64,000 nt of DNA from Sulfobacillus thermotolerans (GTDB lineage: Bacteria; Bacillota; Sulfobacillia; Sulfobacillales; Sulfobacillaceae): the NCBI GenBank assembly GCA_002951815.1, contig CP019454.1:248001-312000 (forward strand). The letters run 5' to 3'. Position numbers and translations under genes: made by a program. Within the stretch, counting starts at the first letter, position 1. Every line of letters begins with the position of its first letter. This document shows positions 1 through 64,000 of the stretch, piece after piece. The notes beneath the pieces were generated by a model. The model had not been told where the DNA came from. It made no database searches and saw only the letters and a list, made by a program, of their open reading frames with translations.

Positions 1-366
1 CAGGGGTGAGCATGCGGGCTAACGCTAGTGATTGGGATGGAGAAAACTGAATGGGATCATTCCAGTCAACGTCGGCCGTTGACCACTGGGCTTTCACTCC
101 TTTGTGGAAGAGGCGCACCAAAAGATCCTCGTCAAAACGTGGGAAAACTTTTATCACCAGCGACCATCCTTTCGAGAATCATGCCAGGCTTCTTGCTTCG
201 TGACATGTGGAAGGGGAAACTTTTGCGCTGAAGCAGCGCCTTCCAAAACGTTACCAAAAGTTCTAGGCCATTGCAAACGAATGGCTTGTGCCCAGCGATT
301 TTGCACGGATACAACAAGCCCACGGATCGTCACGCCGAACAATCCGTGGGTCTCACATGAGGCAAT
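1..366. other. gene-free stretch at the left edge
   Basis: No reading frame here has a recognisable protein family, a good ribosome-binding site or a coding-like composition. It lies downstream of the minus-strand acyl-CoA synthetase that ends at 367. I see no RNA gene and no clear terminator hairpin in it. Confidence 0.5.
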
Positions 367-1938
367 TTAAGAGTCTTTGGCCCACTCTTTTTGGCGCAGT
401 TCGATGCGGCGGATCTTCCCTGAGACGGTTTTAGGAAGATCTGTCACAAATTCGATCGCGCGTGGGTACTTATAGGGGGCCGTTTGGGTTTTCACGTGTT
501 CCTGGAGCGTGTGGGCTAGCTCTGGTGAGGGAGCAATGCCCGGCCTTAACACAACAAAGGCTTTCACGATCTCGCCGCGCACGGGGTCGGGAGAGGACAC
601 GACGGCTGCTTCCAATACCTCAGGCCGTTCAACTAACAACGATTCCACCTCAAAGGGGCCAATACGGTATCCGGAACTGATAATGACGTCATCAGAACGG
701 CCGACAAACCAATAATAGCCGTCCTGATCAATGACGGCACGATCCCCTGTAATGTAGTAGTCTCCAACGAATCGCCTGGCCGTCCCTTCTTCGTCATTGA
801 CGTATCCCTGGAAGAGGCCGGGTGGACGTGTGGGTCGAACGCGGATGGCGATATCGCCTTCTTGACCGCGGGGCAACGGTTGTCCCGCGCTATCAATGAC
901 TGTCATCTCAAATTCTGGGGCGGGTTTGCCCATGGAGCCTGGGCGAACAAGAAGACCAGGGGTATTGGCAATGAGCAGGACAGTCTCTGTTTGGCCATAG
1001 CCATCACGGATTTCTAGGTTGGTGGCGCGGCGGAATAATTCGATGACTTCGGGATTTAGCGGCTCACCAGCGCTGACAGCGGAACGTAAAGTCGGAAAGT
1101 GCCACTGTGTGAGGTCTTCTTTCACCACCAGACGATAGACGGTTGGCGGCGCACAGACTGAGGTGATGGGATGCGCTGACAAAATTTTTAAGAAGTCTGT
1201 CGGGTTGAATTTGCCTTCCATGTTATCCACCGCAATGGCAGCGCCCACCATCCAGGGGCCAAACAACGAACTCCAAGCCGCTTTTGCCTACCCTGTGTCA
1301 GAGACGTTCCAGTGTAAATCAGATTCGTTTAATCCAAGCCAATAACGGGCCGTGATGGTGTGCGCACGCGGATAGTCTTGATTATGCAGAACCATTTTCG
1401 GGTAACCCGTGGTTCCGGAGGTAAAATAAATGAGGGTGGGATCGGAGCGAAGCGTGGGATTTCCTGAGAAGCGCTCATGGGATAAAGAATACGGATCCAA
1501 TGTCGCCCATCCTGGACGAGTGTCGCCAACAATAATGCGGATATCTACGGGGGCTTGCTGCTCATCGATTTTTTCGGCGGCATCAGGCGATACGATGGCG
1601 CACCGTGCCTGCGACGTTTCAAGGCGGTACTGTAAATCTTTAGCGGTTAGTTGCGTGGTACCGGGCATCGCAACGGCTCCTAGTTTATTGAGGGCGACCA
1701 TCACGGGCCAAAACGCCAGATCTTTGCCGAGAACAATAAGCACGCGGTCTTGGGGCGACACCCCTTGGTCGCGCAACCAGGCTGCGGTCTGATCGGAGAT
1801 GCGAGACATATCGGAAAAGGTATAGGAGCGACTATCTTCAAAATTCAGAAAATAAAGCGCGGTATCATTGGGATGTGTGGACGCCAAATGGTCGATGACA
1901 TCGCGTCCAAAGTTCCAGTAATCGGGTTGAGCCGACAT
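367..1938 (-). pseudogene. acyl-CoA synthetase (AMP-binding), interrupted by an in-frame TAG
   Basis: An AMP-forming acyl-CoA synthetase of the medium-chain/acetyl type, which would activate a carboxylic acid to its CoA thioester via an acyl-adenylate. The ATG at 1938 has an AAGGAGG upstream and starts MSAQPDYWNF. The phosphate-binding motif YFTSGTTGYPK is at about residues 171-181, DGYGQTE at about 312, the ITGDR and GRSDDVI motifs follow, and PKTVSGKIRR near the C terminus carries the catalytic lysine. Codon 217 (1288-1290 on the minus strand) is TAG. The frame then continues without any shift as AKAAWSSLFGPW, where the family usually has SDTGWAKAAWSSLF, so TGG has become TAG. With the stop read as Trp the protein would be about 523 residues, a normal length. 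Both halves look otherwise intact, so this is a very recent inactivation, a suppressed stop or a sequencing error. A TTG at 1266 could restart the C-terminal part. Confidence 0.85.
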
Positions 1939-2140
1939 CGCTGTCTCTGCCTCCTTGCATAACGAAACGCCTAAGATAGAAAATGATGGTGAGAACAAAA
2001 CAACTCCAGTGCTCCTATCATATTAACGTTTTGTCCTGCACAGTGCTATGAGTTCTCGGAGAAACTGTCAGTGACTGGAAAGGACTGCAAAAGCACAAAG
2101 AAATAACCCGTTTCGCACTCAGTAGAGAGAGGTTGGGCCC

Positions 2141-2617
2141 ATGAACATAGCGTATGTTGTGGATTTTCTTCAGGTTTCGTCTAGGGGATTGGAGTGTTCG
2201 CCGGTGGCAGATGCCTTAGCGGGCTTGCGGGCGCATGAAGCGCGGTATTTTAAAAATAAGTACAACCATGATTTTACGGTCATCCCGGCTCAGAACAGTC
2301 AGGATACCATATACTATGTGCGCCGCATTCTAAAAGAAGAACGCAACATTGAATTGGCAGCCACTCCCTTGGAGACATCGCGGTTTAAGCTGGGCAATAT
2401 TTGGTGGACTTATGTCTTCTATCAAGATGGGCTTGAGGTGAACGTCATGTATTCCGTAGATAATCCTAAGAAGCGTGCGGTGGGATTTAAACTGGCCGAA
2501 ACGATGCCTGTTCCCGCAGAGTTAGAGGGGACATTTCGGTTTGCTCGGCAAAAATCCAAACTTGCGGGGACGATTCGGGGTTCGTTTTTTGTCATTAAAG
2601 GCCAATACGAATGGTGA
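2141..2617 (+). CDS. conserved-looking hypothetical protein
   Basis: I do not recognise this 158-residue protein. It begins MNIAYVVDF after a GAGAGAGG ribosome-binding site. It has no signal peptide or membrane segment and is mixed alpha/beta in composition, with many aromatic residues (GNIWWTYVFY near residue 85). The C-terminal half is basic. It is divergent from the acyl-CoA synthetase and upstream of the NCS1 permease, from which it is separated by a small hairpin and a separate promoter, so it is probably transcribed alone. The composition and clean ribosome-binding site support a real gene; the function is unknown. Confidence 0.65.
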   Translation: MNIAYVVDFLQVSSRGLECSPVADALAGLRAHEARYFKNKYNHDFTVIPAQNSQDTIYYVRRILKEERNIELAATPLETSRFKLGNIWWTYVFYQDGLEVNVMYSVDNPKKRAVGFKLAETMPVPAELEGTFRFARQKSKLAGTIRGSFFVIKGQYEW

Positions 2618-2708
2618 CTAACCGCTGACCTCTTTGATGGCCACGAAACACATCTTATCATTGCACACGTCCTGCTAGCATAGGAAAACAAGGCCTGTCA
2701 CGCCTTGA

Positions 2709-2737
2709 TTGACATATGTCATGACAGATGATATATC
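2709..2737 (+). promoter_or_regulatory. permease promoter with overlapping palindromic operator
   Basis: TTGACA (2709-2714) and TATATC (2732-2737) are 17 bp apart. The spacer side of the -35 box holds two overlapping perfect 10-bp palindromes, GACATATGTC (2711-2720) and TGTCATGACA (2717-2726). A dimeric repressor bound there would block RNA polymerase. A CAAGGC/GCCTTG hairpin just upstream (2689-2708) may end the previous transcript. Confidence 0.55.
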
Positions 2738-2755
2738 CTAATCGGAGGTGTCGCA

Positions 2756-4075
2756 ATGGCGGAGGATATTGTAGAGGCTCGTGGCATTGAGTGGGTTCCC
2801 GCTTCAGAGCGCCATGGTCGTCCATCGCAATTATTTACGTTATGGTTTTCGGCTAATTTAGGGATGCCGGCATTGCTTGTCGGCGTGTTAGGCCCGGTAC
2901 TTGGCCTGAGTATCGGCCAGACTCTCTGGGCGGTCTTATTGGGCAATCTCCTGGCGTCGACCCTGCTCGCGTTGGTGGCACAAGCAGGAACGGGACAAGG
3001 CTTAGCGCAGCTTCCGCTTGTGCGGAGCGTTTTTGGGCGTCTGGGAAACTATGTGCCTTCGTTTCTGAACACCTTATCGGCGACGGGGTGGTACACCATT
3101 AATACCGCTATCGGTGGTGAAGCGGTATCTCGGCTTCTGCAGTGGCCTTTAGGATGGAGTCTGGCCTTGTTGGCCGCAGCTCAGGTGGCGTTGGGATACT
3201 TGGGCTACGGCGTCATTGTGCGGTTTGAGCGCATTATGGCCGCTGTTCAAGCGGTCTTGTTTTTGCTGATGACGGTTATCGGATGGCACTTGGTGGCGCA
3301 CCTTCCGGCGGCGCACCCGGCCTCTTACGGACCTTTCTTATTAGAAGTGGCGGCGGTCGCCTCCTATTCTTTCAGCTGGGCCCCTTATGCATCCGATTAT
3401 GGTCGTTATCTGCCCGAAACCACGCCGCCCCGCCATGTTTTTTGGGCAACATTTACCGGATCATTTGCGGCCACGTTATGGGTGGAACTTTTAGGTGCAG
3501 TGGCAGGCGCGATGGGATGGGGGGCTTTAAGCCCTGTTGCCATGGTCAGTCGGTGGATGGGAGCGTTAACCGTGTGGGCGCTTTTGGCGATAGCCTTTGG
3601 GACGATGACGGCGAATGCGGTCAATGTCTACACGGCGACCTTGTCCTTTTTGACCCTCGATATTCGTGTGCGCCGTACCCATGCCGCGGCAGCGTTGGGA
3701 GTTGCGGGATGGATATTGGCGTGGAGCGCGAATGCCCATTTATTAAGTGATTATGAGAACTTTTTGCTCCTTTTAAGCTACTGGGTTGCCCCGTGGATTG
3801 GCATTGTGTTGGTTGCTAAGGCTCGGGGCTATATCAGCAAAGACCAAGCTTTGGGAGCTCCTCGCTGGAGATGGCCAGCATTGTGGGCGTTTGTGGCAGG
3901 GTTGATTGCGGTTGTTCCGTTTATGTCTACGACGTTGTTTGAAGGGCCCATCGCACGGATCTTGGATAATGGGGATACCGGGTATTATGCAGGATTTCTG
4001 GTCGCGGCCGTAGTTTACGGATGGTTGAGTCGCCCGGAGTCCCGTATGGCTGCATCCCGTTCGGCTCAGGGATAA
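2756..4075 (+). CDS. NCS1-family nucleobase/cytosine permease
   Basis: An integral membrane symporter of 439 residues, of the NCS1 family (cytosine, purine, uracil, thiamine, allantoin or hydantoin uptake). The N terminus, VEARGIEWVPASERHGR followed by LFTLWFSANLG, is the typical entry to the first helix in CodB/PucI-type proteins. About 12 hydrophobic segments follow, with the conserved glycine-rich stretch around GWYTINTAIGGEAV (residues 112-125). The start has an ATCGGAGGTG ribosome-binding site. It stands alone between a promoter with palindromes and a long hairpin, with no catabolic neighbour, so its substrate cannot be told from context. Confidence 0.85.
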   Translation: MAEDIVEARGIEWVPASERHGRPSQLFTLWFSANLGMPALLVGVLGPVLGLSIGQTLWAVLLGNLLASTLLALVAQAGTGQGLAQLPLVRSVFGRLGNYVPSFLNTLSATGWYTINTAIGGEAVSRLLQWPLGWSLALLAAAQVALGYLGYGVIVRFERIMAAVQAVLFLLMTVIGWHLVAHLPAAHPASYGPFLLEVAAVASYSFSWAPYASDYGRYLPETTPPRHVFWATFTGSFAATLWVELLGAVAGAMGWGALSPVAMVSRWMGALTVWALLAIAFGTMTANAVNVYTATLSFLTLDIRVRRTHAAAALGVAGWILAWSANAHLLSDYENFLLLLSYWVAPWIGIVLVAKARGYISKDQALGAPRWRWPALWAFVAGLIAVVPFMSTTLFEGPIARILDNGDTGYYAGFLVAAVVYGWLSRPESRMAASRSAQG

Positions 4076-4088
4076 CAGACGTTTTTAT

Positions 4089-4132
4089 CGCCTCAGCCCA
4101 GGTCCTAGCCACACAGGATCTGGGCTGAGGCG
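4089..4132 (+). terminator. long hairpin after the permease gene
   Basis: A 13-bp perfect stem (4089-4101 with 4120-4132) is extended inward by 5 more pairs (4102-4106 with 4115-4119, one G-U), leaving an 8-nt loop. No strong T run follows on either strand, so it may be a weak terminator or a 3'-end stabiliser. Confidence 0.5.
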
Positions 4133-4229
4133 CGTGTGGCTTGTCTGCGCTGAGAGCCGTCGAGGAGGCTACCGGAGGAGTGTTTTCAGGCGCGCTGATC
4201 GATAACCTGATGATGCCATCTGAATGCTT

Positions 4230-4301
4230 AGGCTTGTCTTACGCCCTATACGCAAGGGCCCGTGGCCGGGTGGCCGCGGGACCCTTAAACGGGCGTCGCC
4301 T
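4230..4301. other. strongly structured intergenic element, possible RNA
   Basis: This lies between two convergent genes in a gene-free gap (4076-4361). A nested fold is visible: AGGC (4230-4233) pairs with GCCT (4298-4301), ACGCCC (4241-4246) with GGGCGT (4291-4296), AAGGG (4254-4258) with CCCTT (4282-4286), and inside that a 9-bp stem (4259-4267 with 4272-4280) is closed by a GGGT loop. No T run follows, and I cannot match it to TPP, cobalamin, SRP, 6S or RNase P RNA by eye. It could be a small RNA, a repeat-type element or a transcript-end structure. Confidence 0.35.
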
Positions 4302-4361
4302 GGTATGAACCCCCTGCGGCTCACAGCGAGGTGATGAGTGGTTGGCTCCTCGTCATTCCCA

Positions 4362-5018
4362 TTAGACTTTGGGGTTGGCCGACGAGGTTTCTTGCGAAAG
4401 CACCATGACGGAAAGCGCTACGAGACCTTGGGATTCGCTATGTGCTTGGGGCATAACCCAAACACGAACCGTGGCGCCTGGGGTCAGTTTGGACCAGTCG
4501 CCTTGGGGCACGTAAATAGCGGTATGGCTCGTCAGCGCAATATTGGCCGCTTGCGGTTGGTTAGGGATTGATACGGTAATCACAGACGGACTAATTTGTC
4601 TAATTGTGCCCGTGATAGGGGGGAAGGAGACGTGGACCAATTGGGCGATAACCTGGTTGTCGGCGGTGCCTTGGCCGCGTACATAGACGCGGTACCCGGG
4701 TTTTAGATATTTCATGCCTTTGGGACCCGTTATCGGCGGTTCGCCTGGTGTGACGTATTGAGTTTTGTCTGTAAGCTGCACGTTACGGGATAAGGTGGTG
4801 AGGTTGCCGTGAGGATCTTCTAATGCTAACGACACGGAATGGTCGCTGTAACTAGTGATTTCTCCGCGCATGGCGACTTGAATCGCCGGCTGCCCTGTCA
4901 CCGCTCGCGATAGCGCCGCGGTTGATCCGCTTGAGGCATAATGCACCACAACAAACGCGACAAGAAGCGCCATCAGCCAGCCAGCGGTTCTGCGGGACAT
5001 CGAAAATTTTTGCTTCAT
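4362..5018 (-). CDS. membrane-anchored protein with DUF5666-like repeats
   Basis: A protein of 218 residues. The ATG at 5018 is preferred over one 6 nt upstream because AGGAGG sits at the right distance. A basic N terminus and one hydrophobic helix (about residues 12-32, GWLMALLVAFVVVHYASSG) suggest a signal anchor. The outside part has two or three OB-like beta repeats: ITSYSDHSVSLALED with TQYVTPGE, YLKPGYRVYVRGQG, and GTIRQISPSVITVSI with TPGATVRVWV. This resembles DUF5666-type extracytoplasmic proteins of unknown role. It is divergent from the 5112 gene, with which it shares a short upstream region. Confidence 0.65.
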   Translation of the reverse strand: MKQKFSMSRRTAGWLMALLVAFVVVHYASSGSTAALSRAVTGQPAIQVAMRGEITSYSDHSVSLALEDPHGNLTTLSRNVQLTDKTQYVTPGEPPITGPKGMKYLKPGYRVYVRGQGTADNQVIAQLVHVSFPPITGTIRQISPSVITVSIPNQPQAANIALTSHTAIYVPQGDWSKLTPGATVRVWVMPQAHSESQGLVALSVMVLSQETSSANPKV

Positions 5019-5111
5019 GTCCATCCCTCCTGTGTTACGAGATATTCGTAAGCAGGAGTTTTTAGTCCGAGTTGCGAACAACCTCAGTAAGAAAACTTTA
5101 GGAGTATGCCA

Positions 5112-6533
5112 ATGCCGACGCGAATTGATCATCGAGTATTAGGGTGGATGTTGGTCTTATTAGCCGCAAGTATGATTTGGGCGCATGATATGCATACGGG
5201 GCTCAGTGGGGACGTGTATTGGCAGTGGGAAGCCGGACGTTATATGTTGGCACACCACATGGTTTTGCATCGTGATGTGTTTTCCTATACGCTTTTTCAT
5301 AAGCCGTGGGTGACCGAAGAATGGGGTTATGAGGTGTTGTTGGCCGCCATGGTCAAGGGTTTTGGCCCTATTGGCTTTTGGTTGCTATCGGCGGGCGTGG
5401 GCACGGCAACGGTGGTTCTTTTATCATGGTTATTACATCTTCGGGGTACGCATGGGATTAAGAATGGCTTGTTGGTGTTGATGGCAACCCCCGGACTTTT
5501 AGTATTTGTCAAAGACCGCCCGCAAACGCTGAGTTATGCGCTCTTTGTCCTCATGCTTATTATTTTAACGAAATCCCGTAAGAACCCTCATATCTTATGG
5601 GCCGCGGTTCCTTTGCTATGGTTTTGGACCAATGTGCATGGCAGTTTTCTCTTAGGGTTCTTATTGCTAGGGTTGGAGGGGCTGTGGGGACGCTTACCTG
5701 TTAATACCCAGCGCGTGATGACCCCACCGACGCAAGTGGGTGGCAAACAGTGGGCCACGGTGTTCGTTGTGGCGTTGCTGTTGTCGTTTCTCAATCCCAA
5801 TGGTCCTGGCCTTTGGGCCTACTCATGGCACGTCACGTTTTCCCACCGTATTTCAGATATCATTGCGGAATGGCAATCGCCGGATTTTCACGATGTGTCC
5901 ATGGTGCTTCTGATCTTAGTTCCTATGTTTGTGCTGGTGCTATGGGCATTATTTGGAGACACGCCTATGCCCTGGCCCGATTTCTTTTTGGCAGCGGGGC
6001 TCTTTTATGCCACTATGAAGTCGGTACGATTTCTTCCCTACTGGGATCTACAGTGGCCTGTGTTATTAGGAGTGATGGTGGCCCCCTGGGAATTTCGGCG
6101 CGCTTCAGGGTGGATTGGAGCGCCTTTTGTGGCCGCATTAAGTGTTGTCATCGTGTTGGCCCACCCGATTGTTTCAGCTGGAGTGGAAAGCGGGGAACCT
6201 GTGCTTGCCGCGAACTATCTGCAACACCACTCCGGACATGTCTTTAATATGTATCATTGGGGAGGATACCTCATTTATCGACACATTCCGGTCTTTATTG
6301 ATGGCCGCACAGATTTTTATCTCCAAGGGCCGGAAATTACCCAATACATGGACGTGAAAAACCTGACAACTAATCCCACTAACCTGTGGACACGCTATAA
6401 TATTCGCTATGTGCTGTGGGCTCCAGGCACGGCGCTGGCGACCTATTTACTGAGCCAGCCCGCCCATTGGAGGGTGGTAATCCGGACGAAAACTGCTATC
6501 TTATTCCAGCACCGGGGATTATGGCACGCATAG
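5112..6533 (+). CDS. multi-pass membrane protein, GT-C glycosyltransferase-like
   Basis: A protein of 473 residues with about ten hydrophobic helices. The second of two in-frame ATGs (5112) is correctly spaced from AGGAG. After the first helix comes an extracytoplasmic loop with GDVYWQWEAGRYML and DVFSYTLFHKPWVTEEWGYE, a pattern like the acidic-motif loop of GT-C enzymes (PMT/ArnT-like, lipid-linked sugar donors). Near the C terminus VFIDGRTDFY is also typical of this uncharacterised family. The neighbouring decarboxylase follows closely (12-nt gap), so the two may be cotranscribed. The glycosyltransferase call is inference from motif style; the membrane topology is clear. Confidence 0.6.
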   Translation: MPTRIDHRVLGWMLVLLAASMIWAHDMHTGLSGDVYWQWEAGRYMLAHHMVLHRDVFSYTLFHKPWVTEEWGYEVLLAAMVKGFGPIGFWLLSAGVGTATVVLLSWLLHLRGTHGIKNGLLVLMATPGLLVFVKDRPQTLSYALFVLMLIILTKSRKNPHILWAAVPLLWFWTNVHGSFLLGFLLLGLEGLWGRLPVNTQRVMTPPTQVGGKQWATVFVVALLLSFLNPNGPGLWAYSWHVTFSHRISDIIAEWQSPDFHDVSMVLLILVPMFVLVLWALFGDTPMPWPDFFLAAGLFYATMKSVRFLPYWDLQWPVLLGVMVAPWEFRRASGWIGAPFVAALSVVIVLAHPIVSAGVESGEPVLAANYLQHHSGHVFNMYHWGGYLIYRHIPVFIDGRTDFYLQGPEITQYMDVKNLTTNPTNLWTRYNIRYVLWAPGTALATYLLSQPAHWRVVIRTKTAILFQHRGLWHA

Positions 6534-6544
6534 GGGGAAAGACT

Positions 6545-7969
6545 GTGTCGGCTGAGCAGCCATTGATTGCGGCGCTGCAGCGTTACAAAGATGAGAGGAA
6601 AGCGCGGTGGCACACGCCGGGTCACAAAGGGCAAGCGCCCATGGGGCTCGTCGACGGGGCATCAGATGTGACTGAGGTTGGGGAGTTGACCCCTAAATCC
6701 CACCGCCGCGATCCGTTGCATACCTCAGAGGATTTGATGGCCAAAACTTTTGGGACGCTGCGCACATGGTACTCGGTTCAAGGAGCGACGTTGCCTGTTA
6801 TGGCCTCCATCTTGGCGACGTGTCGGCCAGGCGATACCGTGTTAGTGGACCGCAATGCGCACCGTAGCGTGTTGTCGGGTCTTGTGTTGGCCGGGGCTCG
6901 TCCGCTATGGCTCTATCCTGCATTGGGGCCCGGGGCCTATGTGTTGCCTGTTCCCGATAAGGTCCGGGCCCAGATGATACGCCGTCATAAGCCTAAAGCC
7001 GTTATTGTGACGAATCCGACCTACGATGGATTATCCGCCTCGCTCAAAGAATCCGTTGCCGCCTGTCAGGCGCTGCAGATTCCGTTGATTGTAGATGAAG
7101 CCCATGGGACCCATTTTTTTGGCCACAGGGGCTTTCCGTTGTCCGCCCTTTCGCAGGGTGCGGATCTCGTATGTCATGGGACGCACAAAACAGAACCCGT
7201 CTTGACCCAGACAGGGTTATTGCACCAAAATACGTCCCGGGTCAGCACTGAGCAAATACAACAGGCGTGGGACTTGTTGGCCACATCCAGTCCGTCATAT
7301 CTGCTCATGGCCTCTCTCGACACCTTGCAAGGGCTGCGCCAGACCCCAGCGTATCATGCACGGTGGGAAGCGTTAGCCGATGCGGCTCATAAAGTGTGGG
7401 ATGATTTGGAGAAGAAGGACGTCCTCGTCTTACAAAAATGGTGGAGCGATCAGGGGGGCATGGCGGATCCAGCCAAATTGACCCTCATAGGGACGGGAGA
7501 TGCGCTGCTAAGCCATCTGCGCCAATACGGGGAACCCGAAAAGGCGGACCCGTTTGGCGTGACGTTGGTGCTGACTCCCTACGACGAGTGGCCGGTTCTG
7601 GAGCAGGCGATACGCGGGATAGGGGGTGGCATGGCTGGCAATGTATGGCCGGATCTCGCACAGTGGCCGCAAGCCGAAATGCTGCTGTCACCAGCAGAAG
7701 CGATGCGTCAACCGCGCAAGTGGGTGCCGGTGCGCGAGGCTTGCGGGCGCATAGCAGCGGCGCCCGTGACACCCTATCCGCCTGGCGTGCCGGTCATTAT
7801 GCCGGGAGAGCGTATAGATTCGGCCATGATATCATGGCTTCAAAGCGCATCTGCTTGGTGTGGGCAAAAGACGGGGGACGTGGAGGGATTTGCTCCCCCG
7901 CCTGAGGGAACCTTAGCGAAAGAAGGAGAACAAGGTCTATGGGTGACCAGCGAAGTCGTGGGCAATTAA
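6545..7969 (+). CDS. Orn/Lys/Arg decarboxylase-family PLP enzyme (YaaO-like)
   Basis: A fold-type I PLP enzyme that decarboxylates a basic amino acid to a polyamine precursor. WHTPGHKG, typical of the family, is near residue 23; IVDEAHGTHF holds the cofactor-binding aspartate, and CHGTHKTEPVLTQTG holds the Schiff-base lysine. The C-terminal domain is present. I chose GTG at 6545 because AGGGGGAAAG lies 8 nt upstream; an ATG at 6521 in the same frame has no good site and overlaps the previous gene. The product is 474 residues, close to B. subtilis YaaO. As in Bacillus it sits directly before tmk, overlapping it by 31 nt. The substrate (Arg, Lys or Orn) cannot be read from the sequence. Confidence 0.85.
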   Translation: MSAEQPLIAALQRYKDERKARWHTPGHKGQAPMGLVDGASDVTEVGELTPKSHRRDPLHTSEDLMAKTFGTLRTWYSVQGATLPVMASILATCRPGDTVLVDRNAHRSVLSGLVLAGARPLWLYPALGPGAYVLPVPDKVRAQMIRRHKPKAVIVTNPTYDGLSASLKESVAACQALQIPLIVDEAHGTHFFGHRGFPLSALSQGADLVCHGTHKTEPVLTQTGLLHQNTSRVSTEQIQQAWDLLATSSPSYLLMASLDTLQGLRQTPAYHARWEALADAAHKVWDDLEKKDVLVLQKWWSDQGGMADPAKLTLIGTGDALLSHLRQYGEPEKADPFGVTLVLTPYDEWPVLEQAIRGIGGGMAGNVWPDLAQWPQAEMLLSPAEAMRQPRKWVPVREACGRIAAAPVTPYPPGVPVIMPGERIDSAMISWLQSASAWCGQKTGDVEGFAPPPEGTLAKEGEQGLWVTSEVVGN

Positions 7970-8553
7970 TTACGTTTGAAGGCTTAGAAAAAGTGGGAAA
8001 GAGCACGCAGATTCGTCATTTATCCGTGTGGCTACGGTCACAAGGCTATAGCGTAACAGTCGTACGCGAACCTGGGGGGACGATGCTCGGCGAAACACTT
8101 CGGGGCATGCTCTTGCATACCGTACAGATACATAGCCCACATGCCGAGTTTTTGCTCTTTGCTGCCGCGCGAGCCGAACTGGTGGCCACGGTTATTGCTC
8201 CGGCGATGGCAGAAGGTCACATTGTCATTGTGGACCGGTTTGCAGATTCCTCCGTCGCATATCAAGGTTTTGGACGCGGCTTAGATGTAAAATGGATTAC
8301 AATGGTCAATCAGCAAGTGATGCAAGGGATTGAACCCGATGTGACATTTTGGTTGCGAGGCCCGTCGTTTGCTCGCGGGGAAGACAACATGGAGCGTCAA
8401 GACGAACAATTTTTTGCTCGGGTTGAGCAGGGCTATTTAGCTTTGGCACAGGCAAACCCTACGCGGTGGCAGATTATTGATAGCCAGCGCCCGGTGGAGG
8501 TTGTCGGTCAAGACATTCAAAGCATACTCCACCATATGTGGAGCGAACATTGA
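7939..8553 (+). CDS. tmk: thymidylate kinase
   Basis: Phosphorylates dTMP to dTDP with ATP, cytosolic, in the dTTP pathway. It has 204 residues, normal for the family. The P-loop FEGLEKVGKST is near residues 13-23; the usual acidic residue (FEGxDGxGKST) is replaced by EKV, which is unusual but keeps GKST. REPGGT (dTMP-site arginine) and VDRFADSSVAYQG (DRx motif) are present. It starts inside the end of the decarboxylase gene with AAGGAG about 10 nt upstream, and is followed by darA after 16 nt, so it belongs to the yaaO-tmk-darA-holB run. Confidence 0.93.
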   Translation: MGDQRSRGQLITFEGLEKVGKSTQIRHLSVWLRSQGYSVTVVREPGGTMLGETLRGMLLHTVQIHSPHAEFLLFAAARAELVATVIAPAMAEGHIVIVDRFADSSVAYQGFGRGLDVKWITMVNQQVMQGIEPDVTFWLRGPSFARGEDNMERQDEQFFARVEQGYLALAQANPTRWQIIDSQRPVEVVGQDIQSILHHMWSEH

Positions 8554-8569
8554 GAGGAGGCTGGATGGA

Positions 8570-8896
8570 GTGAAATTGGTGATTGCCATTTTACAAGATA
8601 AGGACGCGTCCCAAGCGGTGACCGAATTGAACCGACGGGGATTTCGCGCCACGAAGCTAGCCAGTACGGGAGGATTCTTGCGGGAAGGCAACACCACCAT
8701 ATTAGTGGGGATTGAGGAAAAGGATGTCGAAGCGGTCATTCACATTCTGAAGCGCACGTCGGCCGCACGACAGGAAACGCTGACGCCACAGACGCCGAGC
8801 CACAGCGGTGAACCGTATATTCCTTTTCCAGTGGAAGTGACGGTGGGGGGCGCCACCATTTTTGTTGTCGACATTGACCGTTATGAAAAGTTTTAA
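8570..8896 (+). CDS. darA: cyclic di-AMP receptor (DarA/PstA, YaaQ family)
   Basis: A small PII-like trimeric protein of 108 residues that binds c-di-AMP. The GTG at 8570 follows GAGGAGG and gives MKLVIAILQDKDA. The T-loop/B-loop region LNRRGFRATKLASTGGFLREGNTT matches the family core, and VTVGGATIFVVDIDRYEKF is the family C terminus. The gene lies between tmk and holB as in Bacillus, and its end overlaps the holB start by 14 nt. An upstream ATG in frame (8477) would place 31 extra residues inside tmk and is rejected. Confidence 0.92.
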   Translation: MKLVIAILQDKDASQAVTELNRRGFRATKLASTGGFLREGNTTILVGIEEKDVEAVIHILKRTSAARQETLTPQTPSHSGEPYIPFPVEVTVGGATIFVVDIDRYEKF

Positions 8897-9611
8897 CAGC
8901 CTTTATGTAGCGTCATGGCCTGCTGTGGCCCAAGCCTGGCAGCACAAGGTGTTAGGACAGACGTTGCTTCTGATGGGAACGGACGATGACGTGCGTCGTC
9001 TAGCCGAGGCCATAGCCCGCCAGCTCCTATGTGAAGCAACGGGCGAGGTCGGGTGCACGTGTCGTTCCTGCCTTCGAAAATTGGAAGAGCACCCCGATCT
9101 CGTCCATGTGCAACCCGAAAAGATGCGCATTCGTCGCGAGCGCTTGGTGCCCGTGTTGCACAGTCTATTTCGCTTGCCGTTATGGGCCCCGCGCCAAGTG
9201 GTGTGGATTGAGCAAGCTGACAGCATGACCGAAGCGTCCCAGAACTACCTTTTAAAGAGCTTAGAAGAGCCACCGCCCTATGTGACATTTATTCTAGCCA
9301 CTAACCAGCCTGCGGGATTACTGGAAACAGTTCGCAGTCGCTGTCAGATCGTGCGTGCGCCCAGGACCCCCGAACAAAACGCTTTGGACCAAAAATTCTC
9401 ACCTGAAAAGCTTCTAGAACAAAATCCTTTAACCCCGACAGGTGTGATTGATTTGGCCTACTGGGCTAAAGCACGATTTCGAGAGACTGGAAACCCAGGG
9501 TATTTATCACTGTGGGATGCCGCGTTTCAAGCGTTTCACCATATGGAATCGAACGGCAATGCTGAGATTGCGCGCGAAATTTTAGCGAGTGTCTATAGCC
9601 ATGTGCGATAA
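8883..9611 (+). CDS. holB: DNA polymerase III delta' subunit
   Basis: The clamp-loader delta' subunit, 242 residues, shorter than B. subtilis HolB (about 329); the C-terminal collar domain is reduced. It starts MKSFNSLYVASWPAVAQAW at 8883, overlapping darA. The zinc module CTCRSC is near residues 57-62, with a further Cys upstream. WIEQADSMTEASQNYLLKSLEEPP is the AAA+ Walker B/sensor region, and SRCQ near residue 153 is the SRC arginine finger. As expected for delta', there is no functional Walker A lysine motif. It is followed at once by yazA; ricT and yabA, which normally follow in Bacillus, are absent. Confidence 0.9.
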   Translation: MKSFNSLYVASWPAVAQAWQHKVLGQTLLLMGTDDDVRRLAEAIARQLLCEATGEVGCTCRSCLRKLEEHPDLVHVQPEKMRIRRERLVPVLHSLFRLPLWAPRQVVWIEQADSMTEASQNYLLKSLEEPPPYVTFILATNQPAGLLETVRSRCQIVRAPRTPEQNALDQKFSPEKLLEQNPLTPTGVIDLAYWAKARFRETGNPGYLSLWDAAFQAFHHMESNGNAEIAREILASVYSHVR

Positions 9612-9864
9612 GCAAGAGGCAAGCTGGTGGGTTTATATCTTGCTTTGTGAAGATGGTTCTTTTTATACGGGCATTGCGCGCAATGTCGCGAAACGATTTG
9701 CTGCGCATCAGAAAGGACGAGGCGCCCGCTATACAAGGGCGCATCGACCTGTTAAAGTTTGGTGTCAATTTGGGCCCTATTCTCACACTCTCGCCTTACA
9801 AGAAGAACGACGGCTAAAAAAATTATCCCATCATGCCAAGGAGGCCTTGCAAGCGATTGGCTAA
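9601..9864 (+). CDS. yazA: GIY-YIG nuclease superfamily protein (UPF0213, YazA)
   Basis: A small protein of 87 residues with the GIY-YIG fold: WVYILLCEDGSFYTGIARN carries the Y-I/L and Y-T-G elements, then KRFAAHQKGRGARYTRAHRP contains the conserved arginine and the basic loop. The role of UPF0213 proteins is not established. The ATG at 9601 overlaps the end of holB; a GTG 12 nt upstream is an alternative. It sits between holB and rsmI exactly as in B. subtilis, and its end overlaps the proposed rsmI start. Confidence 0.88.
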   Translation: MCDKQEASWWVYILLCEDGSFYTGIARNVAKRFAAHQKGRGARYTRAHRPVKVWCQFGPYSHTLALQEERRLKKLSHHAKEALQAIG

Positions 9865-10717
9865 TGCAGAAGAACGCAGGTGGGTGGAGCCAGGCCATGT
9901 CTATTTGGTGGGCACTCCCATTGGTAATTTGGAAGATTTTTCTCCCCGAGGACAAGCCGTATTGCGGCAGGTGGACCGTATTTTATGTGAGGACACCCGC
10001 GAAACAGAGATTTTGTGCCGCCAATTTGGCATTACTCGACCGCTCGTGTCATTTCACGCGCATAATGCACAAAAACGCTTGCCGTTGATTGCCCAATGGT
10101 TAACAGAGGGCCAAAGTTTGGCGATGGTCTCCGATCGAGGCATGCCTGCTGTCTCCGATCCGGGACAAGAATTGGTCGCGTTTTTGTACCAACACGCATG
10201 GCCTTTTACGGTAGTGCCTGGACCGTCGGCCCAAGTGGTGGCCTATGCGGCGTCCGGCTATCCGCATCCCTATGTCTTTTGGGGATTTTTGCCAAACACG
10301 GGTAAAGCGCGTGCCGAGCGCGTGGCGGAGATTGCGGCATCGGCATTTACGGGTGTGCTGTACATTGCACCGCACCATATGGAGAAGACCTTAGAAACCT
10401 TGGCCAAAGCCCTAGGCTCTCATCGACAAGTGACCGTTGGTAGAGAATTGACGAAGCGCTTTGAGGAATTTTGGCAAGGAACTCTGGGAGATTTGTTAGC
10501 ACAAGAGCGCATGTGGCGCGGGGAGCTTGTCCTTGTGCTGGCACCGCCTGGGGAAGTGGCGCAGGAAACCGATTGGGAAGCATGTATGCGCGCTGTCGAA
10601 GAGCGGGTTGAGGCCGGAGAAAAAACAAAAGAGGCGATAGAATATATCGCCTCAACCCATCGCGTCTCACGCCGAGAGCTATATAATCGCATTCAAAGTA
10701 TGCGGCGAAACAATTAG
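9857..10717 (+). CDS. rsmI: 16S rRNA (cytidine-1402 2'-O) methyltransferase
   Basis: Methylates the ribose of C1402 of 16S rRNA using SAM; tetrapyrrole-methylase fold. LVGTPIGNLEDFSPR near the N terminus, LCEDTRET, FHAHN, AMVSDRGMPAVSDPG and VPGPSAQVVAY are the family blocks in order. The longest frame begins with ATG at 9833, but a consensus AAGGAGG (9838-9844) lies just inside it, so translation more likely starts at TTG 9857 (spacing 12) or GTG 9884. With TTG the product is 286 residues. It ends by meeting the convergent abrB gene (overlap of a few nt). Confidence 0.9.
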   Translation: MANAEERRWVEPGHVYLVGTPIGNLEDFSPRGQAVLRQVDRILCEDTRETEILCRQFGITRPLVSFHAHNAQKRLPLIAQWLTEGQSLAMVSDRGMPAVSDPGQELVAFLYQHAWPFTVVPGPSAQVVAYAASGYPHPYVFWGFLPNTGKARAERVAEIAASAFTGVLYIAPHHMEKTLETLAKALGSHRQVTVGRELTKRFEEFWQGTLGDLLAQERMWRGELVLVLAPPGEVAQETDWEACMRAVEERVEAGEKTKEAIEYIASTHRVSRRELYNRIQSMRRNN

Positions 10718-10962
10718 ACCGCTTCGATGTGAAGGCTCGTGAGACAGTCGTGGCAAATGTTCTTGCCGCGGAAGGTTTCAATGTTGTCAGCGTTGCCGCA
10801 GAAAATGCAAGCGGGCTCGTACTTCCGGAGTACAATCATTTCCCCGTCGACATAGATTTCAAGCGAATCTTTGTCCTCAATGCGCAAGGTCCGCCGCAAT
10901 TCGATGGGCAATACAACCCGGCCTAGCTCGTCCACCTTCCGAACAATTCCCGTTGACTTCAT
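10714..10962 (-). CDS. abrB: AbrB-family transition-state regulator with zinc ribbon
   Basis: A DNA-binding regulator of 82 residues with an N-terminal swapped-hairpin AbrB domain, MKSTGIVRKVDELGRVVLP, and a C-terminal CIFCGN...ICHDCL element with four cysteines, probably zinc-binding (residues about 55-75). The ATG at 10962 follows AAAGGAG. It lies opposite in strand between rsmI and metG, the same place and orientation as abrB of B. subtilis. AbrB in that species represses stationary-phase genes including spoVG, which is present here at 25955. Its own promoter is at 11000-11029. Confidence 0.9.
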   Translation of the reverse strand: MKSTGIVRKVDELGRVVLPIELRRTLRIEDKDSLEIYVDGEMIVLRKYEPACIFCGNADNIETFRGKNICHDCLTSLHIEAV

Positions 10963-10999
10963 GCGTGTCCACTCCTTTATTCGACAATCTGTTGGAAGC

Positions 11000-11029
11000 A
11001 TCATACCAGAAATTCCAAATTATAGTCAA
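11000..11029 (-). promoter_or_regulatory. abrB promoter
   Basis: Read on the minus strand, TTGACT (11029-11024) and TATGAT (11005-11000) are 18 bp apart, about 40 bp upstream of the abrB start. This fits the housekeeping sigma factor. Confidence 0.6.
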
Positions 11030-11084
11030 TGGATCTAGGCAATTTGTCGAGAAACATCCTGGAAAAAAATACAAAAGGGAAGGC

Positions 11085-11486
11085 CTACACCATTTTTTCT
11101 GGGTCGTCTTTTTCGAAAAAGCGCGTCCAAAACCCTCGGACAATGACAATGGCGGCAATAGCCAAAGCCGTGGACAGCATGCCATGGAGATTATGATTGA
11201 GAGCCAATTGGCGGGCCATGACGGTAGCTACGATATCCAATAACTTGGGCGGGGAGAGGTGACGGAACAAATCGCGCATCTCGACGAGCAGAACCAACGT
11301 GAAAATATCATCCAGCACTTCGCGTAAGTGCGACAGCAGAACACCGGGATGTTCCGCAATAACCGCCCAGTGGGCAAGAAATGCGATGATCCCGAATACG
11401 AGCGTCAGTAAAATGAGTAGTTCAATCACCCAGCGTAGCCAGTAGCTGACATGGCGTGTCGCCCGCAATAAGGCTTTAGGCACCAT
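11085..11486 (-). CDS. PsiE-like small membrane protein
   Basis: A protein of 133 residues with about four hydrophobic helices. The pattern WVIELLILLTLVFGII, LREVLDDIFTLVLLVEMRDLF and ATVMARQLALN resembles the phosphate-starvation-inducible PsiE family, whose function is unknown. The ATG at 11486 has AAAGGAGTG upstream. It is on the same strand as abrB (122 bp upstream of it) but abrB has its own promoter. It is an insertion relative to the Bacillus rsmI-abrB-metS order. The family call is by eye and moderately sure. Confidence 0.6.
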   Translation of the reverse strand: MVPKALLRATRHVSYWLRWVIELLILLTLVFGIIAFLAHWAVIAEHPGVLLSHLREVLDDIFTLVLLVEMRDLFRHLSPPKLLDIVATVMARQLALNHNLHGMLSTALAIAAIVIVRGFWTRFFEKDDPEKMV

Positions 11487-11561
11487 CGTCTCATTGCACT
11501 CCTTTAATTGTCTATAAGTCGGTGGCGCAGGGCCTCCTGCCCCTAATCAAAATTTTCCCCA

Positions 11562-12479
11562 TTAACGGGATGTTTGCGGTCTTGCCGGGGAGAATTCGAC
11601 ATCGTGTGAATGAAGATGCTGCCAGGTCACCAACGCTAGTGCCAAGAAAATGGCCGTCATCCCCATGCCTTCAAACAACCCCGGACGTTCTCCTAGCTGA
11701 AGCCATGCCGCTAGGACGCCAATTAAGGGGCTAAAGAGCGTGGCCATACCCGCCATCCCCGGGGGGAGGCGGTCGACGGCATACGCCCAGAGCAATAAGG
11801 CAATAGCGCTGCCGGGAATCGCATTATAGAGGAGAGCTCCGATGAATAGAGGGGTCCAATGAATGCGCAAGGGTTCTAACCAAAACGCGAGCAGAATCAA
11901 AGCCAGTCCCCCCACGGCGGTTTGCCATGCCGTGACGGCGATGATGTCCGTTTGTGGCGGGGCGGCGCGTTTTTGCCAGACCGCTGAGGCGGCCCAAAAG
12001 ACACCTGAGAGCAGGGCTAAGAGAGTGCCTAAGGTATGGGGCTGTGCATGCCATGGCTTGAGAATGAAGACCAATCCGACTAGTGCCAAAGTTAATGCGG
12101 GCCATTGGAGTCCGTGCACGCGTTCGCCGAGAAGCGGCCAGGCCAAAATAATCAGCCAAAGTGGCATCATGTAGACGAGCATGGCCGTCTGCCCGGCTCC
12201 ACCGAATTGGAGAGCCCATAAGGCAAACCCAACAAATCCTGTCGTTTGCAGCAAGCCTAAAGGAATGACATAACGCCACGTGGGGGCTTTTAGGGGGCGC
12301 TTGGTGGCAATACCAACCCCGAACAAGACGATGACGCCGCCCAAGACTCTGAACGCCGCAAAATAGAGCGGCGGCGCATCAACAAGAGCCGATTTCATGA
12401 TGACCCAGTTATATCCCCAAATAAGGGTCAAAAGTGCCAGAGCAAGGAGGGGGCGAGTTGTTGAGCGCATCGGATTCAC
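11562..12479 (-). CDS. EamA/DMT-family transporter
   Basis: An inner-membrane protein of 305 residues with ten hydrophobic segments arranged as two EamA repeats (first repeat from LLALALLTLIWGYNWVIMKSAL, second after LGTLLALLSGVFWAASAVWQKRA). The tryptophan-rich LIWGYNW in helix 1 and FWAASAVWQKRA are hallmarks of drug/metabolite exporters of the RhaT/YdcZ type. GTG at 12479 has TAGGAG 9 nt upstream. The substrate is unknown; many members export amino acids or metabolites. It is divergent from the T-box-controlled metG. Confidence 0.85.
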   Translation of the reverse strand: MNPMRSTTRPLLALALLTLIWGYNWVIMKSALVDAPPLYFAAFRVLGGVIVLFGVGIATKRPLKAPTWRYVIPLGLLQTTGFVGFALWALQFGGAGQTAMLVYMMPLWLIILAWPLLGERVHGLQWPALTLALVGLVFILKPWHAQPHTLGTLLALLSGVFWAASAVWQKRAAPPQTDIIAVTAWQTAVGGLALILLAFWLEPLRIHWTPLFIGALLYNAIPGSAIALLLWAYAVDRLPPGMAGMATLFSPLIGVLAAWLQLGERPGLFEGMGMTAIFLALALVTWQHLHSHDVEFSPARPQTSR

Positions 12480-12582
12480 AAGAGAAAGCTCCTATCTATT
12501 CCATATGATGAGTCGGAACCAATAATGGCATTATTTTAGCATAGCGCTGGGTCGTCTGTTCTCACGGCAACACCCGCCGTAT

Positions 12583-12611
12583 TTGACGGTATGGGTCCTT
12601 TTCAGTATAAT
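12583..12611 (+). promoter_or_regulatory. metG leader promoter
   Basis: TTGACG (12583-12588) and a perfect TATAAT (12606-12611) are separated by exactly 17 bp. Transcription would start about 12618, just before the first stem of the T-box leader. Confidence 0.8.
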
Positions 12612-12627
12612 TCGGTTACTTGCAACG

Positions 12628-12832
12628 ACAGGGAGCGCTTATTGTTGTATCCGCTTAAGCGAGCCGGAGAGGGTGTGAGTTCGGCCGGATTTCAATAAGT
12701 TATGGCCCTTGAGCAGGGACGTGAAGTCAGTAGCGTTCCCGGTGTCGCCGTTATCCGACAAAAAGGCCCCAGGGTAAACAAGGGTGGTACCGCGGCATGA
12801 TGTCCGCCCCTTGATGGTGGGTCATTTTTTTT
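12628..12832 (+). promoter_or_regulatory. T-box leader, methionine type
   Basis: This leader senses uncharged tRNA and lets transcription continue into metG. The T-box motif AGGGTGGTACCGCG is at 12781-12794. Stem I can be drawn: CAGGG (12629-12633) with CCTTG near 12707-12711, then CTTATTG (12638-12644) with CAATAAG (12693-12699). The 3' side of the internal loop between these helices reads TTATGGC, placing ATG (12702-12704) as the specifier codon, matching tRNA-Met. The terminator form is a stem of ATGA (12797-12800) with TCAT (12822-12825) and CCGCC with GGTGG inside, followed by eight T (12825-12832). Confidence 0.9.
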
Positions 12833-12872
12833 GGGGTGACGGAGATTTCAGATCGACGAATGGAGGCTGTTG

Positions 12873-14780
12873 ATGACGAATAAGAATACCTGGTATATCA
12901 CGACGCCCATTTACTATCCGAGCGATAATCTGCATATTGGGCATGCCTACACAACCGTGGCAGCCGATGCGTTGGCACGGTTTCACCGTCTTAAAGGGGA
13001 ACCTGTGTGGTTTGTAACGGGCACAGATGAGCACGGGCAAAAGATTGCGCAAAAGGCTCAAGAGGCCCAGGTGAGTCCGAAGCAATTTGTTGACAAGATT
13101 GTTCATTTCATTCAAGACCCCTTATGGCGTTCTTTGGGTATTTCTTACAATCGTTTTATTCGGACCACTGACCCCGACCATTATCAGGTCGTGCAGCAAA
13201 TTTTCTTGACGCTGCAAGAGCGGGGGGACATTTATAAGGGCGAATATGAGGGCTGGTATTGCTTGCCCGACGAAACATTTTGGACAGAATCCAAGTTGGT
13301 GGATGGAAAGTGCCCCGACTGTGGACGGCCTGTGGAGCGCGTCAAACAATCCAGTTACTTCTTCCGGATGAGCCGATACCAAGATCGCATGATTCAGCAC
13401 ATATTGGACCATCCCGACTTTATCCAGCCTGCTAGCCGACGTAACGAAATGTTGAGTTTTTTGGAGGCGGGATTGGAAGATTTGTCGATATCGCGCACGG
13501 GTCTCGCGTGGGGGATTCCGGTGCCCAACGACCCGGATCATGTGATTTACGTGTGGTTTGATGCACTGTCTAACTATTTGACGGCTGCCGGCTACCTCAC
13601 CGATCCGGAACGGTTTAGCCAGATTTGGCCGCCAGATGTGCAAATTGTGGGAAAGGAAATTGTTCGCTTCCACACCATTATTTGGCCCATCATGCTAATG
13701 GCGTTAAATCTTCCCCTCCCGCAGCGGGTGTTTGGCCATGGCTGGCTTTTGATTGGTGATACCAAGATGTCAAAGTCTCGTGGCAATGCGGTCGATCCCA
13801 TTGTGTTGAGCCAGACCTACGGCGTGGATGCCGTGCGCTATTTTCTTCTCCGGGAAGTCCCGTTTGGTGCCGACGGTAGCTATACCGAAGATGCTTTACG
13901 GCTGCGGTTTAATGTCGACTTGGCCAATGACCTAGGCAATCTTTTAAGCCGTACCACGGCAATGATTGAACGATTTTCCAATGGGGTAATTCCCCAGCCC
14001 CATGCCTTTGGCCCTGAGGACAAACGGCTTGGTCAAATCGCCGCGGAAATTTATGAGCAGGTCGACAAGGCAATGCATCAGCTCTTGATTTCGGACGCTT
14101 TAAGTCAGATTTACCGTTTGGTGCACGCCGCTAATAAGTATATTGAGGAACGGGCGCCGTGGAGTTTGGCGAAAGATCCGGCACGAAAAGAGGAGCTGGA
14201 GAATGTTTTATATAATTTGGCCGAGTCGTTGCGTGTGGTGTCAGTCCTGTTGACCCCATTCCTGATTGAGACGCCTCAGAAAATCCGTGCGCAGCTAGGG
14301 GTAGACCAGCCCGTGGAATCCTACCGGGAAGCGATTTATGGCGGATTTCAAGGGGGCGAGCGCATTCGCCGAGGGGATCCGCTGTTTCCCCGCTTGGATT
14401 TGCGCGAAGAGACCGGAGCAGAGGTTAAGCTGCCGGCTGAGGTTCCGGCGTCTGAGGAGTTCATTACGTTGGAAGACTTCCAGAAGATCCAGCTGCGCGT
14501 AGGCACTGTTCGTCAGGCAGAACCCGTAAAAGGCGCCGATCGCTTGCTGAAGTTGACCGTGTTTGATGGCGAGCGCGAACGGACCATTGTATCGGGCATT
14601 AAAGCCTATTATGAGCCCGAAGCGTTAATTGGGCAGCAAGTGGTCTTGGTGGCGAATCTCAAGCCGGTGAAATTGCGTGGGATTTTAAGTGAAGGCATGC
14701 TGTTAGCGGGATCTCAGGGTCAGCAGTTAAGCATTGTCAGTCCCGCCAGGCCGTTGCCGGAAGGAGCGCGCGTAAAGTGA
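12873..14780 (+). CDS. metG: methionyl-tRNA synthetase
   Basis: Charges tRNA-Met. It has 635 residues: a class I catalytic core with HIGHAY (about residues 21-26) and TKMSKSRGN (about 297-305), then an anticodon-binding helical domain and a C-terminal Trbp111-like tRNA-binding domain (FQKIQLRVGTVRQAEPVKGADRLLKL, GIKAYYEPE). The zinc region has one knuckle, GKCPDCGRP; the first knuckle, usually CxxC, reads CLPDE, so only one of its two cysteines remains. The ATG at 12873 has TGGAGG 6 nt upstream. It is controlled by the T-box leader and is followed by tatD with overlapping stop and start. Confidence 0.95.
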   Translation: MTNKNTWYITTPIYYPSDNLHIGHAYTTVAADALARFHRLKGEPVWFVTGTDEHGQKIAQKAQEAQVSPKQFVDKIVHFIQDPLWRSLGISYNRFIRTTDPDHYQVVQQIFLTLQERGDIYKGEYEGWYCLPDETFWTESKLVDGKCPDCGRPVERVKQSSYFFRMSRYQDRMIQHILDHPDFIQPASRRNEMLSFLEAGLEDLSISRTGLAWGIPVPNDPDHVIYVWFDALSNYLTAAGYLTDPERFSQIWPPDVQIVGKEIVRFHTIIWPIMLMALNLPLPQRVFGHGWLLIGDTKMSKSRGNAVDPIVLSQTYGVDAVRYFLLREVPFGADGSYTEDALRLRFNVDLANDLGNLLSRTTAMIERFSNGVIPQPHAFGPEDKRLGQIAAEIYEQVDKAMHQLLISDALSQIYRLVHAANKYIEERAPWSLAKDPARKEELENVLYNLAESLRVVSVLLTPFLIETPQKIRAQLGVDQPVESYREAIYGGFQGGERIRRGDPLFPRLDLREETGAEVKLPAEVPASEEFITLEDFQKIQLRVGTVRQAEPVKGADRLLKLTVFDGERERTIVSGIKAYYEPEALIGQQVVLVANLKPVKLRGILSEGMLLAGSQGQQLSIVSPARPLPEGARVK

Positions 14781-15550
14781 CGTTGACTTGTTTTGATTCG
14801 CATTGCCATTTGCAAGATGAAGCGTTTCAGGAGGACCGAGAAGAGGCGTATCACCGCGCCCGGGCCCAAAACATCGGGATGATTGTCCCGGGCTATACGA
14901 TTGAGTCCTCCATTCAAGCGGTGCAATTTGCCCAAACCCACGAAGGGGTTTGGGCTTTGGTGGGCGTGCATCCGCACGATGCCGCAACGTTTACTGCTCA
15001 CGACTTAAAGGAATTAGAGCGGCTCGCCTCTGAACCGAAAGTGGTGGGGATTGGGGAAATCGGTCTAGATTATCATTATATGAATAGTCCTAAAGAGACG
15101 CAGAAAGAGGTGTTTTTGGCACAAGTCGAGTTGGCGAAGCGAACAGCGCTCCCTGTTTCGGTGCATTCGCGAGAGGCAGAATCAGACACGGTGGAGATTT
15201 TGCGCCAAGTGCCAGGAATTCAAGGAGTCCTGCATTGTTTTACAGGAGATGAATCCTTTGCCGCCAATCTTTTGGCGTTAGGCTTCTACATTTCTTTTGC
15301 GGGGCCCATTTCGTTCAAAAGTGCGCATGCTCTGCGTCAAGTCGTTACACAGGTGCCGTCCGACCGACTCCTTATTGAAACCGACTCCCCGTATTTGTCG
15401 CCTGCGCCGTGGCGGGGCCAACGCAATGAGCCCTTGCGGGTGATTCGTGTGGCGGAAGTGGTAGCCGCTCAAAAAAATTTTTCGACACAGCAGGTATTTG
15501 CGCAGACCACGGCGAATATATTAAATGCTTTTCCTCTTATCGGAGGATAG
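14777..15550 (+). CDS. tatD: TatD-family metal-dependent DNase
   Basis: A TIM-barrel hydrolase of 257 residues acting on DNA 3' ends in this family. Metal ligands are visible in order: DSHCHLQD (HxH) near residue 7, GIGEIGLDYHY (Glu), VHSREAES (His), LHCFTGDE (His) and ETDSPYLSP (Asp). GTG at 14777 overlaps the metG stop by four nucleotides, so the two are translationally coupled. The metG-tatD-yabE order is as in B. subtilis (yabD). Confidence 0.92.
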   Translation: MTLTCFDSHCHLQDEAFQEDREEAYHRARAQNIGMIVPGYTIESSIQAVQFAQTHEGVWALVGVHPHDAATFTAHDLKELERLASEPKVVGIGEIGLDYHYMNSPKETQKEVFLAQVELAKRTALPVSVHSREAESDTVEILRQVPGIQGVLHCFTGDESFAANLLALGFYISFAGPISFKSAHALRQVVTQVPSDRLLIETDSPYLSPAPWRGQRNEPLRVIRVAEVVAAQKNFSTQQVFAQTTANILNAFPLIGG

Positions 15551-15654
15551 TTCCAATTATTGGATATTATGGAGGTGAATGGTAGCGGAGGAACGCTGAC
15601 GAAAGTTGGCCGATTCACCGAAGAGAAAAGAAGGATGATAAAGGAGGACAGCTT

Positions 15655-16641
15655 TTGGCTACATGGAGTTTTAAGGCGATGCGTCCTTGGTTATTTGGGG
15701 CCCTCGCGGCGACAGCCATTGGCACGGGGCTGGTGACTACGCAATATAGGCCGGTGGAGATTCAAGTCTACAGTCCGGCGGGTGCGAGGACCCTTAAACT
15801 TTGGACTTTCCGCTCGAAGGTCCGGAATATTCTGGCTCAGGCTAAAATTGCCGCGAGTGCACGCGATGTGGTGCGTGTAAAGACCTCATCGGCGGGAACT
15901 AAAACCATTGCGATTCGCGAAGCCATACCGGTTTGGGTGCGTACAGCCCATCACCATTTCAAATATTGGACCACAGATTATCACGTTGGCAGTGTTCTGT
16001 CGGCGCTTGGCATCAAACTCGGTCCATTAGACAAAGTCCGGCCCCCGTTGACCGCATCGCTTGTGGCTGGAGCGCATGTGGATGTTATCCGGCAATGGCT
16101 GGAAAATAAGACGATCACGTCAAGTTTGCCTTTTAGCGTTACATATCGTCCTGATCCCAATCTTATCAAGGGGCATCGCCAAATCTTACAGAACGGCCGC
16201 AAAGGTTTGGTGGCGACGACGGTACAATATCTTGTCCAAGATGGTACGCCGCTGCATAACAAAGTGGTGGCTAAAAAACTTATTCAGCCCCCGTCGCCTG
16301 AGGTGGTTGCGTATGGCACGGCTCAGCCCATCACCATTAACGGGCAGACCATGATGATCACAAAGCAGATGTACATGGTCAGCACGGGTTATTGGCCTAA
16401 TCCCTCATGGTCTACTGGTCTCACAGCGAGTGGCACACCGGCCCATTATGGAGTGGCGGCGGTCGATCCGAGTGTCATCCCGTTAGGAACGCAGCTTTAT
16501 ATTCCGGGTTATGGCTATGCTGTGGCTTTGGACACGGGGTCTGCGATTATCGGCAACCGCATTGATTTATGTTTCAATGATCAAGGGCAAGCTATGGATT
16601 GGGGAGTACAGCCTTTAATGGTGGATATTCTCGGAAATTAG
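15655..16641 (+). CDS. YabE-like 3D-domain cell-wall protein
   Basis: A secreted or anchored wall-active protein of 328 residues. An N-terminal hydrophobic segment (WLFGALAATAIGTGLVTT, about residues 13-30) is followed by DUF348-type repeats (RPVEIQVYSPAGARTLKLW; AHHHFKYWTTDYHVGSVLSAL), a G5-like stretch (ITSSLPFSVTYRPDPNL to VQYLVQDG) and a C-terminal 3D domain with TASGTPAHYGVAAVDPSVIP, ALDTGSAI and GNRIDLCF, giving the three aspartates of this lytic-transglycosylase-like fold. TTG at 15655 follows AAAGGAGG at ideal spacing. It occupies the place of B. subtilis yabE; rnmV, which should follow, is missing. Confidence 0.85.
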   Translation: MATWSFKAMRPWLFGALAATAIGTGLVTTQYRPVEIQVYSPAGARTLKLWTFRSKVRNILAQAKIAASARDVVRVKTSSAGTKTIAIREAIPVWVRTAHHHFKYWTTDYHVGSVLSALGIKLGPLDKVRPPLTASLVAGAHVDVIRQWLENKTITSSLPFSVTYRPDPNLIKGHRQILQNGRKGLVATTVQYLVQDGTPLHNKVVAKKLIQPPSPEVVAYGTAQPITINGQTMMITKQMYMVSTGYWPNPSWSTGLTASGTPAHYGVAAVDPSVIPLGTQLYIPGYGYAVALDTGSAIIGNRIDLCFNDQGQAMDWGVQPLMVDILGN

Positions 16642-16657
16642 ATGAAGAAGGTGGGCG

Positions 16658-17524
16658 TTGACGGCGAAGTTTATAGACCCACGCTCTCCACAAGGCCTGT
16701 ATGAGGTGCTAGCGCATGTTGGGTTGCGGCCGAATAAACAACTGGGTCAGCATTTTTTGACTGACCCGACAGTGTTTGAGAAAATGGCGGCTCAAGTGGC
16801 TAGCACCCATCCTCAATGGGTGCTAGAAATTGGTCCAGGGCCCGGCGGGCTCACGGTTTCTTTATTGGAAAAAGGTTTGAACGTGGTTGCCGTGGAGTTA
16901 GATGGGGCATGGGCTAGGTGGCTGCAGGACTCCTTAGCGAAAGAATTTCCGGAACAGCTGAGCGTAATTCATGCTGATGCGGTGACTACGTCATGGCAAG
17001 GCTTAGTGCTTGCACGTCAAGGCCGGTTTAATATTTGTGGGAATTTGCCGTATTACGTGTCCTCGGCGCTCATGGCTAAGCTTTTCGAGGATGTGACGAC
17101 GTGGGATACGGCCATCGTCATGTTGCAAAAAGAAGTGGCGTTAAGGCTCGTGGCTGAGCCTGGACAGCGTCAAACCTCTGCGCTCAGTGTCTTGCTGCGC
17201 TATGTGGCCCATGTTGAGGCATTAATGCCTGTCGCGCGTGCGGCCTTTTCACCCCCTCCAGATGTTGACTCATTTGTGATACAATTAACGCGAAGACCGT
17301 CGCCTATGGTGCCGTTGACCGCTTTGCAATGGGTGGTGCATTCGGCCTTTTCACATCGCCGCAAAATGATACGGCAGTCGTTAGCCATGGCGCCCGGATC
17401 GGCGTGGAATGCTCAAGGCTGGACCGAAGTGCTGCAGCATGCGGGTCTGGACGCAGCGAAACGTCCAGAAGCCCTTAGCTGGCAGGAGTGGATTGCGTTA
17501 GCCAAACTGGTTGCAACCAAGTGA
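16658..17524 (+). CDS. rsmA: 16S rRNA dimethyladenosine methyltransferase
   Basis: Dimethylates A1518 and A1519 of 16S rRNA with SAM (KsgA). It has 288 residues. NKQLGQHFLTDP (about residues 26-37), LEIGPGPGGLTVSLLEKG (motif I) and ICGNLPYYVSSALM (motif IV NLPY) are clear, as is the C-terminal SAFSHRRKMIRQSL. Start is TTG at 16658 with AAGGTGGG upstream. The gene follows the yabE-like gene directly, without rnmV, and ends just before ykuK. Confidence 0.93.
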   Translation: MTAKFIDPRSPQGLYEVLAHVGLRPNKQLGQHFLTDPTVFEKMAAQVASTHPQWVLEIGPGPGGLTVSLLEKGLNVVAVELDGAWARWLQDSLAKEFPEQLSVIHADAVTTSWQGLVLARQGRFNICGNLPYYVSSALMAKLFEDVTTWDTAIVMLQKEVALRLVAEPGQRQTSALSVLLRYVAHVEALMPVARAAFSPPPDVDSFVIQLTRRPSPMVPLTALQWVVHSAFSHRRKMIRQSLAMAPGSAWNAQGWTEVLQHAGLDAAKRPEALSWQEWIALAKLVATK

Positions 17525-17534
17525 GGTGGTCCTT

Positions 17535-18005
17535 GTGGTATTCGAGAGTCCCTCCAAGGGACGGTTGACGCTCGAGAGTATGTACGGCGAAATTTTGAGT
17601 TATATCGCTGAGGCCCCCAATGCGCGCTACAAACTGATTATTGGTTCCGATTCCCACACCCGCCATGAGACCGTTTTTGTGACGGCTGTCGTCATACACC
17701 GCATGGGCAAAGGGGGGCGGTACTTTTTTAATAAATCCCACCGTCGCGCTATTAAAAGCTTGCGTCAAAAAATTATGTACGAGACCTCTTTAAGCCTGAA
17801 TGTGGCAGCTCAACTGACAGGGCTTTTGGAAAAGTCTGGTCTTCCCGATCTCGATGTGGAAATCCATATTGACGTGGGTCAGCAAGGCGACACCAAGGAA
17901 TTGATTCGCGAGATTGTAGGAATGGTAACGGGCAGTGGCTACCATGCGGCCATTAAGCCCTATTCCTTTGGTGCCTCTAAAGTCGCTGACAAGTATACGA
18001 AATAG
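17535..18005 (+). CDS. YkuK-family RNase H-like protein (DUF458)
   Basis: A protein of 156 residues. IIGSDSHTRHETVFVTAVVIH is the first acidic strand of the RNase H-like fold, and VEIHIDVGQQGDTKELIREIVGMVTGSGY gives the second acidic region; these match the YkuK/DUF458 family, of unknown function. GTG at 17535 is preferred because GAGGTGG lies 6-7 nt upstream; the longer TTG form overlaps rsmA. It occupies the position where B. subtilis has yabG. It ends before the tandem veg promoters. Confidence 0.75.
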   Translation: MVFESPSKGRLTLESMYGEILSYIAEAPNARYKLIIGSDSHTRHETVFVTAVVIHRMGKGGRYFFNKSHRRAIKSLRQKIMYETSLSLNVAAQLTGLLEKSGLPDLDVEIHIDVGQQGDTKELIREIVGMVTGSGYHAAIKPYSFGASKVADKYTK

Positions 18006-18045
18006 CGAAGGCGACAAAAAGTTTACGGCATAGCCAAATTTTCTC

Positions 18046-18075
18046 TTGACCATGGCTAGATAGAGTTGGTAGAAT
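18046..18075 (+). promoter_or_regulatory. veg promoter, distal
   Basis: TTGACC (18046-18051) and TAGAAT (18070-18075) with an 18-bp spacer, in front of veg, whose promoter in B. subtilis is also strong. Confidence 0.6.
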
Positions 18076-18087
18076 AGTTATCTTTAC

Positions 18088-18116
18088 TTGACACGCGAAG
18101 AAATAAATGTTAGGAT
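18088..18116 (+). promoter_or_regulatory. veg promoter, proximal
   Basis: A perfect TTGACA (18088-18093) and TAGGAT (18111-18116) with a 17-bp spacer, giving a tandem arrangement with the distal promoter. The transcript would start about 18123, 35 nt before the veg start codon. Confidence 0.6.
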
Positions 18117-18157
18117 ATCTTTGTTGCCCTTCATCAGTTGAGGAAGGAAGTGAGCGC

Positions 18158-18421
18158 GTGGCGGCAAAAAGCGTCCTCGAAGATATAAAAAAGGAACTCG
18201 ACTCTCATGTGGGAGAAAAGATTCGTGTAAAGGCCAATAAAGGCCGCAAGAAGGTTGACGAAAAGGAAGGGATTTTAGAAAAAACCTACCCCCATATCTT
18301 TATCGTCAAGATCGAAGAGGAACACCTTTCCGAACGAGGTGAACGGCGCGTGTCGTATTCGTATACGGACGTGTTAACCGAAACGGTAGAGCTTATACTT
18401 CCTGAATCTCTGTCCAATTAA
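18158..18421 (+). CDS. veg: Veg family protein
   Basis: A small basic protein of 87 residues, highly conserved in Firmicutes; in B. subtilis it stimulates biofilm gene expression. The core KSVLEDIKKELDSHVGEKIR followed by VKANKGRKK is nearly identical to the family signature, and EGILEKTYPHIFIVKI and RVSYSYTDVLTETVEL follow. GTG at 18158 has AGGAAGGAAG upstream; the longer in-frame ATG overlaps the promoter and is rejected. It has its own tandem promoters and a rho-independent terminator at 18488-18515. Confidence 0.95.
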   Translation: MAAKSVLEDIKKELDSHVGEKIRVKANKGRKKVDEKEGILEKTYPHIFIVKIEEEHLSERGERRVSYSYTDVLTETVELILPESLSN

Positions 18422-18487
18422 TCAAGTTTTGGGGTCTCCGTGACGAGACCAAATTTTCGCATAGAAATTTGTTGGGCTGAACACAAT

Positions 18488-18515
18488 AGAGAACGCCTTG
18501 AGGCGTTCTCTTTTT
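18488..18515 (+). terminator. veg terminator, overlapping the cyanophycinase leader
   Basis: A 10-bp perfect stem, AGAGAACGCC (18488-18497) with GGCGTTCTCT (18502-18511), a TTGA loop and a run of five T (18511-18515). A second smaller hairpin, GGTCTC/GAGACC (18433-18438 with 18445-18450), lies upstream. Confidence 0.8.
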
Positions 18516-18520
18516 ATGTT

Positions 18521-19381
18521 TTGCGATGGGGGGAGACCTTTATTGGTCCGTTACTAATTATCGGCGGAAAAGAAGACAAGAGAACGACACCAGACGTTCT
18601 CTTGACCCTGACAGATTTGGTACGAGAAGTTGAGCGACCGAAGCGCATTGGCGTCGTGACAACGGCATCCACAATGGGGGAAGACGCCTATGCGACGTAC
18701 CAACACGCCTTTAGTGCATTAGGGGTCCACGATGTGGTGCCATTTCTTATCAGTTCCCGCCTTCAAGCCCACAGTCATGAGTGGTCCACGCGCCTTGAAA
18801 GGTGTGCCGCGGTTTTCTTTGTGGGAGGCGATCAGTTGCGGATTACAAGCCTTTTAGGGGGCACGGCCTTTCACCAAGCGTTACGGGGCCAGTGGGACAA
18901 GGGCTTAATTATTGCAGGCACATCAGCGGGTGCTTCCATGATGTCGTCGACCATGATTGTGGAAGGATTCGCCCAAGCCCCGCCGTCCCGTGCTGTGGTG
19001 CGTATGGCGGCGGGAATGGGGTTGTGGGATAACGTGGTGATTGATCAGCATTTTACCCAGCGCGGGCGTATCGGCCGTCTGCTTGCGGCGGTAGCTCAAA
19101 ATCCTGCTGTGTTGGGCGTAGGCATTGATGAGGATACCGCTTTGTTGGTCGATCTGAATACCCAAAACATGACGGTCTACGGCTCGCAAAATGTCACGAT
19201 TCTTGACGGGCGGTTTGTGGAAGAGACCAATGTGCAAGAATCAGGGCCCACGCAAGCCCTGACTCTGACTCATGTGCGGCTGCATGTGTTGGCGCAAGGG
19301 TATGGCCTTCACCTTAGTTCCCGGCAGCCATTTGCGCACCGGGCCGGACATCTGCAGGAGGAGGAACGCGGTGAAGATTGA
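18521..19381 (+). CDS. cphB: cyanophycinase
   Basis: A serine exopeptidase (S51) that cleaves cyanophycin, the Asp-Arg storage polymer, into beta-Asp-Arg dipeptides. LLIIGGKEDKR opens the domain, AVFFVGGDQLRI follows, GTSAGASMM holds the nucleophilic serine and VIDQHFTQRGRIGRL the His/Arg region. The reading frame is open from GTG 18440, but that span contains the veg terminator, so a later start is likely: TTG 18521 (used here, 286 residues, poor site) or ATT 18542, which has GGGGGGAG at ideal spacing and would give a non-standard initiator. It overlaps the start of cphA by 11 nt, so the two form an operon. The cph pair is an insertion between veg and ispE. Confidence 0.88.
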   Translation: MRWGETFIGPLLIIGGKEDKRTTPDVLLTLTDLVREVERPKRIGVVTTASTMGEDAYATYQHAFSALGVHDVVPFLISSRLQAHSHEWSTRLERCAAVFFVGGDQLRITSLLGGTAFHQALRGQWDKGLIIAGTSAGASMMSSTMIVEGFAQAPPSRAVVRMAAGMGLWDNVVIDQHFTQRGRIGRLLAAVAQNPAVLGVGIDEDTALLVDLNTQNMTVYGSQNVTILDGRFVEETNVQESGPTQALTLTHVRLHVLAQGYGLHLSSRQPFAHRAGHLQEEERGED

Positions 19382-22007
19382 ACAACTGAGATTTTATGAC
19401 GGGCCCAATCGCCATACGCTGCATAGTGCCATAGAGGCGATTGTGCAACTCGGCGGGTATGGAGAGTATCCGACGAACCATCGTCCGGATTTTACCCAAC
19501 GATTGCTGCGTCTAGCACCCGGATTGCAAGACCATGTCTGTTCGAAAGGATACCCAGGCGGGTTTGTGGACCGGCTTCATGAAGGCACTTATCTGGGCCA
19601 TGTGGTGGAGCATTTAGCCTTAGAGTTGCTGTTTCTTGCGGGAGAGGATGGGCATTACGGAAAGACGCGGCAAATTACTGGAACGGACCTTGTTCGTATT
19701 GTCTTTGAAAGTGGAACCCAGCCAGGCGGAGCTGAGGCTTTGAGCGCTGCGGTCCACATCATACGCGCTTTATGGGACGACAGGACTGGGGATGATGATC
19801 TGGCCATGCAAGTGACCAGTGTGGTCGAGGCCATTCGTGGCTTTCAGTTTGGACCGTCGACGCAAGCCATTATTGAGGCAGCGCGAGCGCGAGACATTCC
19901 GGTGAAGCGTCTTAATGATGCGAACTATCTGCGGTTAGGGCTCGGCGCCGCTCAACGGCGGGTGATGGCCGCGATGACGGACCAGACCTCTGTCATCGCG
20001 GCAGATGTGTGTCAAGATAAAGGGTTAACGAAGCAGTTGCTCGGTCGCCAAGGCATTCCGGTACCCGTTGGCTATGTGGTGAACTCTTGGCAACAGGCTA
20101 GGGAGGCAGCGGCCCATTTAGGGTATCCCTTGGTGGTTAAACCCAATGCTGGACAACAGGGCCGGGGCGTGACAACGGGCGTCCGTTCGGAAGAGGAACT
20201 GCATAAGGCGTTTGATTGGGCTCAGCAAGAACAGAGCCAGGTATTGATTGAAGAACAGATATCTGGGGCTCCCTACCGCGTATTGGTGGTGCACGACCGC
20301 GTGGTGGCCGCAAGTTTGCGTCGCCCGCCCATGGTCGAAGGCGACGGCATCCATACGATTTCTTTTCTGCTAGAAGAGGCCAATCGCGATCCGCGGCGGC
20401 GCGCTGAGCACTTAGGACCCTTGAGCTTTATTGGGGAAGATGAGGGGTTATGGACGGCGTTGGCGCATCAAGATCTTACATTGCAATCCATTCCTGCGGC
20501 GGGACAAGTCGTATTGCTACGTGAAACGGCGAATTTGTCTAGCGGAGGGGACGCCTGTGATGTGACAGACGAGTTAGGCGCGGAGTTCCAGGAGGATATC
20601 GTGCGAGCTGTACGGGCGATAGGGCTGGATGTGGCTGGAGTGGACGTTATAGCAGACGATATTCAAAAACCTTTAACGGCTACGGGCGGACGGGTCATTG
20701 AAATTAATGCGGCACCCGGATTAAGAATGCATCTCTATCCCTCTCAAGGGGCGCCTAGGGCCGTGGGCGAGGCGATTGTCGATGCCCTATTTAAGGGCCA
20801 TGATGGACGTATTCCCGTGTGCGCTGTAACCGGCACCAACGGGAAAACCACAGTGACGCGTATGCTGGCTCATATTTGGCGGCAGACCGGAAAAATTGTG
20901 GGTGTTACGACGACGGATGGGATTATGATTGGCGATCGCCAGATTCAGTCGGGCGATTTAACTGGTCCTTGGTCAGCCGATGTCGTGTTGGGCGACAAGA
21001 CGACGGAAGTGGCGATATTGGAAACGGCCCGCGGGGGCATGGCTCGGTATGGACTGGGCTTTCATGATTGCGACGTTGCCGTTGTGACGAACATTGGGGC
21101 GGATCATCTCGGTCAGGATGACATTGACACGCTAGACGATCTCACCCACTTAAAAGCTTTGATCGTGGACGTGACCAGACCCACAGGCGCTTGCGTGCTG
21201 AATGCGGATGACCTTCGGGTGGCGTCGATGGTGCATAGGACGAAGGCACGTATCGTCTGGTTTTCTTTGCGTGAGGATAATCCGATTGTCCTGGACCATT
21301 TGGCATCGGGAGGGGAAGCAGTGGTGTTGAGCCGGGGGTTTTTGGTCTACCGCCACGGCGCCCAGGCGCGGCGCATTATTGGCGGACGCGCGTTGCCAGC
21401 GAGTTGGCGAGGACGTGTGACTTTCAACGTGCAAAATGCCATGGCCGCTGCCGCTGCCGCTTTAGCCATGGGACTGGAGCCGGCATTTATTGGGCGCAGC
21501 CTCGCTTCCTTTGATGTGGGCCAGGAGCGGCAAAATCCGGGACGTTTGGAGTTGATGCAGGGGGAGATGGTGGATGTCCTATTGGATTATGCCCACAATC
21601 AACCGGCATTGGCGGCACTGGGCGATGTCGTACGTGCTTTAGGATACCCTCATGTGACGACAGTTTTGGGGCTACCAGGAGACCGCCGCAACCAAGACCT
21701 CATGCACGCGGTCCAAGAAGCGCAAAATTTCTCCGATTATCTGGTCATCCGAGAAGATGAAGATTTGAGGGGGCGTAGGCCGGGAGAGATGGCGCAATTA
21801 ATGGTCGAAACGTTACAGAACGACCATATCTCCGCAAATCAATGGACGGTGGTATTGAATGAAGCGGAGGCTGTCAAGCAAGCAGTGACCATGGCTCCGT
21901 CAGGCAGCCTGGTGGTCGCCTTGTTTGAGCATTATGAAGGGGCCCGGCAAGCGGCTCTCGAGGCGTTAGGCACGAGAGCTCAGGAATCGGTCAAATCATT
22001 GGCGTGA
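19371..22007 (+). CDS. cphA: cyanophycin synthetase
   Basis: Polymerises aspartate and arginine into cyanophycin using two ATP-dependent ligase centres. It has 878 residues, the family length. The N-terminal domain is followed by an ATP-grasp region (LGYPLVVKPNAGQQGRGVTT, about residues 250-270; VDVIADD and VIEINAAPGLRMH downstream) and a Mur-ligase-like half starting at VTGTNGKTTVTRM (about residue 485), with NIGADHLGQDD and LDYAHNQPALAAL. GTG at 19371 has GGAGGAGG upstream. It overlaps cphB and is followed by ispE with overlapping stop. Cyanophycin genes in a Firmicute imply nitrogen storage; the polymer itself cannot be confirmed from DNA. Confidence 0.95.
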   Translation: MKIEQLRFYDGPNRHTLHSAIEAIVQLGGYGEYPTNHRPDFTQRLLRLAPGLQDHVCSKGYPGGFVDRLHEGTYLGHVVEHLALELLFLAGEDGHYGKTRQITGTDLVRIVFESGTQPGGAEALSAAVHIIRALWDDRTGDDDLAMQVTSVVEAIRGFQFGPSTQAIIEAARARDIPVKRLNDANYLRLGLGAAQRRVMAAMTDQTSVIAADVCQDKGLTKQLLGRQGIPVPVGYVVNSWQQAREAAAHLGYPLVVKPNAGQQGRGVTTGVRSEEELHKAFDWAQQEQSQVLIEEQISGAPYRVLVVHDRVVAASLRRPPMVEGDGIHTISFLLEEANRDPRRRAEHLGPLSFIGEDEGLWTALAHQDLTLQSIPAAGQVVLLRETANLSSGGDACDVTDELGAEFQEDIVRAVRAIGLDVAGVDVIADDIQKPLTATGGRVIEINAAPGLRMHLYPSQGAPRAVGEAIVDALFKGHDGRIPVCAVTGTNGKTTVTRMLAHIWRQTGKIVGVTTTDGIMIGDRQIQSGDLTGPWSADVVLGDKTTEVAILETARGGMARYGLGFHDCDVAVVTNIGADHLGQDDIDTLDDLTHLKALIVDVTRPTGACVLNADDLRVASMVHRTKARIVWFSLREDNPIVLDHLASGGEAVVLSRGFLVYRHGAQARRIIGGRALPASWRGRVTFNVQNAMAAAAAALAMGLEPAFIGRSLASFDVGQERQNPGRLELMQGEMVDVLLDYAHNQPALAALGDVVRALGYPHVTTVLGLPGDRRNQDLMHAVQEAQNFSDYLVIREDEDLRGRRPGEMAQLMVETLQNDHISANQWTVVLNEAEAVKQAVTMAPSGSLVVALFEHYEGARQAALEALGTRAQESVKSLA

Positions 22008-22069
22008 CAATCCTTGGCGCGGTCATCTTTAGCTCGTGGGCACTTTGGTGTAAGATACTCCCAGTACGC

Positions 22070-22963
22070 GTGAGGGAGGGGACGGCCACGCCGCGAAGTA
22101 GTTGGCGGCTTCGAGCCAATGCCAAGATTAATTTAGGACTATGGGTGGGGCCCCGTGACGCACGGGGCTATCATCCTGTGCGCACGCTGATGCAGACCAT
22201 TGGACTTGCGGATACCATAGACATTGAATTGGCTGACCACTATCATCTTCAAGCGCCCAAGATTACCGGCGATCCTGAGGGTAATTTAATCACGAAAGCC
22301 TACCGGATGGGCCAACAGTATGCTCCCGGTCAGGTTCCTTCTGTGGCCGTCGTGTGCCGCAAGCATATTCCAACAGGAGCGGGGCTTGGGGGTGGGAGTG
22401 CCGATGCGGCGGCGATGCTGCGCTGGATTCACGAGGTCGCACCACAAACCCATTTGGCTGGAGAAGCCGCTCAGTTAGGTATGGATGTGCCGTTTCTTCT
22501 CGAGGGAGGTACGGCCATCGCGGAGGGATATGGCGAGCAGGTGCGGTTTTTGCCGGCGTTGCCGACCTGGGGCGTGTTGCTCGCATTCCCGAATGTCAGT
22601 ATCTCAACGGCCCGCGCTTACCAAGCATTCGACGAATTGCCGGCAGCAAACGATGGAAGCGACAACGATCCGGAGCTGTGGGTTCGGGCCCTGCGCCAAG
22701 ATGCGCCAGTACCGGCATTTTACAATGCCTTAGAGCGCGCGGCATGGGCTGTCGAGCCAGCAGTGCATGCGTTCAAAGAACGATTGCAGCAACTGACGGG
22801 CTTAATCTGGACGTTGTCGGGCAGTGGGTCGGCGTATTTCACCTTGCATCGGGATCTAGAGTTGTTGCAGCGTGCACATCGCACTTTGCGCAAGCATGGC
22901 ATACCATGGACACAAGTGACGCAGTTTGCGCCGGCTGTGCCGGTAAAGGAGTGGACATCATGA
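22070..22963 (+). CDS. ispE: 4-diphosphocytidyl-2-C-methyl-D-erythritol kinase
   Basis: Fourth step of the MEP isoprenoid pathway; a GHMP kinase. RANAKINLGLWVGPRDARGYHPV (about residues 15-37) and the ATP loop IPTGAGLGGGSADAAAML (about 101-118) are clear, and LSGSGSAYF is the C-terminal GHMP motif. The start is uncertain: the frame is open from GTG 22004, overlapping cphA; GTG 22070 gives 297 residues, close to the usual length, but lacks a strong ribosome-binding site, and GGGAGGGG lies just after it. It overlaps the next gene by ATGA. Confidence 0.88.
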   Translation: MREGTATPRSSWRLRANAKINLGLWVGPRDARGYHPVRTLMQTIGLADTIDIELADHYHLQAPKITGDPEGNLITKAYRMGQQYAPGQVPSVAVVCRKHIPTGAGLGGGSADAAAMLRWIHEVAPQTHLAGEAAQLGMDVPFLLEGGTAIAEGYGEQVRFLPALPTWGVLLAFPNVSISTARAYQAFDELPAANDGSDNDPELWVRALRQDAPVPAFYNALERAAWAVEPAVHAFKERLQQLTGLIWTLSGSGSAYFTLHRDLELLQRAHRTLRKHGIPWTQVTQFAPAVPVKEWTS

Positions 22964-23730
22964 ATCAGCGTCCGGCAATTGTGCTAGCAGGACAACGCAA
23001 CGATGGTCGACTGGCCAGCTTATCTGCCTTTCAATGGGAGGCAGAAATCAGGGTGGGTGGTCGCGCTCTGGTGGAATACGTCGTGGACGCTTTGCGACAA
23101 TCGGGCCGCATTGCGCCGATTGTTGTGGTAGGACCCTCGTCGTTGCCACTGCACGATGTAATCTGGGCGCCTGTCCATGATGAAATGTTCGCTAATGTCA
23201 TTAGCGGCTTGGATTGTGTGGGGGACGGACCGGTTTTAATCGCGACGGCAGACGTGCCGTTTTTAACGCCTGAGGCGGTCAGCGCTTTTGTCGACGCGGC
23301 GGACGACCACTACGACGTGGTCTATCCTATCATCGAAAAATCCTTAGTAGAGGCACGGTTTCCGCAAACGCAAAGGACCTATGTGCGACTAGTGGATGGC
23401 ACCTTTACAGGGGGGAATATCTTCATGGTCCGTAAAGAAGCGGTATTGCGAAGCCGTACGGCTGTAACCGAATTGCTGGAACATCGCAAATCCCCCAGGC
23501 GTTTAGCGGGAGATATCGGTTTAGGAATTTTGGTGAAGTGGTTAATCGGCCGCTTAGGCATCGAAGACGCACAAAAGCGGGTGGCGCAGTTGTTAGGGAT
23601 TAAGGGGCAAGCATTAATCTTTGATTATCCTGAAGTGGGTGTCGATGTTGACAAACCCCAGGACTGGGAAATGGCAGACCGCCTCTTGGGCAATGGGCAG
23701 AGCGCTCCGGCCTCAGTGCAACAGCCATAA
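22960..23730 (+). CDS. nucleotidyltransferase-family protein, MobA-like fold
   Basis: A protein of 256 residues that begins MNQRPAIVLAGQRNDGRLAS, where MobA and GlmU types have LAGGxSxRxG, so the signature loop is altered. VLIATADVPFLTPEAV is the family's metal-binding D-x-P region, and DVVYPIIEK and GGNIFMV follow. GVDVDKPQDWEMA near the C terminus is typical of NTP transferases. It starts in the ispE stop (ATGA) with AAAGGAGTGG upstream and precedes purR by 16 nt, so ispE, this gene, purR and ilvA look like one operon. Substrate unknown; the fold assignment is fairly safe. Confidence 0.75.
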   Translation: MNQRPAIVLAGQRNDGRLASLSAFQWEAEIRVGGRALVEYVVDALRQSGRIAPIVVVGPSSLPLHDVIWAPVHDEMFANVISGLDCVGDGPVLIATADVPFLTPEAVSAFVDAADDHYDVVYPIIEKSLVEARFPQTQRTYVRLVDGTFTGGNIFMVRKEAVLRSRTAVTELLEHRKSPRRLAGDIGLGILVKWLIGRLGIEDAQKRVAQLLGIKGQALIFDYPEVGVDVDKPQDWEMADRLLGNGQSAPASVQQP

Positions 23731-23746
23731 GAGCCAAGGAGAGATT

Positions 23747-24631
23747 ATGCGAGAGGGAGACACAACGACGGATATTAAGGCATCAGGGCGGATACAGGTC
23801 CGGTACAAACGGCTTTTAGCCCTGACGAGCTATTTGTTCACACATCCTCATACACAGTGGAGTCTTACGGAACTGAGTGCGGCTTTGCACGTAGCAAAGT
23901 CAACGCTGTCCGAGGACTTATTATTTATTAAAGGCATTTTAGAAGAGACGGGGCAAGGAACTGTGGTGACTCATGTGGGAGCGCAAGGGGGCGTCATGTT
24001 TGTGCCGGCCCTCGACCGAGTGCGGGCATCAGAAACCTTAGCGGCATGGACGGCGCGGTTAACAGAGCCAGACCGATTGACCGCCGATGGATTTCTCTAT
24101 ATGACCGATTTGCTTTTCGAACCCCGGATGATAGAGCCCATGGGAGAGCTGTTGGCCTTTCCATTCCGCCAGCAAAAAGTGGATGTGGTGGCGACAGTGG
24201 AAACCAAGGGCATTCCGTTGGCGATGGCGTGTGCCAAAGCCCTAGGCACGGACGTGGTGTTGATTCGGCGTGATAGCCGCTTGTCGGAGGGGTCGGCGGT
24301 CTCTATCAACTACCTGTCCGGGTCTTCGCGGCGTATTCAATCGATGTCACTGGCCAGGCGGGCTCTCGGGCGAGAGAGTCGGGTGCTGTTTGTGGACGAT
24401 TTTATGAAAGCCGGGGGAACGGCACGCGCGGCAGCAGATCTCTTAGGGGAATTTGGGGCGCAGGTCGTGGGGGCGGGAGTTTTAGTCGCCACGAGGGAAC
24501 CGACGCATAAACTGATTGGAAAGTTTTGGAGCCTTTTAGAATGGGATGAGACTCTGTCCACGGTCGTTCCCAGCGTATGGGCAAAGGACTTATGCGCAGA
24601 AAGAAAGGGAGACACTGATGACCGACATTGA
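23747..24631 (+). CDS. purR: pur operon repressor
   Basis: Represses purine synthesis genes and is relieved by PRPP. It has 294 residues: an N-terminal winged helix (RYKRLLALTSYLFTHPHTQW, KSTLSEDLLFIK) and a C-terminal phosphoribosyltransferase-like domain with the PRPP motif VLFVDDFMKAGGTARA (about residues 214-229) and a preceding GIPLAMACAKALG. ATG at 23747 has CCAAGGAGAG upstream. As in B. subtilis it lies downstream of ispE and upstream of spoVG, although yabJ is replaced by ilvA. Confidence 0.93.
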   Translation: MREGDTTTDIKASGRIQVRYKRLLALTSYLFTHPHTQWSLTELSAALHVAKSTLSEDLLFIKGILEETGQGTVVTHVGAQGGVMFVPALDRVRASETLAAWTARLTEPDRLTADGFLYMTDLLFEPRMIEPMGELLAFPFRQQKVDVVATVETKGIPLAMACAKALGTDVVLIRRDSRLSEGSAVSINYLSGSSRRIQSMSLARRALGRESRVLFVDDFMKAGGTARAAADLLGEFGAQVVGAGVLVATREPTHKLIGKFWSLLEWDETLSTVVPSVWAKDLCAERKGDTDDRH

Positions 24632-25841
24632 TAGTATTACCCTCGAAAGCGTCCGCCAAGCGGCCCAAGCCTTACAAGGCGTGACGGTCGTGACCCCTTT
24701 GCAGGAGTCGGTGTACATTAATGATTTGCTTGGGGCCCGGGTATTTTTCAAACTCGAAAACTTACAGCGAACGGGGTCGTTCAAGCTCCGCGGGGCGTAT
24801 AACCGGTTGCGCCAATTAACCCCAGAAGAACTCAAAAGAGGCGTGATCGCCGCATCGGCCGGCAATCATGCCCAGGGTGTGGCATTGGCAGCGGGGCTGG
24901 TGGGAACGACATCGAGAATCTATATGCCCGAAGGCGCATCTCTCACCAAAATTGAGGCCACGCGAAATTATGGCGCGGAGATTTGTCTGTTTGGGGAAAC
25001 CTTTGATGATGCCTATCAAGAAGCTTTGCGGGTGTCTGAGGCGACGGGGCGCATTATGGTTCCCGCCTTTAACGATCCCATGATTATTGCCGGGCAAGGC
25101 ACTGTGGCGCTGGAAATGCTCGATGAACGGCCCAACTTGGACGTCTTGGTGGTGCCGGTCGGTGGTGGGGGATTAATTGGCGGTATCGCGATGGCGGCCA
25201 AGGCTCAAAACTGCCGTGTCAAAGTCATTGGGGTGCAAACAGAATCTGTGCCCGCAATGGCCCAATCGCGCAAGGCGGGGCGGCTTGTTCCTGCCAGCAA
25301 TGGTCGGACGATAGCGGACGGGATTGCCGTGAAAACCCCTGGCGATTTGACCTATGCTTTGGTCGAGCGTTACGTTGACGACATTGTCACCGTGTCCGAG
25401 CAGGAGATCTCTCGTGCGATTCTCATTTTTTTGGAACGCAGTAAACTTGTCGTGGAAGGGGCTGGAGCCGTCGGCTTGGCCGCCATGCTAGCGGGCAAGA
25501 TCCCCCTAGGGATGGGAACCGTGGGTGTGGTGGTGAGTGGCGGCAACATTGATGTGACGCTGCTCAACCGGATCATTGAGAAAGGCCTCGTGGAAGAAGG
25601 GCGTCAAGTCCACTTGAAAACTACCGTAGGAGATCGTCCGGGACAATTGGCGAAGGTACTACGGCGGGTGGCGGAATTGCATGCCAATGTCATTCGGGTT
25701 GAGCATGAAAGGTGGAGTCCTACGCTATCTCCCGCGGAAGTGGCCATTCAAATGGTGCTGGAGACAAGAAACCGTGAACATGTTCAGGAAATTGTCGAGA
25801 ATTTGCGGATAGATGGATATAATGTGTCGATTCAGAGCTGA
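24618..25841 (+). CDS. ilvA: threonine ammonia-lyase
   Basis: PLP enzyme converting threonine to 2-oxobutanoate and ammonia, first step toward isoleucine. It has 407 residues. NLQRTGSFKLRGAYN holds the PLP lysine (about residue 57), SAGNHAQGVA and VPVGGGGLIGGIA (the phosphate-binding glycines, about 184-194) follow, and a C-terminal ACT domain begins near VHLKTTVGDRPGQLAKVLR. The short form with one ACT domain resembles the catabolic or YgeX/TdcB-like group, so feedback control by isoleucine is possible but not certain. ATG at 24618 overlaps the end of purR with AAAGGGAG upstream. It occupies the yabJ position in the Bacillus order; RidA/YabJ works on the product of this enzyme, an interesting replacement. 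Confidence 0.9.
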   Translation: MTDIDSITLESVRQAAQALQGVTVVTPLQESVYINDLLGARVFFKLENLQRTGSFKLRGAYNRLRQLTPEELKRGVIAASAGNHAQGVALAAGLVGTTSRIYMPEGASLTKIEATRNYGAEICLFGETFDDAYQEALRVSEATGRIMVPAFNDPMIIAGQGTVALEMLDERPNLDVLVVPVGGGGLIGGIAMAAKAQNCRVKVIGVQTESVPAMAQSRKAGRLVPASNGRTIADGIAVKTPGDLTYALVERYVDDIVTVSEQEISRAILIFLERSKLVVEGAGAVGLAAMLAGKIPLGMGTVGVVVSGGNIDVTLLNRIIEKGLVEEGRQVHLKTTVGDRPGQLAKVLRRVAELHANVIRVEHERWSPTLSPAEVAIQMVLETRNREHVQEIVENLRIDGYNVSIQS

Positions 25842-25876
25842 CGGAGTGAATATATATACTAAATTTTTGAAAATAT

Positions 25877-25904
25877 GAAGGAATTCTCTGTGTCTATGGC
25901 GAAT
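25877..25904 (+). promoter_or_regulatory. sigma-H promoter of spoVG
   Basis: GAAGGAATT (25877-25885) matches the sigma-H -35 consensus RnAGGAWWW at every position, and GGCGAAT (25898-25904) matches the -10 RnnGAAT, with a 12-bp spacer. An A+T-rich stretch (25853-25876) lies just upstream, like the AbrB-binding AT box of B. subtilis spoVG. Confidence 0.85.
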
Positions 25905-25954
25905 ACAGTACTTCCGGACAACCGGGCCACCCATAGGCATAAGGAGGATTCAGC

Positions 25955-26212
25955 GTGGAAATTACGGATGTGCGGCTCCGCCGCATGACAACTGAGGGAA
26001 AAATGAAGGCCGTCGCATCGGTAACTTTGGATGGGGAGTTTGTCATTCACGACGTCAAGGTTGTGGAGGGACTTAAGGGACTTTTTGTGGCCATGCCCAG
26101 TCGGAAAACGCCGGATGGTGAATTTCGAGACGTGGCGCATCCCATTACTCCGGCGGCCCGGGAGCGCATTCAGAAAGCTGTGCTCGATGTATTTTATGAA
26201 AGTGTGGTATAA
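25955..26212 (+). CDS. spoVG: SpoVG, regulator of sporulation and division
   Basis: A small RNA/DNA-binding regulator, 85 residues. [20 protein letters not shown], then [17 protein letters not shown] and [22 protein letters not shown], is the unmistakable family core. GTG at 25955 has ATAAGGAGG upstream. It is driven by the sigma-H promoter at 25877-25904 and ends at a strong hairpin terminator, so it is monocistronic. AbrB (10714-10962) probably represses it, as in B. subtilis. Confidence 0.97.
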
Positions 26213-26272
26213 GACAATCATAAGGCTGCCTCAGAGATCCGTACCGCGGGTGATTGAGTCGGTCTGGAGTCA

Positions 26273-26313
26273 AGCCAACACCCCTCGTTCTCCTAGTGCG
26301 AGGGGTGTTGGCT
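26273..26313 (+). terminator. spoVG terminator
   Basis: A 15-bp perfect stem, 26273-26287 with 26299-26313, with an 11-nt loop, followed by TTCG rather than a long T run. It separates spoVG from glmU. Confidence 0.75.
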
Positions 26314-26436
26314 TTCGTGGCACTAAACGACGGCGCCGACACGTTTCGTGATGCGCACGCGGGACAGGTGATTCATCACAGCCTAAAATTTTGGTATGCT
26401 AACCAGGATGAATCACCAGAAATCGGAGGGATTGTT

Positions 26437-27807
26437 TTGCCACAGGCAGAATGCGTGATTTTAGCGGCAGGACGGGGAACGCGTATGCACTCGGGATTGG
26501 CCAAAGCCCTGCATGAACTAGGGGGCGTTCCGATGGTAGAGCACGTCGTGCGCGCCGTACGCCAAGCCGGATTAGGGAAACCCTGGGTGGTTGTGGGGCA
26601 TCAAGCGCCACGGGTGGAAGAAGCCTTAGAGGGCCAAGCACTTTTTGTCCAGCAGCCAGAGATGCGTGGGACGGGGGATGCTGTGGCTCAGACGTTGGCG
26701 GTGCTCGACGAAGATACGCAGTACCTGGTGGTATTATTGGCGGACTGCCCGCTCGTTCCTCCCGAATTGATTCAGGATGTTTTAGCTCGGCATGAAAATA
26801 GTGGGGCGGATTGTACAATTGTCAGCATGGTAGTGCCGGATCCCAGAGGATATGGGCGCATTGTTCGCTCGTCAGGTGACCGGGTGAGCCGTATTGTCGA
26901 AGACCGAGAGGCTTCCAGTGATCCAGCCTTATATCAAATTACGGAAGTCAATACCGGTATCGGGGTATGGTCCGTCGCGGGTTTGTCCAAAATTTTGCAG
27001 GAACTGCCTTGGCATCAAGATGAACGGTATTTGACAGACGCGGTGGAAGCTCTTGTGGCTCAAGGGAAGCGGGTGGATGTTTATACAGCTCCTGATGCGG
27101 CGCGCGTGATGGGTGTCAATACGCGTCGCGATTTATCCCAAGCGGAGGCCTATCTTCGGGAACTGACGTTGAATCGCCTGTTTGACGAGGGTGTCACCAT
27201 TGTTGATCCCAATTCCACGTATGTGGACATTGATGTGGAAGTAGGACAAGATACCGTTATTTATCCCATGACATTCTTACGCGGCCACACGAAAATCGGT
27301 CGGGAATGCCATATTGGGCCGATGACCTCAATTGTATCGAGCCGTTTAGGGGACGGGGTGCGCGTCGACCGCTCGGTCGTGGAGCTGAGTCAGCTTGCGA
27401 GTCGTTCCTCAGTAGGACCGTTTAGTCATTTGCGTCCAGGGACCTCTTTAGATCATAATGTGAAAATCGGGAACTTTGTCGAATTGAAAAATACCCGAGT
27501 CGGCACAGGGACCAAAGCAGGGCATCATTCCTACCTCGGCGATGCGACGATAGGTGGCGGGGTGAACATTGGGGCAGGCACCGTCATTGTGAATTATGAT
27601 GGCAAGGCGAAACATCCGACCTTTATTGGCGATGGGGCGTTCGTGGGGTGCAATGCCAATTTAGTTGCGCCCGTTGAAATTGGGTCCGGGGCTTACGTCG
27701 CGGCAGGATCGACTATCACACAGAATGTGCCACCCGATAGTTTGGGAATTGCCCGTGCGCGGCAAGAAAACAAGGCGCAGTGGGCGAGCTCGCGCCGAAA
27801 ATCATAA
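26437..27807 (+). CDS. glmU: bifunctional UDP-N-acetylglucosamine synthesis enzyme GlmU
   Basis: Acetylates glucosamine-1-P and uridylates the product to UDP-GlcNAc for peptidoglycan. It has 456 residues: an N-terminal uridyltransferase (CVILAAGRGTRMHSGLAKAL, LLADCPLVP, RGTGDAVAQ, EVNTGIG) and a C-terminal left-handed beta helix (hexapeptide repeats, about residues 255-440) with the acetyltransferase active region NFVELKNTRVGTGTKAGHHS and NYDGKAKH. TTG at 26437 has GGAGGG 6 nt upstream; the longer ATG frame runs through the spoVG terminator and is rejected. As in B. subtilis (gcaD) it lies between spoVG and prs. Confidence 0.95.
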   Translation: MPQAECVILAAGRGTRMHSGLAKALHELGGVPMVEHVVRAVRQAGLGKPWVVVGHQAPRVEEALEGQALFVQQPEMRGTGDAVAQTLAVLDEDTQYLVVLLADCPLVPPELIQDVLARHENSGADCTIVSMVVPDPRGYGRIVRSSGDRVSRIVEDREASSDPALYQITEVNTGIGVWSVAGLSKILQELPWHQDERYLTDAVEALVAQGKRVDVYTAPDAARVMGVNTRRDLSQAEAYLRELTLNRLFDEGVTIVDPNSTYVDIDVEVGQDTVIYPMTFLRGHTKIGRECHIGPMTSIVSSRLGDGVRVDRSVVELSQLASRSSVGPFSHLRPGTSLDHNVKIGNFVELKNTRVGTGTKAGHHSYLGDATIGGGVNIGAGTVIVNYDGKAKHPTFIGDGAFVGCNANLVAPVEIGSGAYVAAGSTITQNVPPDSLGIARARQENKAQWASSRRKS

Positions 27808-27851
27808 ACGCGGCGAGAAGTTAATGCAGCAGGAAGGGGATCATTGTTCCA

Positions 27852-28796
27852 ATGAGCTTTGAACGGGAAGGGGAACTGAAGATATTTACCGGCACGGCCA
27901 ACCGGGTGCTGGCGGAAAAGATTGTCTCGCACCTGGGCATTTCCCTTGGCCAGGCAGACGTCGGGAGGTTTTCCAATGGGGAGATTCGCGTACGGCTCCT
28001 CGAAAATGTCCGCGGCACCGATGTGTTTATTGTGCAGCCGACATCGCAGCCCGTAAACGAAAACTTGATGGAATTGCTGCTGCTCATCGATGCGGCCCGC
28101 CGGGCATCGGCTCGACGGGTCACGGCGGTTGTGCCATTTTATGGTTACGCACGCCAAGATCGCAAGGAACAGGGACGCGAGCCGATATCCGCCAAACTCG
28201 TCGCCAACTTGATTACCGTGGCTGGCGCTAGGCGTGTGTTGACGATGGATTTGCACGCGCCACAAATTCAAGGTTTTTTTGATATCCCTGTGGACAACCT
28301 GCAAGGGGTTCGTATCCTGTCTGAAGCCATCCATGAAAAGCAATTAGATAACTTGATGATTTTCTCGCCGGATGCTGGGGGCGTGCACCGGGCTCGCAAG
28401 ATGGCCAAGTATTTGGAAGCGCCGTTGGGCTTTATTGACAAAAGACGGCCGGGGCCCAATGTATCGGAAGTGGTTAACGTCATTGGCAAGGTGCGAGATA
28501 AGACCGTGGTAATTGTGGATGACATGATTGATACCGGGGGCACGATCGCGCAGGCGGCCCAAGCGATTATGGACTTAGGGGCGAGAGCCGTCTATGCCGC
28601 GTGTACGCACCCCGTTTTCTCGGGACGGGCTGCGCAAATTCTTCGGGATTCGGTGATTGAGGACTTTTTTGTGACGGACACGATTTCGTTGCAAGAACCG
28701 ATGGCGCGTACGACGGTGATTAGCGTGGCCACATTATTGGCGGAGGCCATCATGCGGGTCCATGAGGATCTGTCGGTGTCCAAATTGTTCGAATGA
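27852..28796 (+). CDS. prs: ribose-phosphate pyrophosphokinase
   Basis: Makes PRPP from ribose-5-P and ATP, for nucleotides, His and Trp. It has 314 residues. FSNGEIRVRLLENVRGTDVF, PFYGYARQDRKEQGREPISA (ATP/flexible loop), LHAPQIQGFFDIPVDNL and the PRPP loop VVIVDDMIDTGGTI (about residues 216-229) are all standard. It follows glmU by 44 nt and overlaps pth by ATGA. Confidence 0.96.
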   Translation: MSFEREGELKIFTGTANRVLAEKIVSHLGISLGQADVGRFSNGEIRVRLLENVRGTDVFIVQPTSQPVNENLMELLLLIDAARRASARRVTAVVPFYGYARQDRKEQGREPISAKLVANLITVAGARRVLTMDLHAPQIQGFFDIPVDNLQGVRILSEAIHEKQLDNLMIFSPDAGGVHRARKMAKYLEAPLGFIDKRRPGPNVSEVVNVIGKVRDKTVVIVDDMIDTGGTIAQAAQAIMDLGARAVYAACTHPVFSGRAAQILRDSVIEDFFVTDTISLQEPMARTTVISVATLLAEAIMRVHEDLSVSKLFE

Positions 28797-29356
28797 ACAA
28801 GGAGGGCATTCGCGTCATCGTGGGGTTAGGCAATCCGGGACTGGAGTATGCCAAGACGCGGCATAATGTGGGATTTATGACATTAGACCGCTTGGCTGAA
28901 AAGCACAATGCCGCATTTATGCGCAATCGCTTTGGGCTCATAGCGAAGTGGGGCAACATTTTTTTGCTCAAACCTCTAACATTTATGAACTTAAGTGGTG
29001 ACGCCGTGGGGGCTCTCGCACGGTTTTACAAAATTACGGCCGCTGAGATCTTGGTGATTTCTGACGATCTTGACCTGCCGTTGGGAACGATTAGAGTGCG
29101 TGCCCGTGGTTCTAGCGGCGGCCATAACGGTCTGAAATCCATTATTCACGCGTTAGGGACGGAGAATTTTCCACGCGTCAAGATTGGGATTGGGCGCCCG
29201 ACGCAAGGGATGACGGTGATAGATTGGGTACTCAGCCGATTTACAGCGGCGGACTGGACGGTGCTCCAACCCGCCTTGGAAAAGGCTAGCGACGCCGCGG
29301 AATGGGTTGTGGTGAAAGGGCCCGTGGATGCGATGAATCACTTTAACAGCCATTGA
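28793..29356 (+). CDS. pth: peptidyl-tRNA hydrolase
   Basis: Recycles peptidyl-tRNA. It has 187 residues, the family length. VIVGLGNPGLEYAKTRHNVGF holds the catalytic histidine (about residue 23), KPLTFMNLSGDAV the asparagine and DDLDLPLGTIRVRARGSSGG the aspartate and loop. ATG at 28793 overlaps the prs stop, so it is translationally coupled. Order prs-pth-fin-mfd is close to B. subtilis, where ctc lies between prs and pth; no ctc is seen here. Confidence 0.95.
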   Translation: MNKEGIRVIVGLGNPGLEYAKTRHNVGFMTLDRLAEKHNAAFMRNRFGLIAKWGNIFLLKPLTFMNLSGDAVGALARFYKITAAEILVISDDLDLPLGTIRVRARGSSGGHNGLKSIIHALGTENFPRVKIGIGRPTQGMTVIDWVLSRFTAADWTVLQPALEKASDAAEWVVVKGPVDAMNHFNSH

Positions 29357-29422
29357 TTTGGGGTGGAAAGAGACGACGACGGGAACACTAACGGTATCTT
29401 CGCAAACGAGGAGGATACGCAG

Positions 29423-29629
29423 GTGGTTGTATACCGTTGTCGGCGCTGTGGACGCCGTATTGGCGAATATCCGGGGGCTTGGGACGATCCGTTATTGGGA
29501 CTCGTGCAATTGTCTGCGGAAGATCAAAGGGCCTTTGTTGCGCCCGTGAGTGCGGATGTGACGGAAGTCCGGATCTTGTGTGAGCATTGCCTGCCCGTTC
29601 CCTATGATGAGGGCTTATGGTATAACTAG
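29423..29629 (+). CDS. fin: anti-sigma-F factor Fin family protein
   Basis: In B. subtilis Fin (YabK) helps switch off sigma-F in the forespore so that sigma-G takes over. The 68-residue product starts VVVYRCRRCGRRIGEY (CxxC, residues 6-9) and ends with ILCEHCLPVPYDEGLWYN (second CxxC), the two zinc pairs of the family. GTG at 29423 has a consensus GAGGAGG at the right distance; the 20-residue N-terminal extension possible from an upstream GTG is rejected. It lies between pth and mfd exactly as in Bacillus. I see no clear sigma-F promoter. Confidence 0.85.
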   Translation: MVVYRCRRCGRRIGEYPGAWDDPLLGLVQLSAEDQRAFVAPVSADVTEVRILCEHCLPVPYDEGLWYN

Positions 29630-29687
29630 GAACAAAGCTGACATCCCGGCGATTTTTCTAGCATTGTTAGGCATGAAAGGAATTGTC

Positions 29688-32600
29688 ATGGCCGATTTGA
29701 GTTCGCTGCGCACGCTGTGGTCCGGGTATGCGCCAGTGCAAGAGTTAACGGATGCCTTACGTTCCGGAAAAACAGCCCACGTCTTCGGATTGTCGGGCTC
29801 TTTGCCGTCCTTTCTTGCCGCCCACGTAGTGGACGGCATATCCCGTCCCGTCTTGGTAGTGACTGTGGGGTTTGCGGAAGCGCAGACGTTCGAAGCAGAA
29901 TTGGTACAGTTTTTGCCCGGTCGTCCCATTCACCTGTTGCCGCCCAGACCGCATGTGGTGGGCGAGGTTCAGGCTCAAAGCCATGAATGGACATTGCGCC
30001 GGCTTGAAGCGCTTGACCAGGCGGCGAATGATCCCCGGACCATCTTGGTGGCGCCGGTGGAAGCTGTGCGCCAATTAGTGATGCCGGTGTTGCAAAAGGC
30101 CTTGCATCTCCACGTCGGCGACGTGGTGGACCCTGAGGTGGTGATGGGTAGGTTGGTCCAGCTCGGGTATCGCCGCGAAGTGGAAGTGGGCGAAGAGGCG
30201 ACGTATGCGGTGCGAGGCGGCATCATCGATGTCTATGTGCCCGGAGGCCCGGCTTACCGCATCGAATGGTTTGGAGATGAAATCGATTCCATCCGCGTTT
30301 TTGACGTGGTTTCACAGAAAACCGTGGAAATGCGGCAGCAGGCGCAAATTGGGTTGGCACGAGAAGTCTTGTTGACACCGGCCGAACGGGACCGTGGTAT
30401 TGAGCGCATAGCCCATGAGGCATCCACACTTTATCACAATCTAGAATCCATGGGGCAATTGGATCTCGCCCACAAGACGAAAGAGCGCTTTGGGCATTGG
30501 TTAGCCGATCTTGCAGAAGGGCGAGTTTTCCCCGGCCTTGAGCGATACGGCGCGGCCTTTTATCCGCTTAAGGCCGTGACCGAAATTTTTACCACGCCAC
30601 CATTGGTGATATATCATGATGTGCCGCGCATTACCGAAGCCCTAAGGGGACGGGATTTGGACGAGGCGCAAGAGCGCGTAAGGCGACTGGAGCGGGGAGA
30701 TTTTTTGCCAGTGGAAGCGGAGTCGACCTTAACGCAGGACCAATTCTTTGCGCGGTTAAAGGGATTGGGCGAGCTCACTTTGTCACTGATGCCACATCCC
30801 CGCAAGGAAAATGGATTTCATTTAAATTTGACGGGGCGGCCGGCGCCCCGGATTCATGGGCAGATCGATTTGCTCAAAGCCGAAGTGACCCGTTTACGCA
30901 AATCTAGACTGAAAGTCGCCTTAATTTTGCGTGACGAGGCGGCCATTAAGGTTATGCAGCGGCAGCTGATGGACTTCGGGATTCCCGCCCACGAGGGGAT
31001 GGGAGCGGTAGGCGAAGTAGGTTTGTTGACGGGCCAATTGGCTCATGGCTTCATCTTGTCGGAACTCGGGATTGCCGTATTAGCCGAGACCGAACTGTCA
31101 GGACGGGAACAGCCGCGTTTACGCCGCGCCCAAGAACCGAAGCAGACGGTCCGCTTGGCCGATTTGAAGCCGGGGGACTATGTCGTGCATATTACGCATG
31201 GCATTGGACGCTACCTGGGTATGGTCACGCTGGAAATTCAAAATCAGCATAAAGATTACCTGCATGTGCAGTACGCAGGGCAGGATACCCTCTATGTGCC
31301 AACGGACCAATTGGGATTAATTCAAAAATACATTGGCGTCGAAGGGCAAGATCCTAAACTGTCCAAAATGGGCGGGCAGGAATGGTCGCGGGTTAAAGAC
31401 AAAGTCCGCGCCTCTGTACGGGAAATGGCCAAAGAATTAATCCGGCTGTACGCCGTAAGGGAATCGCGGCCTGGCATCAGCTTTGCGGAAGATACGCCAT
31501 GGCAGAAAGATTTCGAATCGGCCTTTGGCTATGAGGAAACTGATGACCAACTCCGGTCTATCGAAGAAATAAAGCGGGACATGGAAAAAATGCGGCCCAT
31601 GGACCGGCTGCTTTGTGGAGACGTCGGCTACGGGAAAACCGAGGTAGCATTGCGTGCTGCGTTTAAGGCCATCATGTCCGGTAAGCAAGTGGCATTTTTG
31701 GTGCCGACGACGTTGTTAGCGGACCAACATTTTTCCACGGCAAAAGCCCGATTTGCGGGATTCCCGGTAACGGTCGACGTGCTAAGCCGATTTCGTACGC
31801 CGAAGCAACAGAAGCAGACCCTCGCGCAGTTGGCACAAGGTCAAGTTGACCTAATTATTGGCACCCATCGTCTCTTAGGCAAGGATGTGAAATTTCGGGA
31901 TTTGGGTTTGCTCATTATTGATGAAGAACATCGATTTGGTGTCGCGCACAAAGAACGCATTAAAGCTTTGCGCGAGAACATTGATGTCTTGACGTTGTCT
32001 GCCACGCCAATTCCCCGCACGTTGCACATGGCAATGGTGGGTGTGCGTGATATGAGCCTCATTGAGACCCCACCGTTGGACCGCCTGCCTGTAGAGACGG
32101 TCGTAGCAGAATTTGATGAGGCGTTGATTCAAGAAGCCATTCGCCGCGAATTGGACCGCGGGGGTCAAGTCTTTTATGTACAGAACCGCATCTTGGCGAT
32201 TGACCAGACGGTGTCACGTCTGATGAAAATGTTTCCGGAAGCGGCCATTGGGGTGATTCATGGCCGGATGGACGAAACACGCATTGAAGACGTGATGGCG
32301 CGGTTTATTGAGCAAGAATACGATATTTTAGTGGCGACAAGTATTATTGAATCGGGATTAGATATTCCCAATGCCAATACCTTGATTGTTGAAGATGCCG
32401 ACCGCATGGGACTGGCTCAGTTGTATCAAATTCGAGGGCGGGTGGGACGTTCGGCGCGCTTGGCCTATGCCTATTTTACCTATCGTCGGGATAAGACGTT
32501 GACGCCCCAAGCGGAAAAACGGCTGGAAGCGATTCGCGAATTTACAGAACTCGGAGCAGGGTACCAAATTGCTTTACGCGATTTAGAGATTCGGGGAGCA

Positions 32601-33194
32601 GGAAATCTATTAGGTTCGGAACAGCACGGATTTATTGCATCGGTTGGATTTGATTTGTATACACAGTTACTCGCCGAAGCGGTTCGCGAATTAAAGGGCG
32701 AAGAAACGCCTCAAGACGTTGACCCAGCGATCGACATAGCCGTCGATGCCTATTTACCGGATACCTATGTGAATGCGGCAAGCCTTAAAGTGTCTTTGTA
32801 TAAACGGTTGGTATCTGCGCAAAGCTTAGAGGAAATCGAAGCGTTAGCGGATGAATTTGTCGATCGGTTTGGTCCAGTGCCAGCACCAGTGGCTCGCTTG
32901 CTTCAATTGGGACGAGTGCGGGTGATGGCCAAAGACATGAAAATCGTCCAAGTCAGTCACAAAAAGGACAGAATTTATCTCAAAAGCTTGCCTGATGCTC
33001 CCATCGACAATGAGGCGCTGCATCGTTTGGCGCGCGCCTACCCTGGACGTCTTGTCCCAGGGGCCGCTAAAGCTCCGGAACTCAGTGTCAGACTCCCTTT
33101 ACGCCACAGTGTCGATCAAGCACTGGATGTTGCGGAAGACGTGTTGCTGACCATCCGAGGAGCAGGTGCCAATGGGAAACAAGAAAGCGGCTAA
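29688..33194 (+). CDS. mfd: transcription-repair coupling factor
   Basis: Removes stalled RNA polymerase and recruits UvrA. It has 1168 residues: an N-terminal UvrB-like module (HLLPPRPHVVGEVQAQSHE, RRLGIDVY-type strand), the RNA polymerase-interacting domain at LKPGDYVVHITHGIGRYLGM (about residues 495-515), a RecG-like translocase with GDVGYGKTEVALRAA (Walker A, about 645), DEEHRFGV (DEEH), SATPIPRT, ESGLDIPNANTLI and QIRGRVGRS, and the C-terminal D7 domain. ATG at 29688 has AAAGGAATT upstream. Immediately followed by an overlapping lipoprotein foldase gene. Confidence 0.97.
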   Translation: MADLSSLRTLWSGYAPVQELTDALRSGKTAHVFGLSGSLPSFLAAHVVDGISRPVLVVTVGFAEAQTFEAELVQFLPGRPIHLLPPRPHVVGEVQAQSHEWTLRRLEALDQAANDPRTILVAPVEAVRQLVMPVLQKALHLHVGDVVDPEVVMGRLVQLGYRREVEVGEEATYAVRGGIIDVYVPGGPAYRIEWFGDEIDSIRVFDVVSQKTVEMRQQAQIGLAREVLLTPAERDRGIERIAHEASTLYHNLESMGQLDLAHKTKERFGHWLADLAEGRVFPGLERYGAAFYPLKAVTEIFTTPPLVIYHDVPRITEALRGRDLDEAQERVRRLERGDFLPVEAESTLTQDQFFARLKGLGELTLSLMPHPRKENGFHLNLTGRPAPRIHGQIDLLKAEVTRLRKSRLKVALILRDEAAIKVMQRQLMDFGIPAHEGMGAVGEVGLLTGQLAHGFILSELGIAVLAETELSGREQPRLRRAQEPKQTVRLADLKPGDYVVHITHGIGRYLGMVTLEIQNQHKDYLHVQYAGQDTLYVPTDQLGLIQKYIGVEGQDPKLSKMGGQEWSRVKDKVRASVREMAKELIRLYAVRESRPGISFAEDTPWQKDFESAFGYEETDDQLRSIEEIKRDMEKMRPMDRLLCGDVGYGKTEVALRAAFKAIMSGKQVAFLVPTTLLADQHFSTAKARFAGFPVTVDVLSRFRTPKQQKQTLAQLAQGQVDLIIGTHRLLGKDVKFRDLGLLIIDEEHRFGVAHKERIKALRENIDVLTLSATPIPRTLHMAMVGVRDMSLIETPPLDRLPVETVVAEFDEALIQEAIRRELDRGGQVFYVQNRILAIDQTVSRLMKMFPEAAIGVIHGRMDETRIEDVMARFIEQEYDILVATSIIESGLDIPNANTLIVEDADRMGLAQLYQIRGRVGRSARLAYAYFTYRRDKTLTPQAEKRLEAIREFTELGAGYQIALRDLEIRGAGNLLGSEQHGFIASVGFDLYTQLLAEAVRELKGEETPQDVDPAIDIAVDAYLPDTYVNAASLKVSLYKRLVSAQSLEEIEALADEFVDRFGPVPAPVARLLQLGRVRVMAKDMKIVQVSHKKDRIYLKSLPDAPIDNEALHRLARAYPGRLVPGAAKAPELSVRLPLRHSVDQALDVAEDVLLTIRGAGANGKQESG

Positions 33195-34095
33195 AGTCAT
33201 ATGGGGGCTGGCCTTGGGGGTAGCCTTAGCAGGATGTGGACCATCGCCTTCGCAGACGGTCGCGATTGTCAACGGGGAAAAAATTACGCAGGCGCAGTGG
33301 GACACGATTCTGCGAAGCAATGCGCTGATGACGGGCCAAACACCCAATTTCGATCCCAGGTGGCAAAAACCACAGCTGAGTACCTATGCTAACCAGTTGG
33401 CAATTATTCAATATAGTCAACATCACCACTGGCTGACACCGCAAGCGGCGACCACTCAAGCGTCGGCCACGATTGCACAAGCCGTCCGGGCTCATTTTGG
33501 GAACCGGGCGGCTTTATTTGCCGTGCTGCACCGGTATCAGATAGGCCCAGGGGATTTAATGAGCTATGTCAAAAGCCAAATGTGGCTCATGGCAGCCTTC
33601 CATCACGTGACCCAAAAGGTGCCAGCCCCTTCGGCAACCGCCGTGCAAGCGTTTTACGCGCATCATTTGTCTGAATTCCAAACGCCCAAGGAGGTCTTGG
33701 CGCGTGAGATTGTTTTGCCCTCGAGTAGTCAGGCGGCGTCGGTCATGTATCAGTGGACCCATGGGGCGCATTTTGCGGCGTTAGCCCAAAAATATTCCAT
33801 TGACCGCGCGAACCGCATGGCGGGTGGGACAATGGGATGGGTTTGGGTCAAGGGCGATGTCACATCGCCAAGCCAAGTCTTTTTAGCGGAACATTCGCCT
33901 GGACACAGTGGTATAGTTCACACGCGTTTAGGCTACGCTATCATCGAAGTTCAAGCGGTTCAGGGCGGGACGCCGCTTCCCTTGAGTACAGCATTTAACG
34001 GGGCCAAGGAGCAGTTATGGCAAGCCTCGCGGTCCAATGTGTTTGACCAGTGGTCAGCGCCTATTATCCGTCGAGCCCACGTGACATTGCTTTGA
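33172..34095 (+). CDS. PrsA-like peptidyl-prolyl isomerase lipoprotein
   Basis: A secreted foldase of 307 residues. A lipobox ALAGCG follows a hydrophobic signal (VIWGLALGVALAGC, Cys about residue 23). Then comes a SurA/PrsA-type N-terminal helical region (VNGEKITQAQWDTIL) and a C-terminal parvulin domain (EVLAREIVLPSSS, FAALAQKYSIDRANRMAGG, GWVWVKG, HSGIVHTRLGYAIIEV). ATG at 33172 has GAGGAG upstream and overlaps the mfd end by 23 nt, so coupled. It would help exported proteins fold outside the membrane. Its place between mfd and spoVT is an addition relative to B. subtilis. Confidence 0.85.
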   Translation: MGNKKAAKVIWGLALGVALAGCGPSPSQTVAIVNGEKITQAQWDTILRSNALMTGQTPNFDPRWQKPQLSTYANQLAIIQYSQHHHWLTPQAATTQASATIAQAVRAHFGNRAALFAVLHRYQIGPGDLMSYVKSQMWLMAAFHHVTQKVPAPSATAVQAFYAHHLSEFQTPKEVLAREIVLPSSSQAASVMYQWTHGAHFAALAQKYSIDRANRMAGGTMGWVWVKGDVTSPSQVFLAEHSPGHSGIVHTRLGYAIIEVQAVQGGTPLPLSTAFNGAKEQLWQASRSNVFDQWSAPIIRRAHVTLL

Positions 34096-34133
34096 TCGGG
34101 AAGTTACTACCATCCGGCAGTTTTGGAAAAAAT

Positions 34134-34163
34134 GCATAAACGTCTAGGCCGATCGATATACTA
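34134..34163 (+). promoter_or_regulatory. sigma-G-like promoter of spoVT
   Basis: GCATA (34134-34138) matches the sigma-G -35 GHATR, and TATACTA (34157-34163) matches the -10 CATAHTA in six of seven positions, with an 18-bp spacer. spoVT of B. subtilis is a sigma-G gene. Confidence 0.75.
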
Positions 34164-34198
34164 CCCCTGAGAGGCCGCAGGCGAAAGGAGGGCCATTA

Positions 34199-34753
34199 GT
34201 GAAAGCTACCGGCATTGTACGCCGAATAGATGACTTGGGTCGTGTGGTGATTCCCAAGGAGATCCGCCGAACCCTAAGAATCCGAGAGGGAGACCCATTG
34301 GAAATTTTCGTCGACCGCGATGGCGAAGTCATTCTCAAAAAGTACTCCCCCATTGGAGAACTCGGCGATTTTGCAAAAGAATATGCGGATTCTCTATATG
34401 AGGCTGTGGGACATATTGCGCTGATTGCCGACCGTGATGCGATTATTGCGGTATCGGGAGCACCGAAAAAGGAGTTTTTAAATAAGCCATTAGGGGCTTT
34501 GGTTGAGAAGGCGATGGAAGAGCGTAAAACCGCATTCTATAACAAAGGTGACCACAAGCCTAAAGGCAGCCTGGTCGGGGATGAGGACGAAGATAAATTT
34601 CTAGTCGAAGTGATCGCGCCGATTATTTCCGAAGGCGACCCGATAGGCGCTGTAATTATCTGTACGCGCGAGCCCGATGTAAAAATGGGTGAGATGGAGG
34701 TCAAACTGGCGGAAACGGCGGCGGGCTTCCTGGCGAAGCAGATGGAACAATAG
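34199..34753 (+). CDS. spoVT: stage V sporulation regulator SpoVT
   Basis: A forespore transcription regulator of 184 residues: an N-terminal AbrB-type DNA-binding domain (ATGIVRRIDDLGRVVIPKEI, residues 2-21; LRIREGDPLEIFVD) and a C-terminal GAF-like domain (about residues 55-184). GTG at 34199 has CGAAAGGAGG upstream. Order mfd-(prsA)-spoVT follows Bacillus. It is driven by a sigma-G-like promoter and ends at a terminator. Confidence 0.95.
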   Translation: MKATGIVRRIDDLGRVVIPKEIRRTLRIREGDPLEIFVDRDGEVILKKYSPIGELGDFAKEYADSLYEAVGHIALIADRDAIIAVSGAPKKEFLNKPLGALVEKAMEERKTAFYNKGDHKPKGSLVGDEDEDKFLVEVIAPIISEGDPIGAVIICTREPDVKMGEMEVKLAETAAGFLAKQMEQ

Positions 34754-34793
34754 CCTTCATTTCCACACGTCCTGATCTTTTTCGGTAGGAAGC

Positions 34794-34826
34794 CCGCAGT
34801 GATCTTCGGATCATTGCGGTTTTCTT
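34794..34826 (+). terminator. spoVT terminator
   Basis: An 11-bp stem with one G-U pair (34794-34804 with 34809-34819), a TTCG tetraloop, then TTTTCTT. A typical rho-independent terminator. Confidence 0.85.
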
Positions 34827-34830
34827 ATAG

Positions 34831-35388
34831 TTAAATGCCATGAGGGGGGGCGGGCGCCGGATTGAGGTGCCATGTATCATAGCCTAAAGAATCTGGCCGC
34901 CCTGGCAAATCAATGGGATCAAAGTTAAAGGATACGCCGTAGACACGCCACTGCCCTTGGGTATTTTCCAACCAAAAGGTGGCGATTTCTTGACTGGTTT
35001 GACGACCGCGTGGGTAAAATTGGCGCGTCACCGTGATGCGGTAATCGACAATCGCGCGTGTCGACGACAGGGCATCGATTTGTTGGCTCTGCATCGCGAT
35101 GTGGGTAAAGACTGGCTTAAGCCCGCTTAAAGTATCGCCTCGGGCGGTTTGTTGCCATAACCACGTCGTAAGGAATTGAGCTTGACTTCCGGGAACGAGG
35201 AAACGCGTTAACTGCGTTAATTGCTGCGGTACACGAGGATTCATGCCAACTTCGGCGTTTAACACGGCACGTGAGGTTTGGAGGACGGCTGCTTGGGGTG
35301 GAGCCACCAGGTCGCTATGAACGAATACGCCTAACGCCACGATGGCACAACTCCCTAAGATGAGACTAATGAGGCGAATACGATCCAC
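34831..35388 (-). CDS. membrane-anchored hypothetical protein
   Basis: The GTG at 35388 is chosen because CGAAGGGAC lies 10 nt upstream and gives MDRIRLISLILGSCAIVALG, a signal anchor (residues about 4-22). The remaining 160 residues are extracytoplasmic and end with VDYRITVTRQFY, IATFWLENTQGQWRVYGVSF, a pattern like the SnoaL/NTF2 (ketosteroid isomerase-like) folds used in lipoproteins and conjugation or sporulation proteins. I do not recognise the family. It is opposite to the surrounding block and divergent from hemL. Confidence 0.6.
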   Translation of the reverse strand: MDRIRLISLILGSCAIVALGVFVHSDLVAPPQAAVLQTSRAVLNAEVGMNPRVPQQLTQLTRFLVPGSQAQFLTTWLWQQTARGDTLSGLKPVFTHIAMQSQQIDALSSTRAIVDYRITVTRQFYPRGRQTSQEIATFWLENTQGQWRVYGVSFNFDPIDLPGRPDSLGYDTWHLNPAPAPPHGI

Positions 35389-35554
35389 GGTAAATCTGTC
35401 CCTTCGGTAGTCTTTTTCTATAGTAACCAGCCTAGCTTGTCGACACAACCAGGCCTTTAGGTGAATTCCCTTTCTGGAAATTTTGAGGCATGATAAAAAG
35501 CGTTTGATGACATTGTCCTGGAACAGGACGCCAGAAAGGCAGGCTACCAAACTT

Positions 35555-36847
35555 ATGCAAGACACTTCACGCAGCGCCACATGGTTTGAGCGCGCAAGAC
35601 ACGTCATACCGGGAGGAGTGAATTCACCAGCACGGTCGTTTCGCGCGGTCGGTGGAGACCCTCCTATCGTGATGGCGCGTGGGGAAGGTGCGTATTTTTT
35701 TGACGTCGATGGACATCGGTATATTGATTATTTGGCCGGGTTTGGCCCTTTAGTGTTGGGGCATGCCCATCCTCGGGTGCTGGATGCGATTCGTCAGGCC
35801 GCGGCAGATGGGGCGATGTGGGGAACGCCCGCGCCCTTTGAGATTTTGTTGGCAGAACGGCTGGTCCATGATGTGGAAGGTCTCGATCAGGTACGCCTGA
35901 CCACAACAGGCACTGAGGCGGTCATGTCGGCAATCCGTTTGGCGAGAGCCTTTACGGGCCGATCCGTAGTGGTCAAGTTTGAAGGCGCCTATCATGGGCA
36001 TAGTGACGGGATGTTGGTCAAAGCCGGATCCGGCGCTTCCACCGTAGGCACGCAAGACAGCTTAGGCGTACCCGCTGGCGTGGTTCAGGACGTAATCAGC
36101 TTACCCTATAATGACGTGGAGATCTTGACCCGAACGATGGATCAGATAGGAGACCAGGTGGCGTGCATTTTAGCGGAGCCTATCGTGGGCAATATGGGCA
36201 TCGTCCCGCCGCGCGAGGGGTATTTGCAAGCGATGCGAGACGCTGCCCACAAGGTGGGTGCCTTATTAATCTTCGATGAAGTGATTACCGCGTTCCGCTT
36301 TGGCTATGGCGCGGTGGGACCGGCATTGGGCGTGGTGCCTGACCTCTATGCCATGGGCAAAATAATTGGGGGGGGATTGCCAGCCGGAGCTTATGGCGGG
36401 CGTTTTGATGTGATGCAATATGTATCGCCTCTGGGAGGAATGTTTCAAGCCGGCACTTTTGCGGGGAACCCCCTATCGTCATCCGCGGGGCTGGCGACGC
36501 TCGATGTATTGCGCGAGGACCAGCCGTATGCACGGATGGAGCAATTGGCCGAAACGCTTGAACAGGGGATCCTCCAAGCCGCCCACGACTATGGGCAGAC
36601 GATAACCATTAACCGTGCAGGCTCTGCCCTGACCGTATTTTTTGGGCCGCAAGCGGTTTATGATTATGACACCGCCAAACAAGCGGACGGGGGCCAATTT
36701 GCCCGTTTTCATCAGTTGATGTTAGCCCAAGGTATTTATCTGGCCCCTAGTCGCTTTGAAGCATTGTTTGTCTCTGCAGCTCATCAGCCAAGCGATATTG
36801 ATGAGACCATCGAGGCCTGCCGCAAGAGTTTTGCCCAAATGGCTTAA
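35555..36847 (+). CDS. hemL: glutamate-1-semialdehyde 2,1-aminomutase
   Basis: PLP enzyme converting glutamate semialdehyde to 5-aminolevulinate, the tetrapyrrole precursor, in the C5 pathway. It has 430 residues. The N terminus RARHVIPGGVNSPARSFRAV is diagnostic. VKFEGAYHGHSDG, ILAEPIVGNMG, LLIFDEVITAFRFG (cofactor Asp) and AMGKIIGGGLPAGAYGG (Schiff-base lysine about residue 267) are present. ATG at 35555 follows AAAGGCAGG at 12 nt. It is isolated here from other hem genes, flanked by its own terminator and inserted between spoVT and spoVB. Confidence 0.95.
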   Translation: MQDTSRSATWFERARHVIPGGVNSPARSFRAVGGDPPIVMARGEGAYFFDVDGHRYIDYLAGFGPLVLGHAHPRVLDAIRQAAADGAMWGTPAPFEILLAERLVHDVEGLDQVRLTTTGTEAVMSAIRLARAFTGRSVVVKFEGAYHGHSDGMLVKAGSGASTVGTQDSLGVPAGVVQDVISLPYNDVEILTRTMDQIGDQVACILAEPIVGNMGIVPPREGYLQAMRDAAHKVGALLIFDEVITAFRFGYGAVGPALGVVPDLYAMGKIIGGGLPAGAYGGRFDVMQYVSPLGGMFQAGTFAGNPLSSSAGLATLDVLREDQPYARMEQLAETLEQGILQAAHDYGQTITINRAGSALTVFFGPQAVYDYDTAKQADGGQFARFHQLMLAQGIYLAPSRFEALFVSAAHQPSDIDETIEACRKSFAQMA

Positions 36848-36855
36848 AGTTCTTG

Positions 36856-36895
36856 GACCAAGCTCGGAAACGATCTTACCGGGCTTGGTCTTTTT
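36856..36895 (+). terminator. hemL terminator
   Basis: A 12-bp stem with one G-U pair (36856-36867 with 36879-36890) followed by TTTTTC. Clear rho-independent form. Confidence 0.88.
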
Positions 36896-36953
36896 CATTT
36901 GATCCTCCGAATATCCTGCTGTAAGGACGTCACGACGGATTAAGGTGGATGAA

Positions 36954-38465
36954 ATGAAAAAAAACGTACTATGGCAAGGAGCCTTTTGGCTGTCCATTGG
37001 GGCTCTGGTCTCTAAAATGATTGGGGCGTTGTACCGAATTTTTTTGCCTCGGGTCTTGGGTGATTACGGGGTCGGTCTCTTTCAAATGGCGTATCCCTTA
37101 TATGCCTTGATTCTCGCTGTATCAGTCAATGGTATTCCGACCGCATTGTCCAAGCAAACCGCCGAAAACCTCTCACGCAACGACTACATGGCCGCCGAAG
37201 TGTTGGCGTCATGGGCACAATTATTTTTAGGTCTTATGGGGATCTTGATGGCTTTAGCCGTAGAGCTTGCGGCGCCGTGGATTGCACGACAAGTTTTTGA
37301 TGAGCCAGCGGCCACGTTATCGATTCGCGCGCTGGCGCCAGCCTTAGCCTTTGTCGCGGTGGAAGCGGGCTTTCGGGGATACTTCCAGGGATATCAAGAA
37401 ATGGCCCCCACGGCCCTGTCGCAAGTGTTCGAACAAATATCGCGCGTGGCCGTGATGTTTCCCTTGGCGCTGTTATGGCTGCCTAAAGGGACCGCTTGGG
37501 CGGCTGCCGGTGCGACGCTTGGGGCTCCTGCTGGAGCGATGGTGGGCATGGTGTTTTTAATGGTGATGCGGTGGCGGCGCCGCTCTTACGCGCTGCGCTG
37601 GCCTGTGCCATGGCAAGCCTTATGGCGCTTGGTTAAAGTGGCTTTACCCATGTCTCTCTCGGGGCTTTTGTTTCCACTGATGTTTTTGGCCGATTCCTTG
37701 TTTGTCCCGCGCCAACTCATGCAAGCCGGGTTGTCGTTAAGGCAGGCCACAGCCCAATTTGGACAATTAAGTGGAGAAGCCATGCCGTTGATTAATTTAA
37801 CGATGGTGGTAGGGGCCGCTTTGGCGGTCTCGTTGGTGCCCGCGATTGCAGAAGCGATGGCACGCAATGATACCGAGGCGGCTGCGGGAAGGGTTCATGT
37901 GGCGATTCGCTTAATCTGGCTTTTGGGCTTACCGATGGCGGGAGGACTCATTGTGTTGGCGCATCCCTTGACGCGGCTTCTCTATGGACATACCGGTGCG
38001 ACCCGTTCGTTGCAATTGTTGGCGATAGGGAGCGCTGTGTTAGCCATTCAACAGGTGCTAGGGTCTTCCCTCCAAGCCAGTGGCCATGGGTGGATTCCTG
38101 TCAAAAACCTTTTAATCGCGGCGGTCATCAAGTTTGTGCTGACATGGCGTCTGACTGGCATCCCGGTATTAGGCATTCAAGGGGCGGCTTTTGGCACCGT
38201 GGCGGCGAGTTTTGGTGCGGCTTGGCTGAATTGGCGCGATTGGCGTCGGCTCGTTGGGGCCCGCCAAAACCCGTGGATGGGGGCTTTATGGCCATTAGTG
38301 GGGACTGTGGTGATGGCGATGGGGGTGCAAACGTGGATGCGGATGGGTTGGACGACAGGGCTCATATGGCCGGTGGCGACGGCTGTGGGCATCGGCGTTG
38401 TCATTTATTTTTTACTCATGGCCATGGTCGGAGAGTTAAATGTGCTAAAAAGCTTGCGGGAATAG
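36954..38465 (+). CDS. spoVB: SpoVB/MurJ-type polysaccharide flippase
   Basis: A MATE/MVF-superfamily membrane protein of 503 residues with about 14 helices, needed for spore cortex in Bacillus (lipid II flipping). LWQGAFWLSIGALVSKMIGALYRIFLPRVLGDYGVGLFQMAYPLY is the diagnostic N-terminal region (residues 5-49), and VNGIPTALSKQTAEN follows. ATG at 36954 has AAGGTGG 6 nt upstream; the GTG at 36945 is too close. It precedes mazG, as yabM-yabN in Bacillus. Confidence 0.9.
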   Translation: MKKNVLWQGAFWLSIGALVSKMIGALYRIFLPRVLGDYGVGLFQMAYPLYALILAVSVNGIPTALSKQTAENLSRNDYMAAEVLASWAQLFLGLMGILMALAVELAAPWIARQVFDEPAATLSIRALAPALAFVAVEAGFRGYFQGYQEMAPTALSQVFEQISRVAVMFPLALLWLPKGTAWAAAGATLGAPAGAMVGMVFLMVMRWRRRSYALRWPVPWQALWRLVKVALPMSLSGLLFPLMFLADSLFVPRQLMQAGLSLRQATAQFGQLSGEAMPLINLTMVVGAALAVSLVPAIAEAMARNDTEAAAGRVHVAIRLIWLLGLPMAGGLIVLAHPLTRLLYGHTGATRSLQLLAIGSAVLAIQQVLGSSLQASGHGWIPVKNLLIAAVIKFVLTWRLTGIPVLGIQGAAFGTVAASFGAAWLNWRDWRRLVGARQNPWMGALWPLVGTVVMAMGVQTWMRMGWTTGLIWPVATAVGIGVVIYFLLMAMVGELNVLKSLRE

Positions 38466-38543
38466 CCCAAAACCCTATATTCTTTGGTATGTCAGGGATA
38501 ACCTGGTATACTGAGTTATCGCTCAGGGAGAGGAGCCTGGAAC

Positions 38544-39419
38544 TTGTCTGAATGGGCACTACGCACATCAGATAGTGTGTCTGACGGGTTTTTCATTGAA
38601 GGCCCATTCTCTGGTCCAGATATCCAGGTGTTGTTTGGTGACCGTTTTCCCGGCGATTCCTCAGCGATAGTTTTTCCTCACCAGGGCGATCCGTATCCTA
38701 TTACCTGGCATGACGTACAGCACATTACCCTTCATTTGCATGACCGACTTAAATTGCCGGGCAATCCCACATCGTGTGGCCCCTTGGAACATGTGATGCA
38801 GCGGCTGCTTGATCCTCAGGGGGGATGTCTGTGGGACCAGTCACAAACCTCCCTATCCCTACTCCGCTACTTGCTCGACGAGAGTTATGAAGCTGCCGAA
38901 GCTTTGGTGGCGGGAGACCGTCAGGCGTTTTACGACGAGTTGGGCGATGTGTTATTTCAAGTAGTCTTTCATAGTGCCCTCGCTTCGCCTGAGGTGTTTG
39001 ACCATGTGGTGCAAACGCAAGTGGCTAAGCTGGTGAGGCGGCATCCACATGTGTTTGCCAAGGATCCGGCGAAAAGCGTCGAGGCCATTAACGACCGGTG
39101 GGAACGTTTAAAGGCCTTAGAGCCTTCCAGACCGCATGACGCGGAGTGGACATTTCCTGGTTTGGTCTGGGCAAAGCGTCTATCCAAGCGAGGACTTAAG
39201 CCGCAAACGCGCGTATTTCAAGCGGTTTCAGAGCTTTTGAAGGTATATATTTCCAATCAAGAGGGGACACTAGAAGAAATTCTGGCCGATGCCGCATGGG
39301 CTGTGGCAGATGTGGCTCGTCAGCATCAGCAGGATGCTGAGTGGGCATTGTGGAAACGTCTGGCCTTCGCCAGTCAGGAAAGAGACAGTCACCCGGTGAC
39401 GGATCAGGAAAAGCCGTGA
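38544..39419 (+). CDS. mazG: MazG-type nucleotide pyrophosphohydrolase without methylase domain
   Basis: Hydrolyses NTPs to NMP and PPi. It has 291 residues: about 90 N-terminal residues with no recognisable domain, then MazG core from PLEHVMQRLLDPQGGCLWDQ (about residue 80), with DESYEAAEALVAGDRQAFYDELGDVLFQVVFHS giving the acidic metal-binding ExxE/D cluster. B. subtilis YabN is a fusion with an N-terminal tetrapyrrole methylase of about 220 residues; that domain is gone here or reduced to the short N terminus. TTG at 38544 has GAGAGGAG upstream. It lies between spoVB and HU. Confidence 0.85.
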   Translation: MSEWALRTSDSVSDGFFIEGPFSGPDIQVLFGDRFPGDSSAIVFPHQGDPYPITWHDVQHITLHLHDRLKLPGNPTSCGPLEHVMQRLLDPQGGCLWDQSQTSLSLLRYLLDESYEAAEALVAGDRQAFYDELGDVLFQVVFHSALASPEVFDHVVQTQVAKLVRRHPHVFAKDPAKSVEAINDRWERLKALEPSRPHDAEWTFPGLVWAKRLSKRGLKPQTRVFQAVSELLKVYISNQEGTLEEILADAAWAVADVARQHQQDAEWALWKRLAFASQERDSHPVTDQEKP

Positions 39420-39449
39420 TGATTTTATGAATTTGCAGGAGGGATTAGA

Positions 39450-39725
39450 GTGAACAAGGCAGATTTGGTTACAGATGTAGCAGAGCGCGCAGGGATGAGT
39501 AAAAAGGACGCGGAGCGTGCCGTAAACGCCATGGTGGAATCTATTGAAGATGCGCTAACCAAGGGAGAAAAAGTGTCGTTGGTGGGATTTGGCACGTTTG
39601 AAGTGCGGGAGCGCGCAGCCCGTGTGGGACGGAACCCTCGGACAGGAGATACCTTGGAAATTGCCGGAGGTAAAGTGCCTGCATTCAAGGCAGGGAAAGC
39701 CTTAAAAGACTCGGTTGCTAAATAA
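39450..39725 (+). CDS. hup: DNA-binding protein HU
   Basis: Nucleoid protein of 91 residues. [42 protein letters not shown] (beta arm with GRNPxTG) and [15 protein letters not shown] cover the whole family. GTG at 39450 has CAGGAGG upstream. It sits between mazG and rqcP and has its own terminator. Confidence 0.97.
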
Positions 39726-39740
39726 TTGTCTTGGTGTGCT

Positions 39741-39766
39741 AGCCCTGCTACGGCAGGGCTTTTTTC
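39741..39766 (+). terminator. HU terminator
   Basis: AGCCCTGC/GCAGGGCT stem (39741-39748 with 39753-39760), TACG loop and a run of six T. Clear rho-independent terminator. Confidence 0.9.
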
Positions 39767-39790
39767 TTCGGGAAGGAGCAACGTGGACGC

Positions 39791-40030
39791 ATGCGCATTG
39801 ATAAATATTTAAAGGTCAGCCGGTTGGTCAAGCGCCGGACGTTGGCGAAAGAAGTCTGTGAACACGGGCATGTGATCGTCAATGGAAAAGTGGTGAAGCC
39901 GGGCCATGAGGTGAATGTCGGCGACGAGTTGGAATTGCAACTTCCCTCAGGCGTGCGCCGGGTTGTCATTGAAAAAATTGCCGAGAACGTGCCTGCAAAA
40001 GCTGCTGCGGAATTATACCGGGAGGTCTAA
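39791..40030 (+). CDS. rqcP: S4-domain ribosome quality-control protein RqcP (YabO)
   Basis: A 79-residue S4 RNA-binding protein, the Hsp15 homologue that works with RqcH to add alanine tails on stalled 50S subunits. MRIDKYLKVSRLVKRRTLAKE, then CEHGHVIVNGKVVKPGHEV, is the S4 core. Start ATG at 39791 has GGAAGGAG upstream. Conserved at the same place as B. subtilis yabO, before yabP. Confidence 0.92.
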   Translation: MRIDKYLKVSRLVKRRTLAKEVCEHGHVIVNGKVVKPGHEVNVGDELELQLPSGVRRVVIEKIAENVPAKAAAELYREV

Positions 40031-40088
40031 AGTGCCTTGTGGGGGCATAACGTCAAAATGACACCGACTATGGAAAGCGGGGGCCCCT

Positions 40089-40373
40089 ATGGCTGAAGAC
40101 AGGCATGAGAAGAACCGTGCGCACCTGGTTCAATTGGTCAATCGTGCGCAACTGACGATTGAAGGTGTGCAGCACGTGGAAAACTTTGATGACGATGCCA
40201 TTATTCTTTCTACGGATATGGGCATGATGACGGTAAAGGGCCGAGGCTTGCGCATCTTACAGTTGGATCTCGAATCGGGCCACTTCGTTGCAGAAGGAGA
40301 AGTCGATGCGTTGAGTTATTCCCGTAAACGCCCAGGGAAATCCGAAAACACATGGACCCGCCTGTGGCGTTAA
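40089..40373 (+). CDS. yabP: sporulation protein YabP
   Basis: A 94-residue protein related to the YabP/YqfC family of sporulation proteins, needed for spore maturation. RAQLTIEGVQHVENFDDDAI with ILSTDMGMMTVKGRGLRILQLDLESG is the family pattern (TITGVxxVxxFdxxxixLxTxxGxlxIxGxxLxixxL). It precedes yabQ by 16 nt and follows rqcP by 58 nt, as in Bacillus. I see no convincing sigma-E promoter in the gap. Confidence 0.9.
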   Translation: MAEDRHEKNRAHLVQLVNRAQLTIEGVQHVENFDDDAIILSTDMGMMTVKGRGLRILQLDLESGHFVAEGEVDALSYSRKRPGKSENTWTRLWR

Positions 40374-40389
40374 AGGGGGGTGTACCACG

Positions 40390-40812
40390 GTGAATCCAGC
40401 AGCAGTGATGGCATCTTGGCTCTTAACCGGCATGGCCCTAGGCTTGTTATCAACCGTCTATGGCGCTTTTCGCATCCAATGGCACTGGTGGAAAATCTTT
40501 GGGCACATTATGGACTGGCTGTGGTTTGTCTTGGCGGCGGTTATCATTTTAGCCGTCTATTTGTGGACGGACTGGGGTGTATTCCATGTGTGGAGCTTGC
40601 TCCTTATTGCCATAGGTTATGGCTTATGGGCATGGCTTGCTGCCCCTTGGGTCCTCAAGATCGTGTCGCCGGTGATTTTTTTTCAGGCCCGCGTGGTCTT
40701 TTATCTTACGGCGCCCGTCCGGTTTATAGGACAGCGGCTGACAGCATTAGGGCGACATTGGCGTATTAGACGGTCAAAAAAATTACCTCCCGCTAATCCA
40801 CCCCAAATGTAG
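40390..40812 (+). CDS. yabQ: sporulation membrane protein YabQ
   Basis: A 140-residue membrane protein with about four helices (ASWLLTGMALGLLSTVYGAF, WLWFVLAAVIILAVYLW, WSLLLIAIGYGLWAW and a last one near LKIVSPVIFF), required for cortex formation in B. subtilis. GTG at 40390 has AGGGGGGTG upstream. Family call rests on position after yabP plus topology and the DYxxW-like IMDWLWF loop. Confidence 0.85.
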   Translation: MNPAAVMASWLLTGMALGLLSTVYGAFRIQWHWWKIFGHIMDWLWFVLAAVIILAVYLWTDWGVFHVWSLLLIAIGYGLWAWLAAPWVLKIVSPVIFFQARVVFYLTAPVRFIGQRLTALGRHWRIRRSKKLPPANPPQM

Positions 40813-40866
40813 TGCATGGATGGCCAAGCTCCCTTATAATAGACCTGTCATTGTTTTGTAATAAAT

Positions 40867-40898
40867 CTGTACACAGTTTGTGCACAATCTGTGGATAA
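40867..40898 (+). promoter_or_regulatory. DnaA box with flanking palindromes upstream of HTH gene
   Basis: TGTGGATAA (40890-40898) is the complement of a perfect DnaA box TTATCCACA. Just upstream are the palindrome TTGTGCACAA (40878-40887; 7 of 9 match to a DnaA box) and the near-palindrome CTGTACACAG (40867-40876). A TATAAT at 40835-40840 may be the promoter. This could be autoregulation by the HTH protein, DnaA control, or both. Confidence 0.5.
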
Positions 40899-40912
40899 CT
40901 TGGGGATTTACT

Positions 40913-41152
40913 ATGCAAATAGAAATTCGCGGTATGGAGAAGTTGTCTTTTCGTGAACGCCAAGTCGTGGCCTTGAAAGAAACGGGGGTCTCAAGCGAAG
41001 CTATCGCCAAACGGCTGGGGTTGGCGCCAGCGACGGTTGCGACTTTGTATAACCGCGCCAAAACCAAAGGCTATCAAGTGGTGCTGATTATTGCCGGCGA
41101 CCCGCTCGGGGTGATGGGCGGTGATGAGGAGATGGAGGAGGATGAATTGTAA
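40913..41152 (+). CDS. small HTH (sigma region 4/LuxR-like) protein
   Basis: A 79-residue protein with one helix-turn-helix: MEKLSFRERQVVALKETGVSSEAIAKRLGLAPATVATLYNRAKTKG resembles LuxR/sigma-70 region 4. The C-terminal tail is acidic (GGDEEMEEDEL). The ATG at 40913 is chosen over an upstream ATG (40880) which sits inside the DnaA-box region. It is not part of the B. subtilis order, where yabQ is directly followed by divIC. Its stop overlaps the divIC start (TAATG), so they are coupled. Role unknown; a small regulator of division genes is possible. Confidence 0.75.
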   Translation: MQIEIRGMEKLSFRERQVVALKETGVSSEAIAKRLGLAPATVATLYNRAKTKGYQVVLIIAGDPLGVMGGDEEMEEDEL

Positions 41153-41427
41153 TGGCCGTAGTCCCACATAAGCGGATTAGGTTTCGTTGGAAAAAATTTG
41201 TGACGATTTTTGTTTTAAGTTATTTGATGTTTTGGTCGATCAAATCGGTCCTGCATATTTGGGTGTTGAATCACGATGAACAAGTATTGCGACAGCAAAT
41301 TGCTCAAACCCAAGCGAAAAACAATGTCTTGCGTGCAGACATTAGCCAAATTAAAAATCCCTCCGTCCTAAAAGGCATGATTACAGGCACAGTGCCGATT
41401 CCGAATCCGGAAATAGGCCAACAATAA
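41152..41427 (+). CDS. divIC: septum formation initiator DivIC/FtsB-like
   Basis: Bitopic division protein of 91 residues: a basic cytoplasmic N terminus, one membrane helix (VTIFVLSYLMFWSIKSVLHI, residues 15-34) and an extracytoplasmic coiled coil (HDEQVLRQQIAQTQAKNNVLRADISQIKN). Such proteins form a complex with FtsL/DivIB to activate septal wall synthesis. Position before yabR fits. The start codon overlaps the previous stop. Confidence 0.85.
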   Translation: MAVVPHKRIRFRWKKFVTIFVLSYLMFWSIKSVLHIWVLNHDEQVLRQQIAQTQAKNNVLRADISQIKNPSVLKGMITGTVPIPNPEIGQQ

Positions 41428-41450
41428 AGGATTTACCAGCTCTTCATGCG

Positions 41451-41479
41451 TTGACACCAGAAGCTCCACACCGTATAAT
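41451..41479 (+). promoter_or_regulatory. yabR promoter
   Basis: TTGACA (41451-41456) and TATAAT (41474-41479), both perfect, with a 17-bp spacer. A strong housekeeping promoter for the S1-domain gene and possibly tRNA-Leu. Confidence 0.9.
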
Positions 41480-41529
41480 GAACCCATTGATCGGTGAGTT
41501 GAGAGTTATAGGAGGATAATATACGACGT

Positions 41530-41952
41530 ATGCCGTCTGAACTTGAAGTTGGGCAGATTGTTGAAGGAACGGTCAGTGGAATTGCACCGTTTGGAGCGTT
41601 CATTGTTTTACCCACGGGAAAGACAGGGTTAGTCCACATCTCGGAAGTTGCTGATGCATACGTCAAGGATATTAAGGACTATCTGAAAGAAAATGACAAG
41701 GTTAAAGTCAAAGTTCTTTCAATGGATCCTAATGGCAAGATTGCGCTATCTATTCGCCAAGCGCAGCCTAAACCCGCTCACCGTGAATCGTCTCGCGAAA
41801 GTGGCGGGCACAGGGACCGTGAACGGCGTGCGGCTCCTCAAGTCACTTTTGAAGACAAGATGCAGCGATTTATGAAAGACAGTGAAGATCGTCTGCAAGA
41901 TTTGCGCCGAAATACAGAATCTAAACGAGGTGGCCGCGGCGCAAGCCACTAG
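41530..41952 (+). CDS. yabR: S1 RNA-binding domain protein (YabR)
   Basis: A 140-residue protein with an N-terminal S1 domain (VGQIVEGTVSGIAPFGAFIV, LVHISEVADAYVKDIKDYLKENDKVKVKVLSMD, residues 7-70) and a basic, disordered C-terminal tail rich in R, S and E. Likely RNA/ribosome binding. Placement directly after divIC agrees with B. subtilis. ATG at 41530 has AGGAGGATAATA upstream. Confidence 0.9.
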   Translation: MPSELEVGQIVEGTVSGIAPFGAFIVLPTGKTGLVHISEVADAYVKDIKDYLKENDKVKVKVLSMDPNGKIALSIRQAQPKPAHRESSRESGGHRDRERRAAPQVTFEDKMQRFMKDSEDRLQDLRRNTESKRGGRGASH

Positions 41953-41958
41953 GCACCT

Positions 41959-42047
41959 GCCGGGATGGCGGAATAGGCAGACGCAGAGGACTTAAAATCC
42001 TCCGGCCAGGGATGGTCGTACCGGTTCAAGTCCGGTTCCCGGCACCA
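41959..42047 (+). tRNA. tRNA-Leu (anticodon UAA)
   Basis: A class II tRNA: acceptor GCCGGGA (41959-41965) pairs with TCCCGGC (42037-42043), CCA is encoded (42045-42047), anticodon loop CTTAAAA in the GAGGA/TCCTC stem gives UAA, and the T arm GGTTCAAGTCC is standard. The long variable arm (CCGGCCAGGGATGGTCG region) fits leucine. The gene is 6 nt after yabR, in the position where B. subtilis has tRNA genes before spoIIE. Confidence 0.97.
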
Positions 42048-42064
42048 TATCTTTTAAACCTTTT

Positions 42065-42088
42065 CCCGCAAGCACTTGCGGGTTTTTT
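42065..42088 (+). terminator. tRNA-Leu terminator
   Basis: CCCGCAAG/CTTGCGGG (42065-42072 with 42075-42082), two-base loop, followed by six T. Rho-independent. Confidence 0.9.
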
Positions 42089-42713
42089 GTTGGCCCAAAT
42101 TTGGCTGCGGGCTGCAAAACGGTTGGACACATCCATTGTGGGGCGCTGCCCAATTCAAATCTCGATCCACGTGGCCTTGAGCCCCAGCCTTATTAACGTC
42201 ATATGCACGGCTCCCTTTGACCCAATGACTGACCTACGCGCCGTAAGACCCTTAGAGACCTTAACGCCGCGAACGCCATTACTCCAACACGTTGCGGGTT
42301 TATAAGGGGTCCTGCCTAGACAGATTTTTCCTTCGAATTCCATACATTCTTGTGCCTGGCAGAAAGGGGTTGGATGTCTGTGGCGCAGCGTGATTAGTGA
42401 TGTTAAGCACACGGTACTCTCGAATAATATCGTTGGCAGTTACATTTTCCGCAATCTTGTCCTACAGTGCATCTACCGGTAATTACCAAAAACTAAGCGT
42501 CAAAAAGCTATGGCATTCAATGAGATCCCACCCCTGGACGGGTGAATTTCGTTGTGAATACTCCTTCCTCCGTTGGTAGATATTTAAAAATCCTTGTCGC
42601 AGCGCAACTTGTGTGATTGAATCGTGGATTGCCAGCAAAATTGATGTCATTAAGCGGAATTTTCAGTTGCGTTGTCCTGAACGATAGGAGACCGTTTCCG
42701 CGTTTTGGATGGT
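42089..42713. other. gene-free stretch after the tRNA gene
   Basis: About 625 bp with no convincing gene. A minus-strand frame (42155-42412) has partly coding-like composition but no family I recognise and no ribosome-binding site. It marks the end of conserved order and probably holds decayed DNA. Confidence 0.4.
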
Positions 42714-42753
42714 TTGACAGATACATTCATAACGATGTATCGTCATGAATGTA
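42714..42753 (+). promoter_or_regulatory. marR promoter with 32-bp inverted repeat operator
   Basis: TTGACA (42714-42719) is followed, 18 bp later, by TATCGT (42738-42743). A near-perfect dyad covers the spacer and -10: outer arms TACATTCAT (42722-42730) and ATGAATGTA (42745-42753), inner arms ACGAT (42732-42736) and ATCGT (42739-42743), one mismatch, centre GT. This fits autorepression by the MarR protein encoded 29 nt downstream. Confidence 0.7.
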
Positions 42754-42781
42754 ATATTCTTTTCGGTGGGAGGGTTAGCTT

Positions 42782-43231
42782 TTGGAACTTGCGCAGCTTT
42801 ATTATGTGGCTCGCCGATTGCGTACGTGGCTGGAAGCTCGTGTAGTTTCTCCGGAGGCATCCTATGTGTTGCCTTTGTACGAGAGGGTGGTCATGCGAGA
42901 AATCGTAGAAAACCCCGGGCAAAGTATCCAAGAGGTAGCTCGAACTTTAGGATTACCGCAAAGCATGGTATCCAAGGCCGTTAAGCATTGCAGTGAACAA
43001 GGGTGGCTCTATCGCGTTCCAGATTCTCGAGACCGGCGTCTGTCGCGTCTCGCACCATCTGCGGAATGGATCAAAACATTGGCCGCGCCTTTGGCTACAT
43101 CGGAATCGGACATATGGCGCCAGTTATTTGGTTCTTCGTTATCGAAAACCGATGAGGTCGCGCTTCATCAGGCCTTTACGCGATTGTACCAACTCTTTAA
43201 GTTGCAAGAAACTGAGGCAAGGCCGCAATGA
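42782..43231 (+). CDS. MarR-family transcriptional regulator
   Basis: A 149-residue winged-helix regulator. LPLYERVVMREIVENPGQSI, EVARTLGLPQSMVSKAVKHCSEQGWLYRVPDSRDRRLSRL covers the recognition helix and wing with the DxRxxR motif of MarR proteins (about residues 50-97). TTG at 42782 has GGGAGGG 9 nt upstream. It overlaps the next gene by ATGA and sits behind a long dyad, so it probably represses its own two-gene operon and responds to an unknown ligand. Confidence 0.85.
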   Translation: MELAQLYYVARRLRTWLEARVVSPEASYVLPLYERVVMREIVENPGQSIQEVARTLGLPQSMVSKAVKHCSEQGWLYRVPDSRDRRLSRLAPSAEWIKTLAAPLATSESDIWRQLFGSSLSKTDEVALHQAFTRLYQLFKLQETEARPQ

Positions 43232-43788
43232 TTACGTCTATCGTCAACGGCGTATTACTCATATGGCTAATCCTTGATGTTATTGCCATCATGCGCCATC
43301 GCTTACCATCCACCCAAAACCAGGACAAAGGGAGTTTTCGGGTGATTTGGATGACCGTCGCTGTGGCTTTCCTGCTCGCCGATACTATAGGATTATGGGG
43401 ACGCGCATGGAATCCTCCCATTCCGACAGAGCTAAGAATAGCTGGAATCGCCCTATTAGTCATGGGCATCATTTTCCGCCACTATTCCATTCGGGTCTTA
43501 GGCCGATTTTTTACCCCACAGGTTGTCATCCAAGATCAGCACGCTTTAGTTCGTCACGGGCCATATCGCTGGCTCCGGCACCCGTCGTACACGGGAGCAT
43601 GGATTGCGTTTATAGGGGTAGGCCTGTCGTCTCGCGGTGTCCTGTCATTGTTGGTGTTCACGATCATTCCCTTAACGGGGTTGTTGTACCGAATTCGAGT
43701 GGAAGAATATGCCTTTCACCGAGCATTGGGCACTGCTTATGACGACTATGCGAAGAGTACATGGCGCCTCATTCCCTTTGTCTATTAA
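43228..43788 (+). CDS. isoprenylcysteine carboxyl methyltransferase (ICMT)-family protein
   Basis: A 186-residue membrane methyltransferase-like protein with about five helices. The C-terminal region LVRHGPYRWLRHPSYTGAWIAFIGVGLSS and RIRVEEYAFHRALGTAYDDYAKSTWRLIPFVY is the PEMT/ICMT SAM-binding signature (RHPxYxG, E-x-x-x-x-x-Y-x-x-Y). Bacterial members are mostly of unknown substrate. Coupled to the MarR gene upstream. Confidence 0.82.
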   Translation: MITSIVNGVLLIWLILDVIAIMRHRLPSTQNQDKGSFRVIWMTVAVAFLLADTIGLWGRAWNPPIPTELRIAGIALLVMGIIFRHYSIRVLGRFFTPQVVIQDQHALVRHGPYRWLRHPSYTGAWIAFIGVGLSSRGVLSLLVFTIIPLTGLLYRIRVEEYAFHRALGTAYDDYAKSTWRLIPFVY

Positions 43789-43899
43789 TCGCAAGTTCGG
43801 CCATTGGCCTTTTTTGATTTCCATACTGAGTTCTGGGCCGCAACCTGGACTCTTTCTCCTTGTGGAAATTCAAGGGAAAACGGCACCCGCGAAGAACAG

Positions 43900-44200
43900 C
43901 TACCCATGAACGAACGTGAAATGGTTCGTTGCCGGCGATGTCCTGACGATTCCAATTGACCGACCAAGGGTCAGCGTAGGATATTGATTTATGGGCATGG
44001 AATGAGAGAATTTTCTGGGCAGGTAAGACACCGCCCCTAGACCTCGAGTCATATAACGGATAGTTGTCGGGCGCGGAGCTTGGATCAAATGGCTAAATAT
44101 TTCTGCGTCTTCGGCTCCGCTTGAAGCCATCGTCCGCAATTGCCAAGCTGTTTGATTTAAGCCGATAACATGGGGTTTCGGCGTAGGAGCCTCTCTTCAG
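43900..44200 (-). pseudogene. possible decayed gene remnant
   Basis: The minus-strand frame from about 44190 to 43900 reads as plausible protein (KPHVIGLNQTAWQLRTMASS...), and a second frame just upstream (44200-44220) reads HQFKKLAEERLLRRN, as if one gene had been frameshifted. Further up (44340-44510) pieces such as GPIPKRRQWYSKEYRPLQ and GDPFMATPYYRTMLTP are interrupted by stops. I do not recognise the family. The rest of 43789-44568 has no gene. Confidence 0.3.
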
Positions 44201-44583
44201 CTAATTTTTTGAATTGATGGCGCCTGTCTTCTGGTCCGCAGTATTATTTTAATGATAGCTCGTCGCATCGTGCGGTGCTCGCTATAAGGCGAGCTGCATT
44301 ACGCACCACAAGCGACTGGCATCAATGGCTGTGTTGGCCACAGGCACGGCGGACACTCTCATCGGCATCATAGACAGCTAGCTGGCTCCCACCTTCTCCA
44401 TGGGGTTAGCATCGTCCGGTAGTATGGCGTCGCCATGAATGGATCGCCTTATTGCAGCGGTCGGTATTCCTTGCTGTACCATTGCCGGCGCTTTGGGATG
44501 GGGCCGAATGCGTTGCGTTATTTAGGGTTTTAACAGTTTGCTAAAAGTTTACCTATGGTTACCCATTATTGTATAATTTAGGT

Positions 44584-45213
44584 ATGCATAGAAAACTTGT
44601 CGGCATTCGTGAAGCGGCGGAATTTTTAGGTGTGACCCCATCGACGTTACGTCGATGGGAACACGAAGGAAGGTTGTTGCCCGATGAACGCACAGCGGGT
44701 GGGTATCGGCGTTACGACTTGGCCCGGTTGCGACCTGACCAGTTTCACCGACGCAGCCCGCCTCGCAAAACCGTCGCCTATGCCCGCGTATCGAGCCACG
44801 ACCAGAAAGACGATCTGGAGCGGCAAAAGCCAGTGCTGGAGATCTATTGTGCCCGTCAAGGGTGGACCTTTGAGGTCGTGGCGGATCTCGGATCCGGGAT
44901 GAATTATCACAAAAAGGGTCTCAAGCGCCTCTTAAATGACATCCTCGCCGACCGGGTCGGTCGGCTGGTTGTGACCCATAAGGACCGTCTCGTGCGCTTT
45001 GGGGCGGAGCTCGTCTTTGCGATCTGCGAAGCCAAGCAGGTGGAGGTGGTGATTCTCAATCAAGGCGAGGACACGACCTTTGAGGAAGAGCTGGCTCAAG
45101 ACGTCCTCGAAATAATCACCGTGTTTTCGGCTCGGCTCTACGGCAGCCGCTCCCGCAAGAACCAAAAATTGCTCGACGGCGTGAAACACGCCGTGGAGGA
45201 GGCGTCATCATGA
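44584..45213 (+). CDS. tnpA: IS607 transposase TnpA (serine recombinase)
   Basis: A 209-residue protein: an N-terminal MerR-like helix-turn-helix (VGIREAAEFLGVTPSTLRRW, residues 5-24) and a serine-resolvase catalytic domain with AYARVSSHDQKDDLERQ (Ser nucleophile about residue 68) and GRLVVTHKDRLVRFG. These are the two parts of IS607 transposases. ATG at 44584; a -10-like TATAAT overlaps just upstream (44573-44578). It looks intact. Confidence 0.92.
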   Translation: MHRKLVGIREAAEFLGVTPSTLRRWEHEGRLLPDERTAGGYRRYDLARLRPDQFHRRSPPRKTVAYARVSSHDQKDDLERQKPVLEIYCARQGWTFEVVADLGSGMNYHKKGLKRLLNDILADRVGRLVVTHKDRLVRFGAELVFAICEAKQVEVVILNQGEDTTFEEELAQDVLEIITVFSARLYGSRSRKNQKLLDGVKHAVEEASS

Positions 45214-46398
45214 TTCTGGCCCATAAGATTGCGCTCGACCCGAATAACGTTCAAGAGACGTATTTCCGCAAGGCCGCCGGGACGGCCCGTTTCGCGTACA
45301 ATGGGGCCTTGGATCAGTGGCAACAACAGTTCGACGCATGGAAAGCCGATCCTACGTTGCCCAAGCCGACCGAAGCCGCTCTGCGGCGTCAACTCAATGC
45401 ACTCAAGCGCGACGCCTTCCCCTGGATGCTGGAGGTTACCAAGAACGCCCCCCAGATGGCGATTATGCACTTGGGTCAAGCGTTCAAGAATTTCTTTGCG
45501 GGGATCGCCGAGTATCCCACGTTTAAGAAAAAGGGCCGACACGACAGCTTTACGCTCACCAACGACCCATTCACGGTCAAAGGGCAAAAAGTGCATATGC
45601 CCAAATTAGGCTGGGTGCGCATGCACGAACCGTTGCGATTTATCGGCACAGTGGTAGAAGGCACCGTGTCGCGGACCGCTGATCGCTGGTTTTTGAGCGT
45701 CACCGTCGAACTTCCCGATCCCCCCAGTGTCCGCCGCGAACGCCAAGCGGTAGTCGGCGTGGATTTGGGCGTGTCGGCGTTGGCGACGCTCTCGACCGGA
45801 GAGAAGATCGTGGGACCGAAAGCCTATGCGGACGCCTTGGCACAGCTTCGTCGGTTATCGAAACAATTCAGTCGCCAGATGGAAGTCGCCAAAGTCCGCG
45901 CCGGGCTTCAGCCCGGGCCAGCCCACCCCGAAAGGGATGCCCATGCCCTTGTCCCAGAATATGCGAAAGACGCAGCGGCGCATGGCCCGACTCCATGCGC
46001 GGATTGCGAATATCCGGACGGATGCGTTACACCAACTGACCACCGATCTCGTGCAGCGCTTCGATGTCATGGCCATCGAGGACCTGAACGTCGCCGGGAT
46101 GCTCAAAAATCATCCTCGCGCCCGGGCGATTGCTGATATGGGCTTTGGGGAATTCCGTCGGCAACTCGCATACAAAGCGGCCCAATGCGGGAAAACGGTG
46201 GTCACCGTGAGCCGTTGGTATCCGAGCAGCAAAACGTGTTCCGCGTGTGGATACAAAATGCCGAAAATGCCGCTCGCTATGCGGGAGTGGACGTGCCCAG
46301 AATGTCACACACACCACGACCGCGACATCAATGCGGCGATCAATTTGCGAACCGTGGCCGAGAGTTCGGTGAGGAGCTCCTCACCCGTGTCTGCCTGA
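45210..46398 (+). pseudogene. tnpB: IS607 TnpB RNA-guided nuclease, frameshifted
   Basis: TnpB is the OrfB/Cas12-ancestor nuclease. The first frame (45210-46136) gives the N-terminal helical part and the first RuvC aspartate in VVGVDLGVSALATLS. The homology then continues in the +1 frame to 46398, with VMAIEDLNVAGMLKN (Glu), the zinc ribbon CSACGY...CPEC and HDRDINAAINL (last Asp). Dropping one G from the GGG at 45915-45917 joins the frames as AGLQPGQPTPKGMPMPLS, a normal TnpB linker. All catalytic residues are otherwise present, so inactivation is recent, or a sequencing error. It starts inside tnpA (ATGA). Confidence 0.88.
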
Positions 46399-46802
46399 CG
46401 GCAGACCTGCTCGGTGACAGCCTGTGGAGTGCCCGCCCGTGGACGACCGGCCAATGGCCCTAAGAAGCGGTGGCATGATGACACAGGAAGGTGGCTCCGT
46501 TTGATCAATTGATAAACGATGATCAGACTTGGATAAGTCCATCAGAACGGCTTGGGGTATCGGCGGTGACCACAATTGTGCTAGCATTTGTCGCTGCCAG
46601 GGGCGAGTATGCGGAACAAGCGTCCAAAGGATTTTGAGGCGCGCCATCACCGAGCAGTTGGTGATTGGTCCGGTGCTTGGGGGAAGCGAATTTATCAGGC
46701 CAAGGCAAGATCGGTATACCGGCCGTCGGATTAATTGTGCATCGAACAACAACCCTTGGGACTCATAGAACTGCGTTTTAACCACGCAAAGCGAGGCGAT
46801 TT
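46399..46802. other. gene-free region after tnpB
   Basis: No supported gene. The first 100 bp probably include the right end of the IS element and any omega-RNA scaffold 3' end; I could not define it. A minus-strand frame (46381-46785) has no family and overlaps tnpB, so it is not called. Confidence 0.4.
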
Positions 46803-48941
46803 ATGACAAAGACAATGATGCGGACCCTCACGCTAAATGACTTCTATTTATTGAAGCCGGTGAAAGAAGTTGCATTATCACCGGATGGGCGCTTGGTGGC
46901 CTATATCCAGCAGCAGGTTCTTAAAGATGAAAACGATTATACAAACAATTTGTGGGTGACAGCCACGAATGGACAGGAAAGGCCCCATCAATTGAGTCGT
47001 CATCATGTGACTGACAGGATGCCCAGATGGTCTCCCGATGGCCGATATCTCGCGATTTTGTCAAAACGTTCGCCGGATCTGACTTATAAGAGGGGGTCTA
47101 GTGGGGAGGAGCAGACCAAGGACGCCGTCGACCAAATCTGGGTGTACGACATGCAGTGGGGCGGCGAGCCACGGCAATTGACCAACCGGGACCAAGGCGT
47201 GGCCTCGTTCGATTGGGCTCCCGACAGCCGCCGCATCGTATTTGCGAGCCGAGATCCCTCTGAGGAGGAGGCGGCTTATCTTAAAAGTCTCAAAGACAAG
47301 AAAGGACCCGGGCCTTGGGTGCTAGATCGTGTGCAACATAAGTACGATGGGGAAGGATACCTTGATGGGGTGCAGACCCACCTGTTTCTTCTCGAGTGCG
47401 AGACTGGCGAGGTGCGCCAGCTAACCTTTGGCCAGGCGAGTGAACTGGAGCCGCGGTGGTCGCCCGACGGGCAATGGATTCTTTTTCAATCTAATCGAAC
47501 GGGTGACGCGGATAACAATCGACGCACAGATTTATGGCTGATGAATCTCCACGAGGACCAAACTTACCGACTGACGTGGGGTGATGTTGACGCCCAGCAA
47601 GGCATCTTTAGTCCCGACGGGCAGGAGGTTTGGTTCATCTCGTCCGCCGAACCGGAAAACAACTATGTGCTGCCGCGGCTATGGCGCATAGCCCTAAAGA
47701 ATGCGGAACGGGTGCAGGATTTTTCACACTATATTGGACAAGGATGGAGGACGATTGGCGGAATTGTGCCCGATGTTTGGAACGGAGATCCTGTCGCCAA
47801 TGCGCGTGTCTATCCCGTGCCCGTGAAACATAGTGCCATGATACAGATATCGCCGTCTTTTGATGGCACCGTGGATGGACCGCTGCGTTGGCATCGTGAT
47901 GGACGGCTGTTGACGGTGGCGTCGATGGCTGGTCAAGCAAAATTGGTGGCGTTCTCCATGGATGGCACCTGGGACGTGTTGTATCCTACAGAACGTATGG
48001 GTACAGTCTATAGCTTTGATGTGCGCGCCGAAACGGTGGTGCTGCTTATGGGCTTGCCCCACACGGGACCGGAGATTTTTGTCTGGGGGCCAGACGGTCT
48101 AGGGCCGCAATTAAGTCAAGGATCCAGCCAGTGGCTGTCGCAGCGCAAATTGGGAACCTTTCAATGGATTCGCTATCCGGACCACGATGGAGCGATGATT
48201 GAGGCCTTAGTGCTGTTCCCGCCTAATTTTGACCGTCGCGAAGGCCCCGCTCCTCTATTAGTATCCATTCACGGGGGCCCGATGTCTTATGATGCGCCGG
48301 AGTTTGAATTTGACAGCCAATATTGGGCGGGGCGCGGTTTTGTGGTCCTTCAGGTCAATTACCGGGGCTCTACGTCGTATGGAGAAGCCTTTTGCCAGGC
48401 AATCCAAGGCGTATGGGGACCCAAAGAGCATGATGATGTGATGTGTGGTGTCGACTATGTGGTGGAACAAGGATGGGTTGATCCGAACCGTCTCTACTGC
48501 ACCGGATTTTCCATGGGAGGCATTATGACGACATGGGCCGTTGGCCACACGAACCGATTTCGTGCGGCTGTCACCGAACATGGCTTGTTTGACTATCGCT
48601 CGGCCTTTGGTACCGACGACTGCCATTTGTGGTGGCAAGATGACATGGGCGTTCCCTGGCAAAATCCGCAACAATACTATGACTCCTCCCCGGCTAGTGC
48701 CTTGACAGCAATCAAGACACCTCTGCTGATTACCGCAGGAGAGTGGGATTGGCGTTGTCCGTTGAGCCAGGCCGAACAGCTTTATGTGGCGTTAAAGAAG
48801 CGAGGCGTACCCACGGAGCTGGTGATTTATCCTAAAGAGCATCATGAAGCTGATTCGCAGCCTGCTCGGGCCATAGACCGTTTAGCACGCATTGATCGAT
48901 GGTTTGCTAGGTGGGGAGCAGGTATTGAGCAGGATCAGTGA
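46803..48941 (+). CDS. S9-family prolyl oligopeptidase/acylaminoacyl peptidase
   Basis: A cytosolic serine peptidase of 712 residues. The N-terminal beta-propeller has repeated WSPDG blades (RMPRWSPDGRYL, FDWAPDSRR, EPRWSPDGQWI, GIFSPDGQEV). The C-terminal alpha/beta hydrolase has GGPMSYDAPEF, CTGFSMGGIMTTW (Ser about residue 570), ITAGEWDWRCPLSQ (Asp) and YPKEHHEADSQP (His). It likely degrades short peptides. ATG at 46803 has CGAGGCG upstream. It is alone, next to a peptide-binding lipoprotein on the opposite strand, consistent with peptide use. Confidence 0.9.
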   Translation: MTKTMMRTLTLNDFYLLKPVKEVALSPDGRLVAYIQQQVLKDENDYTNNLWVTATNGQERPHQLSRHHVTDRMPRWSPDGRYLAILSKRSPDLTYKRGSSGEEQTKDAVDQIWVYDMQWGGEPRQLTNRDQGVASFDWAPDSRRIVFASRDPSEEEAAYLKSLKDKKGPGPWVLDRVQHKYDGEGYLDGVQTHLFLLECETGEVRQLTFGQASELEPRWSPDGQWILFQSNRTGDADNNRRTDLWLMNLHEDQTYRLTWGDVDAQQGIFSPDGQEVWFISSAEPENNYVLPRLWRIALKNAERVQDFSHYIGQGWRTIGGIVPDVWNGDPVANARVYPVPVKHSAMIQISPSFDGTVDGPLRWHRDGRLLTVASMAGQAKLVAFSMDGTWDVLYPTERMGTVYSFDVRAETVVLLMGLPHTGPEIFVWGPDGLGPQLSQGSSQWLSQRKLGTFQWIRYPDHDGAMIEALVLFPPNFDRREGPAPLLVSIHGGPMSYDAPEFEFDSQYWAGRGFVVLQVNYRGSTSYGEAFCQAIQGVWGPKEHDDVMCGVDYVVEQGWVDPNRLYCTGFSMGGIMTTWAVGHTNRFRAAVTEHGLFDYRSAFGTDDCHLWWQDDMGVPWQNPQQYYDSSPASALTAIKTPLLITAGEWDWRCPLSQAEQLYVALKKRGVPTELVIYPKEHHEADSQPARAIDRLARIDRWFARWGAGIEQDQ

Positions 48942-49078
48942 TGCGGAGGCCGACTTGGTGGGTTTTAAGCCAGCGGGCCTAAACACGGGAATCCAGGGCT
49001 GCGCTTACGGTGCCGAAGGGTTTCACAGGGTAAAGACAGCGGAATAAGGAGACCTACGGCGTAAGGTCGAAAGTACAC

Positions 49079-49101
49079 GCCCTCAGAAACACTCTGAGGG
49101 C
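49079..49101 (-). terminator. hairpin between convergent genes
   Basis: GCCCTCAGA/TCTGAGGGC (49079-49087 with 49093-49101), 5-nt loop. No long T run; could serve either flanking transcript. The gap 48942-49118 otherwise has no gene. Confidence 0.5.
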
Positions 49102-49118
49102 GCATACTGCAACGAACG

Positions 49119-50840
49119 TCAATGCGAAATCCACCAATGACTGGGAAAGATCACGCCCCCAATCGGGTTGTAGTCTGTCAATGTTCCGTGTAAATTCTTG
49201 GCATGCACCACCAACGCGGGAAACTCTGGCAAGTAAATCACTGCGGGTAACTGCTTAGCCGCATAGTCTTCATAGGCATACATCCGCTGAATAGCTTGTT
49301 TGGTTGTTCCGGGAGCATAGGTGGCGTCAATCAGATGATTCATGGTTCGGCTGGAATAGCTACCGGAGTTTTCGGCAGCTCCTGTCTTAAACAGCACACC
49401 CCCAGAAGGATAGCCGGAAGCGTATCCCCATCCGCCATTCCAGTTCAAGACTTGCCATTGAGAGGCGTTGCTAGGACTATAGCTGACCACCGTATTGAAC
49501 TGCTGATATTCGATATGGCATACGATGCCTTCCTGAGCCCACCCTTGCTGTAGGATTTGGTCGATATGGTCGTAGCTGGTGCTGCCGGACGCGGCAAACA
49601 TCGTGAACTCCAACTTGATACCATGTTTAGTCATCACGCCGTTGACTTCGTGCCACCCCGCTGCTTCTAGAATCTTTTTGCCACGCGCTGGATTATAGGC
49701 ATACGGGTCATGCGCTAATGCCGGATCGACAAACATGTTCTGGGGCTTGGGCGCCAAGGTCGTGTCATCAATCACACCGTAGCCGTGATAGACGGCGTCA
49801 ATGATCCCCGGCTGATTGACACCTAATTGAAGCGCCTGGCGGACAGGCAGTTCATCAAAAGCCTTTCCAACGCCGTCTGGGGCTTTGGGACTCATATTGA
49901 GTTGGATGTAGTTAAATCCTAGCGAATATAAAGGAGTCAGTACGTCATTGGTCAATTCATTGCGTACACCCAACAAAGCGGCAGGAAGATAGCCGTAGTT
50001 GACGGTGCCTTCTTTGAGTGCAGTAAATTCCGCCGATGAGGACGTTTCGTATTGAAAGATGACCTTTTTGACATAGGACTTATGGCCATCGTAATGGGGA
50101 TTGGGAACATAAGCCCAATAACTATTGGTCGCTGAGGAGTGAAATTGGTAGGGACCATCCACGACTTGGTAAACCGCGTTATTGGGGGCATTAGACACGT
50201 TTTGGATGAACTGCATTTCCTTGCTCATATTATTTGGATACTTATCCCACACGGACTCAGGCACTGGGTAGATTTGACCAATTCCGTTGCGAACAAACCA
50301 TTGTTGGCTGCTTGGATGCTGCAGGGTAAATTGTATGGTGTAAGGACCTGTGGCTACGACGCTTTTCCATAGGGTAGGTACACCGCCCGATCCTGACCCG
50401 GCAAAAGACCAAGCGTAATTGACATTGCTTTGGCTGCCGGCATTCATAATCTGCCATGTGAAGACCACATCTTTGGCGGTCACCGGATGCCCATTGGACC
50501 AATGCCACTTTTTGTTCAATTTCACCGTGTACACTGTGCCCTGGCGATTCCAGGTGACAGAGGATGCCAGGCAGTGACGGGGATCAAACTGGTCTTTGCT
50601 GTTAAAGTACAGCAAAGGCTCGTAGCTCATATCATCAATTTCCGAGTTAATCGTTGTGTCCGCGGTCAAGGACAATTCAGGAAAAAACCAGTTAGGTGAC
50701 GTTTGCGCGGCCAGCGCAATGACGACGGTGCCGCCTGATTGCGGAGATGCGGTGGTAGGGGTCGAGTCCGACCCGGATCCGCAACCAGCGGCAACCAATG
50801 ATAGAATGCTGAGAGCCCCCAGCATAGTCCATTTGCGCAT
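49119..50840 (-). CDS. peptide ABC transporter substrate-binding lipoprotein
   Basis: An extracytoplasmic solute-binding protein of family 5 (OppA/DppA type), 573 residues. A signal peptide with lipobox LVAAGC (Cys about residue 20) is followed by WNRQGTVYTVKLNKKWHWSNGHPVTAKDVVFTWQ, the family signature (residues about 97-130), and LPVRQALQLGVNQPGII. ATG at 50840 has AAAGGAGGAGG upstream. No permease or ATPase genes are next to it, so it may use a transporter encoded elsewhere, or act as a sensor. Peptide binding is likely; other ligands (nickel, sugars) are possible in this family. Confidence 0.88.
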   Translation of the reverse strand: MRKWTMLGALSILSLVAAGCGSGSDSTPTTASPQSGGTVVIALAAQTSPNWFFPELSLTADTTINSEIDDMSYEPLLYFNSKDQFDPRHCLASSVTWNRQGTVYTVKLNKKWHWSNGHPVTAKDVVFTWQIMNAGSQSNVNYAWSFAGSGSGGVPTLWKSVVATGPYTIQFTLQHPSSQQWFVRNGIGQIYPVPESVWDKYPNNMSKEMQFIQNVSNAPNNAVYQVVDGPYQFHSSATNSYWAYVPNPHYDGHKSYVKKVIFQYETSSSAEFTALKEGTVNYGYLPAALLGVRNELTNDVLTPLYSLGFNYIQLNMSPKAPDGVGKAFDELPVRQALQLGVNQPGIIDAVYHGYGVIDDTTLAPKPQNMFVDPALAHDPYAYNPARGKKILEAAGWHEVNGVMTKHGIKLEFTMFAASGSTSYDHIDQILQQGWAQEGIVCHIEYQQFNTVVSYSPSNASQWQVLNWNGGWGYASGYPSGGVLFKTGAAENSGSYSSRTMNHLIDATYAPGTTKQAIQRMYAYEDYAAKQLPAVIYLPEFPALVVHAKNLHGTLTDYNPIGGVIFPSHWWISH

Positions 50841-51253
50841 AGATCCTCCTCCTTTCCTTCGGGAGCTCTTGTGAGAACTCTCTGTGGATTGTCGGTAATT
50901 CGCTAAAGCACTAAAGAATTCCTGCTAAACGGGAATTTTTGTTGCATTTTTCCGGAAATTGTCTGCTGCGTACGGAGCAACCGTCGTACTAGTGCAACGG
51001 ATAACAGTGATTACGGGCTATTAATGCCGGGTTAAGCTCGGCGGTGAGTTTCTCCTGCCTCGGTTGCTGTCTGGGCAAAGACTTCTTACTTTGGGCCTGT
51101 TGTGGTTTATGGCATTGAGGAATTTCTCATATTGGTTTTGTATAAGGTTATCAACGTTGAGAAATGGGATTGGTGGTAATTTTTTATGGGCCAACAAGAA
51201 TGAAGACAAACCGTTTACAATAAGTAGAGAACACAACAAGGGGGACACCACGC
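50841..51253. other. divergent intergenic region
   Basis: About 410 bp between the divergent lipoprotein and PBP2 genes. It holds the ribosome-binding sites of both, a six-base inverted repeat AATTCC/GGAATT (50917-50922 and 50932-50937) and A+T-rich DNA (51110-51220) with a TACAAT about 35 bp before PBP2. I see no gene in it. Confidence 0.45.
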
Positions 51254-53200
51254 ATGGTCAACCGTCAGACCCGTAACCGCAGTATCGTCTTGATGGCGTT
51301 GGTTACGGCCGCATTTGGAGTGGTCGGAACGCGGTTTTGGTATCTGCAAGTCAAAGAGGGCGCCCATTATCAGACGTTGGCGCAAGCTGATACGTTACGC
51401 AAGCTACCTATTCCAGCGCCTCGAGGTAATATTGTGACTGCGGACGGCAAGGTAGTCGCCACGTCTCGGCCGTCCTGGACACTGTACTACCTCGCCAACG
51501 GACAACCAATGCCGTCTGCGGAACTCAACTTGCTGAGCCAAGAGTTGGGGCAATCCCCGGCGTCTCTCAAAAAGGTCATTGCCCAACAGCTATCTCAGTT
51601 GCCAGCTTATGATCCTCTGGTCATTACCTCTGGACTGACGGCGGCGGAAATGACCAAGATCGAAGAGAATATCAATAACTTGCCGAACTTACGCATCCAG
51701 CCGATTGCGGTGCGATATTATCCCTACGGCAATCTCATGGGGAATATTATTGGCTATACGTCACGTATCAATGCGGCGGAGTATCAGCAGTTAAAAAATA
51801 AAGGGTTTTCGATGACGTCCATTGTGGGCGCGGCCGGGCTTGAACAAGAATACAATCAATATTTGCATGGGCATGCGGGAGGCGAGTACGCCGAGGTTAA
51901 CCGTCAAGGTCAACTGCAAAAGCTGTTAAGCAAATCGGGACCGGTTCCTGGGGATACCCTGCATTTGACTATTAACTGGCGACTTGAGGAGACAGCGCAA
52001 AACTCCTTAGCGTTTGTCATGAAGGCGATGCAAAATTCACGCGTGCCATTTTCCCATAGTACGGGCGCAGTGCAAGGCGCGGTGATCGCTATGAACCCCA
52101 ATAACGGGGACATTTTGGCGATGGCGAGTTTGCCCACGTATAACCCGAATAAGCTGATTCCGACTGATCCCAAGGAATACAGCAGCTATTATGCGAAGTT
52201 AATGTCCAGTCCGCTCGTGAAAGAGGGCATTAGCCCTTTTATCAATGAGGCCATTTCGGGATGGTTTGCTCCAGGTTCCGTCTTCAAACCGATTATGGCG
52301 ATTGCAGCCTTAGGATCAGGCGTGGTGACCCCGACGACGGAAATTTTTGATCCCGGCTATTTCCCGAAAGACCATGCGTTTGGCAACTGGTATGCGCCAG
52401 GCTTTGGATGGTTAAATATCGAGCAAGCGCTAGGACTGTCAGACGACGTATTTTTCTACTATATGGGCTATGATATGGGCATTCAGACTATGGACCACTG
52501 GATGCGGACATTTTTGCTGAATAAGCCCACAGGGATTGACTTGCCGGATGAAATAACGAGCCAGATTCCGACACCGAAGCGGTTGGCGGCATCAGGACAG
52601 GGACCTTGGACGTGGGGATGGAACTTAAACACCGTCATCGGCCAGGGGATTGCCCGCTATACGCTGATTGCTTTAGCCCGAGCCGACTCGGCTATTGCCA
52701 ATGGCGGGACATTGTATTGGCCGCATTTGGTCAGTGAAATTACGACTCCTACCGGGAAAGTCGTTAAGACCTTTAAACCCGTTGTGCAGGGCAAGGTGAA
52801 TGTTCCCTATTCAGACTTTCATACCGTTCATGTTGGCATGGAGATGTCAGCCCAAGATCCTGATATCGCTAAAGGAGTGTCCGGAACCGGGTATGGGGCG
52901 CTTGCGGGGCTTCCCGTGCCCGTCGCTTCCAAAACCGGAACGGCGCAGGTGGTGGGCCAGTCCAACAACTATAACGCCTTTTTCCTCACGTATGGTCCCA
53001 TGCCTCACCCAACCATTTTGATTTTAGTGTATATCCGGGAAGGCAACTGGGGAGCCGATTCGGGGTTTGTTGCACGCGCCATTTATGATCAGTACTTCAA
53101 GATTCAAGATCCCAAAGCCCAGCCGCTCTTCCAGAGTGTCTATGGGTTAAATTGGAAGTGGCCGTTTGGGTATCAAAAGCCCCCGGCGCCTAAATATTAA
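51254..53200 (+). CDS. penicillin-binding protein 2 (transpeptidase, PBP2/MrdA-like)
   Basis: Bitopic peptidoglycan transpeptidase of 648 residues. One membrane helix (IVLMALVTAAFGVVGTRFWYLQ, residues 10-31), a dimerisation/pedestal region (LPIPAPRGNIVTADGKVVA) and a penicillin-binding domain with FAPGSVFKPIMA (SxxK serine about residue 341), LSDDVFFYYMG (SxN replaced by SxD, as often seen in elongation PBP2s) and VASKTGTAQVV (KTGT). ATG at 51254 has AGGGGGAC upstream. No mre or rodA genes are adjacent. It could act in elongation or in spore wall synthesis (SpoVD-like); the SxD motif favours the PBP2 type. Confidence 0.88.
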   Translation: MVNRQTRNRSIVLMALVTAAFGVVGTRFWYLQVKEGAHYQTLAQADTLRKLPIPAPRGNIVTADGKVVATSRPSWTLYYLANGQPMPSAELNLLSQELGQSPASLKKVIAQQLSQLPAYDPLVITSGLTAAEMTKIEENINNLPNLRIQPIAVRYYPYGNLMGNIIGYTSRINAAEYQQLKNKGFSMTSIVGAAGLEQEYNQYLHGHAGGEYAEVNRQGQLQKLLSKSGPVPGDTLHLTINWRLEETAQNSLAFVMKAMQNSRVPFSHSTGAVQGAVIAMNPNNGDILAMASLPTYNPNKLIPTDPKEYSSYYAKLMSSPLVKEGISPFINEAISGWFAPGSVFKPIMAIAALGSGVVTPTTEIFDPGYFPKDHAFGNWYAPGFGWLNIEQALGLSDDVFFYYMGYDMGIQTMDHWMRTFLLNKPTGIDLPDEITSQIPTPKRLAASGQGPWTWGWNLNTVIGQGIARYTLIALARADSAIANGGTLYWPHLVSEITTPTGKVVKTFKPVVQGKVNVPYSDFHTVHVGMEMSAQDPDIAKGVSGTGYGALAGLPVPVASKTGTAQVVGQSNNYNAFFLTYGPMPHPTILILVYIREGNWGADSGFVARAIYDQYFKIQDPKAQPLFQSVYGLNWKWPFGYQKPPAPKY

Positions 53201-53296
53201 TGGAGTGTCTCCGTACTGTATGATTGATAGGCCATTGTGCCTCCCTGAATGAATATGAACGCGCCCGATTTCGGTCCGGTTGTTCATCACGTGGCC

Positions 53297-53779
53297 TCAT
53301 TTTTCTTTGCGTGCGGGGTATTGATAGAAGGATGTGATAACTGGCACTGGGCTCCCAAGAACGGGGTAGGCTTTCAGGATGGTTGCCGTACCTTCGTTCC
53401 CCAGCCATACGCGACCCACTAGTGTTGCATTGAAAGTCGTGTGCTTGAACGACACCCATGTATCACCGATTTTATAGCTTACGGGATCGTTCCAGTTCCA
53501 AAAATACTGGGAACTGGACTCTCCGCTTAATATACCGTGAGTTCGGGTAGGCTGCCCATGAGGATTATAATCTGCGATTCCAGTCAAGGCTGCCCAGGCG
53601 ACGAGACCGATCAGCGCGACCTTTGATACCATGGAGGGCACTCTTTTGCTCGTGGTCTGAGACCGAGTTCTCCAGTACCGCGAACGCAACTCCTGTCGCG
53701 TCGGCAACAGCAGTGCTACGATCATAATTGCCGCGGCCCCGTAAACGATAAAGGCGTAGCGGTAAGGCATCACAATCAT
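53297..53779 (-). CDS. small membrane protein, unknown
   Basis: A 160-residue frame with two hydrophobic helices (YAFIVYGAAAIMIVALLLP, about residues 7-25; VSKVALIGLVAWAALTGIA, about 50-68) separated by a basic loop, and a C-terminal beta-rich outside part. No family recognised. ATG at 53779, with GTG 6 nt later as alternative, near GGGGGCAGG. It is opposite and just downstream of PBP2. Real-gene status is likely but not certain. Confidence 0.55.
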   Translation of the reverse strand: MIVMPYRYAFIVYGAAAIMIVALLLPTRQELRSRYWRTRSQTTSKRVPSMVSKVALIGLVAWAALTGIADYNPHGQPTRTHGILSGESSSQYFWNWNDPVSYKIGDTWVSFKHTTFNATLVGRVWLGNEGTATILKAYPVLGSPVPVITSFYQYPARKEK

Positions 53780-54137
53780 ATCCTGCCCCCATTTCGATTA
53801 CGATAGAACGCTTAGTAATGACGAGTCCGCTCAATCCTAGAATCCGTGATCCTTCCTACCTCAACTATGAGGGCCAGTTCCTGCCGCAGTTGCCGTTATA
53901 TGATTGACAAGGATTTTCCTAGGCGGTCATTACCTGGGAAGGTATGTTGCCGGATACCTTCCTAAGGTAATGAATCATGAACTCTCGTCAATCTGCGATG
54001 TCTTGGAAACGCCCTAAAATGATATCGTCGCGCGGCGTGTGGGGCGTTGGGATTTACGCAGCGCGGGCTTCTTCCCAAGGTTATTCACATGTTTTGGACG
54101 GTATCGAGGATTGGTTTGTTAACATATCCTTCTCGCC
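53780..54137. other. gene-free gap
   Basis: No supported gene. A plus-strand frame beginning at 53977 has no ribosome-binding site and runs into the antisense of the thioesterase, so it is not called. Confidence 0.4.
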
Positions 54138-54581
54138 TCATGATTCGGGCAACAAGGGGGTTATCTTCGTACGGAAGGAATCTGGCCACGAGTGGCTTTT
54201 TTGGGTGAGAGCATCCACAAGAACGACCGTGCTATCTTGATTAGCAATGAGCGTGCCCGATTCGCTATCCACCACGAGGTGATATAGACCAAGCGAGGAC
54301 CGTCCAATGGCACTGACTCCCGTATAGATGCGCAAGGTTTGACGATAAAAGGCAGGGGCTAAGTATGTAATGGATTGGTGGGCAAGAACCATCGAGAACT
54401 GCGACGACCACCAATCAAACCCTTCGTCCATCAGCGCATCAAAAAATTCTGTACGGGCTTGCTCAAAGTATATGGCATAAGAGACTTGACTGACGTGGCG
54501 GTTAGCATCTGTTTCACAAAACCGCACGCGTATTATCGTTTCATGCACAAAACGTTTGCCGCCAATCACCAGATCATTCAT
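54138..54581 (-). CDS. hotdog-fold acyl-CoA thioesterase (YbgC/4HBT-like)
   Basis: A 147-residue thioesterase. VRFCETDANRHVSQVSYAIYFEQARTEFFDAL (residues 19-50) matches the 4HBT signature (R-x-x-E/D-T-D-x-x-x-H-x-x-x-Y-x-x-Y-x-E). The usual VGH/MGHVNN aspartate-loop is kept as TDANRHVS. Hydrolyses an acyl-CoA; substrate unknown. It follows the HAD gene on the same strand by 45 nt and may be cotranscribed. Ribosome-binding site weak. Confidence 0.8.
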   Translation of the reverse strand: MNDLVIGGKRFVHETIIRVRFCETDANRHVSQVSYAIYFEQARTEFFDALMDEGFDWWSSQFSMVLAHQSITYLAPAFYRQTLRIYTGVSAIGRSSLGLYHLVVDSESGTLIANQDSTVVLVDALTQKSHSWPDSFRTKITPLLPES

Positions 54582-54626
54582 CGCATGTATGGGGAAGAGT
54601 GACCCGTTCTTCCCGCTCCTCCCTTT

Positions 54627-55319
54627 TTAATTTGAATTATTGGCGTGAATCCCACTCCATGATTCTAGCAAATTGGGAAGGGCTTGGAGCGAGGAGATGG
54701 TGAAATCCGGGCGGAGTACGGATGGCGAAAGGGGTTCCCATCCTCCGAGATCGCCTGACCGACGGCTTAGGTGAATACTCGTAATATGGGCACGCCGTGC
54801 GCCCAGAACATCCTGAGCCACCTTATCGCCGATATGGCAATCAATGGTAGGAGCCTGGGCAAAAATTCGGGGATCCGGTTTAACCCATCCTGATTCCGCT
54901 CCAATAATGCGGGAGAAGAGAACGTCCCAACCCAGCGTCGCAATATATGGCTGTTGATGACAAGACCAGCCGTTGGTGATTAGCACGGCTAAAAGAGGCT
55001 GAGACTGGAGCCACAGCAAGAAGGGCCAAGCGTCGGGGAAAACCAGCGCTAAAATTTGGCGCCGATCAATGGGGACAGGAGGCGGCAATGTGCGTCCTAA
55101 GGCCTTTTGGGCGATACTTTCCCAATCATAGGCGGCCGATTTACGGCCTTGGCGCAGCCGACGGATACTTTCCTTCTCCATCAAGGACCACAATTCTGCG
55201 ACCGATGTCTGCTCCTTGCGCGCCAACTGGTCTAGCCATGGGTGGAGATGAAGTCGCCAGTAGGGATTTTTCAGCAGCGTGCCGTCAATATCTACGCTTA
55301 TCATCCGCAAGCGATGCAC
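54627..55319 (-). CDS. HAD-superfamily hydrolase
   Basis: A 230-residue phosphatase-like protein. ISVDIDGTLLKNP (motif I, residues 7-19; nucleophile and acid Asp), ITNGW (motif II), GWVKPDPRIF (motif III Lys) and HIGDKVAQDVLGARRAHI (motif IV) are in order, with an alpha-helical C1 cap. Substrate unknown; similar to phosphoglycolate/pyrimidine phosphatases. GTG at 55319 has AAGGAG upstream. It is divergent from lysC. Confidence 0.85.
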   Translation of the reverse strand: MHRLRMISVDIDGTLLKNPYWRLHLHPWLDQLARKEQTSVAELWSLMEKESIRRLRQGRKSAAYDWESIAQKALGRTLPPPVPIDRRQILALVFPDAWPFLLWLQSQPLLAVLITNGWSCHQQPYIATLGWDVLFSRIIGAESGWVKPDPRIFAQAPTIDCHIGDKVAQDVLGARRAHITSIHLSRRSGDLGGWEPLSPSVLRPDFTISSLQALPNLLESWSGIHANNSN

Positions 55320-55418
55320 TGTCTGCTCCTTCCATGTGAAAAAATATGCAAAGTCATGCGATGTCAGGCTCTAACTTTGTTATTATAGACGAAAAGTTTG
55401 TAAAGGGTGACGAATGAC

Positions 55419-56648
55419 ATGCTTATTGTGCAAAAATACGGTGGCAGCTCCTTGCGCAGCGCTGAACATTTGCTCAACGTGGCGCGCAAAGTGAAACAGG
55501 CGGTGGACCAAGGGTATCAAGTGGTGGTGGTGGTATCCGCGATGGGGGACAGCACAGACGCTTTAGTCAGTTTGGCAGAACAAATGAGTGCGGTACCTTC
55601 TGCCCGTGAAATGGACCAATTGCTCTCGACAGGAGAAACGCAGTCGAGTGCGCTGATGGCGATGGCACTCGAACACATGGGGATTCCGGCTAAGTCGTTT
55701 TCTGGACGGCTAGCAGGCATCGTGACCACATATGACTACGGCAAAGCCCGCATTGAACACGTTGACCCCAAAGAGTTACGCAATGCCTTAGCGGTAGGCC
55801 TAACACCCGTGGTCGCGGGCTTTCAAGGGATTACGGAGGCGGGAGACATTTCTACGCTCGGGCGCGGGGGCTCAGATTTGACCGCCATTGCGGTGGCCAA
55901 TGCGTTAGGCGCCGACCGGTGTGAAATTTATTCCGATGTAGCGGGAGTCTACACGGCGGATCCACGTATCGTACCATCCGCAACGCCCCTGGGAACGTTA
56001 AGCTATGATGAAATGTTGGAGCTCGCCAGTCAAGGCGCGCAAGTATTGCAAACGCAAGCCGTGGAATTTGCCAAGGGCCAGCAGGTGCCCATTTATGCGC
56101 GGTCGACGTTCAGTGATGACCCCGGCACTGTGATAGCGGAAGCGGACAACATGGAGAAACCGGCTGTCACCGCGGTGGCGTTAAACCGCCACATTGCGAA
56201 AATCGGTTTAATCGGCGTGCCGGATGCACCCGGCGTGGCGGCCTTGCTCTTTGGGCAATTGGCTGAGCATGGGGTGAATGTAGAACTCATCATTCAAGCT
56301 GTCTCCCATAATCAGCTCAATGACATTGCCTTTACGATTGAAGAGCAAGATGTTAGGCGTGCTGAGCCTATTGTAGAGGACTGCCTCCGTCAACTAGGAG
56401 GTCAGTCGCTTGTCATTGACACCGATGTGGCCAAGGTCTCCGCCATTGGCTCAGGAATGCTAGGACGGCCTGGAGTTGCCGCGCGTATCTTTCAAGCCCT
56501 GGCTAGCCAAGGAATTAATATTCAAATGATCGGAACATCTGAAATTAAGATTTCATGCATCATTGCCCGTGAACATGCCGAACAAGCGCTTGAGGCTATT
56601 CATACCGCTTTTGGATTAGGGGCTTCCAGTGAAATGGTAGAAGAGTAA
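55419..56648 (+). CDS. lysC: aspartate kinase
   Basis: First step of the aspartate pathway (Lys, Thr, Met, diaminopimelate), ATP-dependent. 409 residues: VQKYGGSSLRSAEHL (residues 4-18), STGETQSSALMA, FQGITEAGDISTLGRGGSDLTA and DRCEIYSDVAGVYTADPRIVP (kinase), then two ACT domains (LIGVPDAPGVAALLFGQLAE, AIGSGMLGRPGVAARIFQALA), the allosteric part. ATG at 55419 is preferred over GTG 55407 because AAAGGG lies about 11 nt upstream. It has a shared convergent terminator. Diaminopimelate feeds peptidoglycan and spore dipicolinate. Confidence 0.95.
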   Translation: MLIVQKYGGSSLRSAEHLLNVARKVKQAVDQGYQVVVVVSAMGDSTDALVSLAEQMSAVPSAREMDQLLSTGETQSSALMAMALEHMGIPAKSFSGRLAGIVTTYDYGKARIEHVDPKELRNALAVGLTPVVAGFQGITEAGDISTLGRGGSDLTAIAVANALGADRCEIYSDVAGVYTADPRIVPSATPLGTLSYDEMLELASQGAQVLQTQAVEFAKGQQVPIYARSTFSDDPGTVIAEADNMEKPAVTAVALNRHIAKIGLIGVPDAPGVAALLFGQLAEHGVNVELIIQAVSHNQLNDIAFTIEEQDVRRAEPIVEDCLRQLGGQSLVIDTDVAKVSAIGSGMLGRPGVAARIFQALASQGINIQMIGTSEIKISCIIAREHAEQALEAIHTAFGLGASSEMVEE

Positions 56649-56696
56649 AGAGGAGCCTAGGCTGCCCCGTAGGGGGCGCCTGGGCTCCTCTTTATT
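56647..56696. terminator. bidirectional terminator, lysC / DUF1641 gene
   Basis: A long stem (56647-56662 with 56678-56693, one G-U), an inner CCCC/GGGG extension, and TTTATTT on the plus side with AAAG at the base for the minus side. It ends both convergent genes. Confidence 0.8.
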
Positions 56697-57243
56697 TGTG
56701 TTCGTGTTTTTGCTGCGGAAGTGCTCGGTGTCGGAAGAGAGGCGCGAGCTTGCCCGCCATAACCCCCATCATCCGCAATCCTGTTTGCACTTCTTTGTCT
56801 TGCATCACGCGCATTAACCCCAAAAAGCCGCCCAAATGCTCGCTCTCCTGGGCCGATTGGCGCGCAGCGTCCTTAATCGAAGCTTTTAAGACTTCCGCAA
56901 AGGATGTTTCTTGAGCCATATCCAATAGCGAAACGAAGAACTGGTTGAGGTTGTCTTGCGTCAACATCGTGGTCGCAAGGCCAAGCAGCGTGCCAATTTG
57001 GGTGATAATGCCTTGCTCGTGTAGACTCGCTAAAACCTCCATCGTTTCACGTAGGGCGGGCATAGCCCCATCTGGCAGGAAGGTTGCTCCTTGAGCGAGA
57101 TATTCCGTCGCTACGGCACCGGCAGGCCCTGCTAAAAGCTTGTTGACGACGGTGACGAGATCTCCGAGCTGTGCCAAACCCTGCCATTGGTCCTGAGTTA
57201 GGTTGGGGATGTCTTTGGCTTGTAAGGTGGCTGTATCACTCAT
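56692..57243 (-). CDS. DUF1641 protein, SQR companion
   Basis: A 183-residue, mostly alpha-helical soluble protein. LVTVVNKLLAGPAGAVATEYL, LHEQGIITQIGTLLGLATTML and HLGGFLGLMRVMQDKEVQTGLRMM match the DUF1641 repeat style, a family seen next to sulfide:quinone oxidoreductases and to formate dehydrogenase (YrhD). Role unknown; a membrane-quinone or assembly partner has been guessed. It is 4 nt downstream of SQR-like 1, so the two are one operon. ATG at 57243 has GAAGGGG upstream. Confidence 0.8.
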   Translation of the reverse strand: MSDTATLQAKDIPNLTQDQWQGLAQLGDLVTVVNKLLAGPAGAVATEYLAQGATFLPDGAMPALRETMEVLASLHEQGIITQIGTLLGLATTMLTQDNLNQFFVSLLDMAQETSFAEVLKASIKDAARQSAQESEHLGGFLGLMRVMQDKEVQTGLRMMGVMAGKLAPLFRHRALPQQKHEHK

Positions 57244-57247
57244 TATA

Positions 57248-58516
57248 TCACCCCTTCGTCAGCATTTCGGTCAAAAAGTCGGCCACCGGAATCCCCCAGT
57301 CAGGCACTTTACCCTTGGTCCGGAAAAACATTTCTTTATACTGCAGTTTCAGCAAAAAAGGTACGTGGCCCATACGGAAGACTTCCCGGTCTCCACCGTA
57401 CCAGGTGTTGGAACTGATATAAAACGCTTGATTGTGGCCCATATCGCCTATACAGTCCACGATTGGACGCATTGGTTCGTCAGCTTTACGGGCATTCATC
57501 ATGCCCAGGTCCTTGGCAATTTGATGCGCGACAACGTCCGCTCCCATATGAGCGAGGATCCCCAGTTTCGGTACAGTGACCGCAGCAGCGTCGCCACAGG
57601 CAAAGACATTATGATATTTGGGGTTGCGCATGGTCATATCCGTTAAAACAAAGCCAACGTCATCGGAAATGGGCAAGTCTTTCAAAAAGGCATGGGGCAC
57701 CCAGTCAGGAAAAACAATTTTCAGCTCCGCTTCGATACTGGGACCATGGGCAAACTCAATGCCGTCTTGGGTAATACGGCTAATATCATGGGTATTGTTG
57801 ACATAGTGAAAGCCCATGGTTCCGGCTTTGGACAACAAGGCATGGACAATGCCTTGGCCGGCGTCCTCCGCAATCCATTCGGCCGGAGTAAAGACAGTCA
57901 CTTTATCAGGCCCACCGAGATTATGAGATTCAAGCCAAGCCCCCATACTGAGCATCACTTCGACGGGCGGACCTTCACAAGCGGCTTCGGCGGTGGGCAC
58001 CAAATCACGGGTTTTGGTGCCCTGGTGAAAGCGGGCGGATCCGACGGCGATGGGGCCTCCTTGATACTCATGATAGAGATAATGGCGCAGACGGTTGCCG
58101 TAGTATGTATCACTGACGGTATGACCATATTCGGCAAACCCCTCGATTTTGTCATAGGCAAGCCTGGCACCCACCGCAATGACTAAGTAGTCATAGTGGA
58201 TTTTTGCTACCGTGGCCCCTAAACGCTCTACGGGGAGATATTCCACCCATTGACCATCCACGTCTAAATTTTGGACATCACCCAGAATAAAGTCCAAATG
58301 ATCTTCCTTCATCGCAGGAATTAATGGCATATGCATGGAATACATCGGGTTGCGATCTTCTAAGACTTCGATCCCGATATTCGGTACAAATAACAAGTAG
58401 GATTTGCGGTCAATGACCGTAATATCAACGGAATCGCGGGCAAACTCCCGGATTTTTTGGGCTGCGCCGAGTCCGGCAAAGTTCGAACCCAGCACAACAA
58501 CGTGCGGTTTTCCCAA
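57248..58516 (-). CDS. sulfide:quinone oxidoreductase-like flavoprotein 1
   Basis: An FAD-dependent NAD(P)/quinone oxidoreductase of 422 residues, membrane-associated. Rossmann loop VVVLGSNFAGLGAAQKIREF (residues 7-26), a second dinucleotide segment YDYLVIAVGARLAY, and NVFACGDAAAVTVPKLG at the FAD site. EAACEGPPVEVM corresponds to the position of the redox cysteine C160 of classical SQR, and IVDCIGDMG to C356; the position of C128 has no Cys (GHTVSDTYY). TTG at 58516 has AGGAGGTGG 7 nt upstream. It would move electrons from sulfide to quinone. Cotranscribed with the DUF1641 gene. Confidence 0.82.
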   Translation of the reverse strand: MGKPHVVVLGSNFAGLGAAQKIREFARDSVDITVIDRKSYLLFVPNIGIEVLEDRNPMYSMHMPLIPAMKEDHLDFILGDVQNLDVDGQWVEYLPVERLGATVAKIHYDYLVIAVGARLAYDKIEGFAEYGHTVSDTYYGNRLRHYLYHEYQGGPIAVGSARFHQGTKTRDLVPTAEAACEGPPVEVMLSMGAWLESHNLGGPDKVTVFTPAEWIAEDAGQGIVHALLSKAGTMGFHYVNNTHDISRITQDGIEFAHGPSIEAELKIVFPDWVPHAFLKDLPISDDVGFVLTDMTMRNPKYHNVFACGDAAAVTVPKLGILAHMGADVVAHQIAKDLGMMNARKADEPMRPIVDCIGDMGHNQAFYISSNTWYGGDREVFRMGHVPFLLKLQYKEMFFRTKGKVPDWGIPVADFLTEMLTKG

Positions 58517-58664
58517 AGATAAGCCACCTCCTATCAATACGCTACTAACCCTAATCTGTCCAAAACCGACGGGATCGAATCCTAGCAATTCATGGACTAG
58601 GCAAAGCCTGCATTATTCTTTCAGAGACTGTATTTAATGGCGTATGATGAAAGAGATCATAAGC

Positions 58665-59114
58665 ATGCGTATTGAGAAAGAAGGAATAGATACGGCAACA
58701 GTTTATACGATCGTTTTAGTAGCCCACGTCACCTGTGCCATCACCGGGTTTTTGGGCGCTACAGGCCTTGTCGTCGCGGCATATCGTCAGCGTAAAACGG
58801 GGGAATTGCCGGCGAAGTTTTGGCAATATCAGGCGTACGTACAAATCATTACGGTGCTTTTAGGGCTCTTTGGGATGACCTTGTTTTTAATGGGGGGCCG
58901 TCCGAAAGTGATCTTTCATATTCTCTATGGCCTCATGGCGTTGTTAACGGTCCTCGTGGAGCGAGGTTTGGGTCCAGGCAGGCAATTGCGTGAAGTGCTG
59001 GCGCATGATTATGGCCACGGCAAATTTAATGAAGCGTGGTGGTTTTTTGGCTTAAACTTGTTTCTCTGGGCCATGTATGGCCGGGGCCTCACCACCGGGT
59101 TTTGGGGTTTCTAA
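58665..59114 (+). CDS. four-helix membrane protein of unknown function
   Basis: A 149-residue protein with four hydrophobic helices (TIVLVAHVTCAITGFLGATG, VQIITVLLGLFGMTLFLMGG, IFHILYGLMALLTVLVERG, WFFGLNLFLWAMYG). Histidines in the first and third helices and near HDYGHGKFNEAWW could be haem or metal ligands, but this is only a suggestion. The start is uncertain: ATG 58644 or 58665. It is divergent from SQR-like 1 and convergent with SQR-like 2, suggesting a link with quinone chemistry. A terminator follows. Confidence 0.65.
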   Translation: MRIEKEGIDTATVYTIVLVAHVTCAITGFLGATGLVVAAYRQRKTGELPAKFWQYQAYVQIITVLLGLFGMTLFLMGGRPKVIFHILYGLMALLTVLVERGLGPGRQLREVLAHDYGHGKFNEAWWFFGLNLFLWAMYGRGLTTGFWGF

Positions 59115-59118
59115 GGAG

Positions 59119-59153
59119 CGAGCCGCCACGGACACCCAGGGCGGCTCGGTTTT
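59119..59153 (+). terminator. terminator between convergent genes
   Basis: CGAGCCGCC/GGCGGCTCG (59119-59127 with 59140-59148), then GTTTTC. Good rho-independent form on the plus strand. Confidence 0.8.
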
Positions 59154-59160
59154 CGGGCAG

Positions 59161-60306
59161 CTATTTTGGCATGGACAAGCCCCATTTTTTGAACACGGGA
59201 GTGTGCACAAACGTGTAAGCCAAGGCGGCTTTCGCTAGAGGCCATTGTCGGCCGATTTTAAATTCTTGATGTTCTTGTGACCACAACGAACGCCGCACAA
59301 ATAAACCTTCACCCGTACCAAGATCTAGCACACAACTCATTTCATGGTCATAAAGCTTATGGGGTTTACCAGTTTCTAGCAAATCTTGGGTGAGGTTGTA
59401 CACCGCCGTCTCGGCTTGCAGCATCGCGGTGTGGCCTTGTTTGGGCCCTTCAAAGGCCACAGCGCTACCCGCGACATAAATATCAGGATAGCGCACGCTT
59501 TGCATATCCTTACCGGTTTCTAGCCAATCGCGGGGGTTATCTCCGGCCAAGGATTTTTGGGCATCCTCTCCGCGAAAGGGAGGCGTAATAATAGTTAAAA
59601 CGGAAGGCAGTTCTTCCCCATTACTTAAGATCACCCGGTCGGCTTTGACTTCCTTGATTTGAACGGGACCATGCCGCGTGATGTGACGTTCAGCAAAAAC
59701 TTTGGTTAAAAATTCTGTGGCTTCTGGTCCTGCAGGGGCCCAGAGTTTGGGTAAAGGGTCAACAAAATCGATGGACCCCGCCACTTTGTGGTCTTTCATC
59801 CATTCTTCGAGCTCTAAGGCCACCTCAAAGGCGGGTCCGCCGGTTTGCACGTTTTGGGCCCATCCCACCACAGTCGGTCCGCCGTGATAGCGGGTGAGAG
59901 CGTCTTTAAGGGCCAAAGCACCGTCCGGTGTGCACACGTTATAGCCGTGTTCGCGCAAGCCCGGTACTTCGTCATAGGCGAGTTTTTCCCCTAAGGCCAC
60001 GATGAGTTTGTCGTACTTGATAGGCCCTTGATCCGTCATAAGGGTTTGCGCTTCGGGGTTGATGGAGGTGATGGCGGCTTCGACAAAATGAATACGAGTC
60101 CGTTTATAGATTGTACGCAAATCAAAAGTAATATCTTTTAGCGACTTTTTGCCAAAGGCTAATAAGACTAAAGATGGGCGATAGACAAAGGTGGCATCAC
60201 GGGCTACCACTGTGATGCGGTGACCGCTGTGCCGCAATAACCGTTTGAGCTTAATGGCGGCAGTGAGTCCGGCAAAGCCACTCCCTGCAATGACAACATC
60301 AGCCAT
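59161..60306 (-). CDS. sulfide:quinone oxidoreductase-like flavoprotein 2
   Basis: A 381-residue FAD protein. MADVVIAGSGFAGLTAAIKLKRL (residues 1-23) is the Rossmann fold; YDKLIVALGEKLAYDEVPG follows, and PDIYVAGSAVAFEGPKQGHTA holds the FAD site near residue 294. YNVCTPDGAL matches the C128 position of SQR and MSCVLDLGTGEG the C356 position, while the C160 position has QTGGPAFEV without Cys. The Cys pattern is thus complementary to that of SQR-like 1. ATG at 60306 has AGGAGG. Single gene; sulfide or another sulfur donor may be the substrate. Confidence 0.8.
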   Translation of the reverse strand: MADVVIAGSGFAGLTAAIKLKRLLRHSGHRITVVARDATFVYRPSLVLLAFGKKSLKDITFDLRTIYKRTRIHFVEAAITSINPEAQTLMTDQGPIKYDKLIVALGEKLAYDEVPGLREHGYNVCTPDGALALKDALTRYHGGPTVVGWAQNVQTGGPAFEVALELEEWMKDHKVAGSIDFVDPLPKLWAPAGPEATEFLTKVFAERHITRHGPVQIKEVKADRVILSNGEELPSVLTIITPPFRGEDAQKSLAGDNPRDWLETGKDMQSVRYPDIYVAGSAVAFEGPKQGHTAMLQAETAVYNLTQDLLETGKPHKLYDHEMSCVLDLGTGEGLFVRRSLWSQEHQEFKIGRQWPLAKAALAYTFVHTPVFKKWGLSMPK

Positions 60307-60546
60307 GGGAACATCCTCCTTTTTGCAACCTGCTTGCAATTGCATTGATTATACTCCGTTTGTCGACCCGTACTACATAGTCCAGACGAGTGCATTTGGG
60401 CCTAGTGCTTTGGAACCAGGCAGACCGGGCACGATGCATGCCGTGAACGGTCTCATTGGACCTTCGATGACAGGCACAGTGGCCGTATTGCGTTAGTGTT
60501 GCACGGACTATGCTAAATATATACGAATGCAAGGGAGTGTTCGAGG

Positions 60547-60882
60547 ATGGCGGAAGCATTTTCCTCATATAATCCGTCTACCACCCATATCTGGCCTGGT
60601 CTTGCCATGGTGGGTCTTTTAATTGTCGGGATGATTGCGTTGGCATGGCTGACCGTCAATGTGGAACGGTTGTGGACGGCGTGGGAGCAGTGGAGGGGAC
60701 GCATGGTGCTGCATGCATTGTACTCCTCACAGGGTAAAGTGTGTATATTGAAGTTTTCAAGGATTCGGCCCATGTTGCGTCGGTATTGGCGCCATCAACA
60801 ATCCCATACCGCCAAGGCCCACGCCAAAGGACCTGAGAAGGTGATCTCTCGTCCCATACGCCGGACTCATCCGGTTCGGTGA
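60547..60882 (+). CDS. small single-helix membrane protein
   Basis: A 111-residue frame with one hydrophobic helix (GLAMVGLLIVGMIALAWLTVNV, about residues 18-39) followed by a basic tail. No family recognised. ATG at 60547 has AGGGAG upstream, and a promoter-like TTGCAC...TACGAA lies just before. A small membrane partner of the flavoproteins is possible but not shown. Confidence 0.5.
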   Translation: MAEAFSSYNPSTTHIWPGLAMVGLLIVGMIALAWLTVNVERLWTAWEQWRGRMVLHALYSSQGKVCILKFSRIRPMLRRYWRHQQSHTAKAHAKGPEKVISRPIRRTHPVR

Positions 60883-61011
60883 TGGGATGACAAAAAAGCG
60901 CCGGTGGGGTGGGCGAAGTTTCTTTTGCTCGCTACCAGCGGGGCGTGAGGCCAAGTCTCGTCTTTGGCGGATGAGGTTTTTCGCTGGGAAATAGTCTTGG
61001 GTACACAACCT

Positions 61012-62310
61012 CTAGATCTTACGCAAGATGAAGATTTGCTCGCCATTCATGGTCGCCACTTTTTGCCCGGCAGTATTCGTCGGGCTATTTTCTTTGGGCA
61101 TGCGTTTTAGAGGAATTGACCGGGTAACGTTGACGATGGGTTTTAGACCGTACCGCTCTGATAGTTCAATAATGATTTGGTCGGTGAGCAGTTGAACGTT
61201 TTTGACGATACGGTTGCCGACTACCCAGCATTGATAGCCTCCGGGACGCAGTACGCGGGCAATTTCACCAAGAGCTTGGTCGAGGTCTTGATAAAAGGCC
61301 AAGACTTCGCGGGCACGGCGGGGATCACGGGCTGCAATTTGGCCTAAGGCTTTTTGGAGGACTGGTGAGGGTAAGGTGTTGGCAAGCACATCGGCCGATT
61401 GCCCGCCCAATAACGAACGATCTATCTGGTGGGGAGCCGGCTGCTCATCGTTCGCATCGAGCCCTAGCCACTGCAGCGAGAGACGCGAAAACTGGCCATA
61501 GGCCACTGTTGTTCGGCTGTCCCCGTAGGGAGGAGACGTTACCATTAAGTCGAATGACGCATCGGGAAAAGCCGACAGATTCATGGCGTTGGCCGCATGC
61601 AGTCTGACAGGCGGCAATGGCTGTCGCGATGCGAGTTGACGATTGCCGATTTCATTGCGGTTGAGGACTTTGCGAAAGACCGCGAAAACATCGGGATTCC
61701 AAGCCTCTAGGCGCTTGGCATCGAGACGGTAGAGCTTGAATTCGGCATTGCGGCTGTTGGATGTCCACCGCACGGTATCCGAAAAGGCGACCCAGAAAAA
61801 CGGCTGAAGAGCGGCGGGGACTACGTCGTCAATAGCGCGGCGAAGCCTCGTAAGCGCCGCGATGACGGGTTCTTTGAACCAAAAGGTTAGATGGGCGAAC
61901 TGTGGCCAGTCGGCTTCTGATACGGACATGCTTGCAGCATACGCTAACACGTCAGGGATCGTCTGTGCCAACCAGCTAGGGTCATACACGGTGGTTTTCG
62001 CTTGGCTGATAAGGCGCGCTAACGGATTTAAATCGGAACCGGTCACGGCTAAGTGTTGCAATAGCCCCTCGACAAGGCTTGTGCCGCTGCCCATAAAGGG
62101 ATCAAAGAGCGTCCGAATCTGGGGTTGATGCGTGCGAATTAGCTGAATCAAATGCCTGGCCACTTGGGGAATCATCATGGCCGGATAGCTGTGATATCCA
62201 TGCGTCCATTCTTTTGTGTTAGCTGCTGGAAAATCCCAGTATCCTGCGGGCCGTTGTAAAAGCGTGCGGCGAATGGCGTCATCAGGCGCTGCTGATAAAG
62301 AAATAGGCAC
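61012..62310 (-). CDS. orphan DNA methyltransferase (N4-C/N6-A type)
   Basis: A 432-residue SAM-dependent DNA methylase. LFDPFMGSGTSLVEGLLQ (motif X/I with FxGxG, about residues 67-84) comes before VTSPPYGDSRTTVAYGQFSR (motif IV SPPY, about 256-275), the permuted order of beta-type amino-methyltransferases. EIARVLRPGGYQCWVVGN is the VLRPGG motif. GTG at 62310 has AAAGGAGG 6 nt upstream; the ATG at 62316 is too close. No restriction enzyme or specificity subunit is adjacent, so it is likely an orphan modification enzyme or a regulator. The target sequence is unknown. Confidence 0.82.
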   Translation of the reverse strand: MPISLSAAPDDAIRRTLLQRPAGYWDFPAANTKEWTHGYHSYPAMMIPQVARHLIQLIRTHQPQIRTLFDPFMGSGTSLVEGLLQHLAVTGSDLNPLARLISQAKTTVYDPSWLAQTIPDVLAYAASMSVSEADWPQFAHLTFWFKEPVIAALTRLRRAIDDVVPAALQPFFWVAFSDTVRWTSNSRNAEFKLYRLDAKRLEAWNPDVFAVFRKVLNRNEIGNRQLASRQPLPPVRLHAANAMNLSAFPDASFDLMVTSPPYGDSRTTVAYGQFSRLSLQWLGLDANDEQPAPHQIDRSLLGGQSADVLANTLPSPVLQKALGQIAARDPRRAREVLAFYQDLDQALGEIARVLRPGGYQCWVVGNRIVKNVQLLTDQIIIELSERYGLKPIVNVTRSIPLKRMPKENSPTNTAGQKVATMNGEQIFILRKI

Positions 62311-62463
62311 GAACATCCTCCTTTACGCTAGCTAGTGTACCATGACCCCATTTTTTGGACCAGGTGGGTTGGGGGAAAACGATACAGGCTGAAATGGCCA
62401 TAACGGGTCGTCTTGCGGGACATGGTAAAATTAGAGCGATGCGGGAAAAGAGGTGGGCTCTTC

Positions 62464-63195
62464 ATGGCAACTATTGTGGTGGTACTTGCCATTGCGGGGT
62501 TATTCGCCTCGCTGACGACAGCCACTTTGGGCGTGGGCGGCGGACTTTTAGTGATGCCCATGCTGGCCTTGTTTTTCCCTGCCCGGTTAATCATTGCGGC
62601 GACATTGCCCATGTTTTTAGCCAACGCCATCGTGACCTTTTGGATTTACCGCCATACCTTTCGGACTCGCCGGGTCTGGTGGGTGCTGCCTGGGATTATC
62701 ATCGGCATTATGGGCGGGACCGGGATTGTGGCGCATTTGTCTGAGGAACTCTTGCGGATGGTAATAGGTGGCGTTGCGGTCTTTTTTTTGTTGTTTACCG
62801 TGCTTGGGGGCGTGCTGTTGAAGAAACAGGCGGCATTTCCCGTCTGGGTTGGGGTGCCCTTGAGTTTGGTGGCGGGCGTCGTGAGTACGTTGTCCAACAT
62901 TGGCGGCACGTTGCTTTCGCCTTATGTTTTGTCTGAGAATGCCCCTCCCGTGTATTTTGTGGGAGGCATGAGTTTTTTGTACCTCGTGATGACGGCTCTT
63001 AAGATGGTGACTTTTAGTCTCACAGGGCTGCTGCACTGGTCAGAGATTGGCATGGCCGTTCCGTCGATTCTCACTATCATTTTAGGCGCACGCACCGGTC
63101 AATATCTTCACAAAAAGATTAATGTCCGCTACTTTCGCTGGGTCGTATTAGGGGTCGTCGCGGTTTCGAGCGTTTTGCTCTTAGTCAGTCCCTAA
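62464..63195 (+). CDS. TauE/SafE (TSUP) transporter
   Basis: A 243-residue membrane protein with about eight helices and the two TSUP repeats (TTATLGVGGGLLVMPMLALFFPARLIIAATLP, and STLSNIGGTLLSPYVLSENAPPVYFVGGMSFLYLVMTALK). Exports sulfite, sulfolactate or related organosulfur anions in characterised members. ATG at 62464 has AGAGGTGGG upstream. Its place beside three SQR-like flavoproteins suggests export of sulfur oxyanions made in sulfide oxidation. Confidence 0.85.
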   Translation: MATIVVVLAIAGLFASLTTATLGVGGGLLVMPMLALFFPARLIIAATLPMFLANAIVTFWIYRHTFRTRRVWWVLPGIIIGIMGGTGIVAHLSEELLRMVIGGVAVFFLLFTVLGGVLLKKQAAFPVWVGVPLSLVAGVVSTLSNIGGTLLSPYVLSENAPPVYFVGGMSFLYLVMTALKMVTFSLTGLLHWSEIGMAVPSILTIILGARTGQYLHKKINVRYFRWVVLGVVAVSSVLLLVSP

Positions 63196-63199
63196 GATA

Positions 63200-64000
63200 T
63201 TAGGGCATAATGGGCATCCATCCCGAAAATAGTTTGTAGCTATAGTCAAATAGTGATTTGGCTAGGGCAGAGGAAACGCCGGGATGGGCCCATTCATGCC
63301 CTTTACCATAAAGCCAATTGCTCAGGGTAAGCAGCCCTTGGCCCCGTCCCATCCACACGACATGCAAAACGTAGGGATTAAACGGCTTAGGGGTGCCATG
63401 ATGGCGCAGGGCGTAAAAGTGATGAACCGCTGTTCGGGCTTGCATCATCGCAATATGTCCAAGTTTGGGCAATGCCGTACGGCTGATATCGCCCACCCCA
63501 TAAATATTGGGCCACTTTTCATGGACACAAAAAGGGTCGGCCGGAAACCAGCCGTAGCCATCGTCTAACTGACTGACGCGCAAGAGTTCTGATCCATGAT
63601 AGGGAGGAATCCAGATCATGACGTCGGCTTGGACTGCAAGATGACCAACCAAATGAATCGCGTCATGTTCCACGTGATGATATTGCGCCTGGGTGATGAG
63701 GTCGATGTGGCGCTGGGCTAAGAAGCGCGCTAACAATGCCTGGTTTTTAGGCCCAAAGGCTTCCCCGGGAACGGAGGCAGGGGTAATAATGGTCAGCTTC
63801 ACATTTTGACGTTGATTTTGTTGCCGCAACCAAGCGTCAGTAAGGAAGCTGATTTCAAACGCGGGTGCATCTAAAGACCCTGCCAGCCTCGGCGTATCGT
63901 CCGGGGCCTGGGCTAAAGGACCCACGGCTAAGACGATGGACCGCGCACGGTGCAAGCGGTCACCCGACTGCCGTGCCAAATAATCTTCGCACACTCCGCC
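63200..64000 (-). CDS. SQR-like flavoprotein 3, N terminus beyond window
   Basis: The C-terminal about 266 residues of another FAD-dependent NAD(P)/quinone oxidoreductase; the frame is open through the right edge, so the FAD-binding N terminus is outside. RARSIVLAVGPLAQ, LDAPAFEISFLTDAW, VQADVMIWIPPYHG, NIYGVGDISRTALPKLGHIAMMQARTAVHHFYAL and a membrane-associating C terminus match SQR-like proteins. No cysteines occur at the C160 and C356 positions (LAGSLDAPAFE; VLHVVWMGRG). It may be a quinone reductase with another donor. Convergent with TauE. Confidence 0.78.
   Translation of the reverse strand, partial: GGVCEDYLARQSGDRLHRARSIVLAVGPLAQAPDDTPRLAGSLDAPAFEISFLTDAWLRQQNQRQNVKLTIITPASVPGEAFGPKNQALLARFLAQRHIDLITQAQYHHVEHDAIHLVGHLAVQADVMIWIPPYHGSELLRVSQLDDGYGWFPADPFCVHEKWPNIYGVGDISRTALPKLGHIAMMQARTAVHHFYALRHHGTPKPFNPYVLHVVWMGRGQGLLTLSNWLYGKGHEWAHPGVSSALAKSLFDYSYKLFSGWMPIMP

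Follow-up and report, generated by a model that had tools for sequence, protein, structure and literature searches.

The HTH-divIC locus

We analysed a stretch of 64,000 nucleotides, hereafter the window, which corresponds to bases 248001-312000 of the complete 3.3-Mb genome of Sulfobacillus thermotolerans. The window carries a block of genes in the order HU-S4-yabP-yabQ-HTH-divIC-S1, followed by a tRNA-Leu, where HTH stands for a gene encoding a small helix-turn-helix protein. The features of the locus are listed below with their positions in the window.

40390..40812, plus strand: yabQ, upstream neighbour of the HTH gene (TIGR02893, 1.4e-11, above cut-off)
40835..40840, plus strand: -10 element TATAAT of the HTH-divIC promoter
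40845..40866, plus strand: distal degenerate 11-bp units CTGTCATTGTT and TTGTAATAAAT, in phase with the array
40867..40877, plus strand: array unit -3, CTGTACACAGT (TTGTACACA in relatives), the first palindrome of the preliminary description
40878..40888, plus strand: array unit -2, TTGTGCACAAT, which contains the perfect palindrome TTGTGCACAA
40878..40898, plus strand: 21-bp dyad of a forward box, 3 bp and a reverse box (TTGTGCACA ATC TGTGGATAA)
40890..40898, minus strand: array unit -1, the perfect DnaA box TTATCCACA, the only perfect copy in the window
40913..41152, plus strand: HTH gene, 79 aa, sigma-region-4/LuxR-like, beta strands at both termini, acidic tail
41152..41427, plus strand: divIC-like septum formation gene (DivIC Pfam match of 8e-4, below cut-off, and position in the block)
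41451..41479, plus strand: sigma-A-type promoter TTGACA-17-TATAAT, 12/12 consensus match, downstream of divIC

The stop codon of the HTH gene and the start codon of divIC share base 41152 (TAATG), an overlap already reported in the preliminary description of this sequence. Because of this shared base and of the perfect promoter located past divIC, the two genes look like a single unit, and they presumably form one transcription unit. The downstream promoter probably serves the S1 gene, in which case HTH-divIC would remain a separate unit. The start of the HTH reading frame is conserved at ATG 40913; GTG 40880 was rejected as a start since the relatives begin at the equivalent of 40913. In all relatives of the family (L001-L028), as well as in L032, a TATAAT element occupies the same position, 74-84 nt from the start codon. 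The -35 element is weak in this genome (GTGCAT, 17 bp spacing) and reads GTGACA in several relatives. In two loci of genus g6 (L019 and L021), the spacer of the promoter holds an extra perfect DnaA box, located ~91 nt ahead of the HTH start. A terminator-like match on the minus strand (40887-40867) was discarded as a by-product of the array repeats. Elsewhere in the window, ORF translations indicate an IS607-like element (44569-46398) composed of a MerR-type serine recombinase and then a TnpB-like frame split over two overlapping ORFs.

A conserved small HTH protein

The preliminary description had presented the HTH gene as new to the division block, a view that the relatives contradict: the gene is present in 55 of 61 of them and the order yabQ-HTH-divIC is found phylum-wide. 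The protein has matches with E <1e-20 in about 100 of 249 genomes sampled from the phylum, and 354 stretches of our genome collection encode a relative, including records of Sulfobacillus, Thermaerobacter, Fermentithermobacillus, Desulfotomaculum, Pelotomaculum and Desulforudis. The gene is ancient in this part of the phylum, where it is found in single copy between yabQ and divIC.

An alignment of 29 HTH sequences contains 26 invariant columns. The best Pfam matches of the protein are Sigma70_r4_2 (6.9e-8, 32.5 vs a cut-off of 25.7 bits) and GerE (1.3e-6, 28.4 vs 23.5 bits), which stand for sigma region 4 and LuxR, respectively; the 25 Pfam matches listed do not include a MerR model. The structure model (pLDDT 87.6) presents a beta-HHH-beta arrangement with a disordered acidic tail. 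It is closest to sigma region 4 and to LuxR/NarL/RcsB-type domains, at a modest Z of ~6-7, and a Foldseek search with the model yielded no match with E below 0.001, so that the comparison gives the fold class only. We ruled out that the protein is a sigma-70 factor: it has the region-4 part only, without region 2, and scores 19.3 vs 42.9 bits against TIGR02937. The protein is a small and deeply conserved putative regulator, and NCBIfam contains no dedicated model for it.

An array of 11-bp repeats in the HTH leader

In the leader of the HTH gene, the stretch that separates the -10 element from the start codon contains strictly 11-bp head-to-tail repeats (TTGTNNTAA..TTGTNCACA..TTGTNCACA..TGTGGATAA). 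The perfect DnaA box and the two related palindromes had been described as separate elements. The box is indeed present, and both palindromes can be recognized as TGT-NN-ACA: TTGTGCACAA (40878-40887) is perfect and CTGTACACAG (40867-40876, CTGT-AC-ACAG) is imperfect. These three elements are, however, the last three units of one direct-repeat array, which begins upstream of the palindromes.

From the start codon outwards, the consensus of the units is TTGTGGATAAC (the reverse box), TTGT[AG]CACA, TTGT[AC]CACAG and then TTGTANTAA. Unit -1 is a perfect box in 29 of 56 chains and has at most one mismatch in 40 of 56. Unit -2 is a one-mismatch DnaA box read in either direction; in other lineages it is a perfect box, TTATGCACA or TTATTCACA, and the difference between these two falls on the position not fixed by the DnaA consensus. 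In 30 of 56 chains, unit -3 differs from forward TTATNCACA by a single mismatch. The forward units are nearly always TTGTNCACA, with 71 one-mismatch G matches vs 4 perfect forward boxes. Units of the TTGTANTAA type occupy the position of the distal units in relatives; they are not DnaA-like, yet keep the 11-bp phase.

Conservation of the array

A lone DnaA box is ordinary in this genome: the genome-wide count that had been suggested earlier gave 93 copies of TTATNCACA in 3.3 Mb, or about one perfect copy per 35 kb, vs 60 copies of the reversed pattern. In the window itself, nine boxes with at most one mismatch were found vs 12 expected. This frequency is the one point in favour of a perfect box that arose by chance in an otherwise ordinary promoter leader, without a function of its own, an explanation that we consider exceedingly improbable and that is ruled out by conservation: the conservation of the array across the phylum and its 11-bp phase far exceed what is seen in shuffled sequences. 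The counts below were made on 61 representative loci that share <90% protein identity and were chosen by identity rather than on a tree, so they do not stand for independent events; in addition, the counting came after the array pattern had been recognized in the data. A chain score of at least 3 was obtained for 51 of the 61 loci vs 0 of 1,220 shuffles. At least two TTRTNCACA boxes were found in 43 of the 61 leaders vs 1 of 647 neighbouring 100-mers. A perfect TTATNCACA lies within 90 nt in 38 of the 61 representatives vs 0.24 in shuffles and, when one mismatch is allowed, in 56 of 61 vs ~5. Finally, pairs of TGT in the leaders are found at exactly 11, 22 and 33 bp in 160, 112 and 65 cases, vs ~4 at other distances.

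Loss of the box in relatives that keep the HTH-divIC pair had been put forward as the observation that would refute the proposed coupling. For the most part this refutation fails, as most of these relatives keep the box; four loci (L050, L054, L055 and L201) lack a recognizable DnaA box. Two of them, L050 and L054, keep the 11-bp TGT repeats without it. In four other leaders (L135, L187, G172 and G136), TTATCCACA replaces a TTGT unit.

Comparison with dnaA leaders

The most common pair of boxes in the HTH leaders is forward-3 bp-reverse (forward box 12 bp before reverse box; 34 of 61). The same pair is also the most common upstream of dnaA in the same class, with 13 of 30 loci that include several close relatives. 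For example, the sequence upstream of dnaA in one genome (G050) is TTATGCACAACCTGTGGATAA, to be compared with TTGTACACAACCTGTGGATAA in the HTH leader L011; in the source genome, its own dnaA leader reads TTATCAACAAACTGTGGATAA and the HTH leader TTGTGCACAATCTGTGGATAA. The array resembles the DnaA-box clusters of oriC and dnaA leaders in its 9-mer boxes of both affinities and its forward-3 bp-reverse dyad, and the dnaA leaders of these genomes likewise present boxes before the ribosome-binding site. In contrast to these clusters, the array has a rigid 11-bp phase, four to six units and forward units of TTGTNCACA, and it lies at HTH-divIC, not at the origin. Upstream of dnaA, most exact boxes are TTATNCACA and the spacing is less rigid than in the HTH leaders.

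The dnaA gene of the source genome is on the minus strand at 54 kb (L063, genome bases 50000-60000). Its leader contains the forward-3 bp-reverse pair and then TGTG units before the ribosome-binding site, an arrangement kept in many relatives. One genome (G041; L069 and L094) presents two dnaA genes that look full-length, which may be an artefact as its contamination reaches 7%.

Genomes without the HTH gene

We examined 69 genomes in which yabP is present and a strong HTH match is absent. In 68 of them, no box pair was detected between yabP and S1 (where S1 was not found, the search ran to the end of the fetched stretch). The array therefore follows the HTH gene rather than divIC, and the idea that it is a feature of divIC independent of HTH is unsupported. 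The exception is G094, which has lost the HTH gene and keeps TTATCCACA...TGTGGATAA before divIC with a separation of 23 bp, which matches its sister G136, where the HTH gene is present. A second sister, G172, has distal TTGTA units that cannot be seen in G094. This suggests that the array goes together with the HTH gene but that its boxes can persist after the gene is lost. G094 is a single case, in a family and order that comprise three genomes only, and its boxes may be a relic. The HTH gene of family f38 appears to be decaying or divergent, with weak or absent boxes; two loci of this family (L240 and L241, genomes G075 and G194) present only the C-terminal part or a degenerate copy of the HTH gene between yabP and S1.

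Candidate ligands of the array

The comparison establishes the array, its position and its conservation, as well as its tie to the HTH gene and the geometry that it has in common with the dnaA region. Judging from these patterns in the sequences, it is probable (roughly 60%) that the array is DnaA-responsive, with DnaA as its main ligand, and controls the HTH-divIC unit. Control of HTH-divIC by DnaA had been proposed from the single locus, and the boxes kept in most relatives with the gene pair and their dnaA-like geometry are consistent with it. The strong reverse box beside the ribosome-binding site would anchor DnaA, and the two or three weaker upstream boxes, in an 11-bp phase made of a 9-mer and a 2-bp gap, would let DnaA oligomerise back to the transcription start. 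The level of DnaA would then repress or time the transcription of HTH and divIC, and the HTH protein would probably be a co-regulator of the unit. Under this reading DnaA is predicted to bind the array and to repress rather than activate HTH-divIC, and division may be affected via the array.

Several known systems resemble this proposal. In Thermotoga, same-direction boxes cooperate best in DnaA binding at a 2-bp gap (PMC10316083). The motif TTGTCCACA is the DnaA box of the actinobacteria Streptomyces and Mycobacterium, and in E. coli low-affinity sites extend from high-affinity boxes to form anchored arrays (PMC4285127). The same-direction weak sites that extend from the strong anchor boxes R1 and R4 at E. 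coli oriC are like the array described here, but they serve to open the origin, whereas our array is located in a gene leader (PMC4285127). In Bacillus subtilis, DnaA binds the promoter of ftsL, and the promoters of this division gene and of sda, which encodes a small regulatory protein, possess DnaA sites as proposed here (PMC8203912). These are other genes, however, and the element that we describe accompanies a small HTH protein at a single conserved locus in each genome, across much of the phylum.

Binding by DnaA would account for the exact 9-mer, the tolerated positions, the common dyad and the boxes of G094. It fits less well with the forward TTGTNCACA units, unlike the TTATNCACA that prevails upstream of dnaA, with a spacing more rigid than at dnaA, with the distal TTGTANTAA units that are in phase without being DnaA-like and with the TGT repeats that lack a DnaA box in L050 and L054. 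The array also tracks the HTH gene, and G094 is one genome and may represent a relic. Alternatively, it is possible, if rather unlikely, that the array is the operator of the HTH protein itself and resembles DnaA boxes only incidentally or in part. The region-4-like domain would read TTGT with one monomer per 11 bp, forming a head-to-tail polymer that ensures tight autorepression of HTH-divIC. Sigma region 4 reads TTG-containing -35 elements, which would suit such an operator. So would the TGT repeats at exactly 11, 22 and 33 bp, including the units of L050 and L054 that hold this phase without boxes and the in-phase distal units, as would the fact that the genomes have essentially no such array outside the HTH locus and that no box pair was found in 68 of the 69 HTH-less genomes. 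There is also a precedent in BldC of Streptomyces, an unrelated small HTH protein that binds direct repeats of variable number head to tail and serves as the model for this autorepressor (PMC5859096). BldC is MerR-like, whereas our protein, judging from its listed Pfam matches, is sigma-region-4/LuxR-like. An operator of the HTH protein would nevertheless leave unexplained the perfect 9-mer at unit -1 in half of the chains, a dyad identical to that upstream of dnaA, the replacement of a TTGT unit by TTATCCACA in four leaders and the boxes kept in G094 after the loss of the gene.

The two proteins might also share the array: DnaA would occupy the proximal boxes, and the HTH protein would either bind the distal TTGTANTAA units or compete with DnaA for the same units. 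The type of unit does differ by position, TTGTANTAA being distal and the DnaA-like units proximal, and the HTH-less G094 keeps the proximal boxes without the distal TTGTA units of G172; this last evidence comes from one genome, and we consider such sharing quite improbable. A further, unlikely scenario is that the HTH protein, as a phylum-wide regulator, recognizes DNA of the DnaA-box type: it would occupy its own array and also compete with DnaA, or modulate it, at the boxes upstream of dnaA. AdpA provides a precedent as a transcription regulator with an inhibitory action on initiation at oriC (PMC3411110). If true, the HTH protein and DnaA would constitute a circuit joining replication initiation to the supply of DivIC.

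If DnaA is the main ligand, the array may act as a switch that ties chromosome replication to cell division. The conserved array before HTH-divIC constitutes a concrete and testable candidate for the way in which replication initiation is matched to division. We found no description of this element in the listed titles and abstracts of papers on divIC with yabQ, helix-turn-helix or DnaA boxes.

Other box sites in the source genome

A genome-wide search with the array pattern did not reveal a second array, and a genome-wide HTH regulon defined by this pattern was rejected; the other matches were single pairs, at oriC or near background. The only other match of the one-mismatch pair pattern in the source genome is an 11-bp box pair, TTATCCACA-CA-TTGTGCACA, at genome bases 37803-37822 (L064:1304-1323); a minus-strand ORF that resembles an FAD-dependent oxidoreductase starts right downstream of it. 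In addition, TTATCCACA occurs twice as a perfect box in direct orientation, 22 bp apart, at genome bases 3232425-3232455.
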